DNA of 64,000 nt from Halomarina salina (GTDB lineage: Archaea; Halobacteriota; Halobacteria; Halobacteriales; Haloarculaceae). A program made the translations under genes and the position numbers. The notes under the pieces are model-generated. The model saw only the letters and a program-made list of their open reading frames with translations, searched no databases and was not told the origin of the DNA. Location of the stretch: the NCBI RefSeq assembly GCF_023074835.1, contig NZ_JALLGW010000001.1:1612001-1676000 (forward strand). Reading direction: 5' to 3'. This document shows, piece after piece, positions 1 to 64,000 of the stretch; within the stretch, counting starts at the first letter, position 1; every line of letters starts with the position of its first letter.

Positions 1-567
1 CTCGGCGGGTTCGGCATCGCCGCGGGCGTCGTCGTCGGCTTCGGCGGCCACACGCTCGGTCACCGCCTCTCGCACCTGGACCTCCCGTTCGACAGCACGG
101 CGGCCCAGCTATCGGCCCACGCGCTGTCGGCGGGCCTCATCATCGGACTCATCTACGGGTCGATGCCGGGCGTCGGCCTCCTCCTCGGCCTCGCGATCGT
201 CTCGCACAAGGGACCCGCGGGCTACGCCGCCGCCCGGCGACTCGTCCGCTCGGGTCGCTCGCCGTGGGTGATTCTCCTCCCCGCCGCGGGCGTCGGCATC
301 GCGGCGATTCCGTCGGCGTACGTCGGCCTCCCGAGCGTGGACGCCGTCAACGCGGCCGTCTTCGGCTTCGCCGCTGGCATCTTCCTCCACGTCGCGCTGG
401 ACTTCCTGCCGCGCTGTGAGGTCGGCAGCGAGGTGTCGGAGGTCGCGGGCATCACCGAACACGACCACGCGCTGCTCGACCAGTTGCGGACGCACGCCGT
501 CGTCTCGACGACGGTCGGCGCGCTGGTGGTGTTCGTCGCCTGGACGCTCCTCGAAGGCGGGTTCTGA
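1..567 (+). CDS. ZIP-family metal cation transporter, 3' part
   Basis: The frame is open from the first base, so the N-terminus lies outside the window; 188 codons remain. The protein is almost entirely hydrophobic, with about five membrane segments. The HKGPAGYA segment and the later HVALDFLPRCE segment match the conserved His-containing helices of ZIP (ZupT/SLC39-like) divalent-metal transporters. The family moves Zn2+, Fe2+ or related ions into the cytoplasm; the ion here cannot be told. The gene converges on the P450 gene that follows, with about 100 nt between them. Confidence 0.8.
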   Translation, partial: LGGFGIAAGVVVGFGGHTLGHRLSHLDLPFDSTAAQLSAHALSAGLIIGLIYGSMPGVGLLLGLAIVSHKGPAGYAAARRLVRSGRSPWVILLPAAGVGIAAIPSAYVGLPSVDAVNAAVFGFAAGIFLHVALDFLPRCEVGSEVSEVAGITEHDHALLDQLRTHAVVSTTVGALVVFVAWTLLEGGF

Positions 568-669
568 ACGCGTCACTGGCTCTCGGCTCGGTCTCGTGTC
601 GCGGCGGTATCCGAGTTCCGCCCAGGCTCACCGCGGTTCGGGTCGACCGCCGCTCGGCTCCACCGCCGC

Positions 670-2073
670 TCAGTTCCTCGGCGTCGCCACCCGTTCGCGG
701 ACGACGAGGTCCAGCCCGTCTCTCGGGCGGAGCGTCGTCCCGAACGCGAGTGCTAGCGGGTCGCCGCTCGCCGGTTCGAACGACACCTGCTGGGCCATCG
801 TCGCGACGACGAGCGTCAGTTCCTGCATCGCGAACCGCTGCCCGACGTAGTCGCGGGTGCCGCCGCCGAACGGGAAGTACGCGAACGCCGGACCGTCCCA
901 CGTCGCCCAGCGCTCCGGCCGGAACGTCTTCGGCGCGGTGAACCAGCGCGGGTCGTTGTGGACGACCCACTGGGGGAGGACGACCGTCGCGTCCGGGGGA
1001 ACGCGGTAGCCGGCGAGCTCGGTCTCCTCGGCGGCCCTGCGGACCGTCGCGTACTGGGGTGGATACCGCCTGAGCGACTCCCGGACGACGCGCTCGGTGT
1101 AGCCGAGGTCCGGCAGGTCAGCGGCCGTCGCCGACTCCGTCCCGAGGACGGCGTCGACCTCCGCCTGCAGTCGGTCGGCGACGCCGGGGTGCGTGGCCAG
1201 CGCGTACGCCGTGAACGTCAGCGCGGCCGCCGTCGTCTCGTGCCCGGCGACGAGGAGCCTGACCAGCTGGTCGCGGATGGCCGACTCGTCGAGGTCGACG
1301 TCCGAGTCGTCGGTGTGCAACAGCACCGAGAGCACGTCGTGTCGGTCCTCGACACGTTCCTCGTGTCGCCTGGCGACGAGGTCCGCCACCACGTCGTCGA
1401 ACGCCGACAGGGCCTGCCGGTAGCGGCGGTTCGTCCGCGTCGGCACCCAGTTCGGGACGAGCGGGGTCGCCGACAGCGCCTCCAGCGCCTCGTCGAACGC
1501 GTGAACCGCTTCGCGGATGCGCTCGCTGTCGCCCAGGCGCTCGCTCACACGCTCGCCCCGGTCGCCTCCGTTCTCCAGTTCGGAGCGTCGCTGCTGGTGG
1601 TCCGCGTCCGCCCCGAACAGGGCGTCGACGAGGACGTCCAGCGTCAGTTCGCGCATCGCTTCGTCGACGGGGACCGTCTCGCCGTCGTCCCACAGCGCCG
1701 CCATCGTCTCGGCGTGACGGACCGTCGTGTCGGCGTACGCGGCGACCCGGTCGGCGGTGAACGTCGTCTCCACGACGTTCTGCAGTCGTCGCCAGCGGTC
1801 GACGCCCGCCGTCCGCGGCCCGTCACCGAACAGTCCCACGGTCCGTTCGGAGAGCAGGTCGGGCGTGCGGTAAGTCGCGTCCTCGGAGACGAGCACCTGC
1901 TCGACCAGGTCAGGGTGCGAGACGACGTAGCGCTCGTCGCGGCCCACCTGCGCCCGGACCACGTCGCCGTACTCGGCGCAGGTCTCGTAGAACCCGCCGG
2001 GGTCGCGGAGGTACTGGAGGGTGTTCCCGAGAACCGGCAGACCGTCGGGTTCTGGCGGGTCTCCTCGGCTCAT
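670..2073 (-). CDS. Cytochrome P450 lacking the haem-thiolate cysteine
   Basis: 467 aa with the P450 landmarks: proline-rich start (DGLPVLGNTL), I-helix AGHETT, K-helix E-S-L-R and the PERW region. The haem-binding loop reads FGGGTRDYVGQRF, where the family has FxxGxRxCxG, so residue 409 (codon TAC, 847..849) is Tyr instead of the proximal Cys. The other P450 in this window (50564..51892) is clearly related and keeps CIG. The neighbouring residues also differ (RDYVG against RHCIG), so one base error does not explain it. I chose the ATG at 2073 because GGAGG lies five bases before it; GTG at 2079 is possible. Either a non-thiolate haem protein or a decayed monooxygenase; the frame is otherwise intact. 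Confidence 0.85.
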   Translation of the reverse strand: MSRGDPPEPDGLPVLGNTLQYLRDPGGFYETCAEYGDVVRAQVGRDERYVVSHPDLVEQVLVSEDATYRTPDLLSERTVGLFGDGPRTAGVDRWRRLQNVVETTFTADRVAAYADTTVRHAETMAALWDDGETVPVDEAMRELTLDVLVDALFGADADHQQRRSELENGGDRGERVSERLGDSERIREAVHAFDEALEALSATPLVPNWVPTRTNRRYRQALSAFDDVVADLVARRHEERVEDRHDVLSVLLHTDDSDVDLDESAIRDQLVRLLVAGHETTAAALTFTAYALATHPGVADRLQAEVDAVLGTESATAADLPDLGYTERVVRESLRRYPPQYATVRRAAEETELAGYRVPPDATVVLPQWVVHNDPRWFTAPKTFRPERWATWDGPAFAYFPFGGGTRDYVGQRFAMQELTLVVATMAQQVSFEPASGDPLALAFGTTLRPRDGLDLVVRERVATPRN

Positions 2074-2101
2074 TGCCACCTCCTCGTCGCCCGATTTGAT
2101 A

Positions 2102-2121
2102 ACAGTTGGCTCTACAACTGT
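2102..2121. promoter_or_regulatory. Inverted repeat upstream of the Tyr-P450 promoter
   Basis: A perfect 7-bp inverted repeat, ACAGTTG-6 nt-CAACTGT, lies about 30 nt before the P450 start codon. It adjoins an AT-rich stretch (reverse strand TTATCAAAT, about 2090-2099) that could be the TATA element. The position suggests an operator at the TATA/BRE region. The regulator is unknown. Confidence 0.4.
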
Positions 2122-2222
2122 GGGTCAGCCCGACTGGGGACGGACAGGACACCCACCTCTTCGACGAGGGAGAACGCAGGGGAGGAGCGGATACGCCCCG
2201 CGACGCGCGCTCGTCCGGTCGG

Positions 2223-2549
2223 TCAGTCCTCCTTCCACTTGTAGACCGCCTCGGAGCCACAGTCGGGACACCGGTCGGGGAACCCGTCGTCGAGTTTCCC
2301 CATCTCGCCACAGTCGTCACAGCGCCACATGATGTAGCCCTCGCCGAACTCGTGTCCGGGTTCGTGTTCCTGCTCGGTCTCCTCGGCGTCGGCGACCTCC
2401 GAGTCCCACTCGTCCTGGTCCGTCGAGACCTCGAATCCGCGGCCCGTCAGTTCCACGATGACGCCGAGTTCCTCGCCCGAGTCGTTGTAGACGGTCACGC
2501 CCGTCTCGATGGGTACCTGTTCGTCCTCGGCTGACTGCTCTGGGGTCAT
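2223..2549 (-). CDS. Small acidic zinc-ribbon protein (DUF7130-like)
   Basis: 108 aa. The N-terminal part is a small beta-rich domain (VTVYNDSGEELGVIVEL). A long acidic linker (about residues 50-75) follows, then a C-terminal rubredoxin-like zinc ribbon: WRCDDCG ... DRCPDCGSEAVYKW. Four cysteines in two CxxC pairs would bind one zinc. The family is a haloarchaeal conserved one of unknown role. The frame is open further upstream, but the ATG at 2549 begins where conserved-looking sequence begins. It lies on the same strand as tfs, about 100 nt downstream, and may be transcribed with it. Confidence 0.75.
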   Translation of the reverse strand: MTPEQSAEDEQVPIETGVTVYNDSGEELGVIVELTGRGFEVSTDQDEWDSEVADAEETEQEHEPGHEFGEGYIMWRCDDCGEMGKLDDGFPDRCPDCGSEAVYKWKED

Positions 2550-2652
2550 GTCCGGTGGTCGGTGTTCCCCTCGCTTGACCCCGAGGCCTGCGTGCACTGG
2601 GGGGACGCGCTCGTCTCCCGAAGACGGTCTCCAGGCCGACGCTCTCGGCGGT

Positions 2653-2973
2653 TCAGCTGTAGCCGCGCCACCGGTGGCCACACTCGGTGCACTTGAAGAA
2701 GCGCGTCGGCGGTTCGTCGGCGCTCCCGGTCTGCTTGATGGTGTACCACGCCCGGTCGTTGCCACACTGGTCGCAGGTCTCCTCGGCGGTTGGTTTCCCC
2801 TCGTCGGCGGCGTCCTCGGTCGTCTCGATGACGTCGTCGAACGTCTGTGACTCGGTGGAGACGTACTTCGCCGCCTCCGCCTCGTCCTTCACGACGCGGG
2901 CACCACACGACGAGCAGACCATCTCGCCCCCATCGGCGTGCATCAGCGAGCCGCAGTCGTCGCAGAACTGCAT
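2653..2973 (-). CDS. tfs: Transcription factor S (TFIIS/RPB9-like RNA cleavage factor)
   Basis: 106 aa, the usual TFS length. The N-terminal zinc ribbon has CDDCG and CSSCG; a linker follows; the C-terminal ribbon has CDQCGN ... FFKCTECGHRW. The loop ADEPPTRFF carries the Asp-Glu pair that, in TFIIS and archaeal TFS, enters the polymerase active site and stimulates cleavage of backtracked RNA. The ATG at 2973 is the start expected for the family. The promoter (reverse strand CTTTTCC, about 2994-3003) is 20-30 nt upstream. It is divergent from the DUF1508 gene at 3064. Confidence 0.93.
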   Translation of the reverse strand: MQFCDDCGSLMHADGGEMVCSSCGARVVKDEAEAAKYVSTESQTFDDVIETTEDAADEGKPTAEETCDQCGNDRAWYTIKQTGSADEPPTRFFKCTECGHRWRGYS

Positions 2974-3063
2974 GGCCTCCGGTACGCGCCGGCGGTGGAA
3001 AAGTGACCGGGAGCGCTCTCGTCTCGGGCGTGAACCTTTCCTCGCGGAGAGCGTAGTGGAGCT

Positions 3064-3690
3064 ATGACAGACGAGACGCGCGTGACGGCGCACCTGACCG
3101 TCGACGTGGACGAGGCGGACCTGTCGCTCGGAACGTCGGCCGTCGAGGACGCGGTGACGGAACTGGTCGGCCCCGGCGTGGCGGGCGAACTCCGACTCAC
3201 CGTGCGACGGTCCGGAGGGGGCGCAGGCGAGGCCGGGACCGACGTCGCGGAAGCCAGCACCTCGCCAGAGGACCCGACGAACGTGGTCGAGACGGACGAG
3301 GACGGCGACGAGTCCGGTCCGTCGGCCAGCGAAGCAGAACCCAGTGACGCCAGCGACGCTGGCAACTCTACCGACGCCACCGACGCCACCGACACCACCG
3401 ACGCCACCGACGCGAGTGATTCTGCCGACGCGAGCGACTCCACCGGCGACGGCGGAGACGCCGCCGAGGAGACGCCCGGTCCCGCACCCACCGGCTCGCC
3501 GTCCGACGAGACGAAGGCCAACTTCGAGGTGTACGAGGACCGCGCCGGGCAGTTCCGCTGGCGACTCGTCCACGACAACGGGAACGTCATCGCCGACTCC
3601 GGCGAGGGCTACTCGACCTGGGCTGGCGCGGAGAACGGCCTGCGGAGCGTCAAGCGCAACGCGCCCGGCGCGGCCGTCGAACGCCTCTAG
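3064..3690 (+). CDS. DUF1508 (YegP-like) domain protein with Asp/Thr-rich linker
   Basis: 208 aa in three parts. Residues 1-60 include a short beta-alpha segment (TAHLTVDVDEADLSL...). Residues about 60-150 are a low-complexity acidic linker made partly of Thr-Asp-Ala and Ala-Ser-Asp units. Residues about 155-205 are a DUF1508 domain: FEVYEDRAGQFRWRLVHDNG, then DSGEGY and a final NGLRSVKRNAPGA. DUF1508 proteins are small beta-rich proteins of unknown biochemical role. The gene is divergent from tfs and probably leaderless or nearly so. Confidence 0.8.
   Translation: MTDETRVTAHLTVDVDEADLSLGTSAVEDAVTELVGPGVAGELRLTVRRSGGGAGEAGTDVAEASTSPEDPTNVVETDEDGDESGPSASEAEPSDASDAGNSTDATDATDTTDATDASDSADASDSTGDGGDAAEETPGPAPTGSPSDETKANFEVYEDRAGQFRWRLVHDNGNVIADSGEGYSTWAGAENGLRSVKRNAPGAAVERL
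3370..3414 (+). repeat. In-frame 9-nt tandem repeat (Thr-Asp-Ala units)
   Basis: Five consecutive copies of a 9-mer ACCGACGCC, with single-base variants, encode TDA/TDT units in the linker of the DUF1508 protein. Looser Ala-Ser-Asp units follow to about 3450. The unit is a multiple of three, so copy changes would keep the frame. Confidence 0.75.
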
Positions 3691-3699
3691 CGCTCCCGG

Positions 3700-4581
3700 T
3701 CACCCCACGTCGATACCCGGGAGCGCGCCCTCGGCGTCGACGAGGTGGTTGACGCTCCCGCGCTCGCCCACGTCGGCGGGGCTGGCGATGGTGGCGTGCG
3801 TGAACGCGAGGCCGCGTTCGACGGCCGCCTGCAGGTCGTCGCCGTGGGCGAGTCGAGCCGCGATGGCGCTGGCGAGCGTACAGCCCGACCCGTGGGTCGA
3901 GTCGGTGGCGACGCGGTCGCTCTCGAACACGGCCTCGTCGTCGCCCGTGACGAGGGTGTCCCTGACGGTATCGTCGGTGTCGACGTGCCCGCCCTTCAGG
4001 AGCGTCGCGTCGGCTCCGCGCTCGCGGAACCCGGCGGCCGCGTCGCGGACGCTCGCGGCCGAGTCGGGGCGGACGCCGGTCACCGCCTCCGCCTCGTCCG
4101 CGTTCGGCGTGACGAGCGTCGCCCGCTCGAACAGCGCGTCGTAGGCGTCGACGGCCGCCGGGTCCAGCAGCGTGTCGCCCGCCGAGGAGACCATCACCGG
4201 GTCGACGACGACCTGTCCGTCGAAGTCGTCGAGCAGCTCGGTCACCGTCCGCACGATGGACTCCGTGGCGAGCATCCCGACCTTCACCGCGCGGACGTCG
4301 AAGTCCTCGGTGACCGCCTCGAACTGCGCGCGCACCTCCTCGGTCGGGAGCGTGTGGACCGAGTCGACGCTGTGGCTGTTCTGGGCGGTCAGCGCGACGC
4401 AGACCGACCCGCCGTAGACGCCGAGTCGGGTCATCGTCTTCAGGTCGGCCTGGATGCCCGCGCCGCCCCCCGAGTCGCTGGACGCTATCGTCAGCGCGTA
4501 CGGCGGGCGTTCCGGCGTCGGTTCGGCTCCCTTCTCGCCACCGTCTACGCCGTGCTCGGAGCCGCCACCGTCGTCGCTCAT
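3700..4581 (-). CDS. thiD: Hydroxymethylpyrimidine/phosphomethylpyrimidine kinase
   Basis: 293 aa. It phosphorylates HMP and HMP-phosphate to HMP-PP for thiamine synthesis. Ribokinase-like features: IASSDSGGGAGIQADLKT near residue 30, VKVGMLAT, VVDPVMVSSAGDTLL, the anion-hole motif DSTHGSGCTLASAIAA, and a C-terminal helix. It lacks the C-terminal ThiN domain fused to ThiD in some archaea. Its ATG overlaps the thiM stop (ATGA, 4578..4581), so it is the last gene of thiE-thiM-thiD and probably translationally coupled. The first 25 residues are a disordered acidic/glycine-rich extension. Confidence 0.95.
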   Translation of the reverse strand: MSDDGGGSEHGVDGGEKGAEPTPERPPYALTIASSDSGGGAGIQADLKTMTRLGVYGGSVCVALTAQNSHSVDSVHTLPTEEVRAQFEAVTEDFDVRAVKVGMLATESIVRTVTELLDDFDGQVVVDPVMVSSAGDTLLDPAAVDAYDALFERATLVTPNADEAEAVTGVRPDSAASVRDAAAGFRERGADATLLKGGHVDTDDTVRDTLVTGDDEAVFESDRVATDSTHGSGCTLASAIAARLAHGDDLQAAVERGLAFTHATIASPADVGERGSVNHLVDAEGALPGIDVG

Positions 4582-5444
4582 CGGCCGACCACCCGCTCGA
4601 CGCGCTCCTCGCCAGTCTCGGGCTCGGTGCCGGCCAGTCCCGCCACCGCGTCGCGGAACGCCGTCTCGTAGCTCGCGGGGCCGTGGTACTCGCCGAACTC
4701 CTCCGCGGCGGCCGCCTCGCCGGCGAGTCCGAACGCGACGGTCCCCGCGAGCGCCGCACGGTGGGTGTCCAGGTCGCTCCCGGCGAACGCGGCGAGCGTC
4801 CCGCCGAGCATACAGCCGGTGCCGACGACGGTTCCCATCGCCGGGTCGCCCGCGTGGACCTCGTGGGCGTCGTCGCCCGTCGCCACCACGTCCACCTCGC
4901 CCGAAGCGACGACCACGGCTCCCGTCTCGCGGGCCAGTGCGACGGCCGTCTCTGCGATGTCGGCGTACTCCCCGACCGACTCGACGCCCCGGACCTCGCC
5001 CGCGCTCCCGTCGTGGTCGGCGACGTCGGCCGCGAGCGCGCTCACCTCGCCGTAGTTGCCCTTGACGACGGCGGCGTCCAGATCGGTGACGAGTCGAGCC
5101 GCGACCCGCGAGCGCGTCGGGGTCGCACCGACACCGACCGGGTCGACGACGACGGGGACGCCGTGGTCGTTCGCCGCGTGCCCCGCCGCCAGCATCGCGG
5201 CCTCGCCCGTCTCGCTGACGGTGCCCATGTTGAGCAGGCACGCCTGCGCCCCGGCGACCATGTCCGCCACCTCGCGTTCGTCGTCCGACATCACCGGGAG
5301 GCCGCCCCAGTGGAGGATGACGTTCGCCACGGCGTTGACCGTCACCTCGTTGGTGAGCGCGTTCACGAGCGGCGTCGCGTCGGCGACGGCCGCGAGCGCG
5401 TCCGGGACGTCCACGGTGACGCCCGAGGGTGCGGAGCTACTCAC
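4578..5444 (-). CDS. thiM: Hydroxyethylthiazole kinase
   Basis: 288 aa. It phosphorylates 4-methyl-5-(2-hydroxyethyl)thiazole in thiazole salvage. Family motifs: PLVNALTNEVTVNAVAN, LHWGGLPVM, LLNMGT, VVDPVGVGAT, VKGNYGE, and the catalytic GTGCMLGG loop. The start codon is GTG at 5444, whose first bases overlap the thiE stop (GTGA). Middle gene of thiE-thiM-thiD. Kinases for both HMP and thiazole beside thiE suggest salvage as well as joining of the two halves of thiamine. Confidence 0.95.
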   Translation of the reverse strand: MSSSAPSGVTVDVPDALAAVADATPLVNALTNEVTVNAVANVILHWGGLPVMSDDEREVADMVAGAQACLLNMGTVSETGEAAMLAAGHAANDHGVPVVVDPVGVGATPTRSRVAARLVTDLDAAVVKGNYGEVSALAADVADHDGSAGEVRGVESVGEYADIAETAVALARETGAVVVASGEVDVVATGDDAHEVHAGDPAMGTVVGTGCMLGGTLAAFAGSDLDTHRAALAGTVAFGLAGEAAAAEEFGEYHGPASYETAFRDAVAGLAGTEPETGEERVERVVGR

Positions 5445-6085
5445 CGCCCGGCCCTCCCCGCGGCGACCGCCTCGCCCAACTGCTCGGTCGCCCGCCGCGG
5501 GTCGTCAGCGGCCGTGATGGCGGAGATGACGGCGACGCCGTCGGCCCCTGCCGCGGCGACGGACTCGGCGTTCGCGACGGTGATACCGCCGATGCCGACG
5601 AACGGCAGGGCCGTCGCCTCGCGGATGGCTCGAACCCGGTCGAGACCGACCTCGGACTGCTCGTCGCTCACGTCCTTCGAGTCGGTGCGGAACACCGCGC
5701 CGACGCCGAGGTAGTCCGCGCCGGCCGCTTCGGCGTCTCGTGCCCCCTCGACGGTCGAGACGGACCGCCCGACGATGGCGTCCTCGCCCAGTTGCTCGCG
5801 GGCGACGCGCACCGGCAGGTCGTCGTCTCCGAGGTGGACGCCGTCGGCGTCGACGGCGCGGGCGAGGTCGATCCGGTCGTTGACGACGAGCGGGACGCCC
5901 GCATCGCGCGTCGTCGCTCGCAGTTCGCGACCGAGGTGGTACCGCTCGCGTGCCGTCGCTCCCTTCTCCCGCAACTGCACCGCGTCGACGCCGCCGTCGA
6001 TGGCCGCCTGTACCACGTCGACCGTCGAGCGCGCCCCCGAGCGCGCTGCGCCCGTGACGAGGTACGTCCGGAACTGGTGATTCAT
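5441..6085 (-). CDS. thiE: Thiamine-phosphate synthase
   Basis: 214 aa TIM-barrel enzyme joining HMP-PP and thiazole phosphate to thiamine phosphate. Motifs: QLREKGATARE, VNDRIDLARAVDADGVHLGDDDLPV, GRSVST, ADYLGVGAVFRTDSKD, and FVGIGGITVAN near the C-terminus. The frame continues upstream to 6115, but the ATG at 6085 (MNHQFRTYLVTG) matches the normal start of the barrel. First gene of the operon; a set of inverted repeats precedes it. Confidence 0.95.
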   Translation of the reverse strand: MNHQFRTYLVTGAARSGARSTVDVVQAAIDGGVDAVQLREKGATARERYHLGRELRATTRDAGVPLVVNDRIDLARAVDADGVHLGDDDLPVRVAREQLGEDAIVGRSVSTVEGARDAEAAGADYLGVGAVFRTDSKDVSDEQSEVGLDRVRAIREATALPFVGIGGITVANAESVAAAGADGVAVISAITAADDPRRATEQLGEAVAAGRAGR

Positions 6086-6090
6086 TGGTT

Positions 6091-6127
6091 GTAGTCGCCA
6101 GTTGTGGCTCGCCACGCAAACGACTAC
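6091..6127. promoter_or_regulatory. Inverted repeats just upstream of thiE
   Basis: GTAGTCG (6091-6097) and CGACTAC (6121-6127) form a 7-bp inverted repeat around the promoter-proximal region. Nested inside is a 5-bp repeat with a 2-nt spacer, GTGGC-TC-GCCAC (6104-6115). In haloarchaea thiamine genes are thought to be controlled by a DNA-binding ThiN-type regulator rather than a riboswitch, so this is a candidate operator. The assignment is inference from position only. Confidence 0.3.
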
Positions 6128-6209
6128 CGGCCGCAGGTGCCGGTCGCTGGCTGGCCGAGTGGCACACCGTCAGCAGCCTGAAGTCCTCGAACCACCTCTA
6201 GAGGGCGTC

Positions 6210-6971
6210 ATGAGCAACGCTGGGTGGGGGCGGGTCGTGGTCGTCACGGGTGCGAACGAGGGTATCGGCTACCACCTGTCGAGCGCACTGCTGGACGACG
6301 GCTACCGGGTCGCCGGACTCGACGTGGCGAGCGAGGGGTTCCGACGACTGGAGGAGCAGTATCCCGAGTCGGCGCGCTACTACGACTGCGACGTGACCGC
6401 GGACGACGACGTCGAGCGAGCCATCGACGCGGTCATCGACGAGTGGGGGCGCATCGACGTCCTCGTCAACAACGCCGCGATCTTCGAGTTCGGAGCGTTC
6501 GAGGAGCAGTCCATCGACGCGACCAGACGCGAGTTCGAGGTGAACTACTTCGGCTACACCCGGACGATTCGCGCCGTCCTGCCGCATATGCTGGCCCGGG
6601 GGAGAGGCATCGTCCACAACGTGAGTTCCGGCGTCGCCCTCGTCGGACATCCCGGTCTCTCGGGGTACGCATCGACGAAGGGCGCTATCGAGGCGCTCAC
6701 TCGCTCGCTCCGGATGGAACTGCACGGCACTGGCGTCTCGGTGACGTCGATGTATCCGCCGCTGACGAACACGCGGTCGGCCGCCGAACTCGACTACCCG
6801 TCGTTCGCGCTGAACGACCCGGCCGAGGTGGGTCGAAAGCTGGCCGACCGTATCGAGTCGACCGGGCCGGAAATCTACGCCGACTGGCAGACGAGAATCG
6901 GGTTAGCTCTCACCCAGCGAATCCCCTCTCTCGCACGGAAGGGAACAGAACGGTTCGTCCCGGCGAGGTGA
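6210..6971 (+). CDS. Short-chain dehydrogenase/reductase
   Basis: 253 aa, classical SDR length. The N-terminal Rossmann motif is TGANEGIGYHL (a TGxxxGIG loop). NNAAIFEFGAF follows, then the active site: Ser in NVSSGVALVG and YxxxK in GYASTKGAIEAL. The Asp in AGLDVA after the second strand suggests preference for NAD(H). The substrate cannot be told. The start is the ATG at 6210, just before the first strand; the upstream in-frame stretch does not look like SDR sequence. It is divergent from thiE and ends against the PitA gene. Confidence 0.9.
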   Translation: MSNAGWGRVVVVTGANEGIGYHLSSALLDDGYRVAGLDVASEGFRRLEEQYPESARYYDCDVTADDDVERAIDAVIDEWGRIDVLVNNAAIFEFGAFEEQSIDATRREFEVNYFGYTRTIRAVLPHMLARGRGIVHNVSSGVALVGHPGLSGYASTKGAIEALTRSLRMELHGTGVSVTSMYPPLTNTRSAAELDYPSFALNDPAEVGRKLADRIESTGPEIYADWQTRIGLALTQRIPSLARKGTERFVPAR

Positions 6972-7012
6972 GCGTGCCCTGACGACGAGACAGGGGACGG
7001 TGAGCGACGTGC

Positions 7013-8740
7013 TCAGGCGAGGAAGACGTGTCGGGGTCGGTCGGTGAGGATGTCGCGACCCCACTGGACGGTGTTGCGGAACGCGTCCGAGCGGAAGAAC
7101 TCCATGGCGTCCTCGCGGGCGCGCCACTGGCTGGCGATGAACATGTCGTTCTCGTCGGCGAGGTTCACCATCAGGTCCGTCTCGTCGTGGCCCTCCATGT
7201 CGTCGAGCAGGCCACCGACGGTCTGGAACTTGTCGACGAACTCCTCGCGGTGCTCGGGTTTGACGGTGTAGAACATCCCCATCGTGCCGAAGCCGCTCTC
7301 CTCGCCCGCGCGAGCGACGATACCGGGGAGGTCGGCGAGGAACCCGGCGGCGGTGTCCGCGGCGCTCGACGTCTCCCAGATGCTCACGACGGCGTAGCGG
7401 TCGGTCGCCTGCCCCTCGTACACCGAGGTCCGGACGTGGGTGTCGTAGCGGTCGAACCCGTCCGAGAGGTCGTCGACCTCCTCGGTGAGCGTCTCGCCGT
7501 CGGCCTCCGAGTAGAGGACGATTGCGTAGACGTCCTCGCCGTGGGGTTTGCCGGCGTAGATGTCGAGGTTGGCGAGTTCGCCGCGGATGTCGTCCTCCTC
7601 CGCTGCCTGTTCCGTTCGCGTCGTCGCGCTCGCCCCGCCTCCGAGCGGACCGGTCTCGGTGCTCGTGACGCCGGGCAGGTCGGCGAGGAAGCCGCTGGCG
7701 GTGTCGGCGGCGCTGCCGGTCTCCCAGACGCTCACGACGACCGTCCCCTCGTCGGTCGACTCGACGGTCGTGCCGAGGTGGCTGTCGTAGTGCTCGAAGT
7801 TCCCGCGCAGGCCGTCGACCGCCTCCTCGACGTCGTCCGCGTCGGCGTCGGAGCGGACCAGTACCGCGTGGGCGTCCTCGGGCGCGTCGATATCGACACC
7901 GAGCGCTTCGACGTCCTCGCGCAGACCGTCCTCGACCCCCTCGTCGCCATCGTCGCCCGTCTCGGTGGGAATCTCCTCGCCCGCGAGGAGGGCGGGCAGG
8001 TCGCTGGCGGGGAACCGACGGCCGAAGTAGAACTCGCCGAAGTCGGCGTACTTCGAGGAGGAGGGGTCGAAGCGCATCTCGTACAGCAGGTCCTTGATGT
8101 CGGTGGGGTCGTCGGCGAACAGCGTCACGCCCCACTCGTAGTCGTCGAGGCCGAGACTGCCGGAGATGATCTGACTCACCTTCCCCGCGTAGCCCCGGCC
8201 GATGTCGCCGTGGCCCGCCATGAGGTCGGCCCGCTCGTCGAACGGCAGGTCGTACCAGTTGTACTCGGGGTCCCGGCGCTTGTCCATCGGGTAGAAACAG
8301 ACGTGGTCGGCGTCGGGGAGGTCCGGGTAGATGCGCGACTCGATGTAGCGCTTCAGCCCCTCGTCCTCGATGTCGCCGTCCTCGAAGTAGTCCCGCGCGG
8401 ACTCGGAGTAGCCGGAGGCCTCCGTCACCGACACGTAGGACGAACTCTGGGTGGCGTAGTCGGCGAGCGTCGTCTGCTGGAAGCCGCGTTCGAGCGTGTC
8501 GAGTTCGCGGGTCGTCGGCCGGAGGTGGAGGACCATGAAGTCGGCCTTGTGGCCGAGGACGGAGAAGACGGCCGTCCACCCCTCGCCGTCGTGGTCGGCG
8601 TGTTCGGTGAGGTAGTCGATACCCTCCTCCAGCGCGCGCTGGCGCTTTTCCTCCGGAGCGGCGCGCCAGGCGGCCCAGTTGACCCGTCTGAAGTCGTGGA
8701 GCACGTACCAGCCCTCGTCGGTCCGTGGTGGTTCTGGCAT
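7013..8740 (-). CDS. pitA: PitA-type haem protein: chlorite dismutase-like domain, two repeats, ABM domain
   Basis: 575 aa. Residues 1-250 are a chlorite dismutase/HemQ-like domain: FYPMDKRRDPEYNWYDLPF, MAGHGDIGRGYAGKV, SGSLGLDDYEWGVTLF, EMRFD. His177 in AGHG corresponds to the proximal haem ligand and Tyr150 in YPMDK to the catalytic Tyr of coproheme decarboxylases (by motif). Residues about 270-357 and 384-474 are two copies of one unit, each ending in SxWET.SAADTA.GFLADLPG. Residues about 482-575 are an antibiotic-biosynthesis-monooxygenase (ABM) domain. Cld-ABM fusions are known in haloarchaea as PitA; a role in haem synthesis is likely. The duplicated middle unit makes this copy long. 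Confidence 0.88.
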   Translation of the reverse strand: MPEPPRTDEGWYVLHDFRRVNWAAWRAAPEEKRQRALEEGIDYLTEHADHDGEGWTAVFSVLGHKADFMVLHLRPTTRELDTLERGFQQTTLADYATQSSSYVSVTEASGYSESARDYFEDGDIEDEGLKRYIESRIYPDLPDADHVCFYPMDKRRDPEYNWYDLPFDERADLMAGHGDIGRGYAGKVSQIISGSLGLDDYEWGVTLFADDPTDIKDLLYEMRFDPSSSKYADFGEFYFGRRFPASDLPALLAGEEIPTETGDDGDEGVEDGLREDVEALGVDIDAPEDAHAVLVRSDADADDVEEAVDGLRGNFEHYDSHLGTTVESTDEGTVVVSVWETGSAADTASGFLADLPGVTSTETGPLGGGASATTRTEQAAEEDDIRGELANLDIYAGKPHGEDVYAIVLYSEADGETLTEEVDDLSDGFDRYDTHVRTSVYEGQATDRYAVVSIWETSSAADTAAGFLADLPGIVARAGEESGFGTMGMFYTVKPEHREEFVDKFQTVGGLLDDMEGHDETDLMVNLADENDMFIASQWRAREDAMEFFRSDAFRNTVQWGRDILTDRPRHVFLA

Positions 8741-8856
8741 ACGCGAGCTAGGAAGCGGCCTGACAAGGGGTTTGTGAGTCCGGGCCGACGGTGTCGCCCG
8801 ACTGTCGTCGGTTCGAACGGTGAGTCGGGCGGCCGTTCGGTCGGTCGCGCGGTCGC

Positions 8857-9711
8857 TCAGTTCTCGGTCGGCGAGTCCTCGGTGTTCGGCGTGATTTCCA
8901 CGTTCTGCTCCTCAGCGGTCCTGACCGTGTGACCGTACATGAACAGCGCGACGAAGACGACGCCGCCCACGACGTTCCCGAGGATGGTCAGCGTCTCGAA
9001 GACGGCGTAGTCGGCCAGCGTGTACTCCGCGCCGGCGAGCAACCCGGTCAACACCTCGATGTTGCCCGCGACGCTGTGAGGCAGGTGGGCGAACCCGATG
9101 GTGAACGTGACGATGAAGATGGTGAACAGTCGGCTGATGGTGTCCTGTGCGGACGTGAGGATCCACGACAGCAGTCCCATCAGCCACCCCGCGAACACCG
9201 CGCCCGTGAACGTCGCCAGCGGTGTCAGTGTGATGAACGTGTCGCCGATCTCCCTGAAGGCGCTGAGTTCGATCACGTCGAGTGCGGGGCCAGCGTAGAC
9301 GGCGACGACGGAGAACAGGGCTCCGCCGACGAGGTTCGTCACGAGGACGACCCCCCAGAGGATGCCGAGTTCCCGGAGCGACGCCCGGTCGGTCAGCACG
9401 GGCAACACCGCGAGCGTGGTGTGTTCGGTGAACAGTTCGAGGCGACCGAGGATGACGAAGATGAACCCGAACGTGTAGACGCTCGACGTGACCAGCTTCA
9501 TCGTCGGCTCGTCCCAGTAGCCGGAGACGGCGGTGTGGACCGCGTACAGCATGAACATCCCGATACCGAGGTCGAGTCCGCAGGAGAGCCCCGAGATGAA
9601 CTGCCCGCTCATCGGCCGCCGGAGCGCCATCAACCCCTCCTCGACCTGCTGTTCGAGGATGGTGGTGTAGTCCCGTTGCGTGTCGATGGACGGGTCGTTC
9701 ATGTCGTTCAT
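8857..9711 (-). CDS. Formate/nitrite transporter (FNT) family anion channel
   Basis: 284 aa with six membrane segments. The FNT features are visible: SGQFISGLSCGLDLGIGMFMLYAV (first helix region), the LGRLELFTEHTTLAVLPVL loop, NLVGGALFSV, and the later SVAGNIEVLTG and LGNVVGGVVFV elements, where the paired NxxGG motifs form the pore halves. The family passes formate, nitrite, hydrosulfide or lactate; the ion is not predictable here. Two ATGs (9711 and 9702) are in frame. I used 9711. Confidence 0.88.
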   Translation of the reverse strand: MNDMNDPSIDTQRDYTTILEQQVEEGLMALRRPMSGQFISGLSCGLDLGIGMFMLYAVHTAVSGYWDEPTMKLVTSSVYTFGFIFVILGRLELFTEHTTLAVLPVLTDRASLRELGILWGVVLVTNLVGGALFSVVAVYAGPALDVIELSAFREIGDTFITLTPLATFTGAVFAGWLMGLLSWILTSAQDTISRLFTIFIVTFTIGFAHLPHSVAGNIEVLTGLLAGAEYTLADYAVFETLTILGNVVGGVVFVALFMYGHTVRTAEEQNVEITPNTEDSPTEN

Positions 9712-9770
9712 GTCGTGGGGGTGACCCGGACCTACGACCGTCCCGGCGATACCTGTTGTGCCCGCAGAAC

Positions 9771-11564
9771 TCAGGTCAGCAACTGCGGCCCGAACACCAT
9801 CAGGACGACGCTGGCGAGCATCACGACGCTCACTGCCGTCGTGATGGTGTTCGTGAGCCGCCTCCCGCCGGGGACCGGCAGCCGCGACACCACCGCCTCC
9901 GTCGAGGTCCGCAGGATGTGCCCACCGTCGAGCGGGAACGCCGGGATGCAGTTGAAGAACGCGAGGTTGACGTTGATCCACCCGATCCAGAACAGGACGT
10001 TCGCGAGCAGGAACGTGCCGCCGCCGAGCGCCGACAGCGGCCCCTCCACGACGAAGAAGTTCGTGTAGGGCGCGACGAACCCCGCGAAGTTGTACGGCAG
10101 TTGGCCGACCGCACCGGCCAGCGGCAGGAACAGCGCCGCGCCGATGCGCGCGAAGAACGTCGCGAGGTCGCCGCCCGTCGCCCCGAGGATGTTGAGGTAC
10201 TGCTGGGCGGGGTAGGGGTAGACGCCGAAGTCGTCGACGGCGATACCACCGGTGCCCGGCGGGACGGACGCGCCGATGAGGCCCGCGTCGCTGTTCGGGT
10301 CCTCCTGCAGCGTCACCCGCAGGTCGTGCGGTTGGCCGTCGACGTACACCGTCACGTCGACGGTGTCGCCGGGACTGGTGTCCTCGCGCACCCGCTGGAA
10401 CTCCTCGGTGGTGACGACGCGCTCTCCCGCGAATCGCGTGAGGACGATGGAGTGGTCCGTCGCGTCCGTCGGCAGGTCCGCGTCTTCGAGCGCCGTCGCC
10501 AGTGCGCCGTCGTCGCTGAGACCGGCGATGTACGCGCCGCCGACCACGTCGAAGCTTCCCCTGTCGGTCTGGACGGTCGCTACCGGGCTATCCCGGAACC
10601 CGTCGTAGAACTGGGCGCTCGACCCGACGGACTGCCCGTCGACCGACTGGATGCGCGGCGGGTCGCCGCTCGTGTTCAGGTCGCCGACGACGCTCGGCGT
10701 GGTCCGCGTGAGGATGAGTTCGCGCTGGACCTCCACCTGCCGCTCGCCGGAGCCGTTGTCGACGGTGACGGTGATGGCGCTGTCGGGCGTGTCCGAGAGC
10801 GCCTGCTGGAGGTCGCCCTCGTCCGAGACGTCCTGTCCGGCGACGCCGACGATGCGGTCACCGGTCCCGATACCCGCGTTCGCGGCGGGCGAGTTCGGCA
10901 CCACGTCGCCGACGGCCGCACCCGGTGCGACCCCGATGGCGCCGATGACGGGACCGAACAGCAACGCGAAGGCGACGACCGTCACCGCGAAGTTGTTCGT
11001 CACGCCCGCCGCGAACATCCGGGTCTGGTCGCCCCGGTCGGCCCGCGCCCGGTCGTCCTCGTCGGGTTCGACGAACGCGCCGACGGGGATGAACGCGAGC
11101 AACGCGACGCCCATCGAGGAGATGTTTATGTCTCCGACTCGACAGAACAGGCCGTGGCCCCCCTCGTGGACCACGAGACCGACCAGCAGGCCGAGGATGA
11201 TCTCCGGGGCGACCGACAGCGGGAGGAACTCGTTGACGCCGGGGATGACGAGGACGTTCTGCGGTTCGGTGACCGCGCTCGGCGTCGGGTTCGTGAGCGC
11301 GGTGTACGCCGACAGCAGGACGGCGAAGAAGACGCCGAACATGACGACGAGGACGAGACCGATACCGAAGTTCCCCCACGCCCGCCAGAGTCGTTTCGGG
11401 CGAGAGAGTTTATCGAGGAAAATCTTACCGCGCATCGTGTGGATCGTCGTGATGGGGCCGGAGACGCGCACGGACTCGGGGAGGAGGCCGCGGGCGGAAG
11501 CGGCCATCACGAGGAGGGTGTAGATGGCGATGCCCGCCAGCACCAGCCACAACGTGTCGACCAT
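9771..11564 (-). CDS. Site-2 protease-like membrane metalloprotease with PDZ domains (M50)
   Basis: 597 aa. The zinc motif is H133-EGGH-137 in a membrane helix, with GHGLFCRVGD after it. The second active-site motif, FNCIPAFPLDGGHIL, near the C-terminus supplies the third zinc ligand Asp. Between them lie PDZ-like segments (GVAPGAAVGDVVPNSPAANAG and a second GxxV/PGDTVDV segment). At least six membrane segments flank these. S2P-type proteases cut substrates inside the membrane, often releasing transcription factors; the target is unknown. Followed closely by the FNT gene on the same strand. Confidence 0.9.
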   Translation of the reverse strand: MVDTLWLVLAGIAIYTLLVMAASARGLLPESVRVSGPITTIHTMRGKIFLDKLSRPKRLWRAWGNFGIGLVLVVMFGVFFAVLLSAYTALTNPTPSAVTEPQNVLVIPGVNEFLPLSVAPEIILGLLVGLVVHEGGHGLFCRVGDINISSMGVALLAFIPVGAFVEPDEDDRARADRGDQTRMFAAGVTNNFAVTVVAFALLFGPVIGAIGVAPGAAVGDVVPNSPAANAGIGTGDRIVGVAGQDVSDEGDLQQALSDTPDSAITVTVDNGSGERQVEVQRELILTRTTPSVVGDLNTSGDPPRIQSVDGQSVGSSAQFYDGFRDSPVATVQTDRGSFDVVGGAYIAGLSDDGALATALEDADLPTDATDHSIVLTRFAGERVVTTEEFQRVREDTSPGDTVDVTVYVDGQPHDLRVTLQEDPNSDAGLIGASVPPGTGGIAVDDFGVYPYPAQQYLNILGATGGDLATFFARIGAALFLPLAGAVGQLPYNFAGFVAPYTNFFVVEGPLSALGGGTFLLANVLFWIGWINVNLAFFNCIPAFPLDGGHILRTSTEAVVSRLPVPGGRRLTNTITTAVSVVMLASVVLMVFGPQLLT

Positions 11565-11630
11565 TATCGTATCCGAAGAGAGAGGTGGCTATGAGGCTTG
11601 TCCCTCGGGCTGGAGACGAACCCATACGTA

Positions 11631-11691
11631 CTGGAGTCCCGACCGGCGACTCCTCGAAAGCCCCCGGACGCTTTCGAGGTCACAACTCCAG
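11631..11691. other. Nested perfect inverted repeats, possible structured RNA or terminator
   Basis: In the 170-nt space between the S2P gene and lysS, an outer 7-bp stem CTGGAGT (11631-11637)/ACTCCAG (11685-11691) encloses an inner 10-bp perfect stem CCTCGAAAGC (11652-11661)/GCTTTCGAGG (11670-11679) with an 8-nt loop. No open frame fits. lysS ends just beyond it (reverse strand), so it may be a terminator or processed 3' structure of the pyrH-lysS transcript, or a small RNA. Confidence 0.4.
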
Positions 11692-11734
11692 CGAGAACGT
11701 CGCGACTCGATTCAGAGAACGGTCCGTTACGAAC

Positions 11735-13438
11735 TTACGCTTCCCGACGAAGCCGCTCGACCACGAACGTCCGGTCGAGGGCGGCGAGGAACGGACCGAG
11801 TCGCGGTCCCTGTTCCTCGTTCAGGAAGAGACGGTAGCCGAGCGTGAAGAAGTCGCCCACCTCGACGTCGTTGTCGCGGGCGCTCTCGTACACCCGTTCC
11901 TGGACGGCCTCGTCGTCTCGACCGTCCGCCTCGATGAACGCCGCGAGCGCGTCGAGCGCGGCGGCCTCGTTCTCGGAGACCTCCACGTCGGGCAGGTCCT
12001 CGGCGAGGCGGTAGTTGTACTCGTTGTCCGTCTCCACGGCCCAGGTTCGGGCCTTCTCGACGCGGGCGAGAGCGTCGTCGACGGCCCACGGCTCCGCGTC
12101 GTCGGCGAGGTGACCGCTCCGTCGGGCCATCGTCTCGCGCAGGTCGTCGTCGTCGGTCATCCCGAGGACGGCCGCGAAGGTGTACGGGATGCGCTCGACG
12201 CCCTCCCGGACTTCGCGTACGCACATGGGGTACGCCCGCTGTGCGAGCGCCCGGTCGCGCTCCTCGACGCTCACGTCGCCGAAGTAGCCGCCCTCGAACC
12301 GGTCGAACTCGTCGACTAGCTGGTCCAGCCGGGAGACGTCGAAGTCGCGGGCGCGCTTCGGCTGTTTGGTGAAGAAGTAGCGGAACACCTCGACCTCGAG
12401 CATCGAGAGCACGTCGTCGACGGTGATGACGTGGCCCGACGACGAGGAGAGCGCCTCGCCGTTGTAGGTGAACCACTCGTACACCATCGGGACGGGCGGT
12501 TCGGCGTCGAACACCTCGCGGACGACGCGCTCGCTGGAGGGCCACGACCCCTCGGCGTGGTCCTTGCCGAACGGTTCGAAGTCGACGCCGAGGACGCGCC
12601 ACTGGGCGGGCCACTCCAGCCGCCACGGGAGTTTGCCCTCGCGGAACGTCGCCGTCCCCTCGTGGCCACAGCCCTCGATGGTGCGGTTGCCCGCCTCGAT
12701 GTCCGAACAGCGGTAGTCGACCGTCCGAGCGTCGAGGTCGACGCCCGTCACGTCCTCGGTTATCTTCCCGCACTCGGCGCAGACGGGGTTGAACGGGACG
12801 TACTCCTCGTCGACCTTGTCCTGGTACTCCGAGAGCACGTCGCGGACGGTGTCGGCCTTCGCGAGCACTTCGCCGACGACTTCGTCGAACGCGCCCTCCT
12901 CGTACAGGTCGGTGTTCGACCGCACTTCGATGGGGACGCCCATCGCCTCCGCCATCTGTTCGAGCAGTTTCGTCTGGTGCGCACCGAAGGAGTCACAGCA
13001 GCCGAACGGGTCGGGGACGCTCGTCAGCGGGTGGCCGAGGTTCTTCCCCAGTGCGCCGGGGTTCTCGGTGTCGCCGAGACCGACGATGTCCCAGTCGAGC
13101 GTCGAGAGCGTGCGCGGCACCTTGCGCAGTGGGTCCCTGTCGTCGGAGGTGAACACCTGCCGGACCTCGTGGCCACGGTCCCGCAACGCCTCCGCGACGA
13201 AGTAGCCGCGCATGATCTCGTTGAGGTGGCCGATGTGAGGGACGCCCGAGGGCGAGACGCCGCCCTTGACGATGATGGGGTCGTCGGGGTCTCGGGCCTC
13301 TATCTCGTCCGCGATGGCGTCGGCCCAGAACACGCGGTGACCCTCGCTCGACTCGTCTTCTTCCCCCTCGTCGGCCGACAGCGGGTCGGCGTCGAACGCG
13401 TCGCCGGAGTCCGGCGTCTCGTCCGCATCGGAACTCAC
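11735..13438 (-). CDS. lysS: Lysyl-tRNA synthetase, class I
   Basis: 567 aa. Class I (archaeal) LysRS: the HIGH signature is PHIGHLNEI (residues 67-75) and the KMSKS-equivalent is EALSSSSGHVIT. Cys-rich zinc elements (NPVCAECG, later GCGHEG) sit in between, and the C-terminal half is an alpha-helix cage for anticodon binding. It attaches lysine to tRNA-Lys. Residues 1-33 are an acidic, disordered extension. The start is GTG at 13438, overlapping the pyrH stop codon as GTGA, so translation is probably coupled to pyrH. Confidence 0.96.
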   Translation of the reverse strand: MSSDADETPDSGDAFDADPLSADEGEEDESSEGHRVFWADAIADEIEARDPDDPIIVKGGVSPSGVPHIGHLNEIMRGYFVAEALRDRGHEVRQVFTSDDRDPLRKVPRTLSTLDWDIVGLGDTENPGALGKNLGHPLTSVPDPFGCCDSFGAHQTKLLEQMAEAMGVPIEVRSNTDLYEEGAFDEVVGEVLAKADTVRDVLSEYQDKVDEEYVPFNPVCAECGKITEDVTGVDLDARTVDYRCSDIEAGNRTIEGCGHEGTATFREGKLPWRLEWPAQWRVLGVDFEPFGKDHAEGSWPSSERVVREVFDAEPPVPMVYEWFTYNGEALSSSSGHVITVDDVLSMLEVEVFRYFFTKQPKRARDFDVSRLDQLVDEFDRFEGGYFGDVSVEERDRALAQRAYPMCVREVREGVERIPYTFAAVLGMTDDDDLRETMARRSGHLADDAEPWAVDDALARVEKARTWAVETDNEYNYRLAEDLPDVEVSENEAAALDALAAFIEADGRDDEAVQERVYESARDNDVEVGDFFTLGYRLFLNEEQGPRLGPFLAALDRTFVVERLRREA

Positions 13439-14115
13439 GGCACGACCTCCGTCCCCTCGTGGTCGCCGTCGGCGATGGCGCGGTAGACACGCTCGGGGTC
13501 CTCGCCGTCGAGGACGAGCGTGCGGGTCCCGGAGCGCTGGACTATCTTCGCGCCGAGCAGGTCGATGGGCGCGTTCGACCCCGCGGTCATCTCGATGTCG
13601 CCGATGATGTCCACGAGTTCCTCGGTCGCTATCTGGTCGTACTTCTCCGCGTCGGGGTTCTCGCTCGGGTCGGCCGTGTAGACGCCGTCGACGCTCGTCG
13701 CGAACACGAGCAGGTCCGCGCCGACGGTCTCCGCGAGCGCCGCGCTGACGGCGTCGGTGGTCTGTCCCGGAATCATCCCGCCGAGGACGGGCACGTCGCC
13801 CCGGTGGAAGGCGACGGCGGCGTCCTCGTACCCCTCGGGCGGTGTCGGGGCGGCCTTCTCGCCCAGTGCGGCGATGAGGAGGCGTGCGTTCAGGCGCGTG
13901 ACGCCGATGCCGACCTGGTCGAGCGCCATCTCGTTTGCGCCGAGTTCTCGCGCGGTCACGATGTAGTCGCGTGCGACCCCGCCACCGCCGACGACGACGC
14001 CGAGTTCGACGCCGTCGTCGAGGAGCGATTCGATGACGTCCGCGTACGCCGCGACCCGCCCACTGTCGAGTCCCGGCGCGAGGACGCTTCCGCCGACAGA
14101 AACCACTGCTCTCAT
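13435..14115 (-). CDS. pyrH: Uridylate kinase
   Basis: 226 aa, archaeal-type UMP kinase of the amino-acid kinase fold. VVSVGGSVLAPGLD is the N-terminal phosphate loop, followed by VVVGGGGVARDYI, GVTRLNARLLIAALG, GMIPGQTTDAV and the ATSVDGVYTADP nucleotide-binding segment. It makes UDP from UMP and ATP. It heads the two-gene unit with lysS; stop and start overlap by 4 nt. Confidence 0.95.
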   Translation of the reverse strand: MRAVVSVGGSVLAPGLDSGRVAAYADVIESLLDDGVELGVVVGGGGVARDYIVTARELGANEMALDQVGIGVTRLNARLLIAALGEKAAPTPPEGYEDAAVAFHRGDVPVLGGMIPGQTTDAVSAALAETVGADLLVFATSVDGVYTADPSENPDAEKYDQIATEELVDIIGDIEMTAGSNAPIDLLGAKIVQRSGTRTLVLDGEDPERVYRAIADGDHEGTEVVP

Positions 14116-14190
14116 TGACTGCGGGTAGCTCTGTGCGGCGTTTAAGAGTTGTCAAGGAGTGCGCGGCATGAGTGAGCGAGTGTAGCGAGC

Positions 14191-14248
14191 GAACGAGCGC
14201 CGCGCAGAGGCGAACGGCGACCGAAGGGAGCCGTGAGCGGCGTGGTGT
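14191..14248. repeat. 58-bp direct repeat, copy A
   Basis: It matches copy B (14300-14357) at 57 of 58 positions, offset by 109 nt. The unit contains internal inverted segments (CGCCGC ... GCGGCG outside, ACGGC ... GCCGT inside), so each copy can fold into a long hairpin. It starts with GAACGAGCGC and ends with GGCGTGGTGT. Confidence 0.85.
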
Positions 14249-14299
14249 CACGTATGGTAGTCGGACCGAATAAGCGAAACCACTGGTAGCGACCAACGG

Positions 14300-14357
14300 G
14301 AACGAGCGCCGCGCAGAGGCGAACGGCGACCGAAGGGAGCCGTGAGCGGCGTGGGGT
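14300..14357. repeat. 58-bp direct repeat, copy B
   Basis: Second copy of the unit at 14191-14248, differing only near the end (GGGGT for GGTGT). The 51 nt between copies are unrelated to the repeat. It has the same hairpin-forming ability as copy A. No third full copy was seen in the window. Confidence 0.85.
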
Positions 14358-14459
14358 GTACGGATTCTGCAGGATGAGCGCGGTTTCGGCTCGTGACAGC
14401 TCCTGGGTGTCCACTACAGCGTGACAAACCTCAAGCCGTCGGGCGGGCGTACTCGAACC

Positions 14460-15278
14460 ATGCACGTCGTCTCTGTCATCGGGTCCGACTCGTCGACGCT
14501 CGTCGAACGACTCGTCGAGCGACTCGCCGTCGAGGGTCGCGTCGCCACCGTCTCGAACCTTCCGCAGTCGCCCGCACCGGGGTTCGAGGAGAGCGTGACG
14601 TTCGGCGGTGCGGGTGCAGGCGTGACGTACGGTCTGGGGGACGGCTGGACCGCGCTCGGAGACGACCGTGACCTCTCCGACGTCGTCGACGACTGCGCGC
14701 CGGAGTACGACTACCTGCTCGCCGACGGGTTCCTGGAGGCGGACCTGCCGACCATCGTCGCCGGGAACCGCCCCGAGAACCCCGGTATCAGGGGTCTCAT
14801 CCTCGCCACCGTCGACGCGGAGACGGCCGACCTGGACGAACTCGTCGACGTGGTCGAGGGGACCGAACCGCACGAGACGCTCGACTCGCTCGTCGCGGCA
14901 GTCAAGCGCTCGCCGGACGCCGAACGCTCGGGAGCCATCGCCACGTTCACCGGGCGCGTCCGGGCGAAGGATGACGACGACGACGCCCGGACCGAACTGC
15001 TGGAGTTCGAGATGTACGAGGGTGTCGCCCAGGAGACGATGGCGACCATCTCGCGGGAACTGGAACAGCGCGACGGCGTGTTCGAGGTGCGGATGTACCA
15101 TCGCTCGGGGGTCGTTCGCGACGGTGAGGACATCGTGTTCGTGGTGGTGCTGGCGGGTCATCGAGGTGAGGCGTTCCGGACCGTATCGGACGGTATCGAC
15201 CGTCTGAAGGACGAAGTACCCATCTTCAAGAAGGAGGTGACCACGGACGAGGAGTTCTGGGTCCACGAACGGTCCTGA
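14460..15278 (+). CDS. moaE: MobB-MoaE fusion: molybdopterin synthase catalytic subunit with MobB-like N-terminus
   Basis: 272 aa. Residues about 1-125 resemble MobB (VVSVIGSDSSTLVERLVERLA, later YDYLLADGF), but the loop GSDSSTL lacks the Gly-Lys-Ser/Thr of a Walker A motif. Residues about 130-272 are MoaE: IATFTGRVR, LEFEMYEGVAQE, MYHRSGVVRDGED, VVLAGHRGEAF and the lysine-containing VPIFKKEV active-site strand. MoaE transfers sulfur from MoaD thiocarboxylate to precursor Z to form molybdopterin. MobB normally binds GTP in guanine-dinucleotide cofactor formation. ATG at 14460. Confidence 0.88.
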   Translation: MHVVSVIGSDSSTLVERLVERLAVEGRVATVSNLPQSPAPGFEESVTFGGAGAGVTYGLGDGWTALGDDRDLSDVVDDCAPEYDYLLADGFLEADLPTIVAGNRPENPGIRGLILATVDAETADLDELVDVVEGTEPHETLDSLVAAVKRSPDAERSGAIATFTGRVRAKDDDDDARTELLEFEMYEGVAQETMATISRELEQRDGVFEVRMYHRSGVVRDGEDIVFVVVLAGHRGEAFRTVSDGIDRLKDEVPIFKKEVTTDEEFWVHERS

Positions 15279-15549
15279 CACCGTTCCTAAATTATTTCAT
15301 GGAAAATAACACGGCCATTACACCCGCAGGAGGTAATTAACGCCGTGAAACAGTCGCTGGCCACTCCTTTGATTCATATAGTATATGATAAGAATAAAAA
15401 ATCGAGAGAGGGTTGTGAAACGTCTAAGAAAATTTGAGAGCTTCGTGAAAGGTCGGCGAGCGCTTTTTCGAACTCGAAATGGGCTGAAGCTATGTTAAGA
15501 TTCTCTCCGTTATATACTCCCTCCGGAGAAAGCAGGGGTGAGGTCAGAG
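15279..15549. other. AT-rich intergenic region with the DUF7123 promoter
   Basis: This 271-nt stretch is markedly more AT-rich than the coding DNA around it. The TATA-like GTTATATAC at 15509-15517 lies 33-41 nt before the ATG at 15550, which predicts a short leader. A GGTGAGG sequence just before the start could act as a ribosome binding site, unusual in this mostly leaderless set. Upstream runs of A and T (15370-15440) hold no supportable gene. Confidence 0.55.
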
Positions 15550-15792
15550 ATGAGCGCAACAGCCCCCTCCCCCCAGACCGAAAGCAAAGAAGACCGACTC
15601 CGCTCGTACCTGCGTACGCAGGCCGAGAACGGTGAGATGTACTTCAAAGGGAAGTTCATCTCGGAAGACGTCGGTCTCTCACCGAAAGAGATCGGTGCGC
15701 TGATGGTCAAACTCTCCGACACCGCCTCAGACCTCGAAATCGAGAAGTGGTCCTACACGAGTGCGACCACGTGGCGCGTCGCCCTCGCATAG
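15550..15792 (+). CDS. Small conserved haloarchaeal protein (DUF7123-like)
   Basis: 80 aa. A short Ser/Thr/Glu-rich start (MSATAPSPQTESKEDRL) leads into a compact predicted winged-helix-like domain: LRSYLRTQAENGEMYFKGKFI, EDVGLSPKEIGALMVKL, then a beta hairpin EKWSYTSATTWRVA. The family occurs widely in haloarchaea without known function; the fold suggests DNA or protein binding (inference). Strong AT-rich promoter region, short leader. The 224 nt after it are spacer with a few copies of CGACACCC. Confidence 0.8.
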   Translation: MSATAPSPQTESKEDRLRSYLRTQAENGEMYFKGKFISEDVGLSPKEIGALMVKLSDTASDLEIEKWSYTSATTWRVALA

Positions 15793-16016
15793 GGTAGCTC
15801 GCCAGCTCTCGACAGCCGACCCCCCAGATTCGACACCCCGACACCCCGACACACCCACCCCGCTCGACCGTACTGACACTCCCGACACGTCTCGAATCGG
15901 TCCCGTTCTTTCGGTCTCCGACGACACTCACGGGTAGCGCTCCGTCGTTCGACACTCTCAGCGAACGTTCGACGTGGCAGGAAGCTTATCCCACCAGCCA
16001 CCGTTGCTTGGCGTAG

Positions 16017-17114
16017 ATGGACGAGTTCGAGGAACCGCGTGCAGGCCCTCCCGTCTACGCTCTCCGCTCGGTCTTCCGCGTCTACGAGACCCGACGGGAG
16101 GGAGACCGCCTGCTCTACTTCGGTGATCCCATCGTCTCGCCGGACGCCCTCGAACGACACGTCTGGCCACTGTTTCGCGAGGCGGGCTACGAGGTGACCC
16201 TCCAGGTTCGGACGGGCGAGCACGTCCTCGTCGCCGAACCGCGCTCGACGGGACTCGACGGCATCCCGTGGACGAACGTCGTGATGGCACTGCTGACGGT
16301 TCTGACGACGCTGTTCGCGGGCGTAGAGTGGTACGACGCGACGGTGACGCTCGACGACCCGCTGTCAATCCTTCAGACGTGGCCGTTCGCCGTCGCGGTC
16401 CTCAGCGTCCTCGGTATTCACGAGCTCGGCCACTACGCGATGAGCCGCTACCACGACGTGAACGCGACGCTGCCGTACTTCATCCCCGTCCCGACCATCT
16501 TCGGGACGATGGGAGCGGTCATCAAGATGAAGGGCCGCATCCCCGACCGCGAGGCGCTGTTCGACATCGGCGTCGCGGGCCCGCTCGCAGGACTCGCCGC
16601 GGCCATCGTCGTCACGGCCGTCGGTCTCCAGCTGGAACCGGTCGCGGCCGGGCCGGTGTACGGGCTCGGGGGACTGAACTACCCGCCGCTCATCCAGTTC
16701 ATCGCGACGGTGACCGGTGGCGAACTCTACCCACCCGGTGGGCGCGTCAACCCCGTCGTCGTCGGTGGCTGGGTCGGGATGTTCGTCACCTTCCTCAACC
16801 TGCTTCCCGTCGGCCAGTTGGACGGCGGTCACCTCGTCCGGGCGATGCTCGGGCGACGGCAGGAGACGGTCGGTGCGCTGGTGCCCGCGGGGCTGTTCGG
16901 ACTGGGCGGCTACCTGCTGTTCGTTCAGGAGGAGACGCTGCAGTCCATCACGCTCTGGTTCTTCTGGGGGTTCGTCGCCATCGCGCTGGCGTACGCCGGT
17001 CCGGCGACGCCGGTCCTCGACGACGCGCTGGACCGACGGCGGATGGCCGTCGGCGTGTTCACGTTCGTCCTCGGACTGCTCTGTTTCACCCCGGTTCCGT
17101 TCACGTTCGTCTGA
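16017..17114 (+). CDS. Site-2 protease-like membrane metalloprotease (M50, no PDZ)
   Basis: 365 aa. Residues 1-75 are a soluble domain (YALRSVFRVYETRREGDRLLYFGDP). Then come about eight membrane segments with the zinc motif H135-ELGH-139 and the downstream NLLPVGQLDGGHLVRAM motif giving the Asp ligand. PYFIPVPTIFGTMGAVIKMKG between them is typical of the EGY1/haloarchaeal S2P subgroup. It has no PDZ domain, unlike the paralogue at 9771. Promoter: GCTTATC at 15984-15990, about 27 nt before the ATG. Substrate unknown. Confidence 0.9.
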   Translation: MDEFEEPRAGPPVYALRSVFRVYETRREGDRLLYFGDPIVSPDALERHVWPLFREAGYEVTLQVRTGEHVLVAEPRSTGLDGIPWTNVVMALLTVLTTLFAGVEWYDATVTLDDPLSILQTWPFAVAVLSVLGIHELGHYAMSRYHDVNATLPYFIPVPTIFGTMGAVIKMKGRIPDREALFDIGVAGPLAGLAAAIVVTAVGLQLEPVAAGPVYGLGGLNYPPLIQFIATVTGGELYPPGGRVNPVVVGGWVGMFVTFLNLLPVGQLDGGHLVRAMLGRRQETVGALVPAGLFGLGGYLLFVQEETLQSITLWFFWGFVAIALAYAGPATPVLDDALDRRRMAVGVFTFVLGLLCFTPVPFTFV

Positions 17115-17168
17115 GGTCGCTAACGCGAGAACGGGTCCTTCTGTAGTACTCGCCCAGCGAGGGACGAC

Positions 17169-18029
17169 TCAGTGCGTGTAGCCACGGTCCGGGAGCGGCT
17201 CACCGTTCATCGTGATGCTGGACTCGGTTACCTCGCCGACTTGCGTCACGGGCGTCGGCGACGCCGCCTGTGCGGCCGCAGGAGCGTCGGTCGTGAACAC
17301 GAGTTCGAAGTCCTCGCCGTAGTGCGTAGCGAGTTCGCGGCGGTCCGCCTCGTCCTCGGCGACCGCCTCGACTGCCTCGTCGACAGGGAGCGTAGCCGAA
17401 TCGACGGCGAACCCGCAGTCGCTGGCCTCCGATAGCTGGTGGAGCGAGCGCGCGAGACCGTCGCTGGAGTCCATCATCGCGCTGGCGTGGGGGGCGAGCG
17501 CCCGTCCGGCGGGGACCCGCGGAGGGAACTGGAACAGGTCGTTCGCGCGGTCGGGGTCGTCGGGGAACAGTCGAATCGCGGCGGCGGTCCGGCCGAGCGT
17601 TCCGGTGACGCAGACCGCCTCTCCGGGGGTCGCGCCCGACCGGCGGACGGGGTCGTCGGTCCTGCCGATGGCCGTCGTCGCGACGGTGAACTCCTCGTGG
17701 TCGTCGAGGTCGCCCCCGACGTACTCGGCGTCGACCGACGCACAGACCGCCTGTGCGCCGTCGAGGAACGCGCCGAGTTCGTCGCCGTCGAAGCGCGGGG
17801 CGGCGTAGACGGCGACCGCACACCGCGCACTCGCGCCCATCGCCGCGACGTCCGAGAGCGACGCGGCGACGGCCCGCCAGCCGGCGGTGTAGCGCGTCGT
17901 GCCCTCCGGGAAGTCGGTGGTCTCGTGGAGCATGTCCGTCGTCACCAGGAGGTCGTCCACGACGGCGGCGTCGTCTCCCGCCGCGGGGAGCGACCGGCCG
18001 ACGAGCGCGAGCCCGGACCGTTCGTCCAT
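17169..18029 (-). CDS. thiL: Thiamine-monophosphate kinase
   Basis: 286 aa, a PurM-like ATP-dependent kinase making thiamine diphosphate. Motifs: AAGDDAAVVDDLLVTTDML near the N-terminus, SLSDVAAMGA, YVGGDLDDHEEFTV, GTLGRTAAA, the MMDSSDGLARSLHQL metal/ATP site, and HYGEDFELVF. The ATG at 18029 (MDERSGLALVG) is the family start; the open frame continues upstream to 18071. It completes the thiamine pathway of the thiE-thiM-thiD operon but lies about 11 kb away and converges with the S2P gene. Confidence 0.94.
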   Translation of the reverse strand: MDERSGLALVGRSLPAAGDDAAVVDDLLVTTDMLHETTDFPEGTTRYTAGWRAVAASLSDVAAMGASARCAVAVYAAPRFDGDELGAFLDGAQAVCASVDAEYVGGDLDDHEEFTVATTAIGRTDDPVRRSGATPGEAVCVTGTLGRTAAAIRLFPDDPDRANDLFQFPPRVPAGRALAPHASAMMDSSDGLARSLHQLSEASDCGFAVDSATLPVDEAVEAVAEDEADRRELATHYGEDFELVFTTDAPAAAQAASPTPVTQVGEVTESSITMNGEPLPDRGYTH

Positions 18030-18145
18030 ACGCTCTGGTCGAGGGTACGAGCGAAACGCGTTGTGGTTCACCTGCTGCCGGGTCGGCGTGGGTGAATTCG
18101 ACCCGGTTCGGTGGTTTGAAGCAGCCGACGCTCCCGAATCGAGGT

Positions 18146-19162
18146 ATGGATGTCAACGTGCGAGCCACCGTCGTCGGGTTCCTGGCGGCGCTGCTCCTCC
18201 TCGGTGGACTCGTCACGTTCGTCGGTATCGACGCGACGCTGGACGCGTTACGGATGGCGGATCCAGCCATCCTCGCTCTGCTCCCGGTGGTAGCCGTCGC
18301 CTGGCTCACCGCGTGGGGGCTCTCGCTGCGAATCGTCCTCACCGTCGTCGGCACGCCGATCTCGACCGCGAAGGCGGTCGGCATCTACACCGCCGCGGTC
18401 TTCGCCAACAACGTCACCCCGTTCGGGCAGGCCGGTGGCGAACCCGTCACCGCCTTCCTCATCGCGGACGCGACGAACAACCGCTACGAGACCGGGCTGG
18501 CGGCCATCGCGAGCGTGGACGCGCTCAACCTGTTCCCGTCGCTCTCCATCGCGGCCGTCGGTCTGGGCTACTACGCGGCGACGGCGACGCTCGGTCGCCA
18601 GCTCCAGATCGCGAGCGCCGCCGTCGCCATCCTCGCCGTCCTCATCCCCCTCGCGGGCTACGCCGTCTGGCGTCGCCGGGACTCCGTCGAGGAGGGCATC
18701 ACCCGAACGCTGACGCCGCTGGCGGCGGCCGTCACCCGATTCCTGCCGGGTCGGTCGCCGCCGAGCGAGGAGTCGGTCCGCGTGCGCGTCAACGGGTTCT
18801 TCCACGCCATCGAACGCGTCGCGACCGACCGGCGACAGCTGGTTCTCGCGCTCGGGTTCGCCACCATCGGCTGGCTGGCCCTGTCGACGTCGCTGTGGCT
18901 CTCGCTGTACGCGCTGGGCCACCCCGTGCCGCTCGCGGCCGCACTCCTCATCGTCCCCATCGGCTCCATCGCGTCCGTGACGCCGTTCCCCGGCGGACTC
19001 GGAGGTATCGAGGCGGTGCTCATCACGCTGCTCGTCCCGACGACGGGCATCACCGCCGCGACGGCGACGGCGGCGGTCCTCATCCACCGGGTGGCGACGT
19101 ACTGGATTCCGACGGTTCTCGGTGGCGGGGCGGCGATGTGGTTCGGACTCGACCGGATGTAG
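18146..19162 (+). CDS. Flippase-like integral membrane protein (UPF0104/LPG synthase TM family)
   Basis: 338 aa with about eight membrane segments. The family signature FANNVTPFGQAGGEPVTAFLI is near residues 80-100, and TPFPGGLGGIEAVLITLLV lies toward the C-terminus, as in the membrane region of lysylphosphatidylglycerol synthases and AglD-type proteins. It is not fused to a glycosyltransferase or aminoacyl-transferase domain. A role in lipid or lipid-linked sugar handling is possible but not shown. The LysE-type gene starts 47 nt downstream. Confidence 0.85.
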   Translation: MDVNVRATVVGFLAALLLLGGLVTFVGIDATLDALRMADPAILALLPVVAVAWLTAWGLSLRIVLTVVGTPISTAKAVGIYTAAVFANNVTPFGQAGGEPVTAFLIADATNNRYETGLAAIASVDALNLFPSLSIAAVGLGYYAATATLGRQLQIASAAVAILAVLIPLAGYAVWRRRDSVEEGITRTLTPLAAAVTRFLPGRSPPSEESVRVRVNGFFHAIERVATDRRQLVLALGFATIGWLALSTSLWLSLYALGHPVPLAAALLIVPIGSIASVTPFPGGLGGIEAVLITLLVPTTGITAATATAAVLIHRVATYWIPTVLGGGAAMWFGLDRM

Positions 19163-19209
19163 AACGTTCGGGAGCACGTTTTTACGGTCCGTCGTCACAC
19201 GACTGGACG

Positions 19210-19860
19210 ATGCCCTCGTCGACCACGCTCCTCGCGTTCGTCCCGGCCGCACTCGCGCTCATCCTCGCGCCCGGTCCGGACACCGTCTACGTCCTCTCGC
19301 GTGGCGTGAGCGGCGGCCGCGAACCGGGTCTCCGGGCGGCCGCGGGCGTGGCGACGGGCGTCCTCGTCCACACCGCTCTCGTCGTGGCGGGCCTCGCAGC
19401 GCTGCTACGCGCCGTCCCGGCGGCCTACCGCGTCGTGAAGTACGCCGGCGCGGCCTACCTCGTCGTCCTCGGCGTTCGCGCACTCGCCGAGTCGGCGTCC
19501 GGCGGCGATGATGACGACGACGCTACCGTCGCGGCCGACCTCGACGCCGAACCGGCCGGTGGCTACCGGCGGGGACTGCTCGTGAACGTCCTCAACCCGA
19601 AGGTGGCGCTGTTCTTCCTCGCTTTCCTCCCCCAGTTCGTCTCGGGCGACGACCCGGTCGGACTCGCCACGCTCGGCGGAACGTACGCGGTCCTCACGCT
19701 CGGCTACCTCGGCGGCGTGGCGCTCGGTGCGGACTCGCTGGCCGAGCGTCTCGCGGGTCGGGAGCGAACGCTCGAACGACTCAGCGGTGCGGTCCTCGTC
19801 TCCTTCGGCGTCCTCACCGTCGTCGAAGACGCCGTGGCGGCCGTACCCGTTCGACGGTGA
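19210..19860 (+). CDS. LysE/RhtB-family exporter
   Basis: 216 aa with about six membrane segments. LysE landmarks: LILAPGPDTVYVLSRGVSGGREPGLRA early, the VLGVRAL region, and GLLVNVLNPKVALFFLAFLPQFV in the second half. An acidic linker (GGDDDDDATVAADLDAE) sits between the two helix bundles. The family exports amino acids or their derivatives; the substrate is unknown. A TATA-like CGTTTTTACG at about 19178-19187 lies 25-30 nt before the ATG, so the gene likely has its own leaderless promoter. Confidence 0.88.
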   Translation: MPSSTTLLAFVPAALALILAPGPDTVYVLSRGVSGGREPGLRAAAGVATGVLVHTALVVAGLAALLRAVPAAYRVVKYAGAAYLVVLGVRALAESASGGDDDDDATVAADLDAEPAGGYRRGLLVNVLNPKVALFFLAFLPQFVSGDDPVGLATLGGTYAVLTLGYLGGVALGADSLAERLAGRERTLERLSGAVLVSFGVLTVVEDAVAAVPVRR

Positions 19861-19926
19861 CCGCGGCAGTTCGGGGCGTCGCTGTGGTGCTACGTCAACT
19901 GCTGACACGCCCGCGAACCATCGATG

Positions 19927-19935
19927 GCCTTAAAC
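19927..19935 (+). promoter_or_regulatory. TATA-like element of rps19e
   Basis: CCTTAAAC lies about 26-30 nt before the ATG at 19960. That spacing places the transcription start at or within a few bases of the start codon, so the transcript should be leaderless. Confidence 0.5.
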
Positions 19936-19959
19936 GGCGCGCGGGGGAGAGTTGGGGTA

Positions 19960-20409
19960 ATGACGACGTTCTACGACGTCCCGGCCGACGACCTCATCGA
20001 GGCCGTCGCCGAGGAACTCGACCTGGAGGAACCGGAGTGGGCCGCGTACTCGAAGACGGGAGTCTCGCGAGAGCTCCCCCCCGAGCAGGAGGACTTCTGG
20101 AACGTTCGCGCCGCGAGCATCCTCCGCACCATCGCGAAGGACCAGCCGGTCGGCGTCGAACGCCTCCGCTCCCGCTACGGCGGCAGCAAGCAGGGCTCGA
20201 CGCGCTACCGCGTCCGCCCGGACCAGAAGACCGGCTCCTCTGGCAAGATCATCCGCACCATGCTCCAGCAGCTGGAGGAGGCGGGCTACGTCCAGATCGC
20301 GGAGGGCGAGGGCCGACGCATCAGCGGCGAGGGGCGCGCGCTCCTCGACAACACGGCCAGCGAGGTCCTCGAGGACCTCGACCGCCCGGAACTCGAACGC
20401 TACGCGTAA
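19960..20409 (+). CDS. rps19e: 30S ribosomal protein S19e
   Basis: 149 aa, the usual length. Winged-helix ribosomal protein of archaea and eukaryotes: YDVPADDLIEAVAEEL, FWNVRAASILRTIA, VERLRSRYGGSKQGSTRYRV, GKIIRTMLQQLEEAGYV and EGRRISGEGRALLDN. It binds the 30S head and is needed for small-subunit maturation. It is followed by the PDCD5-like gene, a pairing common in archaea, 160 nt downstream. Confidence 0.97.
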   Translation: MTTFYDVPADDLIEAVAEELDLEEPEWAAYSKTGVSRELPPEQEDFWNVRAASILRTIAKDQPVGVERLRSRYGGSKQGSTRYRVRPDQKTGSSGKIIRTMLQQLEEAGYVQIAEGEGRRISGEGRALLDNTASEVLEDLDRPELERYA

Positions 20410-20570
20410 CGCCGCCGTAGCCACCGATTCTCTCGGCTCTCGACGCTCCCGAGCCGCTGCTGCCCTCGTTGCTCCTCTTGGCGGTCTACCTTCGACACGG
20501 TGGCGTCCGTCCCGCGATACGTGCGCGACGTGGCGTCACGGTTTTGTTTCGGAACCACGAAGGCCCGGAC

Positions 20571-20912
20571 ATGCCAGACGAGGACGAACTCGAAGAGCTT
20601 CGACAGAAGAAGATGGAGCAGCTGAAAGAACAGCAGGGCGGCGAGGCCGACGAGGAGGCGATGCAGGCCCAGCGCGACCAGGCCGAGGCCCAGAAGAAGG
20701 CGGTCCTGCGTAAGTACCTCACCGACGGCGCGCGCAAGCGTCTGAACACGGTGAAGATGTCCAAACCCGACCAGGGCGAGCAGATAGAGCAGCAACTCGT
20801 CGCGCTGGCGAAGTCCGGTCGCGTCCAGGACCAGATCGACGAGGACCAGATGAAGGAGCTGCTCCAGGAACTGACGCCGGACAAGCAGAGCTTCAACATC
20901 AAGCGGCGATAG
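20571..20912 (+). CDS. PDCD5-family DNA-binding protein
   Basis: 113 aa. A highly charged N-terminal helix ([20 protein letters not shown]) is followed by a three-helix bundle: [22 protein letters not shown], then [17 protein letters not shown] and a C-terminal QSFNIKRR tail. This matches archaeal relatives of eukaryotic PDCD5 (TFAR19), annotated as DNA-binding proteins. The AT-rich GTTTTGTTTC at 20541-20550 is a plausible promoter element 20-30 nt upstream. Convincing family member; cellular role uncertain. Confidence 0.93.
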
Positions 20913-21171
20913 TCGGCGCTTCTCTCTCGTCTCTCCTCGACCACCCGTAGCGACCCGCCTGCCACCGAGGGTCGAGCGATCGTCAGCTGACTTCTCTTTC
21001 GTGGCGCGATTCGCGCTCCCTCCGGTCGCACTTTCTGAACCGCGCTGCTCACGGGTCGCTCGCGCTCCCCGTTCGCGTCTCCGTGATTCTCACTCGCTCC
21101 CTTCGGTCGCTCGTTCCGAATCACGCTCTCCCTATCAGTTGCTTCAAGTACGTCTCGCGTGACCGTCGAGT

Positions 21172-22476
21172 ATGTACGAGCGCATCAAGGGGTTCCGCGA
21201 CTTCTACCCCGCCGAGATGTCGCCACACCGCGAGACCATCGACACCATCGAGTCGGTGGCGGCGCGCTACGGCTTCCGGGAGATAGCCACGCCCGCGCTG
21301 GAGCACGCCGAACTGTGGACCGACAAGAGCGGCGACGACATCGTCGACGAACTGTACGCCTTCGAGGACAAGGGGGGCCGACACGTCACGATGACACCCG
21401 AACTCACTCCCACCGTCGCCCGGATGGTCGTCGCGAAGGGCCAGGAGCTCTCCAAACCCATCAAGTGGCGCTCGACGCGACCGTTCTGGCGCTACGAGCA
21501 GGTCCAGCAGGGTCGGTTCCGCGAGTTCTACCAGACGAACGTCGACGTCTTCGGCGCGTCGGCACCCGAAGCCGACGCCGAGGTCCTCGCGTTCGCCGCG
21601 GACGCGCTGGTCGAACTCGGCCTCGACGCCGAGGACTTCGACTTCCGCGTCTCCCACCGCGACATCCTCGGCGGCCTGCTGGACTCGTTCGACCGCGACG
21701 TCGACACCGAGGCGGCCATCCGCGCGGTCGACAAGCGCGAGAAGGTCGAACCGGCCGAGTACTACGGGATGCTGGAGAACGCCGGGCTCACGTACGACGA
21801 GGCCCGCGAGTTCGACGACCTGCTGGACGTCGACGACCGGCAGGAACTGGTCGAGTTCGCGGGCACCGACCGGGTCCGCGACGCCGTCGAGAACCTGGAC
21901 GCCGTCCTCGACGCCGCCGAGGACTTCGGGGCACGCGAGTACTGCACCGTCGCCCTCGACACCGCCCGGGGACTGGACTACTACACCGGAATCGTCTTCG
22001 AGTGCTTCGACACGACCGGCGAGGTCGGTCGCTCGGTGTTCGGCGGCGGGCGCTACGACGACCTCATCGAGGACTTCGGCGGCCAGCCGACGCCCGCCGT
22101 GGGGGTGGCGCTCGGCGTGATGAACTCGACGCTCCCACTCCTGCTCCAGCGTGCTGGCGTCTGGCCCGAGGAGGCGCTGTCGACGGACTACTACGTGCTG
22201 ACGGTCGGCGACACGCGCGCGGAGGCGAGCGACATCGCCCGCGAACTCCGCTCGCGCGGCCACGTCGTCGAGACGGACGTGGCGGACCGCGGGTTCGGGT
22301 CACAGCTAGGCTACGCCGACGGCGTCAACGCCGAGACGGTCGTCGTCGTCGGCGAGCGCGACCTGTCGAACGGCGAGGTGACGGTCAAGGACATGACGAG
22401 CGGCGACGAGACGACCGCACCGTTCGACTCGTTCCTCGACGAGGCGGACCGCCCCACCTACGACGACTTCGCCTGA
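21172..22476 (+). CDS. hisS: Histidyl-tRNA synthetase
   Basis: 434 aa, class II synthetase. Motif 1 region is KGFRDFYPAEMSPHRE; motif 2 spans TRPFWRYEQVQQGRFREFYQTNVDVFG; the histidine-specific segment GLDYYTGIVFE and motif 3 (GGGRYDDLIEDFGG with AVGVALGV) follow. The C-terminal anticodon domain begins near residue 335 (DYYVLTVGD). All expected parts are present. The 259-nt spacer before it holds simple GAGCGA-type sequence and a weak GTGATT/AATCAC inverted repeat, but no gene. Confidence 0.97.
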   Translation: MYERIKGFRDFYPAEMSPHRETIDTIESVAARYGFREIATPALEHAELWTDKSGDDIVDELYAFEDKGGRHVTMTPELTPTVARMVVAKGQELSKPIKWRSTRPFWRYEQVQQGRFREFYQTNVDVFGASAPEADAEVLAFAADALVELGLDAEDFDFRVSHRDILGGLLDSFDRDVDTEAAIRAVDKREKVEPAEYYGMLENAGLTYDEAREFDDLLDVDDRQELVEFAGTDRVRDAVENLDAVLDAAEDFGAREYCTVALDTARGLDYYTGIVFECFDTTGEVGRSVFGGGRYDDLIEDFGGQPTPAVGVALGVMNSTLPLLLQRAGVWPEEALSTDYYVLTVGDTRAEASDIARELRSRGHVVETDVADRGFGSQLGYADGVNAETVVVVGERDLSNGEVTVKDMTSGDETTAPFDSFLDEADRPTYDDFA

Positions 22477-22522
22477 CTCCCCGGACCGTCAGAGCTACCC
22501 GTCGGCCTCTCGCTCCCAACGC

Positions 22523-23908
22523 ATGACCGACCGCCGACCGAACGTCCTGCTGTTGCTCACCGACCAGGAACGAGCGGACCTCCTCGCGCCCGACGGCCTC
22601 CCCGTCGAGACGCCGAATCTCGACCGGCTACGGGCCGAGGGGACGTGGTTCGACCGGGCGTACACGCCCGTCAGCATCTGTACGAGCGCCCGCGCGTCGC
22701 TCCTGACGGGGCTCTACCCCCACGCCCACGGGATGCTCAACAACAGCCACGAGGCGGACGCGGTGCGGACCGAACTCCCGCCGGACGTGCCGACGTTCGG
22801 GGAGCGCCTCCGAGACGCTGGATACGAGAACACCTACGCCGGAAAGTGGCACGTCGACCAGCGACGCGGCCCCGAGGCGTTCGGCTTCGAGTACGTCGGC
22901 GGGGCCGACGACGTGGGCTACGCCGACGCCGACCTCGACGACGAGATTCGCACCGCCGACGGGACGCTCGTCTCGGCGAGGACGACCCGACCACCCGAGT
23001 CACTGCCGGCCGCCCGTCTCGCCGACCGAACTATCGAGATGCTCCAGCGGTGGGCGGACGGTACGAGCGGTGCGGACGGCGGGCCGTTCTTCCACCGCAC
23101 CGACTTCGTCGGCCCGCACTTCCCGTACGTCGTCCCCGAACCGTACGCCTCGCTGTACGACCCCGAGGACGTCGACCCGTGGCCGTCGTACGCCGAGACG
23201 TTCGCCGGGAAGCCAGCCGTCCACGAGCGCTACCGCCACTACCGGGGGGTCGCCGACTTCGACTGGGCGACGTGGGCGGAGGCGGTGTCCATGTACTTCG
23301 GGTTCGTCACGTTCATCGACGAACAGGTCGGGCGAATCCTCGACGCGCTCGACGACCTCGGCCTCGCGGAGTCGACGGCCGTCGTCCACGCCGCCGACCA
23401 CGGCGACTTCGCCGGCGCGCACCGCCAGTTCAACAAGGGGCCGCTGATGTACGAGGACACCTACCGCATCCCGCTTGTCGTCCGACACCCGTCGGTCGAG
23501 GGCGGGAGGCGCTCGGACGCGTTCGTCCGTCTCCAAGACCTCATGCCGACGTTCCTCGACTGGGCCGACGCGCCGGTGCCCGACGGCCTCCACGGCCGAA
23601 GCATCGACCCCCTTCTCGCGGGCGACCGGCCCGACGACTGGCCGACGTCGGTGTACGCCCAGTACCACGGCGACGAGTTCGGTCTCTACTCCCAGCGGAT
23701 GGTCCGGACCGACCGGTACAAGTTCGTCTACAACGGCCCCGACCGGAACGAACTGTACGACCTCCACGCGGACCCCCACGAACTCAACAACCTCGTCGAC
23801 CACGCCGACTACCGGGACGCCGCGAGCGAGACGAGCGACCGACTCGTCGAGTGGATGGAGCGCGTCGACGACCCGCTGTGTGGGTGGGTCCCCGAGACGC
23901 TCCCCTGA
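22523..23908 (+). CDS. Sulfatase-family (alkaline phosphatase superfamily) hydrolase
   Basis: 461 aa. N-terminal metal motif RPNVLLLLTDQERAD, then the sulfatase signature C53-TSAR-ASLLTGLYPHAHG, where Cys53 is in place to become formylglycine. YAGKWHVD, the second metal site HAADHGDFAGAHRQFNKG, and the C-terminal YKFVYNGPDRNELYDLHADPHE follow. The motif is CxSxR rather than the more common CxPxR. No secretion signal is seen, so it is probably cytoplasmic. Substrate (sulfate ester, phosphonate or similar) unknown. It starts 46 nt after hisS. Confidence 0.9.
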   Translation: MTDRRPNVLLLLTDQERADLLAPDGLPVETPNLDRLRAEGTWFDRAYTPVSICTSARASLLTGLYPHAHGMLNNSHEADAVRTELPPDVPTFGERLRDAGYENTYAGKWHVDQRRGPEAFGFEYVGGADDVGYADADLDDEIRTADGTLVSARTTRPPESLPAARLADRTIEMLQRWADGTSGADGGPFFHRTDFVGPHFPYVVPEPYASLYDPEDVDPWPSYAETFAGKPAVHERYRHYRGVADFDWATWAEAVSMYFGFVTFIDEQVGRILDALDDLGLAESTAVVHAADHGDFAGAHRQFNKGPLMYEDTYRIPLVVRHPSVEGGRRSDAFVRLQDLMPTFLDWADAPVPDGLHGRSIDPLLAGDRPDDWPTSVYAQYHGDEFGLYSQRMVRTDRYKFVYNGPDRNELYDLHADPHELNNLVDHADYRDAASETSDRLVEWMERVDDPLCGWVPETLP

Positions 23909-24014
23909 CGGCGACACGTCGCGGGGAGAGAGCAGGTGCCGACGAGGGCGGTGGCCGGACCGCGACTGCCGCGGAATCAGTTCGCTCAAGGCGAGGGATA
24001 CGCGACTCTCGACC

Positions 24015-24821
24015 ATGCGAGCGTTCCGTGTCGCATACGACGGCACCGCCTTCCGCGGGTTCCAGCGCCAGCCGAGCGTGCGGACCGTCGAGGAGACGCT
24101 GTTCGATGCGCTGGCCGAACTCGGAGTCTACGACGCGGAGCGCTTCCGACCCGAGGGGTACGCCGCGGCGGGCCGAACAGACGCGGGCGTCTCCGCCCTC
24201 GCCCAGACCGTCGCCCTCGACGCACCGGACTGGCTCGGGCCGAGCGCGTTCAGCAGCGAACTCCCCGCCGAGGTCCGTGTGTGGGCGAGCGCCGACGTTC
24301 CGGACGACTTCCACGCGACGCACGACGCGACGGAACGCGAGTACGCCTACCACCTCCACGCGCCCGACGCGGACCCGGACCTCGCCCGTGCGGTCCTCGA
24401 CGACCTCTCCGGGCCCCACGACTTCCACAACCTCACCCCGGACGACGACGGGACCGAACGGACGCTCGCGACGGCGCTCCACGAGGACGGTCCGTTCCTC
24501 GTCGTCGTCGCCCGCTCGGACGGCTTCCCCCGCTCGTTCGTCCGCCGACTCGCCACGCTCGTCGGCGACGTCGCTACCGGCGCGCGTGACCGCTCGTTCG
24601 TCGACCGGGTGCTCTCCGAGGAGGACCTGGGCGGCGGCGACGCCGTCGGGACGGCCCCGGCCGAACCGCTGGTGTTGACGGACGTCACCTACCCGGGCGT
24701 CGAGTTCGAGCGTGACGAGCAGGCCGTCGCCAGCGCCCGCGAGGTGTTCGAGGGCCGGCGCGTCGAACGCGAGACGGGCGCGCGCGTCGCGGGACGGATT
24801 CGCGACGAGGTCTCCGACTAG
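24015..24821 (+). CDS. truA: tRNA pseudouridine(38-40) synthase
   Basis: 268 aa, archaeal TruA-like. RVAYDGTAFRGFQRQP starts the RRM-like core; the catalytic Asp is in AAGRTDAGVSALAQ; YAYHLHAPD, SGPHDFHNLTPDD and SFVRRLATLVGDVATG complete the family pattern. It modifies uridines in the anticodon arm. The start is the ATG at 24015 by homology to the core. Its last 4 nt overlap the end of the convergent M28 peptidase gene. Confidence 0.93.
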   Translation: MRAFRVAYDGTAFRGFQRQPSVRTVEETLFDALAELGVYDAERFRPEGYAAAGRTDAGVSALAQTVALDAPDWLGPSAFSSELPAEVRVWASADVPDDFHATHDATEREYAYHLHAPDADPDLARAVLDDLSGPHDFHNLTPDDDGTERTLATALHEDGPFLVVVARSDGFPRSFVRRLATLVGDVATGARDRSFVDRVLSEEDLGGGDAVGTAPAEPLVLTDVTYPGVEFERDEQAVASAREVFEGRRVERETGARVAGRIRDEVSD

Positions 24822-26167
24822 TCCCAGTCGTCGGGCCAGAGGTCGGCCGCGCGCATCCCGCGCTCCGCGTCGGCCTCGCGCAACTGGTCGGCGAGCGTCC
24901 CCGGGTCCACCCGGTCCAGCGGGTCGGCCGAGGCCAGTTCGTCGACGAGCAGTGCCGTCAGGATGGCGTGTTCGCGGACGTCGCGGACGTCGACCTTGTC
25001 GCGCGTGTCGGCGTGGGTGTGCCCCCAGCCGCGGCCTCGCTCCGCACCGTCCGGTGGCTGGCTGTGCAACTGGAGCGCCGGGACGCCCGCCCGGACGAAC
25101 GGCCAGTGGTCGCTGTACGGGTGGGGCTGCTCGGTGACCGAGAGCGGCTGTCCGGCGTCCGCGACGACCCGCTCGGCGAGGTCGTGGACGCCGTCGTGGC
25201 CGTGGACGTACGCCCGGAGGTTCCGCGCACGACCTGCGCCGTCGACGTTGACCACGGCCTTCACCGTCGACAGGTCCAGCGAGTCGGCCAGCGCCTCCGC
25301 ACCCATCAGCCCGGTCTCCTCGCAACTGACGCCCACCAGCCGGACGCGGCAGTCGAGGTCCATCGTGGCGAGGATACGTGCGGCGCTGACGACCGTCGTG
25401 ATACCACAGCCGTTGTCCTGCGCCCCCTCTGCGATGTCGTGCGCGTCGAAGTGCGCGACGACGACCACCTCCTCGTCCGTGTCGGGGCCGAGCGTCCCGA
25501 CGACGTTCCGGCTCTCGGCGCGGTCGGTCGTCGCGCTCACCCGGACGGTCGCCTCCGCACCCAGGTCGGCGTACTCGGTGAGCCAGTCGCCCGTCTCCGT
25601 CGAGACGCCGACGCCGGGCATCGCCGCCTCGGCGTCGAACTTCAGCGAGCCGGTCGGCGGGAGCTGGCCGGGGACGTGGTTGGCGAAGACGAACGCCTGC
25701 GCGCCCGCGGCGGCCGCGTGGCCGAACTTCTCCATCCGGTGGACGAACCGGCCCTTCTCGGGCGGCGTGTCGGTGCTGGCGACGGCGATACCCCCGGCCA
25801 GTTCCTCGCCGACGTCGTCTATCTCGTCGGGCGTGCCGTAGCCCACGTCGACGAGCGGCCCGGTGACGTCGCCCGCCGGGGAGTACGGCAGCGCGATGGT
25901 CTCGAACGAGCGCTCGACCGGTTCGCCGTCGCGCTCGGCGCGAACCGCGAGTTCCGCGTCGCCGCGCGTCCAGCGGTGCATCTCGAACGGTTCGACCTGG
26001 GGGTCGGCGTCGACCGCCTCGAACGCCTCCGAGACGAGGTCGGCGGCCTTCCGCTCGCCGGGGGAGCCGCCCATCCGGTCGCCGAGTTCGGTGAGTCGGG
26101 TGAGGAACGTCCACGGGTAGTCGTCGCGCCACGCGCGCCCGAGCGCGGCGTCGGTGTCGTCGTCCAT
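24818..26167 (-). CDS. M28-family zinc aminopeptidase
   Basis: 449 aa. Co-catalytic zinc residues by motif: H and D in VVVAHFDAHDIAEGAQDNGCG, the catalytic EE in SCEETGLMGAEAL, D in VVNVDGAGRA, and H in GHTHADTRDKVD. A PA-like insert lies around residues 110-200. No signal peptide or membrane helix is visible, so it is probably cytoplasmic. It would release N-terminal residues or cleave short peptides, complementing PepF and PAN next door. ATG at 26167; divergent from pepF. Confidence 0.9.
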   Translation of the reverse strand: MDDDTDAALGRAWRDDYPWTFLTRLTELGDRMGGSPGERKAADLVSEAFEAVDADPQVEPFEMHRWTRGDAELAVRAERDGEPVERSFETIALPYSPAGDVTGPLVDVGYGTPDEIDDVGEELAGGIAVASTDTPPEKGRFVHRMEKFGHAAAAGAQAFVFANHVPGQLPPTGSLKFDAEAAMPGVGVSTETGDWLTEYADLGAEATVRVSATTDRAESRNVVGTLGPDTDEEVVVVAHFDAHDIAEGAQDNGCGITTVVSAARILATMDLDCRVRLVGVSCEETGLMGAEALADSLDLSTVKAVVNVDGAGRARNLRAYVHGHDGVHDLAERVVADAGQPLSVTEQPHPYSDHWPFVRAGVPALQLHSQPPDGAERGRGWGHTHADTRDKVDVRDVREHAILTALLVDELASADPLDRVDPGTLADQLREADAERGMRAADLWPDDWD

Positions 26168-26313
26168 GGACGGGGTTCGACCGTCGGGGGGAAAACTGTG
26201 GCCGCCTCGACCCGGCGCTCGGCGCGCCCGGCGACGCGCACTCCGGTGACCGAAAAGCGCGTGACAGCGTAGTGAACCGACGGCGTTAACACGCGTGCAA
26301 GCAACTCTCAGCC

Positions 26314-28110
26314 ATGAGTTCGGTTCCCGACCGTGGGGAAGTCGACGAGGAGTACAAGTGGAACCTCGCGGACCTCTACGACGACGACGAGGCGTGGGAG
26401 GCGGCCTACGAGGACGCCGAGGAGGAGGTCGAGGCGCTCGCCGCCTACGAGGGCGAGTTCACCGAGGACGCCGCGACGCTGCTCGCGGCGCTCGAACAGT
26501 ACGAGCGCACGATGCGACTCGTCTCGAACGTCTACTCGTACGCCAGCATGCGGAGCGACGAGGACACGCGCGACCAGGAGTACCAGGCGTTCCAGGCCCG
26601 CGCACAGTCGCTGTACGCCAGCGCGTCCTCGGCGTCGAGCTTCATGGAGCCGGAGCTGCAGGACGTCTCGCGGGAGACGCTCGACGAGTTCGTCGAGGAG
26701 GAACCCGAACTGGCGGAGTACGACCACTACTTCGACGACGTGCTGCGGATGAAGCCGCACACGCGCTCCACCGAGGTGGAGAACCTGCTCGCCGAACTGA
26801 GCGAGGTGACCGGCGCGGCCGGCGAGGTGTACACGATGCTGTCGAACGCCGACATGGAGTTCCCGAGCGTCGAGGGGCCGGACGGCGACGAGGTGGAGGT
26901 GACGCAGTCGAACTTCACGAAGCACCTCAAGCACCCGGACCGCGAGTTCCGCCAGCGCGTCCACGAGTCGTTCTACGAGGAGTGGGAGTCGGTGCGGAAC
27001 GCCGTGGGCGCGTCGTTCAAGAACAGCGTGAAGGCCGACACGAAGCTCGCCGAGGCGCGCAACTACGACACCGCCCGCGAGGCGGCCCTCGACGGGCCGA
27101 ACGTCCCCGTCGAGGTGTACGACACGCTCGTCGAGACGGTCAACGACAACCTCGACGTCCTCCACGACCACGCCGACCTGAAACGCGAGGCGCTCGGGGT
27201 CGACGAACTGCAGATGTGGGACCTCTACGCGCCCATCGCCGACGGCGAGAGCCCCAACGTGAGCTACGAGGAGGCCAAGGAGTACATCGTCGACGCCGTC
27301 GAGCCACTGGGCGAGGAGTACCAGTCCCGACTCGCGGAGGGCCTCGACTCGCGCTGGGTCGACGTCTACGAGAACACCGGGAAGCGCTCGGGGGCGTACT
27401 CGGGTGGCACGTACGACAGCCAGCCGTTCATCCTGATGAACTACCAGGACGACATCGCCTCGATGTTCACGCTGGCCCACGAACTCGGCCACTCGCTGCA
27501 CTCCGACCGCACCAGCGACGAACAGCCGTTCGTCTACTCGAACTACGAGATATTCGTCGCCGAGGTGGCCAGCACCGTCAACGAGACGCTGCTCACCCAC
27601 CACCTGCTGGAGACGGTCGAGGACGAGCAGTTCCGCCGCCACGTCCTCGACGAGTACCTCGAACGGTTCCGCTCGACGCTGTTCCGCCAGACGATGTTCG
27701 CGGAGTTCGAACAGCGCGCCCACGAGAAGAGCGAGGCGGGCGAGGCGCTCACCCCGGACGTGCTCGACGACATCTACGGCGACCTGAAGCGGACCTACTA
27801 CGAACCGGCCGAGGTGGACGACGCCATCGCGCGCGAGTGGATGCGCATCCCGCACTTCTACCGCGCGTACTACGTCTACCAGTACGCGACGGGCATCTCG
27901 GCGGCCGTCGCCATCGTCGACCGCATCCGGGACGAGGGCGACGTGGCCGCCGAGGAGTACCGTCGCTTCCTCGACTCCGGCGCGCGGGAGTACCCCCTCG
28001 AACTGCTCCGCATCGCGGGCGTCGACATGGCGTCGCCCGACCCCGTCGAGTCGGCCATCGCCACGTACGGCGAGTTCGTCGAGGAGATGCGAGAACTCGT
28101 CGTCGACTGA
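26314..28110 (+). CDS. pepF: Oligoendopeptidase F (M3B)
   Basis: 598 aa, full family length. The zinc site is H389-ELGH-393 in FTLAHELGHSLHS, with the third ligand Glu in FVAEVASTVNE about 25 residues later. The N-terminal helical half begins EYKWNLADLYDDDEAWEAAYED, and the C-terminal IPHFYRAYYVYQYATGISAA is typical. It cleaves oligopeptides in the cytoplasm, probably including proteasome products. A GTTAAC about 28 nt before the ATG is a plausible promoter element. Confidence 0.95.
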   Translation: MSSVPDRGEVDEEYKWNLADLYDDDEAWEAAYEDAEEEVEALAAYEGEFTEDAATLLAALEQYERTMRLVSNVYSYASMRSDEDTRDQEYQAFQARAQSLYASASSASSFMEPELQDVSRETLDEFVEEEPELAEYDHYFDDVLRMKPHTRSTEVENLLAELSEVTGAAGEVYTMLSNADMEFPSVEGPDGDEVEVTQSNFTKHLKHPDREFRQRVHESFYEEWESVRNAVGASFKNSVKADTKLAEARNYDTAREAALDGPNVPVEVYDTLVETVNDNLDVLHDHADLKREALGVDELQMWDLYAPIADGESPNVSYEEAKEYIVDAVEPLGEEYQSRLAEGLDSRWVDVYENTGKRSGAYSGGTYDSQPFILMNYQDDIASMFTLAHELGHSLHSDRTSDEQPFVYSNYEIFVAEVASTVNETLLTHHLLETVEDEQFRRHVLDEYLERFRSTLFRQTMFAEFEQRAHEKSEAGEALTPDVLDDIYGDLKRTYYEPAEVDDAIAREWMRIPHFYRAYYVYQYATGISAAVAIVDRIRDEGDVAAEEYRRFLDSGAREYPLELLRIAGVDMASPDPVESAIATYGEFVEEMRELVVD

Positions 28111-28155
28111 GGGTCGCTCCGTCTGACGGCCGGAATCGTCGGGGACCCAAAGTCA

Positions 28156-28162
28156 CTTTTAG
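28156..28162 (+). promoter_or_regulatory. TATA-like element of the PAN gene
   Basis: CTTTTAG lies 27-33 nt before the ATG at 28189, the normal spacing for a leaderless haloarchaeal transcript. Confidence 0.45.
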
Positions 28163-28188
28163 CTCAGTCACGTACTCGGACCAACCAC

Positions 28189-29409
28189 ATGTCACGCAGC
28201 CCCTCGTTGCCGGATCGGCCCACCCTCGAACTCGATCCGGAGATGTCGCCGTCGGAGCGGCTGGAAGCGCTGCGCGAACACTTCGCCCGCCTCGTCGAGG
28301 TCAACGACAAGCTCAGCGACCAGATCGACGCCGCCGAGGAGAAGCAGCAGTCGCTCAGCAACGATGTCGACAGCCTCCAGCGACAGAACGAGACGCTGAA
28401 GAGCGCCGCCCGCTACATCGCGACGGTCGAGGAGGTCAACGACGAGGAGGTCGTCCTGAAACAGCACGGCAACAACCAGGAGGTCCTCACCGAGGCCGTC
28501 CCCCGCATCCTCGACGAGGTGGAGGCCGGCGACCGCGTCGCCATCAACGACTCCTTCGCCATCCAGTCGGTCCTGAGTACGGAGACCGACGCCCGCGCAC
28601 AGGCGATGGAGGTCGACGCCAGCCCCGGGGTCACCTACGAGGACATCGGCGGCCTCGAACACCAGATTCGCGAGGTCCGGGAGGCCGTCGAACAGCCGCT
28701 CCTCGACCCCGACCAGTTCACCGAGGTCGGTATCGAACCGCCAGCGGGCGTCCTCCTCCACGGCCCGCCCGGCACGGGGAAGACGATGCTCGCGAAGGCC
28801 GTCGCCAACGAGACCGACGCGACGTTCATCAAGATGGCCGGCTCCGAACTCGTCCAGAAGTTCATCGGCGAGGGCGCGCGCCTCGTCCGCGACCTGTTCG
28901 AACTCGCCGGGGAGCGCGAACCCGCCATCATCTTCATCGACGAGATCGACGCCATCGCCTCGAAGCGCACCGACTCGAAGACATCGGGCGACGCCGAGGT
29001 CCAGCGGACGATGATGCAGCTGCTCTCGGAGATGGACGGCTTCGACGACCGCGGTGAGATTCGCGTCATCGCGGCGACGAACCGCTTCGACATGCTCGAC
29101 CGCGCCATCCTCCGCCCCGGCCGGTTCGACCGCCTCATCGAGGTGCCCGAACCCGAACTGGAGGGTCGCAAGCGCATCCTCGAGATTCACACCGGCGAGA
29201 TGCCCATCGACGACGCGGTCGACCTCGAAGCGGTCGCCGACATGACCGAGGGGTTCAGCGGCGCGGAACTCGCCAGTCTCTCGACGGAGGCCGGGATGTT
29301 CGCCATCCGCGACGGCCGCACGACCGTCGAGATGCAGGACTTCGAGGACGCCTACGGGAAGGTGAGCCACGAGGACGACACCAGCGGGACGCCCGTCGCC
29401 TTCCAATAG
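28189..29409 (+). CDS. pan: Proteasome-activating nucleotidase
   Basis: 406 aa AAA+ ATPase. Residues about 20-80 form a coiled coil; an OB-fold follows (VEEVNDEEVVLKQHG ... SFAIQSVL). The ATPase domain has Walker A GPPGTGKTM, Walker B IIFIDEIDAIA, sensor ATNRFDMLDRAILRPGRFDR, and a C-terminal helical lid. It unfolds substrates and feeds them to the 20S proteasome. The last three residues are AFQ, close to the HbYX gate-opening motif but with Phe for Tyr. Followed by a T-rich stretch that may end transcription. Confidence 0.95.
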   Translation: MSRSPSLPDRPTLELDPEMSPSERLEALREHFARLVEVNDKLSDQIDAAEEKQQSLSNDVDSLQRQNETLKSAARYIATVEEVNDEEVVLKQHGNNQEVLTEAVPRILDEVEAGDRVAINDSFAIQSVLSTETDARAQAMEVDASPGVTYEDIGGLEHQIREVREAVEQPLLDPDQFTEVGIEPPAGVLLHGPPGTGKTMLAKAVANETDATFIKMAGSELVQKFIGEGARLVRDLFELAGEREPAIIFIDEIDAIASKRTDSKTSGDAEVQRTMMQLLSEMDGFDDRGEIRVIAATNRFDMLDRAILRPGRFDRLIEVPEPELEGRKRILEIHTGEMPIDDAVDLEAVADMTEGFSGAELASLSTEAGMFAIRDGRTTVEMQDFEDAYGKVSHEDDTSGTPVAFQ

Positions 29410-29410
29410 C

Positions 29411-29426
29411 ACGTTTTTCTTCTTCG
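29411..29426 (+). terminator. Probable oligo-T terminator after PAN
   Basis: Immediately after the PAN stop codon comes ACGTTTTTCTTCTTC. Archaeal RNA polymerase terminates at such T-rich tracts on the coding strand without needing a hairpin. The rest of the 254-nt spacer to the decarboxylase is simple CTCGCTCG-type sequence without a gene. Confidence 0.45.
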
Positions 29427-29663
29427 GGTGCGCTCGCTCACTCGCGTTGCTCGTTCGCTCGCCGACCACTCCTCGAAAAACCTGCACTAAAAAGGCCGCT
29501 CGCTCGGCTTCGCCTCGCTCGCGGTACTGTGGACTTGTTTCTACCGCACCGCCAACAGCACTGCTACCGCCCTCGCTGGCTCGTCGTCGCCGAGTGTGCG
29601 CCACCGTCGCACCGTTCGCGCGATGCGAAAGGCGTTACCTCGTCCTGCCGCTACTCCCGGCCG

Positions 29664-30131
29664 ATGGGAACGATTCGGGTCGTCTGGGGCACCGCCAGCG
29701 CACCCACGGCGATGTCGTCGTACGACGCGGCGCTTGCGGACGCGGGCATCGAGAACTACAACCTCGTCTCGGTGTCGTCGGTCATCCCGAGCGACGCGCA
29801 CGTCGAACGCGTGGGGACCGCCCCGGACCTCGGGCCGGTCGGCGAGCGACTGACCGTCGTCGAGGGGCGTTCGACGGTCGAGGACGGTCCCGCCGCGGCC
29901 GGACTGGCCTGGGCGACGACCGAGGACGGCACCGGCCTGTTCTACGAGTCGTCCGGTCGAGCGGGCGAGAGCGTCCGCGAGGAGGTTCGGGCGGGCCTCC
30001 GGGCCGGGATGGACCTGCGTGACTGGGCGTTCGTCGACGAGGGCTGTGAGGTGGTGACCGCCGACTCGGGCGACGGGTTCACGACGGCCGTCGTCCTCGC
30101 GGTGTACGGCCGCAGTTCGCCGTTGCTCTGA
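29664..30131 (+). CDS. Pyruvoyl-dependent arginine decarboxylase
   Basis: 155 aa, proenzyme length of the family. The self-cleavage site is S38-S39 in NLVSVSSVIPSDAHV; serinolysis there would leave a pyruvoyl group on the alpha subunit. GLAWATTEDGTGLFYESSG and FTTAVVLAVYG match the rest of the family. It makes agmatine from arginine, feeding polyamine synthesis and, in archaea, tRNA-Ile2 agmatidine. ATG at 29664. DUF5811 follows on the same strand. Confidence 0.92.
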   Translation: MGTIRVVWGTASAPTAMSSYDAALADAGIENYNLVSVSSVIPSDAHVERVGTAPDLGPVGERLTVVEGRSTVEDGPAAAGLAWATTEDGTGLFYESSGRAGESVREEVRAGLRAGMDLRDWAFVDEGCEVVTADSGDGFTTAVVLAVYGRSSPLL

Positions 30132-30182
30132 GCGAGCCGACCCCGTATGCTTTAAGACCTCGCTCCACTTCTCTCTCCGCGA

Positions 30183-30512
30183 ATGTACGGCAACGCACCG
30201 TACGCGGGGTACGAGGGAGAACCGCCGTCGCCCGAGGCGGTCGACCGACTGCGCCGCGAGACCGAAGGAGTGGCCGCCCTGACCCGTGACCTCCTCCCCG
30301 ACGAGTTCGTCGTCGGGTCGGACCTCCGGCAGGGGATGGAGGGGCCACAGGGGACCGTCGCCGTTCGACCGCCCGTGGGGGACCTGGTACGGACTGGCGT
30401 GAGCGCCGACACGACCGACGAAGAGCGCACCGGACTCGCACACGAACTCGCCGCCGGGGCTGCGATGCAGGTGAAACAGGCGGTCAACGACATCTCGCCG
30501 ACGGCCGGCTGA
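30183..30512 (+). CDS. Conserved haloarchaeal protein (DUF5811-like)
   Basis: 109 aa soluble protein: MYGNAPYAGYEGEPPSPEAVDRL, then RRETEGVAALTRDLLPDEF, a beta region GPQGTVAVRPPVG and a C-terminal helix HELAAGAAMQVKQAVND. No catalytic motif is recognisable. It has its own promoter: TTTAAG at 30151-30156, 27 nt before the ATG, so the transcript is probably leaderless. Downstream of the arginine decarboxylase, but no functional link is shown. Confidence 0.8.
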   Translation: MYGNAPYAGYEGEPPSPEAVDRLRRETEGVAALTRDLLPDEFVVGSDLRQGMEGPQGTVAVRPPVGDLVRTGVSADTTDEERTGLAHELAAGAAMQVKQAVNDISPTAG

Positions 30513-30561
30513 GCGCTGGCCGACCGGAGTTCGGAATCGTGCAGCCGTTTCCCCGCCGTTC

Positions 30562-31521
30562 TCAGAGCAACAGCCCGTTCTGGAGCAGCGAGACCAGCGC
30601 CGTCACGGTCACCACGCTACAGAGCGTCGAGACGAGCACGACCGAACTGGCGAACTCCGAGGCGAGCGTCGCGTCGGTCTCGCCGAACTCGACGAGCAGG
30701 ATGAGCGGCGTCACCGCCGCGGGCGTCGCACATTCGAGGACGAACACCGCGCCGACCGTCCCGTCGAGGCCGAACCCGACGCTGTTGAGGCCGAGGGCGA
30801 CGCCGAGCCCGACGACGGGTGCGACGAGCAGTTTCAACCCCGTCGACAGCGAGACGACCCCGAGCGACGAGCGGACGTCCGTCCCGACGAGTTCGCTGCC
30901 GAGCATCACGAGCATCAGCGGGATGGCGGCGTTGCCGACGAGTTCCAGCGTCGTCATCAGCGTCCCGTCCTCGGGCGGGGCGACCCCCGCGAAGCGAATC
31001 GCGATGGCGACGACCACCGCGTAGACGAGCGGGATGGTGAACACCTGCCGGATGGCCGTCGCCCCGACGTCGCCGCCGCTCCGGGCGGCGATGTAGACGC
31101 CGTGCGTGTAGACGATGACGCTCTGGGCGGCGAGGTAGAGCACGGCGGTCGAACGGCCGACGGCACCGAATGCAAACGCCGACAGCGGGATGCCGTAGTT
31201 GCCGCAGTTCGGGTAGACGCTCGTCAGCACCGCCGCGCTCAACAGCGGTTCCTCGACGCCAGCCAGGCGGACGACGGCCTCGACGAGGACGACCATCACG
31301 GCGAAGAAGGCGACGATGCCGACGCCGAGCGAGACGAGCGTCCCGCCTTCGATGTCGGTCGTCAGCAGGCTGTGGAAGACGAGCGCCGGGGCGAAGAAGT
31401 AGACGACGACGGTGTTCAGCGGGTCGACGTCGAGTCCCTGCGTCCGGCCCAGCAGGAAGCCGACGGCGGCGATGGCGACGACCGGAGCGATGGCAGAGAC
31501 GAATATCGACGCCAGTGACAC
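30562..31521 (-). CDS. AEC (auxin efflux carrier)-family transporter
   Basis: 319 aa with about ten membrane segments in two repeats. Family signatures: FFAPALVFHSLLTTDIEG in the first half, YPNCGNYGIPLSAFAFG in the middle crossing, and AIPLMLVMLGSELVG in the second half. These secondary carriers move organic anions such as malate; the substrate is unknown here. The start codon is GTG at 31521. No neighbour on the same strand is close enough to suggest an operon. Confidence 0.87.
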   Translation of the reverse strand: MSLASIFVSAIAPVVAIAAVGFLLGRTQGLDVDPLNTVVVYFFAPALVFHSLLTTDIEGGTLVSLGVGIVAFFAVMVVLVEAVVRLAGVEEPLLSAAVLTSVYPNCGNYGIPLSAFAFGAVGRSTAVLYLAAQSVIVYTHGVYIAARSGGDVGATAIRQVFTIPLVYAVVVAIAIRFAGVAPPEDGTLMTTLELVGNAAIPLMLVMLGSELVGTDVRSSLGVVSLSTGLKLLVAPVVGLGVALGLNSVGFGLDGTVGAVFVLECATPAAVTPLILLVEFGETDATLASEFASSVVLVSTLCSVVTVTALVSLLQNGLLL

Positions 31522-31649
31522 GGTTCGTCCGATGAGCGACGGCGTTAGAAACGTTCCGGGATGGCACGACCGCTCGGCGAGAACGAAGCGTCACGGGCGC
31601 TACGGAGAACGGCTACCGTGGTCGTCGACGGCCGGCGCCCGTGGTCCGC

Positions 31650-31838
31650 CTACTCGGAGTCCGGCGGGTCCACGAACAACGCGTAGCCGACCATGCCCGT
31701 CGCTGGCAGACTGCCGCCCGCCAGTCCGAACACGAGTGACAGCGAGCTCACGACCGCTGCACACGCGCCGAGGACGAGCGTCAGTGGAATAGCCGCTAAC
31801 ACGACGTCGTGTCGGCTCGACGCTTCGCTCTCTGACAT
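31650..31838 (-). CDS. Small two-helix membrane protein, unknown function
   Basis: 62 aa. A charged start (MSESEASSRHD) is followed by two hydrophobic segments, VVLAAIPLTLVLGACAAVVS and SLVFGLAGGSLPATGMVGYALFV, and a short acidic tail PPDSE. The codon use resembles the neighbouring genes. The upstream region at about 31862-31878 (reverse strand TACTCTTAATTAGG) gives a strong AT-rich promoter. It lies between the AEC gene and infB. I do not recognise a family. Confidence 0.6.
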   Translation of the reverse strand: MSESEASSRHDVVLAAIPLTLVLGACAAVVSSLSLVFGLAGGSLPATGMVGYALFVDPPDSE

Positions 31839-31901
31839 GGTGTCGGTCGGCTACGAAACGCACCTAATTAAGAGTAATTACTGGCGTGGGCAAGGGGGTT
31901 C

Positions 31902-33707
31902 TCACTTCCCCCAGAACGGGTCCACCTTCCGGCGTTTCTCCAGGTACATCGACAACGCCTCCCGTTCGTCGGCGGGGATATCCTCCTTCAGCTCCTGTTC
32001 GAGAATCTTCGCGTGCTTCTCGGGGAGTTCGGCCCAGAGTTCGTCGCCCTCGTCTATCTGGCGGCCGACCGTCGGGCCGTCGATGGAGACGGAGACGCGT
32101 TCGCCCGCTCGGGCCTCGTCGACGTCCTCGCCCTGACTCTGGATGGCTTTCAGCGTCCCGATGCGGTTGGGGTCGTTACCCTGGAACTTCGCGGCGGGCG
32201 TGTTGCGCCGGAGCGTCCCCGAGAGCACCTCGACGCCCACGACGGCGGGGCTCGACTGGCGGAACACGTGGTCCTCGAGGATACGGAACCGACACGGGCG
32301 GCGGATCTTGTCGAGGACCGCCGACTGCTGTTCGCGCTCCATCTCCTCGACGAACTCCTCGTACTCGTTGATGAGCTGGTAGATGACGTCGTCCTCGAAC
32401 AGGCGGATGTTCCGGTCGTTCGCCTCGCGGCGCGCGTCCGGGAGGACGTCGACGTTGAACGCGAGGATGACCTCGTGTTTCGTCTCGTCGGCGGTGGAGG
32501 CGACGGCGATGTCCCGCGGTGCGACGTCGCCGACCTCGGCGCGGACGATGGGAATCTCGGCCTCTTCGAGGGCGTTGGCGATGGCCTCCAGCGACCCGAG
32601 GGTATCGGCCTTCACGACGACGCCGTTCTCGGCGGTGTCGACCTCTATCTCCGCGAGTTCCTCGCGGACCTCCTCGATGACCTCTGCTTCGCTACGGTCT
32701 CGGACGACGCGGACGGGCGCGCCCGCCAGCGCGTCGTCAAGGTCGGGTGCGGCGATCTTCACCCCGGCGGCGGCCGACACCTCGTCGACCTTCTCGAAGC
32801 GCTTCTCGGTGCGAATCTCCGCGAGCGGCTGTGGCTGGAGCAGCGCGCGGACCTCGGTGACGATGGGGTCGTTCTTCGCGCCGACGACGACGGTGTCGTC
32901 GGTCCGGATGGAGCCGTCGTACAGCACCACGTCGAGCGTCGTGCCGAAGCCGCGTTCCTCCTTGACTTCGAGGACCGTCCCCGCGCCGGGGCCGGTCGTG
33001 TCGATGGACATCTCCTCTTTCATGTAGCGCTGTGAGAGGCCCATCAGCACGGCCAGCAGGTCGGGGACGCCCTCGCCCGTCTCGGCGGAGACGGGGACGA
33101 CGCCGATGTTCCCCCGGAAGTTCTGGACGCGCCAGTACATGTCCGCCGAGAAGTCGTTGTCCGAGAGCTCGCCGATTATCTCGTAGAGCTTCTCGTTGAG
33201 CGTCTGCTCGGCGCGGTCGGACTGCGCTTCGAGGGACTGCTGGATGGGGGTGTCGGGCTGTGGGTTCCACCCCGGCGTCGTGTCGACCTTGTTCGCGGCG
33301 ACGATGAACGGCGTCTGGGTGCGTTTGAGGATGTCGATGGCTTCCAGCGTCTGTGGCTGGAACCCGTCGTTGACGTCGACGACGAGGACGGCGATGTCCG
33401 CCAGCGCGCCCCCGCGCGAGCGGAGCGTCGAGAACGAGTGGTGGCCCGGCGTGTCGATGAACAGCAGGCCCGGCAGGTCGAAGTCGTCCGGGTCGACGAG
33501 TCGCCCGGCGATGTCGGAGATGGTCGCGAGGGGGACGGCGGTGGCCCCGATGTGCTGCGTGATGGCTCCGGCCTCTCCCGACGTGACGGCCGACCCGCGT
33601 ACCTTGTCGAGGAGGCTGGTCTTTCCGTGGTCGACGTGTCCAAGGACCGCGACGATGGGCGTTCGTAACCCGCCACCCGCGTCCGTGGTGGTGTCCGTAT
33701 CAGACAT
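31902..33707 (-). CDS. infB: Translation initiation factor aIF-5B (IF-2 type GTPase)
   Basis: 601 aa, the short archaeal form. G1 motif GHVDHGKTSLLDK near residue 22, then IGATAVPL (switch I region), G3 DTPGHHSF, G4 NKVD. The beta barrel domains and the C-terminal EIF5B domain IV (about residues 480-570: SPAVVGVEVLSGTLRRN) follow. It promotes subunit joining and initiator tRNA positioning. No intein is present; some archaeal infB genes carry one. The promoter side faces the halocyanin gene, about 110 nt away on the same strand. Confidence 0.96.
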   Translation of the reverse strand: MSDTDTTTDAGGGLRTPIVAVLGHVDHGKTSLLDKVRGSAVTSGEAGAITQHIGATAVPLATISDIAGRLVDPDDFDLPGLLFIDTPGHHSFSTLRSRGGALADIAVLVVDVNDGFQPQTLEAIDILKRTQTPFIVAANKVDTTPGWNPQPDTPIQQSLEAQSDRAEQTLNEKLYEIIGELSDNDFSADMYWRVQNFRGNIGVVPVSAETGEGVPDLLAVLMGLSQRYMKEEMSIDTTGPGAGTVLEVKEERGFGTTLDVVLYDGSIRTDDTVVVGAKNDPIVTEVRALLQPQPLAEIRTEKRFEKVDEVSAAAGVKIAAPDLDDALAGAPVRVVRDRSEAEVIEEVREELAEIEVDTAENGVVVKADTLGSLEAIANALEEAEIPIVRAEVGDVAPRDIAVASTADETKHEVILAFNVDVLPDARREANDRNIRLFEDDVIYQLINEYEEFVEEMEREQQSAVLDKIRRPCRFRILEDHVFRQSSPAVVGVEVLSGTLRRNTPAAKFQGNDPNRIGTLKAIQSQGEDVDEARAGERVSVSIDGPTVGRQIDEGDELWAELPEKHAKILEQELKEDIPADEREALSMYLEKRRKVDPFWGK

Positions 33708-33815
33708 GGCGAAGAACTCTTGGTGTGAAACTGCCGGTGGTTCCGGTTAAGTCTTTCAGAACCGGAGCGAACCCTGCGCACACGTCGCACAGCCGTCGGT
33801 GCCCGACGCGGACGG

Positions 33816-34400
33816 TCACTCGACGGTGAACGACGCCTCCATCCCGATGCCCCGGTGGACGCTGCAGTAGTAGCTGTACTCCCCCGGCGTGTCGAACGTC
33901 TGGCTGTAGGAGAACCCGGCGTCCTGCGTATCGGACTGTCCGCCGGGCAAGTTCTCGAACCCGCCGCCCTCGGGCTGAGAGTCGACGAGCACGTTGTGGC
34001 CGCCCTGCTCCCACTCCCACGTGACGGTCCCGCCGCTGACCAGCGTGAACGACTCCGGACTGAACCGCGCCTTCCCGTCCGCCCCGACGGCGACGGTGAC
34101 TGACTCCTGGGGTTCGCTCGACGTGGGGTCGGCAGTGCTGGTCGCAGCCCCGTCGGTCCCCTCCGGGGTGGCCGTCGTCGTCTCGGCCCCACCGTCGGTC
34201 GTCGCCATCTCGCTGGTCGTCTCGTCGGTGGTCTCGGGTGCCGTCGTCGTGGTCGCCTCGGTGGTCGCACTCGGCGCTCCGGAACCGTCGGTCGGCTCGT
34301 CGGCTCCGTCCGTCGTGCCGTCCCCGCCGTCGCCGGTACAGCCAGCGAGACCGACCGCGCCGAGCAGTGCCGCCCGTCGGAGGAGGGTCCGTCTGTCCAT
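33816..34400 (-). CDS. Halocyanin-type blue copper lipoprotein
   Basis: 194 aa. The N-terminus MDRRTLLRRAALLGAVGLAGC has a twin-arginine signal and a lipobox (LAGC), so it is exported folded and lipid-anchored. A long Thr/Asp/Glu linker follows (residues about 25-95). The C-terminal plastocyanin-like domain has the type 1 copper ligands: His in GGHNVLV, Cys and His in YYCSVH, Met in GIGMEA. Halocyanins are small electron carriers at the outer membrane face. Single-domain form. Confidence 0.93.
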   Translation of the reverse strand: MDRRTLLRRAALLGAVGLAGCTGDGGDGTTDGADEPTDGSGAPSATTEATTTTAPETTDETTSEMATTDGGAETTTATPEGTDGAATSTADPTSSEPQESVTVAVGADGKARFSPESFTLVSGGTVTWEWEQGGHNVLVDSQPEGGGFENLPGGQSDTQDAGFSYSQTFDTPGEYSYYCSVHRGIGMEASFTVE

Positions 34401-34508
34401 ACGGTTCGGCGGGTGGCGGCATGCATGAACCTTGGCCCAATTCGGACCCGAGACCGCCGTGCCCGCGCCGGATTCCCGACCGACGCGCGTCGGACGACGA
34501 CACGACCG

Positions 34509-34514
34509 TTTATG
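34509..34514 (+). promoter_or_regulatory. TATA-like element of the PRC-barrel/NOB1 unit
   Basis: TTTATG lies 25-30 nt before the ATG at 34539. The expected start of transcription is at the start codon. Confidence 0.5.
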
Positions 34515-34538
34515 TGGGGTCGCTCCGCAAAGGGTGGT

Positions 34539-34778
34539 ATGGCCGAGCTACTCGCCGAGAACCTGTCCGGGAAGGACGTCATCGGCTCCGACGGGGCCAC
34601 GCTGGGACAGCTCTACAACATCACCATGGACCTGAAGACGGGCGAACTCCACGACCTCGTCGTCGACCCCGAGGAGGGCGTCCGCGACGTGGGCTTTCGC
34701 ACCAACGACTTCGGTCGCTACCTCGTCCCCGTGGGGAACGTGCAGGCCGTGAAGGACCACATCGTCATCCGCAGGTAA
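34539..34778 (+). CDS. PRC-barrel domain protein
   Basis: 79 aa forming a single PRC-barrel: AENLSGKDVIGSDGATLGQLYNITMDLKTGELHDLVVDP, then FGRYLVPVGNVQAVKDHIVI. PRC-barrels occur in the 16S rRNA processing factor RimM and in photosynthetic reaction-centre H subunits. Here its stop codon overlaps the NOB1 start (TAATG), so it is co-transcribed with a 16S rRNA 3'-end nuclease, which points to ribosome assembly (inference). Confidence 0.88.
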   Translation: MAELLAENLSGKDVIGSDGATLGQLYNITMDLKTGELHDLVVDPEEGVRDVGFRTNDFGRYLVPVGNVQAVKDHIVIRR

Positions 34779-35230
34779 TGCGCGTCCTCGACTCGTCGGT
34801 GTTCATCAGGCAGTACGACGTGGACGGACCGACCGCGACCATCCCCCGCGTCCGCGAGGAACTGAACGAGGAGTCGGGCCTCCGCTTCGACGCTCTCGAA
34901 GGCGGCGGCATGGCGGTCCACGCGCCGTCTCCCGAGTCGGTCCGGACGGTCGAGAACGCGGCCGACCAGTCCGGCGACGGCCGGGAACTCTCCGAGACCG
35001 ACGTTCGACTCGTGGCCGCGGCGTTCGAACTCGACGCGACGCTCGTCACGGACGACTACGCGATGCAGAACGTGGCGAGTCGTCTCGACGTCCCCACCGA
35101 GACCGTCGGCCGGGAGGGAATCACCGAGGAACGGGAGTGGCGCTTCCAGTGCGTCGGCTGTGGCCGGACGTTCGACGAGGACAAGGAGCGCTGTCCGATC
35201 TGTGGCAGCGAGCTGACCCGAAAGCGCTAG
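34778..35230 (+). CDS. nob1: rRNA maturation endonuclease NOB1 (PIN + zinc ribbon)
   Basis: 150 aa. PIN domain with acidic residues in VLDSSVFIRQYD, REELNEE, and SETDVRLVAAAFELDATLVTDDYAMQNVA. A C-terminal zinc ribbon follows: FQCVGCGRTFDEDKERCPICGSEL. NOB1 cuts the 3' end of precursor 16S rRNA. The ATG at 34778 shares one base with the PRC-barrel stop. Its 3' end overlaps the convergent 49-aa gene by 3 nt. Confidence 0.92.
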   Translation: MRVLDSSVFIRQYDVDGPTATIPRVREELNEESGLRFDALEGGGMAVHAPSPESVRTVENAADQSGDGRELSETDVRLVAAAFELDATLVTDDYAMQNVASRLDVPTETVGREGITEEREWRFQCVGCGRTFDEDKERCPICGSELTRKR

Positions 35231-35376
35231 TCGATTCGCTCGACACGGTCGAGACTGTCGAGACCCGCCGCCAGCAGCTGCCGGAGGACCGCCTCCTGCG
35301 TCATGTCGAACTCGTGGGCCAGGCGCTCGATGGCGCGCGCCTGCCGGTCCTCGCAGAGGAGGGTGTACTTCCGCAT
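35227..35376 (-). CDS. 49-aa ribbon-helix-helix-like protein
   Basis: A short gene, MRKYTLLCEDRQ to LDSLDRVERID. It shows a beta strand (KYTLLCE), a first helix (RQARAIERLAHEFDM) and a second helix (TQEAVLRQLLAAGLDSL), the order of MetJ/Arc-type RHH DNA-binding proteins. A strong TATA element (reverse strand TATTTATT, 35401-35408) lies about 25 nt upstream, which supports it as a real leaderless gene. It overlaps the nob1 stop on the opposite strand. No toxin partner is adjacent. A small repressor is plausible. Confidence 0.7.
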   Translation of the reverse strand: MRKYTLLCEDRQARAIERLAHEFDMTQEAVLRQLLAAGLDSLDRVERID

Positions 35377-35400
35377 ATACTAGTATTAGGAACAGTCCGT

Positions 35401-35408
35401 AATAAATA
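35401..35408 (-). promoter_or_regulatory. TATA box of the 49-aa RHH-like gene
   Basis: On the reverse strand TATTTATT, followed by 24 nt to the ATG at 35376. A palindromic CTAATACTAGTATATG stretch between them contains the ACTAGT symmetry and could be an autoregulatory operator. Confidence 0.5.
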
Positions 35409-35472
35409 CTGGTCAGACGGCCGTCCGCCGCCAGTCAGACCGGTCGCAGTCGGGCGAATCCCACCAGATGTC

Positions 35473-36222
35473 TCAGAACACGCCCGTCGCCTGCCAGTAG
35501 GCGAGGAGGAACTGCAGGGCGTTGTAGAGGCCGTGGACGAGGACCGGAACGAGCAGGTTACCGGAGTATTCGTACAGCGCCCCGAGGAACACCGCCAGGA
35601 ACGCGACGATGGCGAGCGTGGCGACGAGGCTCGGCAGTGGCGTGCCCGCGTAGCCCCAGACGTGGATGGTCGCGAACAGGACGCTCGCCACGCCGATGGC
35701 GACGGCCGGACCGAACGACTGCCGGAGCCAGCCCTGGACGAGTCCCCGGTAGAGCAGTTCCTCGCCGGGGGCGACGACGAGCACCGACAGCGGAATCAGG
35801 TAGAGGAACAGCGCCGGGTTCTCCCGCCCCGAGGTGACGATGCTGCTCTCGGCCGTGTCGATGCCGAGTGCACTGTAGAGGAAGTCGAACCCGAAGAACG
35901 CGCCAACGAGCAGCGCGAACCCGAGGAGGACCAGCGCGAGGTCACGGCGGGTCGGGCGGTGGACCCGGAGCAGGTCCCATCGGTCGACGAGGTGGAAGAA
36001 GAGGAGCGTGCCGCCGACGAACGTGACGCCCTGGACGGCGATGGTGCCGACGAGCGTGCTCGCCATCGGGTTGCCGGTCACCTCGACACCGCCCGCCTCG
36101 ACGAAGGTGGCGACGAGCGCGGCGACGATGTTCCCCAGCGCGTACCCGCCGAGTGCCAAGAGCGTCGCGGCGACCAGTACGTCTCTACCGTCGTATGTGT
36201 CCCGTACCGACCGGTCGCTCAC
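35473..36222 (-). CDS. CPBP-family intramembrane metalloprotease
   Basis: 249 aa with about seven membrane segments. The Abi/CAAX motif 1 is E154-E155-LLY-R159; motif 2 is FATIHVWG with His187; motif 3 is LVPVLVHGLYNALQF with the last His. This order matches glutamic/metal proteases of the CPBP (Rce1-like) family. In haloarchaea such proteins may process membrane or lipoprotein substrates; the substrate is unknown. GTG start at 36222. Upstream of it on the same strand is pgi, with 109 nt between. Confidence 0.87.
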   Translation of the reverse strand: MSDRSVRDTYDGRDVLVAATLLALGGYALGNIVAALVATFVEAGGVEVTGNPMASTLVGTIAVQGVTFVGGTLLFFHLVDRWDLLRVHRPTRRDLALVLLGFALLVGAFFGFDFLYSALGIDTAESSIVTSGRENPALFLYLIPLSVLVVAPGEELLYRGLVQGWLRQSFGPAVAIGVASVLFATIHVWGYAGTPLPSLVATLAIVAFLAVFLGALYEYSGNLLVPVLVHGLYNALQFLLAYWQATGVF

Positions 36223-36331
36223 CGTATCGCCCCCGACGGTGTGCCAGTCATGTCTCTCCGTTCGGTCAGGGTCGGGTTAGGTGTTGCGCGCTCGGTCGGC
36301 GTTCGGTCGGCGGGTTCGGCGGGCCGCGACA

Positions 36332-37633
36332 CTACTCCACGAGCAGCCGTTCCTTCTCCGCGACCGCGTCGGCCTCCTCGAACGTCCCGCCACCGAGCAG
36401 GCCACGGGCGGCGCGCTTGCCCCACTCGACGGCCGGTTGGGTGAACGTCTCGACGCCCATCAGTTCGCCAGTCAGGACGCACGCCGCCTCGAACCCGTAC
36501 AGCAGTTCGCCGACGCTCTCGGCGTCGAGTCGGTCCACCTCGACGCGGACGTTCGGCAGGCCCGCGGCGGCGAGGCTGGCCTCGGTCGCCTCGAACTCCG
36601 CGTCGAGCAGGTCCCCCAGCGACGACCCACCGAGGTACGACAGCCCGTCGACGTCCGTCTCGGGTATCGGGACGGTCGGCCCCTCGCGCGTCCGCACGAA
36701 CGTCACCTGCTTGTCGTGGCGACCGGCGCGGTACAGCTGCAACTGCGAGTGCTGGTCGGTGGCACCGAGCGCGCGAATCGGCGTCTGACCGAGGCCGTCC
36801 TTGCCCAGCGACTCGGCCCACAGCTGCGCGAACCACTCCGCGAAGTACTCCAGGTCCTCCGAGTAGGGAATGCAGACCTGCTGGGTCGCGCCGCGCTGTT
36901 CGAGCGCGTACGAGACCGCACCGTAGGCGTACGCCGGGCAGTCGAAGAGGCTCCCGGCGAGCGACTCGCGGCCCGCGCGCCCGCCGGCCAGCAGCCCCTC
37001 GACGTCGTGGCCCTGGATGGCCGCCGGGACGAGACCGACCGTCGAGAGCGCCGAGAACCGGCCGGGGACGCCGTCGGGAACGTCGAGCGCTGGAAGGTCC
37101 TCCTCCTCGGCGAGCGTCCGCAGTGGGCCGTCGGGACCGGTCGTGACGACGGTGCGCTCGGTCCAGTCGACGTCCTCGTCCTCGTAGGCGTCGCGGACGA
37201 CGAGGAAGTTCGCCAGCGTCTCGGCGGTGGTTCCGGACCGGGAGACGACGTGGAGGGCGGTGTCGGCGAGCGGCAGGTCGTCGAGCAGTCGCGCCGCGCG
37301 CCGGGGGTCCACGTTGTCGAGGACGAACGTCCCGGCGCTCCCCGGACCGAGCGCCCCCGAGACGGTAGCTGCGCCGAGCGCACTCCCCCCGATACCGACC
37401 GTGAGGACGGCGTCGACGTCGAGGTCCGCCACCGGCTCGACGGCCGACTCGATGGCGGCGGCGTCGGTGTCTGCCGGGAGCGCGAGCGCGGCGTACCCGA
37501 ACTCCCGGTCCTCGATGCCGCGCTCGATGCGGTCGTGCGCGTCCGCGACCCTCTCGTCCAGTCGGTCGAGCGACTCGCGCGAGACGCCCGGCGTGGCGAC
37601 CGACGACAGCGCGTTCCCGATGTCGACGTCCAT
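36332..37633 (-). CDS. pgi: Glucose-6-phosphate isomerase
   Basis: 433 aa of the PGI family. SIS-fold motifs: VLTVGIGGSALGA, VVSRSGTTAETLANFLV, GRFSALSTVGLVPAA and the catalytic region GATDQHSQLQLYRAGRHDKQVTF; the C-terminal TFTQPAVEWGKRAARGLL includes the conserved Lys. It interconverts glucose-6-P and fructose-6-P, which also feeds GlmS at the far end of the window. Promoter: reverse strand ATTTATGTA (37655-37663), 22-30 nt before the ATG. Confidence 0.95.
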   Translation of the reverse strand: MDVDIGNALSSVATPGVSRESLDRLDERVADAHDRIERGIEDREFGYAALALPADTDAAAIESAVEPVADLDVDAVLTVGIGGSALGAATVSGALGPGSAGTFVLDNVDPRRAARLLDDLPLADTALHVVSRSGTTAETLANFLVVRDAYEDEDVDWTERTVVTTGPDGPLRTLAEEEDLPALDVPDGVPGRFSALSTVGLVPAAIQGHDVEGLLAGGRAGRESLAGSLFDCPAYAYGAVSYALEQRGATQQVCIPYSEDLEYFAEWFAQLWAESLGKDGLGQTPIRALGATDQHSQLQLYRAGRHDKQVTFVRTREGPTVPIPETDVDGLSYLGGSSLGDLLDAEFEATEASLAAAGLPNVRVEVDRLDAESVGELLYGFEAACVLTGELMGVETFTQPAVEWGKRAARGLLGGGTFEEADAVAEKERLLVE

Positions 37634-37700
37634 GCCGGAGCCTCACCCGCCCCGTACATAAATCCGGCATCGTTAATCGACGCCGACCCGTCGGTCGAGT
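37634..37700. promoter_or_regulatory. Divergent promoter region, pgi / 188-aa membrane protein
   Basis: The 67-nt gap carries ATTTATG for pgi (reverse, 37655-37663) and GTTAATC for the rightward gene (37672-37678). Both are 22-30 nt from their start codons, so both transcripts are expected to be leaderless. Confidence 0.5.
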
Positions 37701-38267
37701 ATGAGCGAGACGGCTCAGGAGCGCGCGGGTAGTGACGAGGAGCACACCTACTCCGGGCTCTTCGGCGCGTTCCCGTACGCCTACCGCGCGAGCGACTCGC
37801 GACTGTTCCGCGCGTACGTCGTCCTCGGCGGTCTGCTGGCGCTGGTCCTCGCCCTGTTCTTCGGTCTCGCCATCGTGACACTCCTCGGTCAGACGGCCAC
37901 CGCCTCCGGTGGGACGTTCACCTTCTCACGGTCGCTGTTCGTGCTCGTCGGCTTCTTCGCCGTCGGGCCGCTCGTCGCCCCCGTCCTGTTCGTCGCACGG
38001 CAACACCGGCGCGGACTCGGTGACGAGCGGTACGACCGGACGATGGCACTGCTGGGCCTCGGGTTCGTCCTCTCGCTGTACGTCGCGTCGGTCGTCTCCA
38101 TCCCGCCGTCGTACGAGATGGACGGCCAGGTGATGCAGCGCGACGCCCCGTCGGGGCTGTTCGCCCCGATAGTCGGCGCGCTCTACGCGCTGCCCGCGTG
38201 GACGAGCCCGGTTTTCCCCGCCATCGTCGCACTGGGGATGTACCTCGTCCACCGGCGACAGCGCTGA
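37701..38267 (+). CDS. Conserved haloarchaeal membrane protein
   Basis: 188 aa. An acidic cytoplasmic start (MSETAQERAGSDEEHTYSG) is followed by GLFGAFPYAYRASDSRLFRAYV and about four membrane segments: VVLGGLLALVLALFFGLAIV, LFVLVGFFAVGPLVAPVLF, ALLGLGFVLSLYVASVV and the last helix TSPVFPAIVALGMYLVH. No enzyme or transporter motif is visible. The gene is divergent from pgi. Confidence 0.8.
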   Translation: MSETAQERAGSDEEHTYSGLFGAFPYAYRASDSRLFRAYVVLGGLLALVLALFFGLAIVTLLGQTATASGGTFTFSRSLFVLVGFFAVGPLVAPVLFVARQHRRGLGDERYDRTMALLGLGFVLSLYVASVVSIPPSYEMDGQVMQRDAPSGLFAPIVGALYALPAWTSPVFPAIVALGMYLVHRRQR

Positions 38268-38350
38268 GCGGTCGAGGCGGCTAATCTCGGTCGGCGACCC
38301 GCCGACACTCGAACGATACGCCGAAGAGGGCAGCGACGCTACCGGGCGCT

Positions 38351-38836
38351 ATGAGCGACGCCGACGGACCGACCGAGAAGACCGGCCGGTTCCTCGTCAC
38401 CCACGCCGAGGCGGACAGCGCCGTGCTGAAGGACGTCGACGACGGGCAGGTCCACACGCTCGACGGTAATCCGGGGGTCGAGCCGAACGACGTCCTCGAC
38501 GGGACGCTCGTCGCCCAGCCACCGATGGAGGTGACCTGGGAGGTGGTCGACGTCGAGTCGCGCCGCAGTCTCCGGGTCGAGGAGAGCGCGGAGCCACCGA
38601 CCGCACGCGAGCGTGACGTCGCGGACTCCCAGGCGGAGGGTGACATCACTCGCGAGGAGCGGGCGGGGATGGGGGAGATTCACGTCATCACCGTCCCCGA
38701 CGAGCAGACCGAGTCGGCCGTCGAGGACGTCCTCGACGACGAGGCGACCCTGGTTCGGGCCGCCCGGATGGACGACGTGGTCAGGGTCGAAATCCGGACC
38801 GAGGCGGGTGTGGTCGCGGTCCGATACCTCCCGTGA
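38351..38836 (+). CDS. Conserved haloarchaeal protein (DUF5812-like)
   Basis: 161 aa, acidic and soluble. The N-terminal beta-rich domain (GRFLVTHAEADSAVLKDVDDGQVHTL ... NDVLDGTLVAQPPMEVTWEVVDV) resembles an OB- or S1-like fold by pattern only. A charged linker follows (AREERDV...), and the C-terminal half is GEIHVITVPDEQTESAVEDVL ... VVAVRYLP. No catalytic residues stand out. Known only as a haloarchaeal family. The 176 nt after it hold no gene. Confidence 0.78.
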   Translation: MSDADGPTEKTGRFLVTHAEADSAVLKDVDDGQVHTLDGNPGVEPNDVLDGTLVAQPPMEVTWEVVDVESRRSLRVEESAEPPTARERDVADSQAEGDITREERAGMGEIHVITVPDEQTESAVEDVLDDEATLVRAARMDDVVRVEIRTEAGVVAVRYLP

Positions 38837-39012
38837 ACCGGCTGTAAGCTCACCTTTACAGGGGGTTTCGGACGTTTTGAGATGCCGTTGTCGTGGGCTC
38901 GCGGTTCTGCCGCGAGCGTCTCGAACGGTCGTCCACCGGCGGACAGCGCAACCGCTCAGGACGAGAAGAGAGCAGGAACGAACTGGTCGAAGAACTCGGG
39001 AGTGACGTCGCC

Positions 39013-40014
39013 TCACTTCATGCCGCGACTGGCGAGGTGGTACTCCATGACCGTCTCCATCCCGCCGATGTACGCGCTCACGTCGACGCTCTCGATGTCG
39101 TACTCGCGTTCGCAGACGCGTTTGTGGCGGTCGCACCACTCGTCGAGGAACGCCTCCTCGACGCCACACTCCTTGATGCGCTCGACGATGGACTCGAGGT
39201 CACCGGCCGGGTCGAGTTCGTCCGCGTCGACGACGTCGTCCTGGATGGCCTGGACGATGACGCCCGCCGAGTAGTCGCCCTCGGTGAGTTCGCGTTCCCA
39301 GGTCGTGACCCAGTTGCCGATGCGGGCCATCTTCTGGAGGTCCCAGGTCAGGTCGCGCAGCGACGAGAGGTCGTCCATCGCGAACCGGGAGGAGAACATG
39401 AGGTCGATGTCCGTGTAGGGGAACAGGACCATGTTGTGCGCGTCGTACGTCCGTGCGCCAGTCGCGTTCGCGATGTGCGCGTTGTCGCTGACGAGGCGCG
39501 TGTACTCCATCGCGTTGAACCCCTGCCGCAGGTCGTACATGAAGATGTCCTTGAACTCGCCGTAACGCGGTGCCGTTCGGAGCCCGTCGTCGATGTCCGT
39601 CCAGATGTCCTGGATGAACTCCAGTATCTCGCCGTTCACGCCCTCGCGCGTGGGGTCGACGGTCTCCGGGTCACGGACGACGCGGCGTGCCTCCTCGAAG
39701 GTCGCCTTGTCGTCGTGGGACTCGACGAGGTCGTCGAGCGTCGTGATGAACACTGTAAATAGCGTCTTAATCTCCTTCACGCGGTCGACATCGCGGGCGT
39801 CGACCGACGAGAGCGTGAACGCGTCGAACAGACTGTGAATCCACTTCCAGAGGAAGGTGTCTCGGTCCGCGACGACGCGGTCGTACTCCTCTACGACCTC
39901 GATGACCGTCTGAGGCAGCTCGACGGCAGAAACCTCTCCGATGAGGTCTGTCTGCTCCCGTCCGACGGGAAGGGAGGGCTGTTGCGGTGTGAGATCGACC
40001 AGTTCGTGTGCCAT
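39013..40014 (-). CDS. Class I terpene synthase-like protein
   Basis: 333 aa, all-helical by pattern and close to the length of microbial class I terpene synthases. D94-DLVE-98 after a hydrophobic helix (LFTVFITTL) is an Asp-rich DDxxE metal motif. N234, T238 and E242 in RIGNWVTTWERELTEGDYS fit the NSE triad (N-x3-S/T-x3-E). Arg188 lies exactly 46 residues before N234, the place of the diphosphate-sensor Arg in bacterial enzymes. A C-terminal RY pair is not seen. It would cyclise or ionise a prenyl diphosphate; substrate unknown. Divergent from the PAS/GAF/HTH-10 regulator. ATG at 40014. Confidence 0.7.
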   Translation of the reverse strand: MAHELVDLTPQQPSLPVGREQTDLIGEVSAVELPQTVIEVVEEYDRVVADRDTFLWKWIHSLFDAFTLSSVDARDVDRVKEIKTLFTVFITTLDDLVESHDDKATFEEARRVVRDPETVDPTREGVNGEILEFIQDIWTDIDDGLRTAPRYGEFKDIFMYDLRQGFNAMEYTRLVSDNAHIANATGARTYDAHNMVLFPYTDIDLMFSSRFAMDDLSSLRDLTWDLQKMARIGNWVTTWERELTEGDYSAGVIVQAIQDDVVDADELDPAGDLESIVERIKECGVEEAFLDEWCDRHKRVCEREYDIESVDVSAYIGGMETVMEYHLASRGMK

Positions 40015-40195
40015 AACCAACTCCACCTGAGCAATCACCTCACGTAAAGCTTTGCATTATTGAGTTCCAAAATCAGAACATTCTCGATTTGGTGAACTAA
40101 ACAATCCTGATATCGTGAATTATATGTCTGAAAGAACCCGGATTGTCCAGTCAGAGCCGAACGATTTATACAGCAGTAGATGTGCTGATTAAGCG
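40015..40195. promoter_or_regulatory. AT-rich divergent promoter region, terpene synthase-like / HTH-10 regulator
   Basis: The 181 nt between the divergent genes are far more AT-rich than their surroundings. For the rightward gene, TTTATA at 40165-40170 is 26 nt before the ATG. For the leftward gene, a reverse-strand AAAGCTTTAC (about 40044-40053) is 30-40 nt before its ATG. Several short T/A runs between (GAATTATATG, GAACTAAACAATC) could bind regulators. A shared control region is likely. Confidence 0.55.
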
Positions 40196-43075
40196 ATGAT
40201 TACGGGTCGGGTGCAAAACGACACGACGAACGCTCCCCTCCGCGTGCTCCACGTGGCAGGGGTTAACGACAGTACGACCGAGGTTAACGGCCTCACAGTC
40301 TCCACGGCGAGCCCTCCGGAGGCGCTCGACCGCATCTCCGCGGGTACGCGTGTAGACTGCGTACTGGTCGAGTACGAACTACCTAACACGACCGGGCCGG
40401 AGGTCGTGGACCGCATTCGCGCGGTGAACAAGGACATCCCCATCGTCGCTCGCGTCTCGGACGAGGTCGGGACCGGTGACGTCCTCGCGGCCGGGGCGAC
40501 CGACGTCGTCTCCGAGGACGCAGCGGGCAGGGAGCTCCACCGACGCATCGAGAACGCGGTCGGGTCGCCGGACGCGGCCGACTGGGCGACGCGCCGCGAG
40601 GCGCTGGCGGACCTCCGCCAGTCCGCCCTCGAAGGGCAGAACCTCCCGCGGCTGTTCGAGGAGGCGACCGCCATCATCCAGGCGTCGCTCGGCATCGACC
40701 GCTGTGGACTGTTCGAGTACCAGGCCGACGAGGACGACCTCTCGCTGGTCGCCGAGACGGGCTGGCGCGGTCCCGAGACGATCTCGGACGACCAGTCGCT
40801 CGCGCGCGCGGCGCTCGACGCGACCGGCGCCGTGTGTGCCGACGCCTCCGTCGGCGACGTCGCCGGCGGCATCGCACTCGGACTCGACCTCCCGGGTGGC
40901 CCGTGGGGCGTGCTCGCCGCGTACACGACTCACCCGCGCGAGTTCGGCGACGCCGAACGCCAGCTGCTCGTCCGCGTCGCGGACATCCTCGAACCCGTCA
41001 TCGAGCGCGAACGACGGCAGGAGGAACTGGAGCGCTACGAGACCATCCTCGAGACCGTCGACGACGCCGTCTACTCGCTGGACCCGAACTTCCGCATGGA
41101 GTGGGTCAACGACGCGACGACCGAGATGACCGGCTACCAGCGCGAGGACCTCATCGGCCAGCACTCCCAGATGCTCGCCGACGACGACGTGTTCGAGATG
41201 GTCGAGGAGCTCTCCGCGCAGATGCTCGAATCCGGCGAGGACGTCGCGAGCGTCGACACGAACCTCGCGACCAGCGAGGGCGACTCGGTCCCCATCGAGA
41301 CGCGCTTCTCGATGCTCTCGCGACGGGACGGCAGCCAGGGGTTCGTGGGCGTGGCCCGCGACATCACCGACCGGAAGCGCTACGAGCAGACGCTGACCGC
41401 GCTCCACAACTCGACGCGCGAACTGCTGACCGCCGAACGCCGGGACGACGTGAGCGACCTCATCGCCCGGACGGCCTCCGACGTGCTCGACCTGCAGGGC
41501 GTCGGCGTCTACCTGTTCGACGGTGACGAGGGCCGACTCAGACCCTCCGCGTGGTCCCCCGAGATGACCGAACTCGTCGGCGACCTGCCGACGGTCGGAC
41601 CGGCCGAGCCGGCGCTCGTCTGGCGGACGTTCGTCGCCGGGGAGCTGCTCTCGTACGACGACATCCGCGAGGCGGAGTCGGTGTACGACGAGGACACGCC
41701 GTTCCGCTCGGGACTCTACGTCCCCCTGGGCGAGCACGGCGTGCTGTTCGCTGAGTCGACCGAGACCGCCGCGTTCGACACGCAGATGACCGAACTGGTC
41801 GACCTGCTCGCCGCGAGCGCGGAGGCCGCGCTCGACCGGGTCGAGCGCGAGGACGAACTCCGGAAACGCGACGAGGAACTGCGCGAGCAGAACGCCGCCC
41901 TGACCGGCCTGAAGCAGACGAACGACATCATCCGGTCGGTCGACGCGGCGCTCGTCGGCGCGAACACGCGCGAGGAGGTCGAGACCGCCGTCTGCGAGGA
42001 ACTCGTGACGGCCGACGAGTTCTCGTTCGCCTGGACCGCGGCCGTCGAGGACGGGAGCCTCGTCTCGCGCGCGACCGCGGGCGACGAGCGTGGCTACCTC
42101 GACACCGTCGACCTCAGCCTCGGCGAAGAGTTCGCCGAACCCGCCGCACGCGCCGCCGCGACCCGCGAGCAGGTCGTGGTTGGCGAGGTGGCGACCGGCT
42201 TCCAGGACGAACCGTGGCGGCGTACCGCGCTCTCGAACGACTACCTCTCCGTGCTCGCCGTCCCGCTCCTCCACGGCGACGTGCTGTACGGGGTGCTCGC
42301 GGTGTACGCGAACCAGCAGGACGCGTTCGACCAGATGCGCCGCGAGGTGCTCGCCGAGTTCGGCGGCACCATCGCCAACGCCATCAACAACGTCGAGACG
42401 CGGCGGACGATGCTCGCCGACCGGGTCGCCGAACTGGAACTGCAGGTCGACGAGGACCTGACGCTCCGCTCGCTCGCCGAGACCGCCGACTGCCGACTGG
42501 AGATAGACGACATCATCCACGAGTCCGGCGACAGCACGCTGGTGTTCTGTAGCGCTCACGGCGCAAACCCGGACGACCTGCTCGCCCTCGAAGACGAGTT
42601 CGTCGGCGTCGAACACGTCGGCATCATCGCCGAGGACGACGACGCCGTCCGCTGCGAGATGCGCCTGACGACGGACATCATCGCCACCCACCTCGCCGAC
42701 TGCGGGGCGGTGACCCGCTCCATCCACGTCGACGAGTCCGGTGCTCGCGTCGTCGTCGAACTGCCGCAGGACGCCGACGTGCGAGAGTTCGTCGAGGCCG
42801 TCCAGCGTCGCTACCCCGGCACGGACCTGCTCGCCCGGCGCAACCGGTCGTCGTCGGCTCAGACCCGCCGCGACGTGCGTGCAGGCATCTCCGAGCGACT
42901 GACCGACCGCCAGCACGAGGTGCTGCGGACCGCGTTCGCGAGCGGCTTCTTCGAGTGGCCCCGCGACCGGACCGGACAGGAGGTGGCGACGTCGCTGGAC
43001 ATCTCCCAGCCGACGTTCAACAAGCACCTCCGGGCGGCCGAGCGCAAACTGTTCTCCATGCTCCTGGAGGGCTGA
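40196..43075 (+). CDS. Multi-sensor PAS/GAF regulator with bacterio-opsin activator HTH-10
   Basis: 959 aa. Residues about 15-110 look like a receiver domain, but the phospho-acceptor place holds Glu59 (CVLVEYELP), not Asp. A GAF domain lies at about 150-275, a PAS domain at 280-400 (VDDAVYSLDPNFRMEWVNDAT), and two more GAF domains at about 405-550 and 575-735. The Bat-type region then ends in an HTH-10 domain (LTDRQHEVLRTAFASGFFEWPR ... SQPTFNKHLRAAERKL). No membrane segment. Relatives of Bat control phototrophy and carotenoid genes. It is divergent from a terpene-synthase-like gene and may control it. Leaderless by TATA spacing. Confidence 0.88.
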   Translation: MITGRVQNDTTNAPLRVLHVAGVNDSTTEVNGLTVSTASPPEALDRISAGTRVDCVLVEYELPNTTGPEVVDRIRAVNKDIPIVARVSDEVGTGDVLAAGATDVVSEDAAGRELHRRIENAVGSPDAADWATRREALADLRQSALEGQNLPRLFEEATAIIQASLGIDRCGLFEYQADEDDLSLVAETGWRGPETISDDQSLARAALDATGAVCADASVGDVAGGIALGLDLPGGPWGVLAAYTTHPREFGDAERQLLVRVADILEPVIERERRQEELERYETILETVDDAVYSLDPNFRMEWVNDATTEMTGYQREDLIGQHSQMLADDDVFEMVEELSAQMLESGEDVASVDTNLATSEGDSVPIETRFSMLSRRDGSQGFVGVARDITDRKRYEQTLTALHNSTRELLTAERRDDVSDLIARTASDVLDLQGVGVYLFDGDEGRLRPSAWSPEMTELVGDLPTVGPAEPALVWRTFVAGELLSYDDIREAESVYDEDTPFRSGLYVPLGEHGVLFAESTETAAFDTQMTELVDLLAASAEAALDRVEREDELRKRDEELREQNAALTGLKQTNDIIRSVDAALVGANTREEVETAVCEELVTADEFSFAWTAAVEDGSLVSRATAGDERGYLDTVDLSLGEEFAEPAARAAATREQVVVGEVATGFQDEPWRRTALSNDYLSVLAVPLLHGDVLYGVLAVYANQQDAFDQMRREVLAEFGGTIANAINNVETRRTMLADRVAELELQVDEDLTLRSLAETADCRLEIDDIIHESGDSTLVFCSAHGANPDDLLALEDEFVGVEHVGIIAEDDDAVRCEMRLTTDIIATHLADCGAVTRSIHVDESGARVVVELPQDADVREFVEAVQRRYPGTDLLARRNRSSSAQTRRDVRAGISERLTDRQHEVLRTAFASGFFEWPRDRTGQEVATSLDISQPTFNKHLRAAERKLFSMLLEG

Positions 43076-43223
43076 CCGCTCGACGAGTCCCTCCCCGCAC
43101 GACCGACCCGACCCGTCCTCCATCGCTTCACGCCAGCAGTGACGACTGCGTCGAACGGCCATCTCCTCGCGACGGAATCACCGAAAAGGAACGCTTAACA
43201 GCGGCCACTTCGCAGCCACGCCC

Positions 43224-44090
43224 ATGTCTCGATTCGAGGTGTCGACTATCGACTACACCCGCTACAGCAACCGGCAGCTGGTGGCCGTTCCGGTGCTGGT
43301 GCTGTTGCTCGCCCTCCTGGTTCTGGTCGTCGTCCCCCCGACGCCGGGCATCGCGTTCACCGGTGGGACGGAGCTCCAGATACAGACGGGGGCGTCGCAG
43401 GCCGAGATTACGGAGGCCTTCGAGTCGCGCGTCCCCTACGAGGTCGAGTCCATCCAGCAGGCCGGAAGCGGGAACTCCTATCTCGTCACCTTCCAGGCGA
43501 CCGAGAACAGTGAGGTTCAGGAGATAACCGCCGCCGCCGAGGAGGCGGGCTTCGACGTCCAGTCGTCCAGTTCGCGGTCGGCGTCGTTCTCCTCGGAGTC
43601 TCAGGAGCAGGCGCTCGTCGGTATCGGCGTCGCGTTCCTCGGCATGAGCCTCATCGTGTTCGCGCTGTTCCGCACGTTCGTCCCCTCCATCGCCGTCGTC
43701 GCGAGCGCGTTCTCGGACATCGTCATCCCGCTCGCCCTGATGAGCCTGTTCGGCATCAAACTCACACTGGGGACCGTCGCGGCCCTCCTGATGCTCATCG
43801 GGTACTCCGTCGACTCGGACCTCCTGCTCAACAACCACATCCTCCGTCGGCCGGGCGGGTTCTACGAGTCGACCTACCGCGCGATGCGCACCGGGGTGAC
43901 GATGACCGTCACCTCCATCGCCGCGATGTCGGTGATGACCATCGTCTCCTCCCGGTTCGTCTTCGGCATCCCGCTGCTCCCGGAGGTCGGTGTGGTTCTC
44001 GTGTTCGGCCTCACCGCCGACCTGATGAACACCTACCTCCTCAACGTGAGTCTACTCCGCTACTACAAGTACGAGGGGATCGCCAAATGA
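43224..44090 (+). CDS. secF: Protein-export membrane protein SecF
   Basis: 288 aa with six membrane segments. TPGIAFTGGTELQIQTG after the first helix is the SecD/F signature, followed by a small periplasm-facing P1 domain. ALFRTFVPSIAVVASAFSDIVIPLALMSLFGIKLTLGTVAALLMLIGYSVDSDLLLNNHIL is split here as the conserved TM4-5 core, with the Asp-rich YSVDSD. It forms a complex with SecD that uses ion gradients to help translocated proteins leave the channel. It precedes secD and overlaps it by 4 nt (ATGA). CTTAACA at 43194-43200 is its likely promoter element. Confidence 0.94.
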   Translation: MSRFEVSTIDYTRYSNRQLVAVPVLVLLLALLVLVVVPPTPGIAFTGGTELQIQTGASQAEITEAFESRVPYEVESIQQAGSGNSYLVTFQATENSEVQEITAAAEEAGFDVQSSSSRSASFSSESQEQALVGIGVAFLGMSLIVFALFRTFVPSIAVVASAFSDIVIPLALMSLFGIKLTLGTVAALLMLIGYSVDSDLLLNNHILRRPGGFYESTYRAMRTGVTMTVTSIAAMSVMTIVSSRFVFGIPLLPEVGVVLVFGLTADLMNTYLLNVSLLRYYKYEGIAK

Positions 44091-45706
44091 ACGTCCGAGA
44101 GAACTGGCGGGTCGTCCTGCTCGTCGTCTTCGTCGTCCTCTCCAGCGTCGCGCTGTTCGCCCCGCGCGGCGGGTCGGACACGCCCGCGGCGACGCCGTCG
44201 CCCGTGCAGAACGGTACCAACGGGACGAACACCACGAACGTCACCACGACGGTGAACACCGACAGCGGCCCGACGAACCTGAAGTTCGGCCTCGAACTCT
44301 CGGGCGGGACGCGCATCCGCGCGCCGTTGATCGGTCTCACCGCCGAGGGCGTCTCGATACCGAACGAGAACGCCACGAGCGTCGAACAGGACCTCGCCTC
44401 GCGGCTCAACCTCTCGACGCTCGACATCCAGATTCGCTCGCAGGGTGACACCGTCGAGGTGTTCTCGAGCAACGTCTCCCGCGAGCAGTTCGCCAGTGCG
44501 CTCCAGTCGGCGGGCTACGACGTGAGCACGGGCGACATCCGCGACGGCGTCACGGACCGGACGCTCCAGACGGCCGTCGAGGTGCTGGACCAGAAGATTC
44601 GCGGTGCGGGGTCGCTCTCCGGCGGTGACGCCGCTATCGCGCGCTCGGGCGGCGAGGCGTTCGTCCTCGTCGAGGTGCCCGGCGCGACGCGCGCGGAGGT
44701 CCTGGACCTCATCGGCGACCGAGGGCAGGTCGTCGTCGTCGCGCACTTCCCCGGTGAGGACGGGTCGTACCGGAACGTTCCGCTGTTCACACAGGACGAT
44801 ATGACACCTGGGCAGGTGACTGAAAACGAACGGGGGCAGCCCGTCGTCCCGACGACGCTCACCGACTCCGCTGCCCAGAACTTCTCCGATGCGATGCGGA
44901 AGTTCGGGTTCACCGACCAGGGTGTCTTCGCGTGTCGGTACAGCGGGAACCCCGACGACTCGGGCTACTGTCTCTACACCGTCCGCGGAGGCGGGGTCGT
45001 AAACGGCGAGATACAGGGCGATGTCGTCTACGCGGCGAGCATGGGCGACAAACTAGCTTCGACCATCGCCAACGAAGACTTCACGAAGGACCCGACGTTC
45101 GTCACGAGCGCGTCCAACCAGTCCGAGGCCCAGCGCCTGCGCCTCGACCTGCAGGCCGGTGCGCTCCCGGCGCAACTCGACATCGACGGTGGAACCAGCT
45201 ACTACCTCCAGGCGACGCTCGCAGACCGGTTCAAGACGTTCTCCGTGGTGACGGGTATCGCCGCGATGCTCGCCGTCGCGGTGGTCGTGGGCGCGCGCTA
45301 CCGCGAACCGGGTGTCGCGCTCCCGATGGTGCTGACCGCGGCCGCCGAGGTGTACATCCTGCTCGGGTTCGCCTCCGCGGTCGGCCTGGCGCTCGACCTC
45401 TCGCACATCGCTGGGTTCATCGCGGTCATCGGGACGGGGGTGGACGACCTGGTCATCATCGCCGACGAGATTCTCCAGAGCGGGGACGTGAAGACGGGCC
45501 GCGTGTTCAAATCGCGGTTCCGCAAGGCGCTCTGGGTCATCGGTGCGGCCGCGGCGACGACCATCGTCGCGTTGAGTCCGCTCGCGGTGCTCTCGCTCGG
45601 CGACCTGCAGGGGTTCGCCATCGTCACCATCGTCGGCGTGCTGGTCGGCGTGCTGGTCACGCGACCGGCGTACGGTGACATCCTCAGGAACGTCGTCCTC
45701 GACTGA
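44087..45706 (+). CDS. secD: Protein-export membrane protein SecD
   Basis: 539 aa with six membrane segments. After the first helix comes a Thr/Asn-rich stretch (NGTNGTNTTNVTTT) with several N-glycosylation sequons, then LKFGLELSGGTRIRAP, the D-type signature. The large outside-facing P1 domain follows, and IAGFIAVIGTGVDDLVIIADEIL with the conserved Asp pair. It overlaps secF by 4 nt, so the two are translated together. An 18-nt hairpin-like inverted repeat (GACACA/TGTGTC) lies at 45766-45783 in the spacer after it. Confidence 0.94.
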   Translation: MNVRENWRVVLLVVFVVLSSVALFAPRGGSDTPAATPSPVQNGTNGTNTTNVTTTVNTDSGPTNLKFGLELSGGTRIRAPLIGLTAEGVSIPNENATSVEQDLASRLNLSTLDIQIRSQGDTVEVFSSNVSREQFASALQSAGYDVSTGDIRDGVTDRTLQTAVEVLDQKIRGAGSLSGGDAAIARSGGEAFVLVEVPGATRAEVLDLIGDRGQVVVVAHFPGEDGSYRNVPLFTQDDMTPGQVTENERGQPVVPTTLTDSAAQNFSDAMRKFGFTDQGVFACRYSGNPDDSGYCLYTVRGGGVVNGEIQGDVVYAASMGDKLASTIANEDFTKDPTFVTSASNQSEAQRLRLDLQAGALPAQLDIDGGTSYYLQATLADRFKTFSVVTGIAAMLAVAVVVGARYREPGVALPMVLTAAAEVYILLGFASAVGLALDLSHIAGFIAVIGTGVDDLVIIADEILQSGDVKTGRVFKSRFRKALWVIGAAAATTIVALSPLAVLSLGDLQGFAIVTIVGVLVGVLVTRPAYGDILRNVVLD

Positions 45707-45765
45707 ACGCCGTCGCTTCCGACACCCGATTCTCGGCGTCCTACCGTCTGAAGAATTCGTACGTG

Positions 45766-45783
45766 GACACAGGCGCTTGTGTC
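45766..45783 (+). terminator. Small inverted repeat downstream of secD
   Basis: GACACA-GGCGCT-TGTGTC, a 6-bp stem with a 6-nt loop, 60 nt after the secD stop in a 172-nt spacer. There is no T-tract directly after it, so a terminator role is uncertain. Confidence 0.25.
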
Positions 45784-45878
45784 AGAGGCTTGAAAGGGCG
45801 ACTGCGTCCACTATCGGTAGGGTTGATTTGTGATGGTAAAGCCGTTTGGAGAACGCAGTTACCCATAGCCGGTTGACA

Positions 45879-47669
45879 TCAGTCGACGACCTCCCACTCG
45901 ACGACGTCGAGGTCGCCGTCGACCACGTGTCGAAGCGTGTCGCCGTCGAGGGTGACCCGGACCTCGATACGCCACGGGTCCTCCGATTCGACCGTCACCT
46001 CCAGCTCACCGTCGACGTTCGGCCGGGTGTAGTGGCCGGGCCGCCCGCGCTCTTCGTAGAACTGTTCGGTCGCGTGGTGGTGGAACGCCACCATCTCGAC
46101 CGCCGGGTGGTTGAACCAGCCACAGGTCGAGCAGGTGAGGTGCGCGAAGGCGTCTCGCTCGTCCAGTCCGAGGTCGCCGCGGTCGGCCGTCGAGACGTCG
46201 TGGTGGACCGCTCCGGAGCAGTACGGACAGAGGCCGTCGAGCATCGACCGCAGGTCGAGATGTATCTTGGTCATCGCGACCGAGACCAGTCCGTCGACGT
46301 CGGTCGGGTCGACCGCGTTCGGCGAGAGCGGGTAGCGGATCTGGGTGACCTCGCAGGTCGGACAGCGGACGAAGAACCGGCCGTCCTCGTAGGCGACCTG
46401 GACCGGTTCCTCACAGCCCTCACACCGGGAGTCGACCTCGGTCGGTGGGACGGTCGGTCGGTCGCCCGCGAACTGGCCGGAGGCGACGGCCTGGTACATC
46501 CGGATGCCGGGGATAAGCAGTCGATAGCCGTCGTCGGTCCGTTCGACGAACCGGCCACGGAGCTTCCGGAGGTGGTAGTTGAGGTTCCCCGTGTCGACCC
46601 CGTCGAGGGCGGCTCTCACCTCCGAGTACGAGAGGCTGGCGTACTCGCCGTCGCCGCTTCGGTCGCCGATGGCCTCGACGATGCCGAGGCGCGTCTCGTC
46701 GGCCAGCAGCGAGAACGGACTCTCACCGGATGCCGTCGACGCCGTTCGGTCGAGCGTCACGGCTCGTCGTCCGTGCTTCGCGGGCCGTTGACGCGTGGTG
46801 CCCCACCCGTCGACCTCCCACTCGACGACGTCGAGGTTCTCGTCGACCACGTGTCGAAGCGTGTCGCCGTCGAGGGTGACCCGGACCTCGACTCGCCAGG
46901 GGTCGGTCGAGCGAACGGTCTCGGACCACTCGCCCTCGACGGTCAGTCGCGAGTGCGGGGCGGCCCTGCCGTGGCGTTCGTAGAACACCGCCGTCGTGTG
47001 GTGGAGGTAGGTCGCCATGGTCGCCTGCGGGTGGTTGAACCAGCCACAGGTCGAGCAGGTGAGGTGGGCGAACGTCTCGGGACCCTCCAGTCCGAGGTCA
47101 CCACGGTCGTCCGCCGAGAGGGTGCACTCGACGACGCCCGAGCAGTACGGGCAGACCCCGGCGAGCATCGACCGCAGGTCGGCGAACGCGACCGTCAGCC
47201 CGGCGTCGGCGAGGCTCGCCGCGTCGCCGGGATCGAAGGCGCTCGGCGAGAGCGGATACCGGTGGTAGGTGACGTCGCAGGTCGGACAGCGGACGAAGAC
47301 CCGTCCCTCCTCGTAGGAGACGAACAGGGGGTCGCCGCAGTCACCACAGGGCGAGTCGATCTCGGTCGGCGGGACGGTCGGCCGGTCGGCCGCGAGCTGG
47401 CCAGAGGTCACGGCCTGGTACACCCGGATGCCGGGAATCAGCAGTCGATAGCCGTCGTCGGTGTGTTCGACGAACCGCCCTTCGAGCTGTCGGAGGTGGT
47501 AGTTGAGTCTCCCGGAGTCGACCTCCCCGAGCGCCGTCTGAATCGTCGAGTACGAGAGGCTGGCGTACTCGCCGTCGCCGCTTCGGTCGCCGATGGCCTC
47601 GACGATGCCGAGGCGCGTCTCGTCGGCCAGGAGGGAGAAGGGGTTCGTCGACTCGTCGCGACCGCTCAT
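45879..47669 (-). CDS. Tandem-duplicated winged-helix/zinc-ribbon regulator
   Basis: 596 aa consisting of two copies of one protein (about residues 1-290 and 310-596). Each copy has an ArsR-like winged helix (PFSLLADETRLGIVEAIGDRS ... LNYHLR.L.GRFVE.TDDGYRL), a first zinc ribbon (two C-x2-C pairs around DSxC..C and VRCPTC), a second cysteine cluster (CPYCSG ... CSTCGWFNHP), and a beta-rich end (DPWR.EVRVTLDGDTLRHVVD). Single-copy relatives in haloarchaea are known as ArsR/DUF7351-like regulators. The duplication could give a covalent dimer. Ligand and targets unknown. Confidence 0.85.
   Translation of the reverse strand: MSGRDESTNPFSLLADETRLGIVEAIGDRSGDGEYASLSYSTIQTALGEVDSGRLNYHLRQLEGRFVEHTDDGYRLLIPGIRVYQAVTSGQLAADRPTVPPTEIDSPCGDCGDPLFVSYEEGRVFVRCPTCDVTYHRYPLSPSAFDPGDAASLADAGLTVAFADLRSMLAGVCPYCSGVVECTLSADDRGDLGLEGPETFAHLTCSTCGWFNHPQATMATYLHHTTAVFYERHGRAAPHSRLTVEGEWSETVRSTDPWRVEVRVTLDGDTLRHVVDENLDVVEWEVDGWGTTRQRPAKHGRRAVTLDRTASTASGESPFSLLADETRLGIVEAIGDRSGDGEYASLSYSEVRAALDGVDTGNLNYHLRKLRGRFVERTDDGYRLLIPGIRMYQAVASGQFAGDRPTVPPTEVDSRCEGCEEPVQVAYEDGRFFVRCPTCEVTQIRYPLSPNAVDPTDVDGLVSVAMTKIHLDLRSMLDGLCPYCSGAVHHDVSTADRGDLGLDERDAFAHLTCSTCGWFNHPAVEMVAFHHHATEQFYEERGRPGHYTRPNVDGELEVTVESEDPWRIEVRVTLDGDTLRHVVDGDLDVVEWEVVD
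46623..46706. repeat. 84-bp tract identical to 47547..47630 (copy B)
   Basis: Inside the second half of the duplicated regulator. It encodes the Ser-Leu-Ala-Asp-Glu to Tyr-Ser portion of the winged helix. Identity is complete over 84 nt, including synonymous positions, while sequence on both sides differs from the other copy. Confidence 0.9.
47547..47630. repeat. 84-bp tract identical to 46623..46706 (copy A)
   Basis: Inside the first half of the duplicated regulator, at the same relative position as copy B. Recent duplication alone would not confine perfect identity to this stretch; gene conversion between the halves is the simplest explanation. Confidence 0.9.
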
Positions 47670-47761
47670 GCGATTTACTTCGTCGCCGAACGTAACTCAA
47701 TTTCGACGGACGATGGTCGGGAAATCGGAACGACCGTGTCGGTCGGGAGGGCACTCCTCGT

Positions 47762-48181
47762 ATGGACTCCACGTACTCCCTCCACCATCGCGTGCCGACC
47801 GCCGACGAACTGGCACACCTCCGGGAACTGAACGAGATGGGGGCTCGCTCGATGGCGGGTCTCCGGCGTGGCCTCCCGAACTCGCTGTTCGGCGTGGTCG
47901 TGACGACGAGCGAGGAGGGGGCCGAAGTGGTCGTCGGCACCGGGCGCGTCGTCGGCGATGGAGCATCGGTGTTCCACGTCTGCGACATGGTGGTCCACCC
48001 CGACCACCAGAGCGAGGGTCTCGGTACGCGAATCATGGACGCGCTGATGGCGTACATCGAGGAGGCGGCGTCGCTCGACGCGTACGTCAACCTCCTGGCG
48101 GACGTCGAGGGGTTCTACGAACGATGGGGGTTCGAACGGACCGCCCCCGTCTCCCGTGGGATGTTTCTCCGGACGGAGTGA
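47762..48181 (+). CDS. GNAT-family N-acetyltransferase
   Basis: 139 aa. The acetyl-CoA-binding motif A is VVHPDHQSEGLGTRIMDALM (a Q/RxxGxG-type loop), preceded by the strand FHVCDM and followed by the helix YIEEAASLDAYVNLLADVEGFYERWGFERT, with the usual motif B Tyr. The N-terminal part is short (VPTADELAHLRELN). It would acetylate a small amine or protein N-terminus; the acceptor is unknown. Divergent from the duplicated regulator, 92 nt away. Confidence 0.87.
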   Translation: MDSTYSLHHRVPTADELAHLRELNEMGARSMAGLRRGLPNSLFGVVVTTSEEGAEVVVGTGRVVGDGASVFHVCDMVVHPDHQSEGLGTRIMDALMAYIEEAASLDAYVNLLADVEGFYERWGFERTAPVSRGMFLRTE

Positions 48182-48190
48182 GTGGACCGC

Positions 48191-48502
48191 TCACCGAGAC
48201 GGTTCGACCGCCCGACGGATCGTCTCGGCCTCCTCGCCGTAGCCGACGAACCGGACGGTCGCGAGCGTCTCGGGGTCGTAGGCGTCGATGGCCTCGCCGA
48301 CGAGTGTCGCGCCCTCGGCGAGGTCGAACCCCGCGACGCCACAGCCGAGCGCCGGAATCGCGAGCGACTCGCAGCCGAGACGGTCGGCCCGGCGGAGCGC
48401 GCCCGCGACGCCCGACCCCATCCGAAAGGAGGTCCCGGCGGCGTTGACCAGTGCGTCCGCTGTCTGTGCCGAGACGTCACCTTCGACGACGGTGAACTCC
48501 AT
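48191..48502 (-). CDS. Macro-domain protein with the central part missing
   Basis: 103 aa. It begins like a haloarchaeal macro domain (MEFTVVEGDVSAQTADALVNAAGTSFRMGSGVAGALRRA) and ends like one (DRLGCESLAIPALGCGVAGFDLAEGA ... TVRFVGYG), but the two are joined directly at residues 39/40 (about 48380-48394). Macro domains are normally about 165-190 aa and contain further strands between these parts, including the segment before the IH motif. About 55-60 residues appear to have been lost in frame. Such a protein is unlikely to bind ADP-ribose normally and may be a pseudogene. Confidence 0.7.
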   Translation of the reverse strand: MEFTVVEGDVSAQTADALVNAAGTSFRMGSGVAGALRRADRLGCESLAIPALGCGVAGFDLAEGATLVGEAIDAYDPETLATVRFVGYGEEAETIRRAVEPSR

Positions 48503-48834
48503 GGCCGAGCGTCTCGCTCGACGCTGGTAAACGGTCGTGTCGGAAGAGGAGGGCCGAATCGTCGCGGGGGTCGACTCGTCGCGTCGGTCGGACGCGTCGG
48601 GAGGGGAGGCTTCGAGCGCGGACCGTCGCAGGAGGCGGTGCGTCCACACCGCGTCAGCGAGGGGGTGAACGGTGGTCGAAGAGGCCCGGGGCGTGCCATC
48701 GATAGCCCACCTGTGACCTGACCCACTGAGGCGCGTCCCGGGTGACCACCCGGTCGACCGTGGGCGGGTGACGATGGTTCGTCTGGTGGCTACGCACCTA
48801 GCGAACGCGTCGTCACGGGGCTACGCACGTAGCC
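48503..48834. other. 332-nt intergenic region with hairpins
   Basis: Upstream of the macro-domain gene and downstream of rnhB (both reverse). No supportable gene. It contains CCGGGTG-AC-CACCCGG (48738-48753), the self-complementary GGTCGACC just after it, and two related copies of GGCTACGCAC (48788 and 48819). The rest is GC-rich spacer. Confidence 0.5.
48788..48834 (-). terminator. Repeated hairpin element abutting the rnhB stop
   Basis: GGCTAC-GCAC-GTAGCC (48819-48834) is a perfect 6-bp stem with a 4-nt loop ending one base before the rnhB stop codon. A second, imperfect copy, GGCTACGCACCTAGC, is at 48788-48802. Its position after the gene suits a 3'-end or terminator structure. Confidence 0.4.
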
Positions 48835-49467
48835 TCAGAACGCGTCGAGGTTCGACTGCTCTGCCGACGCCAGCACGTCCCGACTGGTCTTCCACGACGC
48901 GCGCGCACACGAGGGGAGAGAACCGTGTTCCCGGACGTACTCCCTGAGGAACGCGCGCGTCGTCCGGTCGCTGGGGTAGCCGCTACCCACCTCGCCGAGT
49001 CGGTCGGCCACGTCCGCGAGCGCAGCGTCCCGTTCGACCTTCGCGACGATGCTCGCGGCACCGACGAGCGCCGAGGACTCGTCCGCGCCGTGTTCGGCCC
49101 GGAGGTCCACGTCCGCCTCGACGCGCCCGGCGACGCGCCGGGCGAACCGCGCCGCGTCCACGTCGCAGGCGTCGGCGAGGCCGGCTCCCGTCGCCCCGGC
49201 GTCGTCGATGGCCGCCGCGTGGGCGACGACGGTCAGCGTGTTCATGTCCTCCTCGCCGTCGATGCGTTCCGGGTCGATGGTCGCGACGCCGACGCGGACC
49301 CGCGGGTCCTCGCGGAGCGTCGCGGCGATGGCCTCGCGGCGGGTCGGAGCCACCCGCTTCGAGTCGTCCACGTCGTCGGGGAGGGCGTCGGACGGCGCGG
49401 CGACGCACGCCGCGACCATCGGTCCGAGCACCGGCCCCTTCCCGGCTTCGTCGACACCGAACTCCAT
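48835..49467 (-). CDS. rnhB: Ribonuclease HII
   Basis: 210 aa. N-terminal active site FGVDEAGKGPVLGPMV (the first Asp and Glu), DSKRVAPTRRE with the next Asp, then AEHGADESSALVGAASIVAKVERD containing the last acidic residues, and a GSGYPSDRTTRAFL C-terminal element. It cleaves RNA in RNA-DNA hybrids, removing primers and misincorporated ribonucleotides. The ATG at 49467 is the family start although the frame is open far upstream. The 205 nt before it, shared with the divergent HTH-10 gene, hold no other gene. Confidence 0.95.
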   Translation of the reverse strand: MEFGVDEAGKGPVLGPMVAACVAAPSDALPDDVDDSKRVAPTRREAIAATLREDPRVRVGVATIDPERIDGEEDMNTLTVVAHAAAIDDAGATGAGLADACDVDAARFARRVAGRVEADVDLRAEHGADESSALVGAASIVAKVERDAALADVADRLGEVGSGYPSDRTTRAFLREYVREHGSLPSCARASWKTSRDVLASAEQSNLDAF

Positions 49468-49672
49468 ACCAGCCGGCCGTATCCGGGACGTAAAGTCGTT
49501 CTCCATGTGGTTCAGTCCCCACGACAGGTGGCCAACAGGTAGATAGGTGGGCACCCACTGGAACTGACACGGAACGAACAGGCGTCGCCCCAGAACGGCT
49601 GCAGGAGGGTCTCTGTGGGCGATACTGCTACCGACGTCCCGGTAGCCGGCTCGCCACCCGTTCCAGAACGCC

Positions 49673-50461
49673 ATGAGACCCAACCCATCCGGTGACCGGA
49701 ACCGCGACCCGGCATCCCTGGCAGTGGGGCCACAGAGTCCGCAGGAGACGGAGGCCGCGTCCGACGCCTCGCCGACCGTCGCCGAACTTCGGCTCTCGGC
49801 CGAGGACCTGGCGCTGGCGTCGTCGTTCGAGCGACGGCCCGACCTGTCGATACGCGTCGAACCCGTCGCGGCGAGTCGTCCGGCCCACCCGTTCTCGTTC
49901 GCGTGGGTGGGCGGCGAGGGTGGCGACGCGGACCCGACGCAGGTCCGTCGAGGGCGCGGCGCTCGGGAGGACGACGACGTCGGTGGCCTGCTCGACGCGC
50001 TGGCGGCCGACCCGACCGTCGACGTCCGCTCGGTGCTCGCGCGGCGCAGCGGGATGGCGCTGTGCGAACTCGGGTTCTGCGACCACGTCTCGCTGGTCGC
50101 CGACGTCGTCACCAGCCGGGACGGGACCGTCCTCTCGGCGAGCGCTACCGACGGCGAGTGGTCGCTCCGGGTCCGCTACGCGACGCGGGAGGCGCTCGCG
50201 GAGACGGTGTCGACGCTCGACCGCTTCGACGTCGAGGCGCGACTCTCCCAGATCGGCTGTCGGAGCGGGTCGGCGGGAACCGACCTGACCGAGAAACAGC
50301 GCGAGACAGTCGCCGTCGCCTTCGAACGGGGCTACTTCGAGATTCCCCGGCAGGTGTCGCTGGAGGACCTCGCCGAGGAACTCGACGTCACCCACCAGGC
50401 GCTCTCCGAACGACTCCGCCGGGCCGAGCAGGCCCTGCTGCGTGCGGAGTTCGGGGACTGA
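49673..50461 (+). CDS. HTH-10 (bacterio-opsin activator-type) regulator
   Basis: 262 aa. An N-terminal low-complexity stretch (to about residue 35) leads into a Bat-type ligand or dimer region (ELRLSAEDLALASSFER ... DVRSVLARRSGMALCEL). The C-terminal HTH-10 is LTEKQRETVAVAFERGYFEIPRQVSLEDLAEELDVTHQALSERLRRAE, split by the usual Y-F-E-I-P turn. It is one of three HTH-10 proteins in the window. It converges toward the canonical P450 gene and, with the one at 51981, brackets it. Confidence 0.87.
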   Translation: MRPNPSGDRNRDPASLAVGPQSPQETEAASDASPTVAELRLSAEDLALASSFERRPDLSIRVEPVAASRPAHPFSFAWVGGEGGDADPTQVRRGRGAREDDDVGGLLDALAADPTVDVRSVLARRSGMALCELGFCDHVSLVADVVTSRDGTVLSASATDGEWSLRVRYATREALAETVSTLDRFDVEARLSQIGCRSGSAGTDLTEKQRETVAVAFERGYFEIPRQVSLEDLAEELDVTHQALSERLRRAEQALLRAEFGD

Positions 50462-50563
50462 GCGAACCGGTACGGCTCGTCGAGCGGGTGATACGGGCAA
50501 CTGAGTCGGTCGGTACGGACGGCTGAGTCGGTCGCGACCGGCGACCGACCACCGCTGTCCTCT

Positions 50564-51892
50564 CTACCTTTCGTGGACTCGGAGTTCGACCGGATACGCC
50601 GGCGTCGCCGTCGCACTCGCGACCAGGTCCAGCGGTCGCTCGGTGACCGACTCGACGCGCCAGTTCCGGAGGAGCGTCCCGAGGACGAGTCGCGTCTCTA
50701 GCTCGGCGAATCGCATCCCGATGCAGTGGCGAGGGCCGCCGCTGAACGGGAAGTAGGCGTACTCCGGGCCGTCCCAGTCGAGCCAGCGCTCCGGGTCGAA
50801 CGTCAGCGGGTCGTCGTACCAGCGCTCGTCGCGGTGGACGACCCACTGCGGGAGCGATACGACGGCGCCCTCCGGAATCCGGTAGTCGCCGACCGTCACG
50901 TCACGGATCGGCTCTCGGAAGTGAGTGTACACCGGCGGGTAGAGGCGCATCGCCTCGCGGACCGTCCGGTCGAGCACGTCGAGGTGGGAGAGGGCGTCGG
51001 CGGTCAGCGGGCCGTCGTGCGCGTCGAGTTCGTCGTGGAGTCGTGCCTGCGCCTCGGGGTCGTGACCGAGACAGAACAGCGCGTAGGTCAACGCGAGCGC
51101 CGACGTCTCGTGGCCGGCGAAGAGGAACGTGAGCATGTTGTCCCGGAGCGTCTCGTCGTCCATCCCGCCCGCCTCGGCCGCCGCGACGAGCATCGTGAGC
51201 AGGTCGCTCTCACCGCTCGGGTGGCTGCCCTCGCGCCTGCGCCGTTCGATGAGGTCGTCGATGAGGGCGCGGGCGTCCGCGACGGCCCGTTTGTAGGCTC
51301 GAATCCGGGGTGCCGGCACCCAGTCGGGGAGGTACGCGACGACCGTGGAGGCGTCCATGCGCTCGCGCATCGCGTCGGCCGTGTCGCGGACGACCGACTC
51401 CTCGCCGCGGATGTCGAGGCCGAACAGCGTCCGCGCGAGGATGCGCAGGGTGAGTTCGCTCATCTCGGGACGGACGTCGAGGACGTCGCCGTCCGACCAC
51501 TCGCTGGCCGTGCCGTCGGCGAAGTCGACCATCGTGTCGCCGTACGCGGCGACGCGTTCGCGGTAGAACGCTGGCTGTGCGGTCGTCCGCTGGGCGCGCC
51601 AGTCGTCGCCCTCGGCGAGCAACATCCCCTCTCCGAGCGCTCCCCGGAGCGTGCGCTGTAACAGGTCGCCCTTGACGAACGCCTCGTCGTCGGTCACGAG
51701 CACCTGTTCGACGAGGTCCGGGTGGGCGACCATGTACCCCTCGTCGCCGGCCACCTCGTAGCGAACGACGTCGCCGTACTCGGCGTGCAGTTCCTCGTAG
51801 AACCTGAACACGTCGCGCGTGAGGTCGAGCGTGTTGCCGAGCACCGGGAGGCCGTCGGGGCCGGACGGGACGCGAGTGCGGTTCGTCGCCAT
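50564..51892 (-). CDS. Cytochrome P450 (canonical)
   Basis: 442 aa. DGLPVLGNTLDLTRDVF start, I-helix FLFAGHETSALALTY, K-helix E-A-M-R, PERWLDW, and the haem loop FSGGPRHCIGMRF with Cys390 as proximal ligand. Soluble, without a membrane anchor. No ferredoxin or reductase gene is nearby. It resembles the Tyr-variant P450 at 670..2073 along its whole length. The substrate is unknown. It is flanked by HTH-10 regulators at 49673 and 51981, the latter divergent from it with 88 nt between start codons. ATG at 51892. Confidence 0.92.
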   Translation of the reverse strand: MATNRTRVPSGPDGLPVLGNTLDLTRDVFRFYEELHAEYGDVVRYEVAGDEGYMVAHPDLVEQVLVTDDEAFVKGDLLQRTLRGALGEGMLLAEGDDWRAQRTTAQPAFYRERVAAYGDTMVDFADGTASEWSDGDVLDVRPEMSELTLRILARTLFGLDIRGEESVVRDTADAMRERMDASTVVAYLPDWVPAPRIRAYKRAVADARALIDDLIERRRREGSHPSGESDLLTMLVAAAEAGGMDDETLRDNMLTFLFAGHETSALALTYALFCLGHDPEAQARLHDELDAHDGPLTADALSHLDVLDRTVREAMRLYPPVYTHFREPIRDVTVGDYRIPEGAVVSLPQWVVHRDERWYDDPLTFDPERWLDWDGPEYAYFPFSGGPRHCIGMRFAELETRLVLGTLLRNWRVESVTERPLDLVASATATPAYPVELRVHER

Positions 51893-51946
51893 GGATGGAA
51901 CTCGGCCGCGACGTTCCTTGCTGGTTCCGACGAACTCGTACGTGTG

Positions 51947-51952
51947 TTTAAG
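51947..51952 (+). promoter_or_regulatory. TATA-like element of the 215-aa HTH-10 gene
   Basis: TTTAAG lies 29-34 nt before the GTG at 51981. This spacing supports GTG rather than an earlier start, with transcription beginning at or just before the start codon. Confidence 0.5.
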
Positions 51953-51980
51953 TAGTCGCGGTCGCCAACCTCCGGTCGAC

Positions 51981-52628
51981 GTGAAGTACATCCGTCTCAC
52001 CGTCCGGTTCCCGCGGACGCTCCGGCACCCGATGCACCAGTACCTCGACGAGGCCGACCACGCTCGCTGGTCGAAGATGCTGACGTGGAACCACTCCCAC
52101 GAGGACCTCACGTTCGCGCTGTTCCACGTGCTCGCCGAGCGCGAACCCTACGTCGAGCGACTGGCCGCCGTCGACAGGGTCGTCGACTACGACATCACCG
52201 AGGCGGCGGGCGGCGGGTTCTACGTCTTCGTCCGCGAGGAGACGTCACCGCAGGTCGAGACGTTCCAGCGGGCGTTCACCCACGAGGGGTTGCTGGTGGT
52301 GCCGCCGCTGACCTACCAGCCGAACGGCGAACTGACGCTGACCGTGCTCGGCGCGCCCGAGGCGCTCCGGTCGGTCGTCGGCGGATTTCCCGAGGAACTG
52401 TCCGCGACGGTCGACCGACTGGGCGAGTACGACCACGAGGGCGTCGGGCGGCGACTCACGTCGAGACAGCGGGACGCGTTGCAGGCGGCGCTGGACGTCG
52501 GCTACTACGACGTACCGCGGTCGGGCGGCGTGGACGACGTCGCCGACGGCCTCGGCTGTGCACCGAGTACGGCGTCGACACACCTCAGAAAAGCGGAGTC
52601 GAGCCTCGTCCGCGAGGCACTGGAGTAG
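51981..52628 (+). CDS. HTH-10 (bacterio-opsin activator-type) regulator, 215 aa
   Basis: 215 aa. The start VKYIRLTVRFPRTLRHPMHQ uses GTG at 51981; the frame is open upstream but passes through the promoter. The N-terminal half is the Bat-type region (HEDLTFALFHVLAEREPYVERL ... GGGFYVFVREETS). The C-terminal HTH-10 is LTSRQRDALQAALDVGYYDVPRSGGVDDVADGLGCAPSTASTHLRKAES. Divergent from the canonical P450, so it is the best candidate for that gene's regulator. Confidence 0.86.
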   Translation: MKYIRLTVRFPRTLRHPMHQYLDEADHARWSKMLTWNHSHEDLTFALFHVLAEREPYVERLAAVDRVVDYDITEAAGGGFYVFVREETSPQVETFQRAFTHEGLLVVPPLTYQPNGELTLTVLGAPEALRSVVGGFPEELSATVDRLGEYDHEGVGRRLTSRQRDALQAALDVGYYDVPRSGGVDDVADGLGCAPSTASTHLRKAESSLVREALE

Positions 52629-52634
52629 TCGCGG

Positions 52635-52775
52635 TCAGTCGTCCGCGTTCCGGGCCACGCGGGCCGCTTCTCCGTCGATTCGCCGCGTCTCCTCCTCTGG
52701 CTCCTCCTCTCGTCGGTCCTCTCGTTCGCCGAGGACGTAGTGGGCGTACTCCTCGGTCGTGTTACGATGGCACAT
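52635..52775 (-). CDS. 46-aa highly charged small protein
   Basis: Reads MCHRNTTEEYAHYVLGERED, then a Glu/Arg-rich middle (RREEEPEEETRR) and an end IDGEAARVARNADD. It has one Cys and two His. A TATA-like TTTATT (reverse strand, about 52812-52817) precedes it by about 37-42 nt, and a perfect inverted repeat lies between promoter and gene. It converges on the 215-aa HTH-10 gene. Not recognised; haloarchaea encode many such small proteins. Confidence 0.55.
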   Translation of the reverse strand: MCHRNTTEEYAHYVLGEREDRREEEPEEETRRIDGEAARVARNADD

Positions 52776-52792
52776 TTGTGACACCCTACCAC

Positions 52793-52807
52793 ACGGTTAA
52801 CAACCGT
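52793..52807. promoter_or_regulatory. Operator-like inverted repeat upstream of the 46-aa gene
   Basis: ACGGTT-AAC-AACCGT is a perfect 6+6 inverted repeat. It lies between the TATA-like TTTATT and the start codon of the 46-aa gene, that is near the expected transcription start. This is where a haloarchaeal repressor would bind. Confidence 0.4.
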
Positions 52808-52882
52808 TACGAATAAATCTGATGGCTGCTATTCCCGTGGAAAGAAACGGACGGTGCCACCGTGGCGAGTTCATCCACGCCG

Positions 52883-54217
52883 TCAGGCCGTGGCGTCGCG
52901 GAAGAACTCGGAGCGTTCGAACGGTTCGTCCTCGCCCTCGACGGCCAGCACGTCGAGTGCCGTCACCGTCGCGCCGACGCCGAGGAGTCCGGCCAGCGAC
53001 GGTTCGGTCCGGCCCTCGTCGCTGCTGACGAGCTCCTTGATGTAGAGGCCGCCCTCGCCGTGTATCTCGACGGTGGCGTGACGGTCGTCGTCCAGGTCGG
53101 CACCGATGCCGTACACCGTCCGGGTGCGCACGATGTCGGCCCGGCGCTGGTCGACGCGGTGGGGCGTCCGCTGTTCGACAGTGGCCCCGTCCAGTTCCTC
53201 GACGGCCGTCGCGAGCGCCGCCTCGTCGACCGGTTCGTCGAACTCGACCTGTGCGCGGTAGGTCTTCGATGCGTCGAGGCTCTTCACCCGCTCGACCATG
53301 TCGTGGGTGGCGAGTCGCAGGCCCTCCACCTCCGCACGGCCGCCGGCGAACTCGTTGACCGCCTCCTCCAGTGCGGCCACGTCCACGTCGCGCCGCCTGG
53401 GCTGCTTCACCTCGATGACGAACGGGCGGCCGGTGTCGAGCATCAGGGCGTCCACGTCCTCGCGGCCCGCGCCGTGGAACGTCGCCTCCTCGCCGTCCAT
53501 CGCCTCGACGACGGGCGGAGCGGTCAACTGCTCGACGCTCGTCCCGTAGCGAAAGCCGGTCCCCTCGCAGGCTTCGCACTCCTCGCCCCGTTTGATGCCC
53601 GTCGTGTTGCAGTCGGTGCAGGGCCAGCGGGTCTGGGGGATGTCGCGTTCGAGCTTCCGGTACCGGCCGTAGACGAACGCGGAGTTGACCTGCACGTCGA
53701 TCTCGTCGGTCGAGAGGTCGATGAGGACGAGGACGTCCGGCCGTTCGAGGTCGACGTCGGTGCCCGTCGCCGCCCCGATTCGCTTGCCGACCTCGCGGTT
53801 GAACTCCTTGTTCAGCGTCTCTTTGGGAGCGTCGTCGGTCTCCGCGTCGCTCTCGTGGTCGTAGTCGCCGTCCGCCGGTTCGAGACCGGCGTCCTCGCGG
53901 AGGAACGCCTCGTTCTCCTCCAGCAGCGGCGAGACGCGCGTCCCGACCTGGTACGTCTCGAACTCCCAGCCCTCGAGGGCGGCGACGGCGCGTTCGGCGA
54001 ACGCCTCGAACCGCTCGCACTCGCCCTCGCAGACCCAGCACGTCTCCTCGGGCGGCTCGTAGGGTTCGTCGACGGCCAGCGCGTGGGCGGTGCGCATCGC
54101 CCGGCCGCGCTCGGCGTTCGTCAGCCCGAACGACCGGTCGGCGACGAGTCGTCCGAGACACGAATCACAGAGCGGCCCCGTCGCCACGGCCCGCTCCGTC
54201 ACCTCGATGAGGTCCAT
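52883..54217 (-). CDS. pus10: tRNA pseudouridine synthase Pus10
   Basis: 444 aa. An N-terminal zinc-binding/THUMP-like part has CDSCLGRL and CWVCEGECERF; a second pair of CxxC motifs (CTDCNTTG, CEACEGTGFRYG) is inserted in the middle. The catalytic region is GREDVDALMLDTGRPFVIEV with the nucleophile Asp in GREDVD. C-terminal motifs HGEGGLYIKELV and PSLAGLLG complete the synthase fold. In archaea Pus10 makes pseudouridine 54 and 55 in tRNA. It is the only gene of its unit here. Confidence 0.94.
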   Translation of the reverse strand: MDLIEVTERAVATGPLCDSCLGRLVADRSFGLTNAERGRAMRTAHALAVDEPYEPPEETCWVCEGECERFEAFAERAVAALEGWEFETYQVGTRVSPLLEENEAFLREDAGLEPADGDYDHESDAETDDAPKETLNKEFNREVGKRIGAATGTDVDLERPDVLVLIDLSTDEIDVQVNSAFVYGRYRKLERDIPQTRWPCTDCNTTGIKRGEECEACEGTGFRYGTSVEQLTAPPVVEAMDGEEATFHGAGREDVDALMLDTGRPFVIEVKQPRRRDVDVAALEEAVNEFAGGRAEVEGLRLATHDMVERVKSLDASKTYRAQVEFDEPVDEAALATAVEELDGATVEQRTPHRVDQRRADIVRTRTVYGIGADLDDDRHATVEIHGEGGLYIKELVSSDEGRTEPSLAGLLGVGATVTALDVLAVEGEDEPFERSEFFRDATA

Positions 54218-54254
54218 GGCGGGCGAACGCTACGCCGCGCCTTTGGCCTTCGCA

Positions 54255-55109
54255 TTACGGGTTGCGCGGGTGGTCGGTGTCGCTGTTCGCCATCCCCGCA
54301 CCGGGTCCGTGGTCGCTCGTCCCACCGACCTCGCGAGAGACTGGCCCTCCATCGAGATACGCCAGCGCCGCCGCGGAGAACGCGAGACAGAGCGGTGCGG
54401 TGACGACCGCGCCGAGGAAGAGTCCGACGAAGCCGAAGTTCACCGTGAACAGCGTGACTGGAATCGAGAGCAGTGCCCCTGCCCCGAGATACTTGAAGAA
54501 GAAGGAAGCGTGCTCGCCACCGTCCATGGCGAGTCGGTAGCTACGCTGGACCGCCTCGGCGAGCGAACGGTCGTCGGTGACGACGAGAAACGGCGTCGCC
54601 CAGAACAGATAGCCAGCGACGAAGAAGCCGACGAACGCGACTAGGATGGCCGGTGGGAAGACGCTCGCCAGACCTCCCACGAGCACACCGGCGAGTGCGA
54701 CGAGCGCCGCGTAAGAGAGTTGTGGGACCGCGAAGCGGACGACGTTCTCGACGAACCCTCGACGCTCGGGAGCGGCCATCGCGGCGTGCAGTTCGCCCAG
54801 GAAGCCCGCCGTCAGGAGCCCCCCGACGACGAAGGCGACGGGGACGCCCAGGATGGGTGGGAAGACACCGCCAGCCCCCGTCGGCGGGTTGACAGTGATT
54901 CCACTCGACGGAACCCTCGCGAAAGTCCACAGCGTCGGGAGAGCCGCCGGTACCGGGAGTCGGAGGCCGACCGTGAAGCCGTGGTAGTCGAGGACCGACT
55001 GCACACTGCCGAACTGCGCGAACGACCAGACGAACGGGACGACGACGAGCCATCGGACGGACTCGGTGCGTCGCCACCCCTCCCCGGCCAGGGACTGGAA
55101 CGACACCAT
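54255..55109 (-). CDS. Multi-pass membrane protein (YciC/DUF7544-like)
   Basis: 284 aa with about six membrane segments. The start MVSFQSLAGEGWRRTESVR is followed by the helix WLVVVPFVWSFAQFG, and later segments include VPVAFVVGGLLTAGFLGELHAAM, SYAALVALAGVLVGGLASV, FFVAGYLFWATPFLVVTDDRSLAEAVQRSYRLAMDG with the family-like ALxxSxxL loop, and two last helices. Function unknown. The 197-nt spacer to the divergent DUF389 gene holds promoters for both. Confidence 0.75.
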   Translation of the reverse strand: MVSFQSLAGEGWRRTESVRWLVVVPFVWSFAQFGSVQSVLDYHGFTVGLRLPVPAALPTLWTFARVPSSGITVNPPTGAGGVFPPILGVPVAFVVGGLLTAGFLGELHAAMAAPERRGFVENVVRFAVPQLSYAALVALAGVLVGGLASVFPPAILVAFVGFFVAGYLFWATPFLVVTDDRSLAEAVQRSYRLAMDGGEHASFFFKYLGAGALLSIPVTLFTVNFGFVGLFLGAVVTAPLCLAFSAAALAYLDGGPVSREVGGTSDHGPGAGMANSDTDHPRNP

Positions 55110-55306
55110 CAGCGTGTCACCGTCGGTTCGTCGGCAATCACCTGCCGCAACGTCTGACGCCGCGTTCCCGTCACCGGCCGGTACGTCGGTGCGTCGCGTC
55201 GTGAGGGGACCATACACGAACAATACTGCCGACTGTCATAATCTTCTCGGAGGGACCGTCCCGAAGGCGACAACAGTTTTCCCGTCGGCACGAGTCGGCA
55301 GTTTCG

Positions 55307-56650
55307 ATGCGATTACTACAGGTGCTCGTGCCGACGTCCGAGCGCGCCCAGGTCGAGGACGCGCTGGACGACCTCGGGGCGGAGTATCTCGTCGTCGACG
55401 AGGTGAGACGCACCGAAGCGGTCGTGATGTACGTCCCGGCCCCGCAGGGTGCCGTCGAGCGTGTCCGGGAGCGACTGCGCGAGGCCGGTCTCGGCGACGA
55501 CACGTACATCGTCGTCACCGACGCGGAGGCGGTCGAGGGCGTCGACACCGGCGAACTGGAAGGACTCGTTGAGGGGCCGAAGGGCGAACGCGGCGTCTCT
55601 CACGCCCGACTGCGCGAACGGGCCGACGACCTCTGGCCCGACGGCGGGACGTACATCGCGCTCTCCTTCCTGGCCGCGCTCGTCGCGGTGTCGGGACTCC
55701 TGCTCGACTCGGCCATCGTCATCGTCGGGGCGATGGTCATCGCACCGTTCGCCGGGTCGACGCTGTCGGCGAGTGCGGGCGCGGTCATCGGCGACCGCGA
55801 CATGGTCGTCCGGAGCGCCCGTGCCCAGATAATCGGGCTGTTCGTCGGGCTGATGGGGGCGCTGCTGGTCGCGTTCGCCATCCAGCAGGCCGGGTTCGTC
55901 CCCGAGTCGCTCGCCATCTCGCAGGCCCAGCAGGTCGGCTTCTTCCTCACGCCGAGTCTGCTCGCGCTCGCCATCGCCATCTGTGCGGGCGCTGCGGGGG
56001 CGCTGGCGCTGGCGACCGACCTCCCCGTCGCCATCGCCGGCGTCGCCGTCGCCGCCGCCATCATCCCGGCGGTGGCGACGTCGGCCATCGGCGTCGTCTG
56101 GAACCAGCCGCTGATGGCCGCCGGCTCCATCGTCCTGCTGCTGATGAACATCGTCTTCCTCAACCTCACCGCGTACGTCGCGCTCGTCGCGCTGGGCTAC
56201 CGCTCGTCGGTGGTCCGCAGCGCGGTGTCCGGCTCCGGTCTCACCGCCCGGACGGGTGTCTACGCGATTCTCGTCGTCGTCTTCCTCGCCGTCACCGTCG
56301 TCACCGTCGGCGCGGCCAGCACGCACATCCTGTTCGAACACGACGCGGCGACGGCCGTCTCGGCCACGCTCGACGACCCGCAGTACGCGTCGCTCGAACT
56401 CCACGACATCTCGGTCAGCTACGAGGACAACGGCCTGTTCAGCGAACCCGAATCGGTTACGGTCGTCCTCGGTCGGACCACCGACGACGACTACGCGTTA
56501 CTCGCTCAGTCGCTCCAGGACCGGGTCGCCGAGCGGACGGGCAACGACGTCACGGTCCGCATCCAGTTCGTCGACTACCAGTCCGCGTCGGCGGACGGTC
56601 AGGACGTCGCCGGGTCGCCCGCTCGGGGCGTCCACGCCGCGCCGGCGTGA
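55307..56650 (+). CDS. DUF389/TIGR00341-family membrane protein
   Basis: 447 aa. An N-terminal soluble ACT-like domain (MRLLQVLVPTSERAQVEDALDDLG, residues 1-75) is followed by a membrane block of about seven helices holding the family motif GAMVIAPFAGSTLSASAGAVIGDRDM and the later AAAIIPAVATSAIGVVW. A soluble tail (DDPQYASLELHDISV) ends the protein. The family is widespread and its function is not settled. AGTTTT about 31-36 nt before the ATG is a promoter candidate. Confidence 0.87.
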   Translation: MRLLQVLVPTSERAQVEDALDDLGAEYLVVDEVRRTEAVVMYVPAPQGAVERVRERLREAGLGDDTYIVVTDAEAVEGVDTGELEGLVEGPKGERGVSHARLRERADDLWPDGGTYIALSFLAALVAVSGLLLDSAIVIVGAMVIAPFAGSTLSASAGAVIGDRDMVVRSARAQIIGLFVGLMGALLVAFAIQQAGFVPESLAISQAQQVGFFLTPSLLALAIAICAGAAGALALATDLPVAIAGVAVAAAIIPAVATSAIGVVWNQPLMAAGSIVLLLMNIVFLNLTAYVALVALGYRSSVVRSAVSGSGLTARTGVYAILVVVFLAVTVVTVGAASTHILFEHDAATAVSATLDDPQYASLELHDISVSYEDNGLFSEPESVTVVLGRTTDDDYALLAQSLQDRVAERTGNDVTVRIQFVDYQSASADGQDVAGSPARGVHAAPA

Positions 56651-56786
56651 GTCGTTACTGACGAGTTCTCTAGCGGTCGAGGTCTGCCGACGGACCTATC
56701 GGTCTCGGTCGGTTCGACGCTCGGTTCAAAAACGGGCGTGCGTGAACACCCCGCCTCTCGTGCGGCCGGTTAGGCCACAGACGCGG

Positions 56787-56981
56787 TCACACCAGGAAGG
56801 AGATGACCGCCAGGACGATGAAGACGAGTACCAGGAGTCGCGCGGCGCCCATCGTGAGCCCCGCGATACCCCTGAACCCGGCCAGTCCAGCGACGACTGC
56901 CAGGATGATGAACACGATGGCGAGCCAGAGCAGGCCCCCGCCTTGGAGCGGAAGCGCGGAAACGGCTGCGAGCGCGTTCAT
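56787..56981 (-). CDS. DUF1328 (YtjA-like) two-helix membrane protein
   Basis: 64 aa with two membrane helices, GLLWLAIVFIILAVVAGLAGF and ARLLVLVFIVLAVISFLV, joined by RGIAGLTMGA. This matches the short DUF1328 family of unknown function. An ATG two codons further upstream (56987) is also possible. The 242 nt before it, shared with the carotenoid oxygenase end, contain only a small GCCC-TACA-GGGC hairpin and no gene. Confidence 0.85.
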   Translation of the reverse strand: MNALAAVSALPLQGGGLLWLAIVFIILAVVAGLAGFRGIAGLTMGAARLLVLVFIVLAVISFLV

Positions 56982-57223
56982 GCACACTCACCTTCGAGTG
57001 TCACTGAACCATGACGACCGTTGAGTTGGCACATGGTACGTTCCTCTGACGCGGAGTTACATGATAACCGTTGGGCCTGCAAGGACACGAAATACGGGGC
57101 GTTTCTGGGCAAACGAACTGCCCTACAGGGCGTTCGTGAAACTGTTGGTGTACGCAAGTGGTCTCACTGAACGCGTTTGCCCCCGAGGGGTACCCTCCGA
57201 CCTCACTCTGCCCGGCCGCACTC

Positions 57224-58714
57224 TCACAGCTCCGGGAAGTAGCGGCCGTGGAAGTCGTACGGAATCGCGTGGGGGACGGCCGCTCGCGCTCGCTCCTCGA
57301 ACGACTCGCCGTCGAGGACGACCAGCCACGAGTGGCCCGCCGACTCGTCGAGTTCGACGGCGAGGACCACGCCGTCGTCTTCCGGACCGTCGACCGGCGC
57401 AGTTCCTCCGGTGCGGGGCGTCGTGGCCTCTCCACGCGGCACGAACACGGGTTCGCCGACGTGGCCGTCAGGCGGGTCGTACGTCCACGACTCGCGGGTC
57501 TCGACGTCCACCTTGACCAGCGCGCTGGGCCACTCGGTGACCGGCTGGTCGGTGGCCTGCGCGTAGGCGTAGCGGTACGGCCGACAGCGACGGAGCGGCG
57601 ACGCGGTCGGGAGGGCCGTCCCGTCGTGGAGTCGCTCGCGGGTCACCGACGCGCCGTCCGCACGGAGGGCGACGACGAACCGGTCGAGCGCCCCACCGAA
57701 CACCCCGAGGTCGCCCGACCGGAGGCGGTCGAGCGAGAGCGCGGCCAGCGACTCGGCGTCGGGGACCGTCTCCAGGTCGACGACGAGTTCCGCTCCCGGT
57801 CTGGGTCGGACGTCGTCGGTAGGGTCGTCACTCTGCTCGCCGGGCCGCCCCTGCACGTCGCGCTCGTAGGCGTTGACGTGGTGGAACCCGAAGCACGCCG
57901 TCGTGGTGGGTGTGGCGACGACGCCTCCCGAGTTCCGGTCGACGACGACGAACCGCGTCCCCCGCTCGGGTTCCCAGCGGAACGCGTCGACGAACGCGCC
58001 GGCGCTGGTGAGCATCGCCACGGGGTCGACGACGAACGGGAACTCCGTGAGGACGACGTAGTTCGGCGTCAGCGCGAAACTGTGCATGTACGCCGGTTCT
58101 CGCACGGGAATCGACGCGACGTGTCGCCGGGTCACGGCGTCGCTCGTCTCGTAGACGTGGTAGTTCGCGGGGCGACCGTACTCCACCTCGAAGGAGACGA
58201 ACCGGCCGGTCCACGGGTCGCGCTGGAGGTGAGCACAGGCCTGGTGGCCGCTCGGCTGGTCCCCCGCGTACTGGACGTGGTCGCCCGTGGCGAGCGTCCG
58301 GGGGTCGAACGCGACGTGGCGTGGCGTCTCCGTCAGCGCGAGGTAGCGGTCGGCGAACCGCTCGGCGACGATGTTCGTGTTGTCGTACGGGGCGTCGACC
58401 AGGAACGACCGGAGTTTGCGGAGCATCGACGCGCTTCCGGTGGCGAATCCCGTCGGGACGTCGCCGCGACTGGCCCGCTCGTAGCTCTCGGTCTGGAGGA
58501 AGCGGTTTCGGTAGCGGACCGCGCCATCCTCGAAGGCGAAGCGGTGGAGCATCGCGAGGCCGTCGAACCAGTGGTCGACGCCGTTCCCCTCGGCCTCGAA
58601 CAGCGCGGGGCCGTTCCGGACGAGACTGCCGTCCAGCCACGTCGGCAGGTCGCCCTCGACGCGCAACTCGGCGTCCACCTCCGAATCGAGCGTGTGGAAC
58701 CCCAGGTCGGACAT
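57224..58714 (-). CDS. Carotenoid cleavage oxygenase (RPE65/BCO-like)
   Basis: 496 aa seven-bladed propeller enzyme. Four iron-ligand histidines are placed by motif: H162 (CAHLQRDPWTG), H211 (YMHSFALTPNYVVLTE), H278 (FGFHHVNAYE) and the last in PYDFHGRYFPE at the C-terminus. N-terminal DGSLVRNGPALFE and DHWFDGLAMLHRF are typical. It cleaves a carotenoid double bond with O2; retinal formation from beta-carotene is one possibility, apocarotenal formation another. No Brp/Blh or opsin gene is nearby. The start ATG is at 58714. Confidence 0.93.
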   Translation of the reverse strand: MSDLGFHTLDSEVDAELRVEGDLPTWLDGSLVRNGPALFEAEGNGVDHWFDGLAMLHRFAFEDGAVRYRNRFLQTESYERASRGDVPTGFATGSASMLRKLRSFLVDAPYDNTNIVAERFADRYLALTETPRHVAFDPRTLATGDHVQYAGDQPSGHQACAHLQRDPWTGRFVSFEVEYGRPANYHVYETSDAVTRRHVASIPVREPAYMHSFALTPNYVVLTEFPFVVDPVAMLTSAGAFVDAFRWEPERGTRFVVVDRNSGGVVATPTTTACFGFHHVNAYERDVQGRPGEQSDDPTDDVRPRPGAELVVDLETVPDAESLAALSLDRLRSGDLGVFGGALDRFVVALRADGASVTRERLHDGTALPTASPLRRCRPYRYAYAQATDQPVTEWPSALVKVDVETRESWTYDPPDGHVGEPVFVPRGEATTPRTGGTAPVDGPEDDGVVLAVELDESAGHSWLVVLDGESFEERARAAVPHAIPYDFHGRYFPEL

Positions 58715-58823
58715 ACCGGGGAGACGCTCGCAGTCGCTAAAATCCGCGGGGTCGCGTCAATCCGCTCGTCCCGCCGCCCGATGGCCGGACGGCGAGCAGT
58801 GGTTCGTCCAGTCGACTGCCCGT

Positions 58824-58940
58824 TCAGACGACGGCGTCGTGCTCCTCGCGTGCGTGTTCTCGGAGTTCTTCGGCGCTCTCGAACGTCGCTCCGCACGAAC
58901 AGCGATGTAGGGCTTCGGCCTCGGCCTTCTTCGGAGCCAT
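58824..58940 (-). CDS. 38-aa C2H2-type zinc-finger protein
   Basis: MAPKKAEAEALHRCSCGATF, then ESAEELREHAREEHDAVV. The spacing CSC-x12-H-x4-H is C2H2-like with a short Cys knuckle. A TATA-like sequence (reverse strand TATAACG, about 58964-58970) lies 24-30 nt before the ATG, so the gene is probably leaderless. Haloarchaea have many such one-finger small proteins, some linked to swarming, biofilm or gene control. The frame is too short to detect by length alone. Confidence 0.72.
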   Translation of the reverse strand: MAPKKAEAEALHRCSCGATFESAEELREHAREEHDAVV

Positions 58941-59063
58941 ACGGCGCGTTCGTGTCCGGCCACGTTATACGTTGTGCAAGGGCACACAGGTTCGTTCCGT
59001 TACGATAACTCGCCGTCGTGGTGGTCCGGGACAGTTCGCACTCGGCAGGGAGACAGAGAGGGG

Positions 59064-59789
59064 TTACCCCATCGCGCGGTGGAGCGGGTCGCGCCACGGT
59101 TCGGTCTTGTCGTGGGTCGCGAGCGACTCGCTCACTCGCTCGCCGAGCAGTCGCTCCGCGAACCACCCGTCGTCGACCACGCTGTCGAACTGGCCGAGCG
59201 CGTCCGTCAGTTCTCGGCCGTCGTCGATGGCGTCCTGCGCACCGGTGCGGGTCGGGGCGGGGACGTACGGGACACTGGCGGCGAGCGTCTGGGCGTTCTC
59301 GTCGTACTCGCCGTGTCTGATGACCTCGAAGGCGCTGTCGTAGTGCGACGCTGGCTGGTTGACGAACCACTCGACGGCGGAGTCGGGGTAGCCGAGCGCC
59401 TCGCCGTACTCGGCCTCGGTGCGGTCGTTCGGGTGCGTGCCGGTCTGTTCGAGGAACTCGGGGAGCGTCGTGCAGTCGGCTCCGAGGAGCAGTTCGTACC
59501 ACGTGAACGTCTGCCCGTCGTCTCGAACCGTCTCGACGGGGGTGAACGTCCACTGGAACCCGGCGGCGCTGAGGCGGTCGCCGAGCGCCGACCGTGGCAT
59601 CGCCGGGTCGGTCTCGATGGCGTCCCACGCCGGTTCGCCGTCGGCGGTGTAACAGGTGGCCAGCCCCGCCATCGGCTTGACGCCGATACCGACGGCCAGC
59701 ATGTCGATGATGTCCCCCGATGGCGCTGCGGCTCCCAGGTCCTCCCCCAGCCTGAGTAGACGGTTCGCGACGGTGGGTTCGACGGTCAT
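59064..59789 (-). CDS. Soluble protein of unknown function
   Basis: 241 aa with no membrane segment, signal or cysteine cluster. Segments include TVANRLLRLGEDLGAA, DMLAVGIGVKPMAGLATCYTADGEPAWDAI, a beta/alpha middle (FTWYELLLGAD) and a helical end (AVEWFVNQPASHYDSAFEVIRHG). The codon use and acidity match the neighbours, so it is a real gene. I do not recognise the family; no functional context is evident beside uppP. Confidence 0.7.
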   Translation of the reverse strand: MTVEPTVANRLLRLGEDLGAAAPSGDIIDMLAVGIGVKPMAGLATCYTADGEPAWDAIETDPAMPRSALGDRLSAAGFQWTFTPVETVRDDGQTFTWYELLLGADCTTLPEFLEQTGTHPNDRTEAEYGEALGYPDSAVEWFVNQPASHYDSAFEVIRHGEYDENAQTLAASVPYVPAPTRTGAQDAIDDGRELTDALGQFDSVVDDGWFAERLLGERVSESLATHDKTEPWRDPLHRAMG

Positions 59790-59997
59790 CCGGGGGGGCC
59801 TTCCCCTGTATCGGGGTGCGACGCTTCCTGGTCGTTCGAGGCGAATTGTCCCGTGTCCGTCATACCCGGTACGCAGGACTGACCACGTTTGAATGTGCTG
59901 CCTGAGTATGCGGGAACTGTCGGCAGTTCAGCGGGTACAATCGCCACGGTGTCATGCGATTCGAGGCAGTTATGGCGACTCGTTCACGCGTCAGTGT

Positions 59998-60840
59998 ATG
60001 AACCGTTCGCTGGTCGTCGCGCTCGTCGTCGGTCTGCTCCAGGGCGTCTTCGAGTGGCTTCCCGTCTCCAGCGAGGGCCAGGTGACCCTGTATCTCACCG
60101 TCGTCGAGGGCGTTCCGGCGACGACGGCGGCCCGGTTCTCGCTGTTCCTCCACGCCGGGACCGCACTCTCCGCGCTCGCGTACTACCGCGGGACGGTCCG
60201 CGGGACCCTCGCGGACGCCGTCGGGTGGCGACCGACCTCCAGGCGGCCATCCGGTTGGCGACCGACCCAGGCACTCGACTGGTCGCCCGAGCGCCGGTTC
60301 CTCGTCGCCGCGACGCTCGTCTCCGCGCTGGTGGGCGGGGCGGCGTACCTCGCGTTCGACGCCCTCGTCGACGCCGTCACCGGCGGCGTGTTCGTGGCGC
60401 TCGTCGGCCTCGCCCTCGTCGGGACGGGCCTCTTCCAGCGGTTCGCGGGGCGTGCGGTCGAACGCCGGACGGCTCCAACGCTCGTGGACGCGGTGCTCGT
60501 CGGCAGTCTGCAAGGCGTCGCGGTACTCCCCGGCGTCTCGCGGTCCGGAACGACGACCGGTGCGCTGTTGTTGCGGGGCCACGACGCCAGCGAGTCGTTC
60601 CGGCTGTCGTTCCTGCTGTCGATTCCCGCCGCGTTCGGGGCGGGAGCGCTCGTCGTCCTCACCGAGGGGGTGCTCGCGCTCTCGCCCGCGAGCGCGCTCG
60701 TGGCGCTCGCGGCGAGCGCCGTCGTCGGCTACCTGACCATCGACGCGCTGGTTCGCGTCGCCGAACGGGCGTCGTTCTGGTGGGTCTGCGTCGGTCTGGG
60801 ACTGCTCGCGGTGGTCGGCGGCCTGTTCGTCCCGGCGTGA
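59998..60840 (+). CDS. uppP: Undecaprenyl-diphosphatase (UppP/BacA) family
   Basis: 280 aa with about eight membrane segments. The first active-site motif is GLLQGVFEWLPVSSEGQ, the second LPGVSRSGTTTGAL, both complete, with the catalytic Glu and Arg/Ser. In bacteria it recycles undecaprenyl diphosphate; haloarchaea lack murein, so the likely substrate is dolichyl or another C55-60 polyprenyl diphosphate used in N-glycosylation (inference). It precedes the GlmU-like gene by 53 nt. Confidence 0.88.
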   Translation: MNRSLVVALVVGLLQGVFEWLPVSSEGQVTLYLTVVEGVPATTAARFSLFLHAGTALSALAYYRGTVRGTLADAVGWRPTSRRPSGWRPTQALDWSPERRFLVAATLVSALVGGAAYLAFDALVDAVTGGVFVALVGLALVGTGLFQRFAGRAVERRTAPTLVDAVLVGSLQGVAVLPGVSRSGTTTGALLLRGHDASESFRLSFLLSIPAAFGAGALVVLTEGVLALSPASALVALAASAVVGYLTIDALVRVAERASFWWVCVGLGLLAVVGGLFVPA

Positions 60841-60893
60841 GCGTCGGTCGAGAGCAGCAGAACGTTGACGACCCTTCGGACGTAGCGGTAGGT

Positions 60894-62081
60894 ATGACAA
60901 TCGACACCGCCGTCGTCCTCGCGGCGGGGGAAGGCAACCGGTTGCGCCCGCTGACGCACAACCGACCGAAGCCGATGCTCCCTGCGGCGAACCGGCCCAT
61001 CATGGAGTACGTGCTCGACGCGCTCGTCGACGCCGGCATCTCCCGGCTCTGTCTCGTCGTCGGCTACAAGCGCGACCGGGTGCAGGACCACTTCGGCCCC
61101 ACCTACCGGGGCGTCCCCATCGACTACGTCGTTCAGGAGAAGCAACTCGGCAGCGGCCACGCCCTCCAGCAGGCCGCCGGCACGGTCGGCGACTCGTTCG
61201 TCGTCGTCAACGGCGACCGGGTCATCGAGTCGAAGATGGTGGCGGCGGTCATCGAGGCCCACGAGGAGTCGCCCGCCGCGCTGGCCGTCCTCGAACACGG
61301 GAACGCCCAGCGCTACGGCGCGGTCGACGTCGAGAACGGTACCATCACCGCCCTCGTCGAGAAGCCGGACCGCCGCGAGTTCCGCCTCATCAACGCCGGG
61401 GTGTACGCGTTCGACCGGGACATCTTCGACGCGCTGGCACGGGCCGACCGCACCGACGGCACCCTCCCGCTGACCACCGCCGTCGAGGAACTGGTGGAGG
61501 CGCGACAGGTTCAGGCCGTCCGAACGGGCGGGCTCTGGGTCGACGCGACGTACCCGTGGGACCTGCTCGAAGTCGCCCGCGAGGTGCTGCGGCACGGACT
61601 CGTCGAAGCACCCGAGCGCGACCCGGACGTCTGGGTCGCGGACAGTGCGCGCGTCCACCCCGACGCGACGCTCCAGGGACCGGTCGTCGTCGGTCCGGAC
61701 AGCGAGATAGCGGCGGGTGCGGTCGTCGGCCCGAACGTCTCGCTGGGGCGGAACGCGACGGTCGGCGCGAACGCGACGCTCGAGGGCTCCGTCCTCGACA
61801 CGGACACGCGCGTCGGGGCGGGGAGCGTCCTCATCGACTGCGTGAGCGGTCACGACGTCCACCTCGGCCCCTCGACCATCGCGCCGGGCGGTCCCGCCGA
61901 CGTACAGGTCGGCGACGCGGTCCACCGCGGCGAGCGACTGGGGGCGGTGTTCGGCGACAGGGTCCGCGCCGAGGGTGGCGTGAACTGTGCGCCGGGGACG
62001 CTCGTCGGGACGAACGGCCACCTCCGGACCGGCGTCGTCGTCTCGGGACAGGTCAGGGCGGACAGCGAGGTGATCCGCTGA
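60894..62081 (+). CDS. glmU: Bifunctional sugar-1-phosphate nucleotidylyltransferase/acetyltransferase (GlmU-like)
   Basis: 395 aa. An N-terminal nucleotidyltransferase domain has VVLAAGEGNRLRPLTHNRPKPMLP, the GSGHALQQA loop and VVVNGDRVIE metal Asp. A C-terminal left-handed beta-helix of hexapeptide repeats (RVHPDATLQGPVVVGPDSEIAAGAVVGPNVSLG) follows. In archaea such enzymes act on GlcN-1-P/GlcNAc-1-P to make UDP-GlcNAc. Its TGA overlaps the glmS ATG (TGATG), which supports one pathway with GlmS. Confidence 0.92.
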   Translation: MTIDTAVVLAAGEGNRLRPLTHNRPKPMLPAANRPIMEYVLDALVDAGISRLCLVVGYKRDRVQDHFGPTYRGVPIDYVVQEKQLGSGHALQQAAGTVGDSFVVVNGDRVIESKMVAAVIEAHEESPAALAVLEHGNAQRYGAVDVENGTITALVEKPDRREFRLINAGVYAFDRDIFDALARADRTDGTLPLTTAVEELVEARQVQAVRTGGLWVDATYPWDLLEVAREVLRHGLVEAPERDPDVWVADSARVHPDATLQGPVVVGPDSEIAAGAVVGPNVSLGRNATVGANATLEGSVLDTDTRVGAGSVLIDCVSGHDVHLGPSTIAPGGPADVQVGDAVHRGERLGAVFGDRVRAEGGVNCAPGTLVGTNGHLRTGVVVSGQVRADSEVIR

Positions 62082-63859
62082 TGTGTGGCATCGTCGGCTG
62101 TGTCGGCCGGGACGACGAGACGCTCGCGACGCTGGTCCACGGCCTCTCGAAACTGGAGTACCGCGGCTACGACTCGGCGGGCGTGGCGCTGGTCGGGGAC
62201 GACCTCGACGTGGTCAAGCGCGCGGGCGAACTCGACGACCTGCGGGCGGCGCTCGACGACTACGACATCGGCGGCCACGTCGGCATCGGCCACACGCGCT
62301 GGTCGACCCACGGGCCGCCGACGGACGCGAACGCGCACCCGCACCGCGACTGCTCGGAGCGGGTCGCCGTCGTCCACAACGGCATCATCGAGAACTACGA
62401 GGAACTGAAGGCCGAACTCCGCGAGGACGGCCACGAGTTCCGCAGCGACACGGACACCGAGGTCATCCCCCACCTCGTCGAGGAGCGCCTCGACGCGGGC
62501 GACGACACCGAGACGGCCGTCAGAGCCGCCGTCTCGCGGCTGGAAGGCAGCTACGCGGTCGCCGTCGTCGTCGCGGGCGACGACCGCGTGTTCGCCGCCC
62601 GCGAGGACTCGCCGCTCGTCCTCGGCATCGACGACGGCGCGTTCTACCTCGCCAGCGACGTCCCCGCGTTCCGGGAGTTCACCGACCGCGTCGTCTACCT
62701 GGAGGACGGCGAGTTCGCCGTCATCTCCGCCGACGAGTGGCACGTCACCGACTCGGCGGGCCAGCGCCGCGAGAAGGATATCGATACCGTCGAGTGGTCG
62801 CCCGAGGAGACCGGCAAGTCGGGCTACGACCACTTCATGCTGAAGGAGATCCACGAACAGCCACGCTCCCTCCGGCAGTGTCTCCGGGGGCGCGTCTCGG
62901 AACTCGACGGGACGGTCGACCTCGACGTGGACGTCGACCCGGACGGCGTGCAGTTCGTCGCCTGTGGCACCTCCTACCACGCGGCGCTCTGTGGCGTCAG
63001 CCTGTTCCACGAGGCGGGTATCCCCGCACAGGCGTTCCTCGCGAGCGAGTACGCCACCTCGCCGCCGCCCGTCGACGGCGACCTCGTCATCGGCGTCACC
63101 CAGTCCGGCGAGACCGCCGACACGCTGAGTGCGCTCCGGGAGGCCAAACGCCGCGGGGCGGAGACGCTCGCCGTCACGAACGTCGTCGGGTCGTCGGTGT
63201 CCCGCGAGTGCGACCAGACGCTGTACATCCGCGCCGGTCCGGAAATCGGCGTCGCCGCGACGAAGACCTTCTCCTCGCAGGTGCTCGCGCTGGCGCTGCT
63301 CGTCCTCTCGGGGACCGGCGCGTCGCGCCAGGACGTTGCCGCGCTCCGCGACCTGCCGGGGAACGTCCAGCAGGTACTCGACGAGTCGAACGCCGAGGAC
63401 ATCGCGCGGGCGTACGACGGTTCGGACGCCTACTTCTTCATCGGCCGTGGCCTCCAGTACCCCGTCTCGCTGGAGGGCGCACTGAAGTTCAAGGAGATAT
63501 CGTACGAGCACGCCGAGGGGTTCGCCGCGGGCGAACTGAAACACGGCCCACTCGCCCTGGTCACCGAGAACACGCCCGTGTTCGCGGCCGTCACTGGCGA
63601 CGACCTGCTGGCGCGCAAGACCATCGGGAACGTCAAGGAAGTCGAGGCGCGCGACGCCCCGGTCGTCGTCGTCACCGACGGCCAGAACGACGCCGCGCGC
63701 TACGCCGACCACGTGCTGGAGGTACCGGTGAGCGACGACCGCACGGCGGCCATCCTCGCGAACGTCCAGCTACAACTCGTGGCGTACCACGCCGCCGCGC
63801 TGCTCGACCGCTCCATCGACAAGCCGCGGAACCTGGCGAAGAGCGTCACCGTGGAGTAG
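62081..63859 (+). CDS. glmS: Glutamine-fructose-6-phosphate aminotransferase
   Basis: 592 aa. Cys2 of MCGIVGCVG is the glutaminase nucleophile; YRGYDSAGVAL, HTRWSTHGPPTDANAHPH and VVHNGIIENYEEL complete the N-terminal amidotransferase. Two SIS domains follow: VACGTSYHAALCG, GVTQSGETADTLSAL, GVAATKTFSSQV, FIGRGLQYPVSLEGALKFKEISYEHAEGF, and the C-terminal ending PRNLAKSVTVE. It makes glucosamine-6-P from fructose-6-P and glutamine, the entry step for UDP-GlcNAc. Last gene of the uppP-glmU-glmS run. Confidence 0.96.
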   Translation: MCGIVGCVGRDDETLATLVHGLSKLEYRGYDSAGVALVGDDLDVVKRAGELDDLRAALDDYDIGGHVGIGHTRWSTHGPPTDANAHPHRDCSERVAVVHNGIIENYEELKAELREDGHEFRSDTDTEVIPHLVEERLDAGDDTETAVRAAVSRLEGSYAVAVVVAGDDRVFAAREDSPLVLGIDDGAFYLASDVPAFREFTDRVVYLEDGEFAVISADEWHVTDSAGQRREKDIDTVEWSPEETGKSGYDHFMLKEIHEQPRSLRQCLRGRVSELDGTVDLDVDVDPDGVQFVACGTSYHAALCGVSLFHEAGIPAQAFLASEYATSPPPVDGDLVIGVTQSGETADTLSALREAKRRGAETLAVTNVVGSSVSRECDQTLYIRAGPEIGVAATKTFSSQVLALALLVLSGTGASRQDVAALRDLPGNVQQVLDESNAEDIARAYDGSDAYFFIGRGLQYPVSLEGALKFKEISYEHAEGFAAGELKHGPLALVTENTPVFAAVTGDDLLARKTIGNVKEVEARDAPVVVVTDGQNDAARYADHVLEVPVSDDRTAAILANVQLQLVAYHAAALLDRSIDKPRNLAKSVTVE

Positions 63860-63931
63860 TACGGCGGTCGGGCGCAGTCCGCGCACGACCCCGCCGCGTA
63901 CGTCTTTCCCCTCGCAGGAGTATCTTCAGCT

Positions 63932-64000
63932 ATGGACTCCACGACGAACGAGACGAGCGCCCCCGCCCCGCTACCAGCGACGAGTCACGTCGGCCGCGTC
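63932..64000 (+). CDS. 5' end of a gene, cut by the window edge
   Basis: An ATG at 63932 opens a frame of 23 codons to the last base: MDSTTNETSAPAPLPATSHV, then GRV. A short disordered start leading to LPATSHVGRV resembles the opening of haloarchaeal VOC (glyoxalase-like) proteins, but the visible part is too short to assign. It lies 72 nt after glmS. Confidence 0.45.
   Translation, partial: MDSTTNETSAPAPLPATSHVGRV

Follow-up and report, generated by a model that had tools for sequence, protein, structure and literature searches.

The window analysed here, a stretch of 64,000 nucleotides from Halomarina salina, holds on its minus strand an open reading frame for 333 amino acids (40014..39013) whose product is, in all likelihood, a divergent class I terpene synthase, which would use FPP or GGPP, three Mg2+ ions and a set of invariant basic residues to release a terpene, probably under the control of a Bat-type regulator. 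On the basis of sequence comparison and structural models, the class I terpene synthase family to which this protein belongs appears to be both new and divergent. A sequence-only reading had already placed a terpene synthase-like gene at 39013-40014, leaving its strand unstated; the frame exists on the minus strand, and the interval is interrupted by a stop when read on the plus strand. The ATG at 40014 is favoured over the alternative GTG at 40038 because it is kept across the Halomarina relatives in an alignment of the upstream regions. The features of the gene are as follows.

39013..40014, minus strand: predicted coding sequence of the 333-aa protein, divergent and class I terpene synthase-like, beginning with ATG at 40014 and ending with TGA at 39013-39015 (assigned from translation, start conservation, family and fold)
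39721..39735, minus strand: D94-D95-L-V-E98, putative metal-binding motif 1, closing helix 73-98 at its C-terminal end in the predicted model
39289..39315, minus strand: N234-W-V-T-T238-W-E-R241-E242, putative metal-binding motif 2, closing helix 213-244 at its C-terminal end in the predicted model
39451..39453, minus strand: R188, which aligns with the canonical sensor column and lacks conservation in the family; proposed as diphosphate sensor
39016..39018, minus strand: K333, C-terminal lysine, invariant in 50/50 aligned members

Canonical bacterial class I enzymes hold a sensor Arg 46 residues before the Asn of the NSE motif, together with a C-terminal RY pair. The DDxxE motif (D94-E98), the N234/T238/E242 triad and R188, located 46 residues before N234, are found in the translation exactly where they had been reported, R241 of motif 2 stands where canonical NSE motifs have a Lys or Arg (KE/RE), and the protein ends in S-R-G-M-K. 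In class I terpene synthases, the DDxxD/E and NSE/DTE motifs bind a trinuclear Mg2+ cluster, and the diphosphate is typically contacted by three basic residues (PMC10563020). When the 333-aa protein was shuffled, however, DDxx[DE] and [ND]xxx[ST]xxxE occurred with suitable spacing in 3.2% of the shuffles, and in 0.26% with an additional Arg at -46. The motifs by themselves are thus suggestive only: inspection of one sequence is insufficient, and it is the conservation across the family that decides.

This conservation was assessed in an alignment of 50 members, comprising 43 haloarchaeal and seven bacterial rows, which fall on two sides of the family tree (a quick tree with long branches). D95, N234, T238 and E242 are invariant in all 50, D94 is present in 48, and position 98 is always E or D. 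R220, R231 and R241 are also invariant, and R51 and K83 nearly so. The case of R188 is different. Its position is meaningful, as it aligns with the canonical sensor column in a profile-profile alignment, yet the family, judged by its sequences, is independent of an Arg there, since this residue is found in only nine of the 43 haloarchaeal members and in none of the seven bacterial ones. R188 was therefore dropped as independent evidence, and the proposal that three independent features support the assignment does not survive for this residue. The C-terminal RY pair is likewise absent as a conserved feature, with a variable position 330 followed by G331 (42/43 and 7/7 members), and the ND of the canonical NSE motif is replaced by NW or NL in the haloarchaeal/planctomycete family.

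The predicted structure points in the same direction as the metal motifs. AlphaFold, provided with the family alignment, returned an all-alpha model of the 333-aa protein (pLDDT 92.4, pTM 0.90) in which both motifs terminate long helices, and all 25 matches of this model in the PDB at E<=1e-3 (Foldseek) are class I terpene synthases, with TM-scores of 0.46-0.59 normalised on the query. When a planctomycete member was modelled from an alignment of its own (pLDDT 93.9), terpene synthases were again the only matches at this threshold. Among sequence profiles, PF19086 (Terpene_syn_C_2; curated cut-off 23.7 bits) matches 11 of 17 relatives, with a best E of 3.9e-8, and 21 of 145 haloarchaeal genomes hold matches above the cut-off, which lie at family loci wherever coordinates were compared; the search with this profile, which had been proposed, succeeded for relatives and not for the 333-aa protein itself. 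A profile-profile comparison of the family with two canonical synthases was weak and improved with 14 canonical bacterial synthases, reaching E 2e-4 with both motifs in register and a probability of only 47%. This probability is one of several points weighing against the synthase reading, the others being that the 333-aa protein alone has no Pfam or NCBIfam match at E<=1 and no match among PDB sequences, that the sensor Arg and the RY pair are unconserved, that NW or NL stands in place of the ND of the NSE motif, that the window copy has no adjoining isoprenoid gene, and that solved terpene synthases give only moderate TM-scores (0.43-0.59 among the matches listed). The sole match of the family profile to PDB sequences is a designed protein, a chance hit. 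Taken together, the motifs, the predicted fold, the PF19086 matches of the relatives and the profile-profile alignment support the membership of the family in the class I terpene synthase superfamily, where it lies outside the canonical bacterial subgroup.

The genetic neighborhood of the gene in Halomarina salina includes a regulator, absent from the sequence-only reading, which is transcribed divergently across an intergenic region of 181 bp.

40196..43075, plus strand: Bat-type sensor-regulator, divergent from the synthase gene, 959 aa with receiver-like, PAS, GAF, BAT and HTH_10 domains (Pfam)
40041..40060, minus strand: candidate promoter element, the block ATAATGCAAAGCTTTACGTG containing AAAGCTTT, upstream of the ATG and partly conserved in Halomarina relatives (alignment)

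Of 53 haloarchaeal loci, 30 have a Bat-type gene within 1.5 kb of the synthase and a further 11 have a PAS histidine kinase, so that 41/53 loci hold a Bat/HTH_10 or PAS-kinase neighbour; this pattern spans several genera and both orientations, the loci being phylogenetically non-independent. At several of them, a small HalOD1 gene intervenes. Because the genome of Halomarina salina encodes 44 BAT-domain proteins above cut-off in 4.46 Mb (11 of them >100 bits), chance adjacency can be estimated at ~1-2% per locus. On the bacterial side, one membrane histidine-kinase family follows the synthase in eight planctomycete loci. Regulators are the sole partners that recur in both the haloarchaeal and the bacterial half of the tree, and the family is probably regulated by environmental signals. 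A biosynthetic cluster around the haloarchaeal copies was considered and rejected, as the remaining neighbours vary between genera: the neighbour here is glucose-6-phosphate isomerase-like, those elsewhere are homocitrate/isopropylmalate-synthase-like or mutase-like (from a look at the sequences only), and Pfam identifies others as EF-Tu-like proteins or Cys/Met metabolism enzymes. The window copy has no isoprenoid gene next to it, and the three polyprenyl synthetases of the genome are all encoded away from this locus, in agreement with the earlier remark that no prenyltransferase is adjacent.

The bacterial relatives exhibit links to isoprenoid metabolism that the sequence-only reading also lacked. 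Two planctomycete proteins of 915 aa (L084 and L087) consist of a DXP synthase (DXS) and the terpene synthase-like domain, and a third planctomycete (L105) holds another full DXS fusion. In these three genomes the fused DXS scores 708-732 bits, exceeding the equivalog cut-off, and two of the three hold a separate DXS as well; the TPP-site motifs can be read in L084 and partly in L087 and L105. Four other relatives (L104, L144, L146 and L147) carry, N-terminal to the synthase domain, a sequence related to a DXS half that does not amount to a full DXS. These halves are apparently decaying, and the synthase domains are intact. A series leading from full DXS fusion to remnant is possible. Flavoproteins adjoining L084, L085 and L105 match the geranylgeranyl reductase family below its cut-off, and IspH is encoded close to L085 and L093. 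Among the deep relatives, one is fused to a SAM methyltransferase (L153:1084-2979, CMAS/UbiE-like) and another adjoins one (L154).

These two sets of neighbours bear on an alternative to which we assign a low probability, namely that the fold and the metal site have been kept in a protein that makes no product of its own and serves the adjacent sensory proteins instead, either as a sensor that binds prenyl diphosphates or as their regulatory partner. The linkage to Bat, PAS-kinase and HalOD1 genes conserved in haloarchaea, the presence of one histidine-kinase family at the eight planctomycete loci and the loss of both the canonical sensor Arg and the RY pair would all fit such a role. However, all metal-binding residues have been retained across the deep split of the family, as catalysis would predict, the full DXS fusions in genomes with a second DXS point to metabolic flux, and the geranylgeranyl-reductase-family and methyltransferase partners suggest that a product is made and modified.

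Still less probable is that the protein belongs to another class of isoprenoid enzyme with the same fold, either a trans-prenyltransferase or a head-to-head synthase of the squalene/phytoene type. These enzymes share the all-alpha superfamily, and GGPP and FPP synthases do appear lower in the fold lists of both models, but none of them at E<=1e-3, where no prenyltransferase is found among the matches; moreover, the second metal motif is N-T-E rather than a second DDxxD or DxxxD. In the profile searches, no family member matches the trans-prenyltransferases (PF00348, two DDxxD) or the squalene/phytoene synthases, and terpene synthase models are the only ones matched among isoprenoid families.

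Members of the family were found in 87 of the 292 haloarchaeal genomes sampled and, among bacteria, in Planctomycetota and one unplaced bacterial bin, being rare in the surrounding bacterial genomes sampled (2/298 in one class draw and 9/392 in one phylum draw). In RefSeq the relatives, including those on plasmid records, are labelled "hypothetical protein". The genome of the deep relatives L153 and L154 (G698) holds four family matches, and in a planctomycete-side relative (L145:673-2103) the terpene synthase-like domain is preceded by a PilZ domain at the N-terminus (35.6 bits). Outside the window, the genome of Halomarina salina contains a second, frameshifted copy (G000:C1:1465603-1466531; L002, L003), 40-48% identical, in which DDFAD and NWVTTWERE are still readable and no Arg stands at the position of R188. 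Three other haloarchaeal copies (L048, L073 and L089) are broken by early stops or frameshifts, so that the trait may be dispensable. That the window copy is itself a decaying, horizontally acquired gene without a present role, as this patchy spread, the lack of a copy in one genome of the same genus and the broken relatives might indicate, is highly improbable given that it is intact, holds all motifs and is closely similar to the copies of H. oriensis (89% identity) and H. rubra (86%), both with the same divergent Bat neighbour.

The synthase reading, which we consider by far the best account of these data, can be outlined as a mechanism. The enzyme would bind a linear prenyl diphosphate (FPP or GGPP) supplied by the polyprenyl synthetases encoded elsewhere in the genome, a supply that is plausible because there are three of them. 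Three Mg2+ ions would be held by D94, D95 and E98 together with N234, T238 and E242, and R231, R241 and perhaps K333 would grip the diphosphate, replacing the canonical sensor Arg and RY pair. The substrate would then be ionised in a Mg2+-dependent manner, and a terpene hydrocarbon or alcohol released, with expression probably controlled by the divergent Bat-type sensor-regulator. A broader and rather speculative proposal is that the whole family forms a terpenoid signalling or stress-response module of haloarchaea and planctomycetes, in which a dedicated sensor encoded next to the synthase (a Bat-type regulator, a PAS kinase or a membrane histidine kinase) controls the making, or the sensing, of the product and, in planctomycetes, the flux was provided by a fused dedicated DXS, later reduced to a remnant.

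The isoprenoids for which haloarchaea are known are carotenoids, quinones and ether lipids; an active enzyme would provide them with a new class of isoprenoid products, as well as being a source of salt-adapted terpene synthases. Where a genome keeps a second DXS, fusing this first enzyme of the MEP pathway to a terminal terpene synthase would commit flux in an unusual way, and the repeated association with sensory regulators in both domains of life opens the role of the product to direct testing. In the literature searched, whose coverage was partial so that prior work is possible, no characterised archaeal class I terpene synthase was found; published counts of "terpene clusters" exist for Halomicroarcula and for archaea generally, and name no such enzyme in the text consulted. 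The expectation that the product would be new to the group calls for caution: what is new is the family with its context rather than the occurrence of a terpene synthase in haloarchaea, because a canonical PF19086 synthase already occurs on a Halocatena plasmid.

Compared with known systems, the closest parallel is found in the bacterial class I synthases of PF19086, such as hydropyrene synthase, VenA, pentalenene synthase and the N-terminal domain of geosmin synthase. These share with the family the alpha fold (Foldseek), the motifs in register and a length of ~330 aa, and relatives of the 333-aa protein pass the PF19086 cut-off. However, identity is only ~13%, NW or NL stands here in place of ND, the sensor Arg and the RY pair are unconserved, and the family adds the invariant R220, R231 and C-terminal K333 and has regulators as conserved neighbours. 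Fungal class I sesquiterpene synthases, exemplified by aristolochene synthase, are among the best fold matches of both models, although they are ~12-16% identical, eukaryotic and without such linkage. The terpene synthase of Halocatena marina (NZ_CP109980.1) is likewise haloarchaeal and holds a PF19086 domain, but it is of the canonical bacterial type, with a polyprenyl synthetase next door and an N-terminal Polyketide_cyc2 domain, and forms a separate family; its plasmid gene (L138:4344-5783), annotated as "SRPBCC family protein", scores 157 bits with PF19086 behind Polyketide_cyc2 and lies near a HalOD1 gene. Finally, the divergent neighbour shares the PAS/GAF-BAT-HTH_10 architecture of the Bat (bacterio-opsin activator)-type regulators and differs in being one of 44 BAT-domain proteins above cut-off in its own genome, with the adjacent synthase gene as its probable target.
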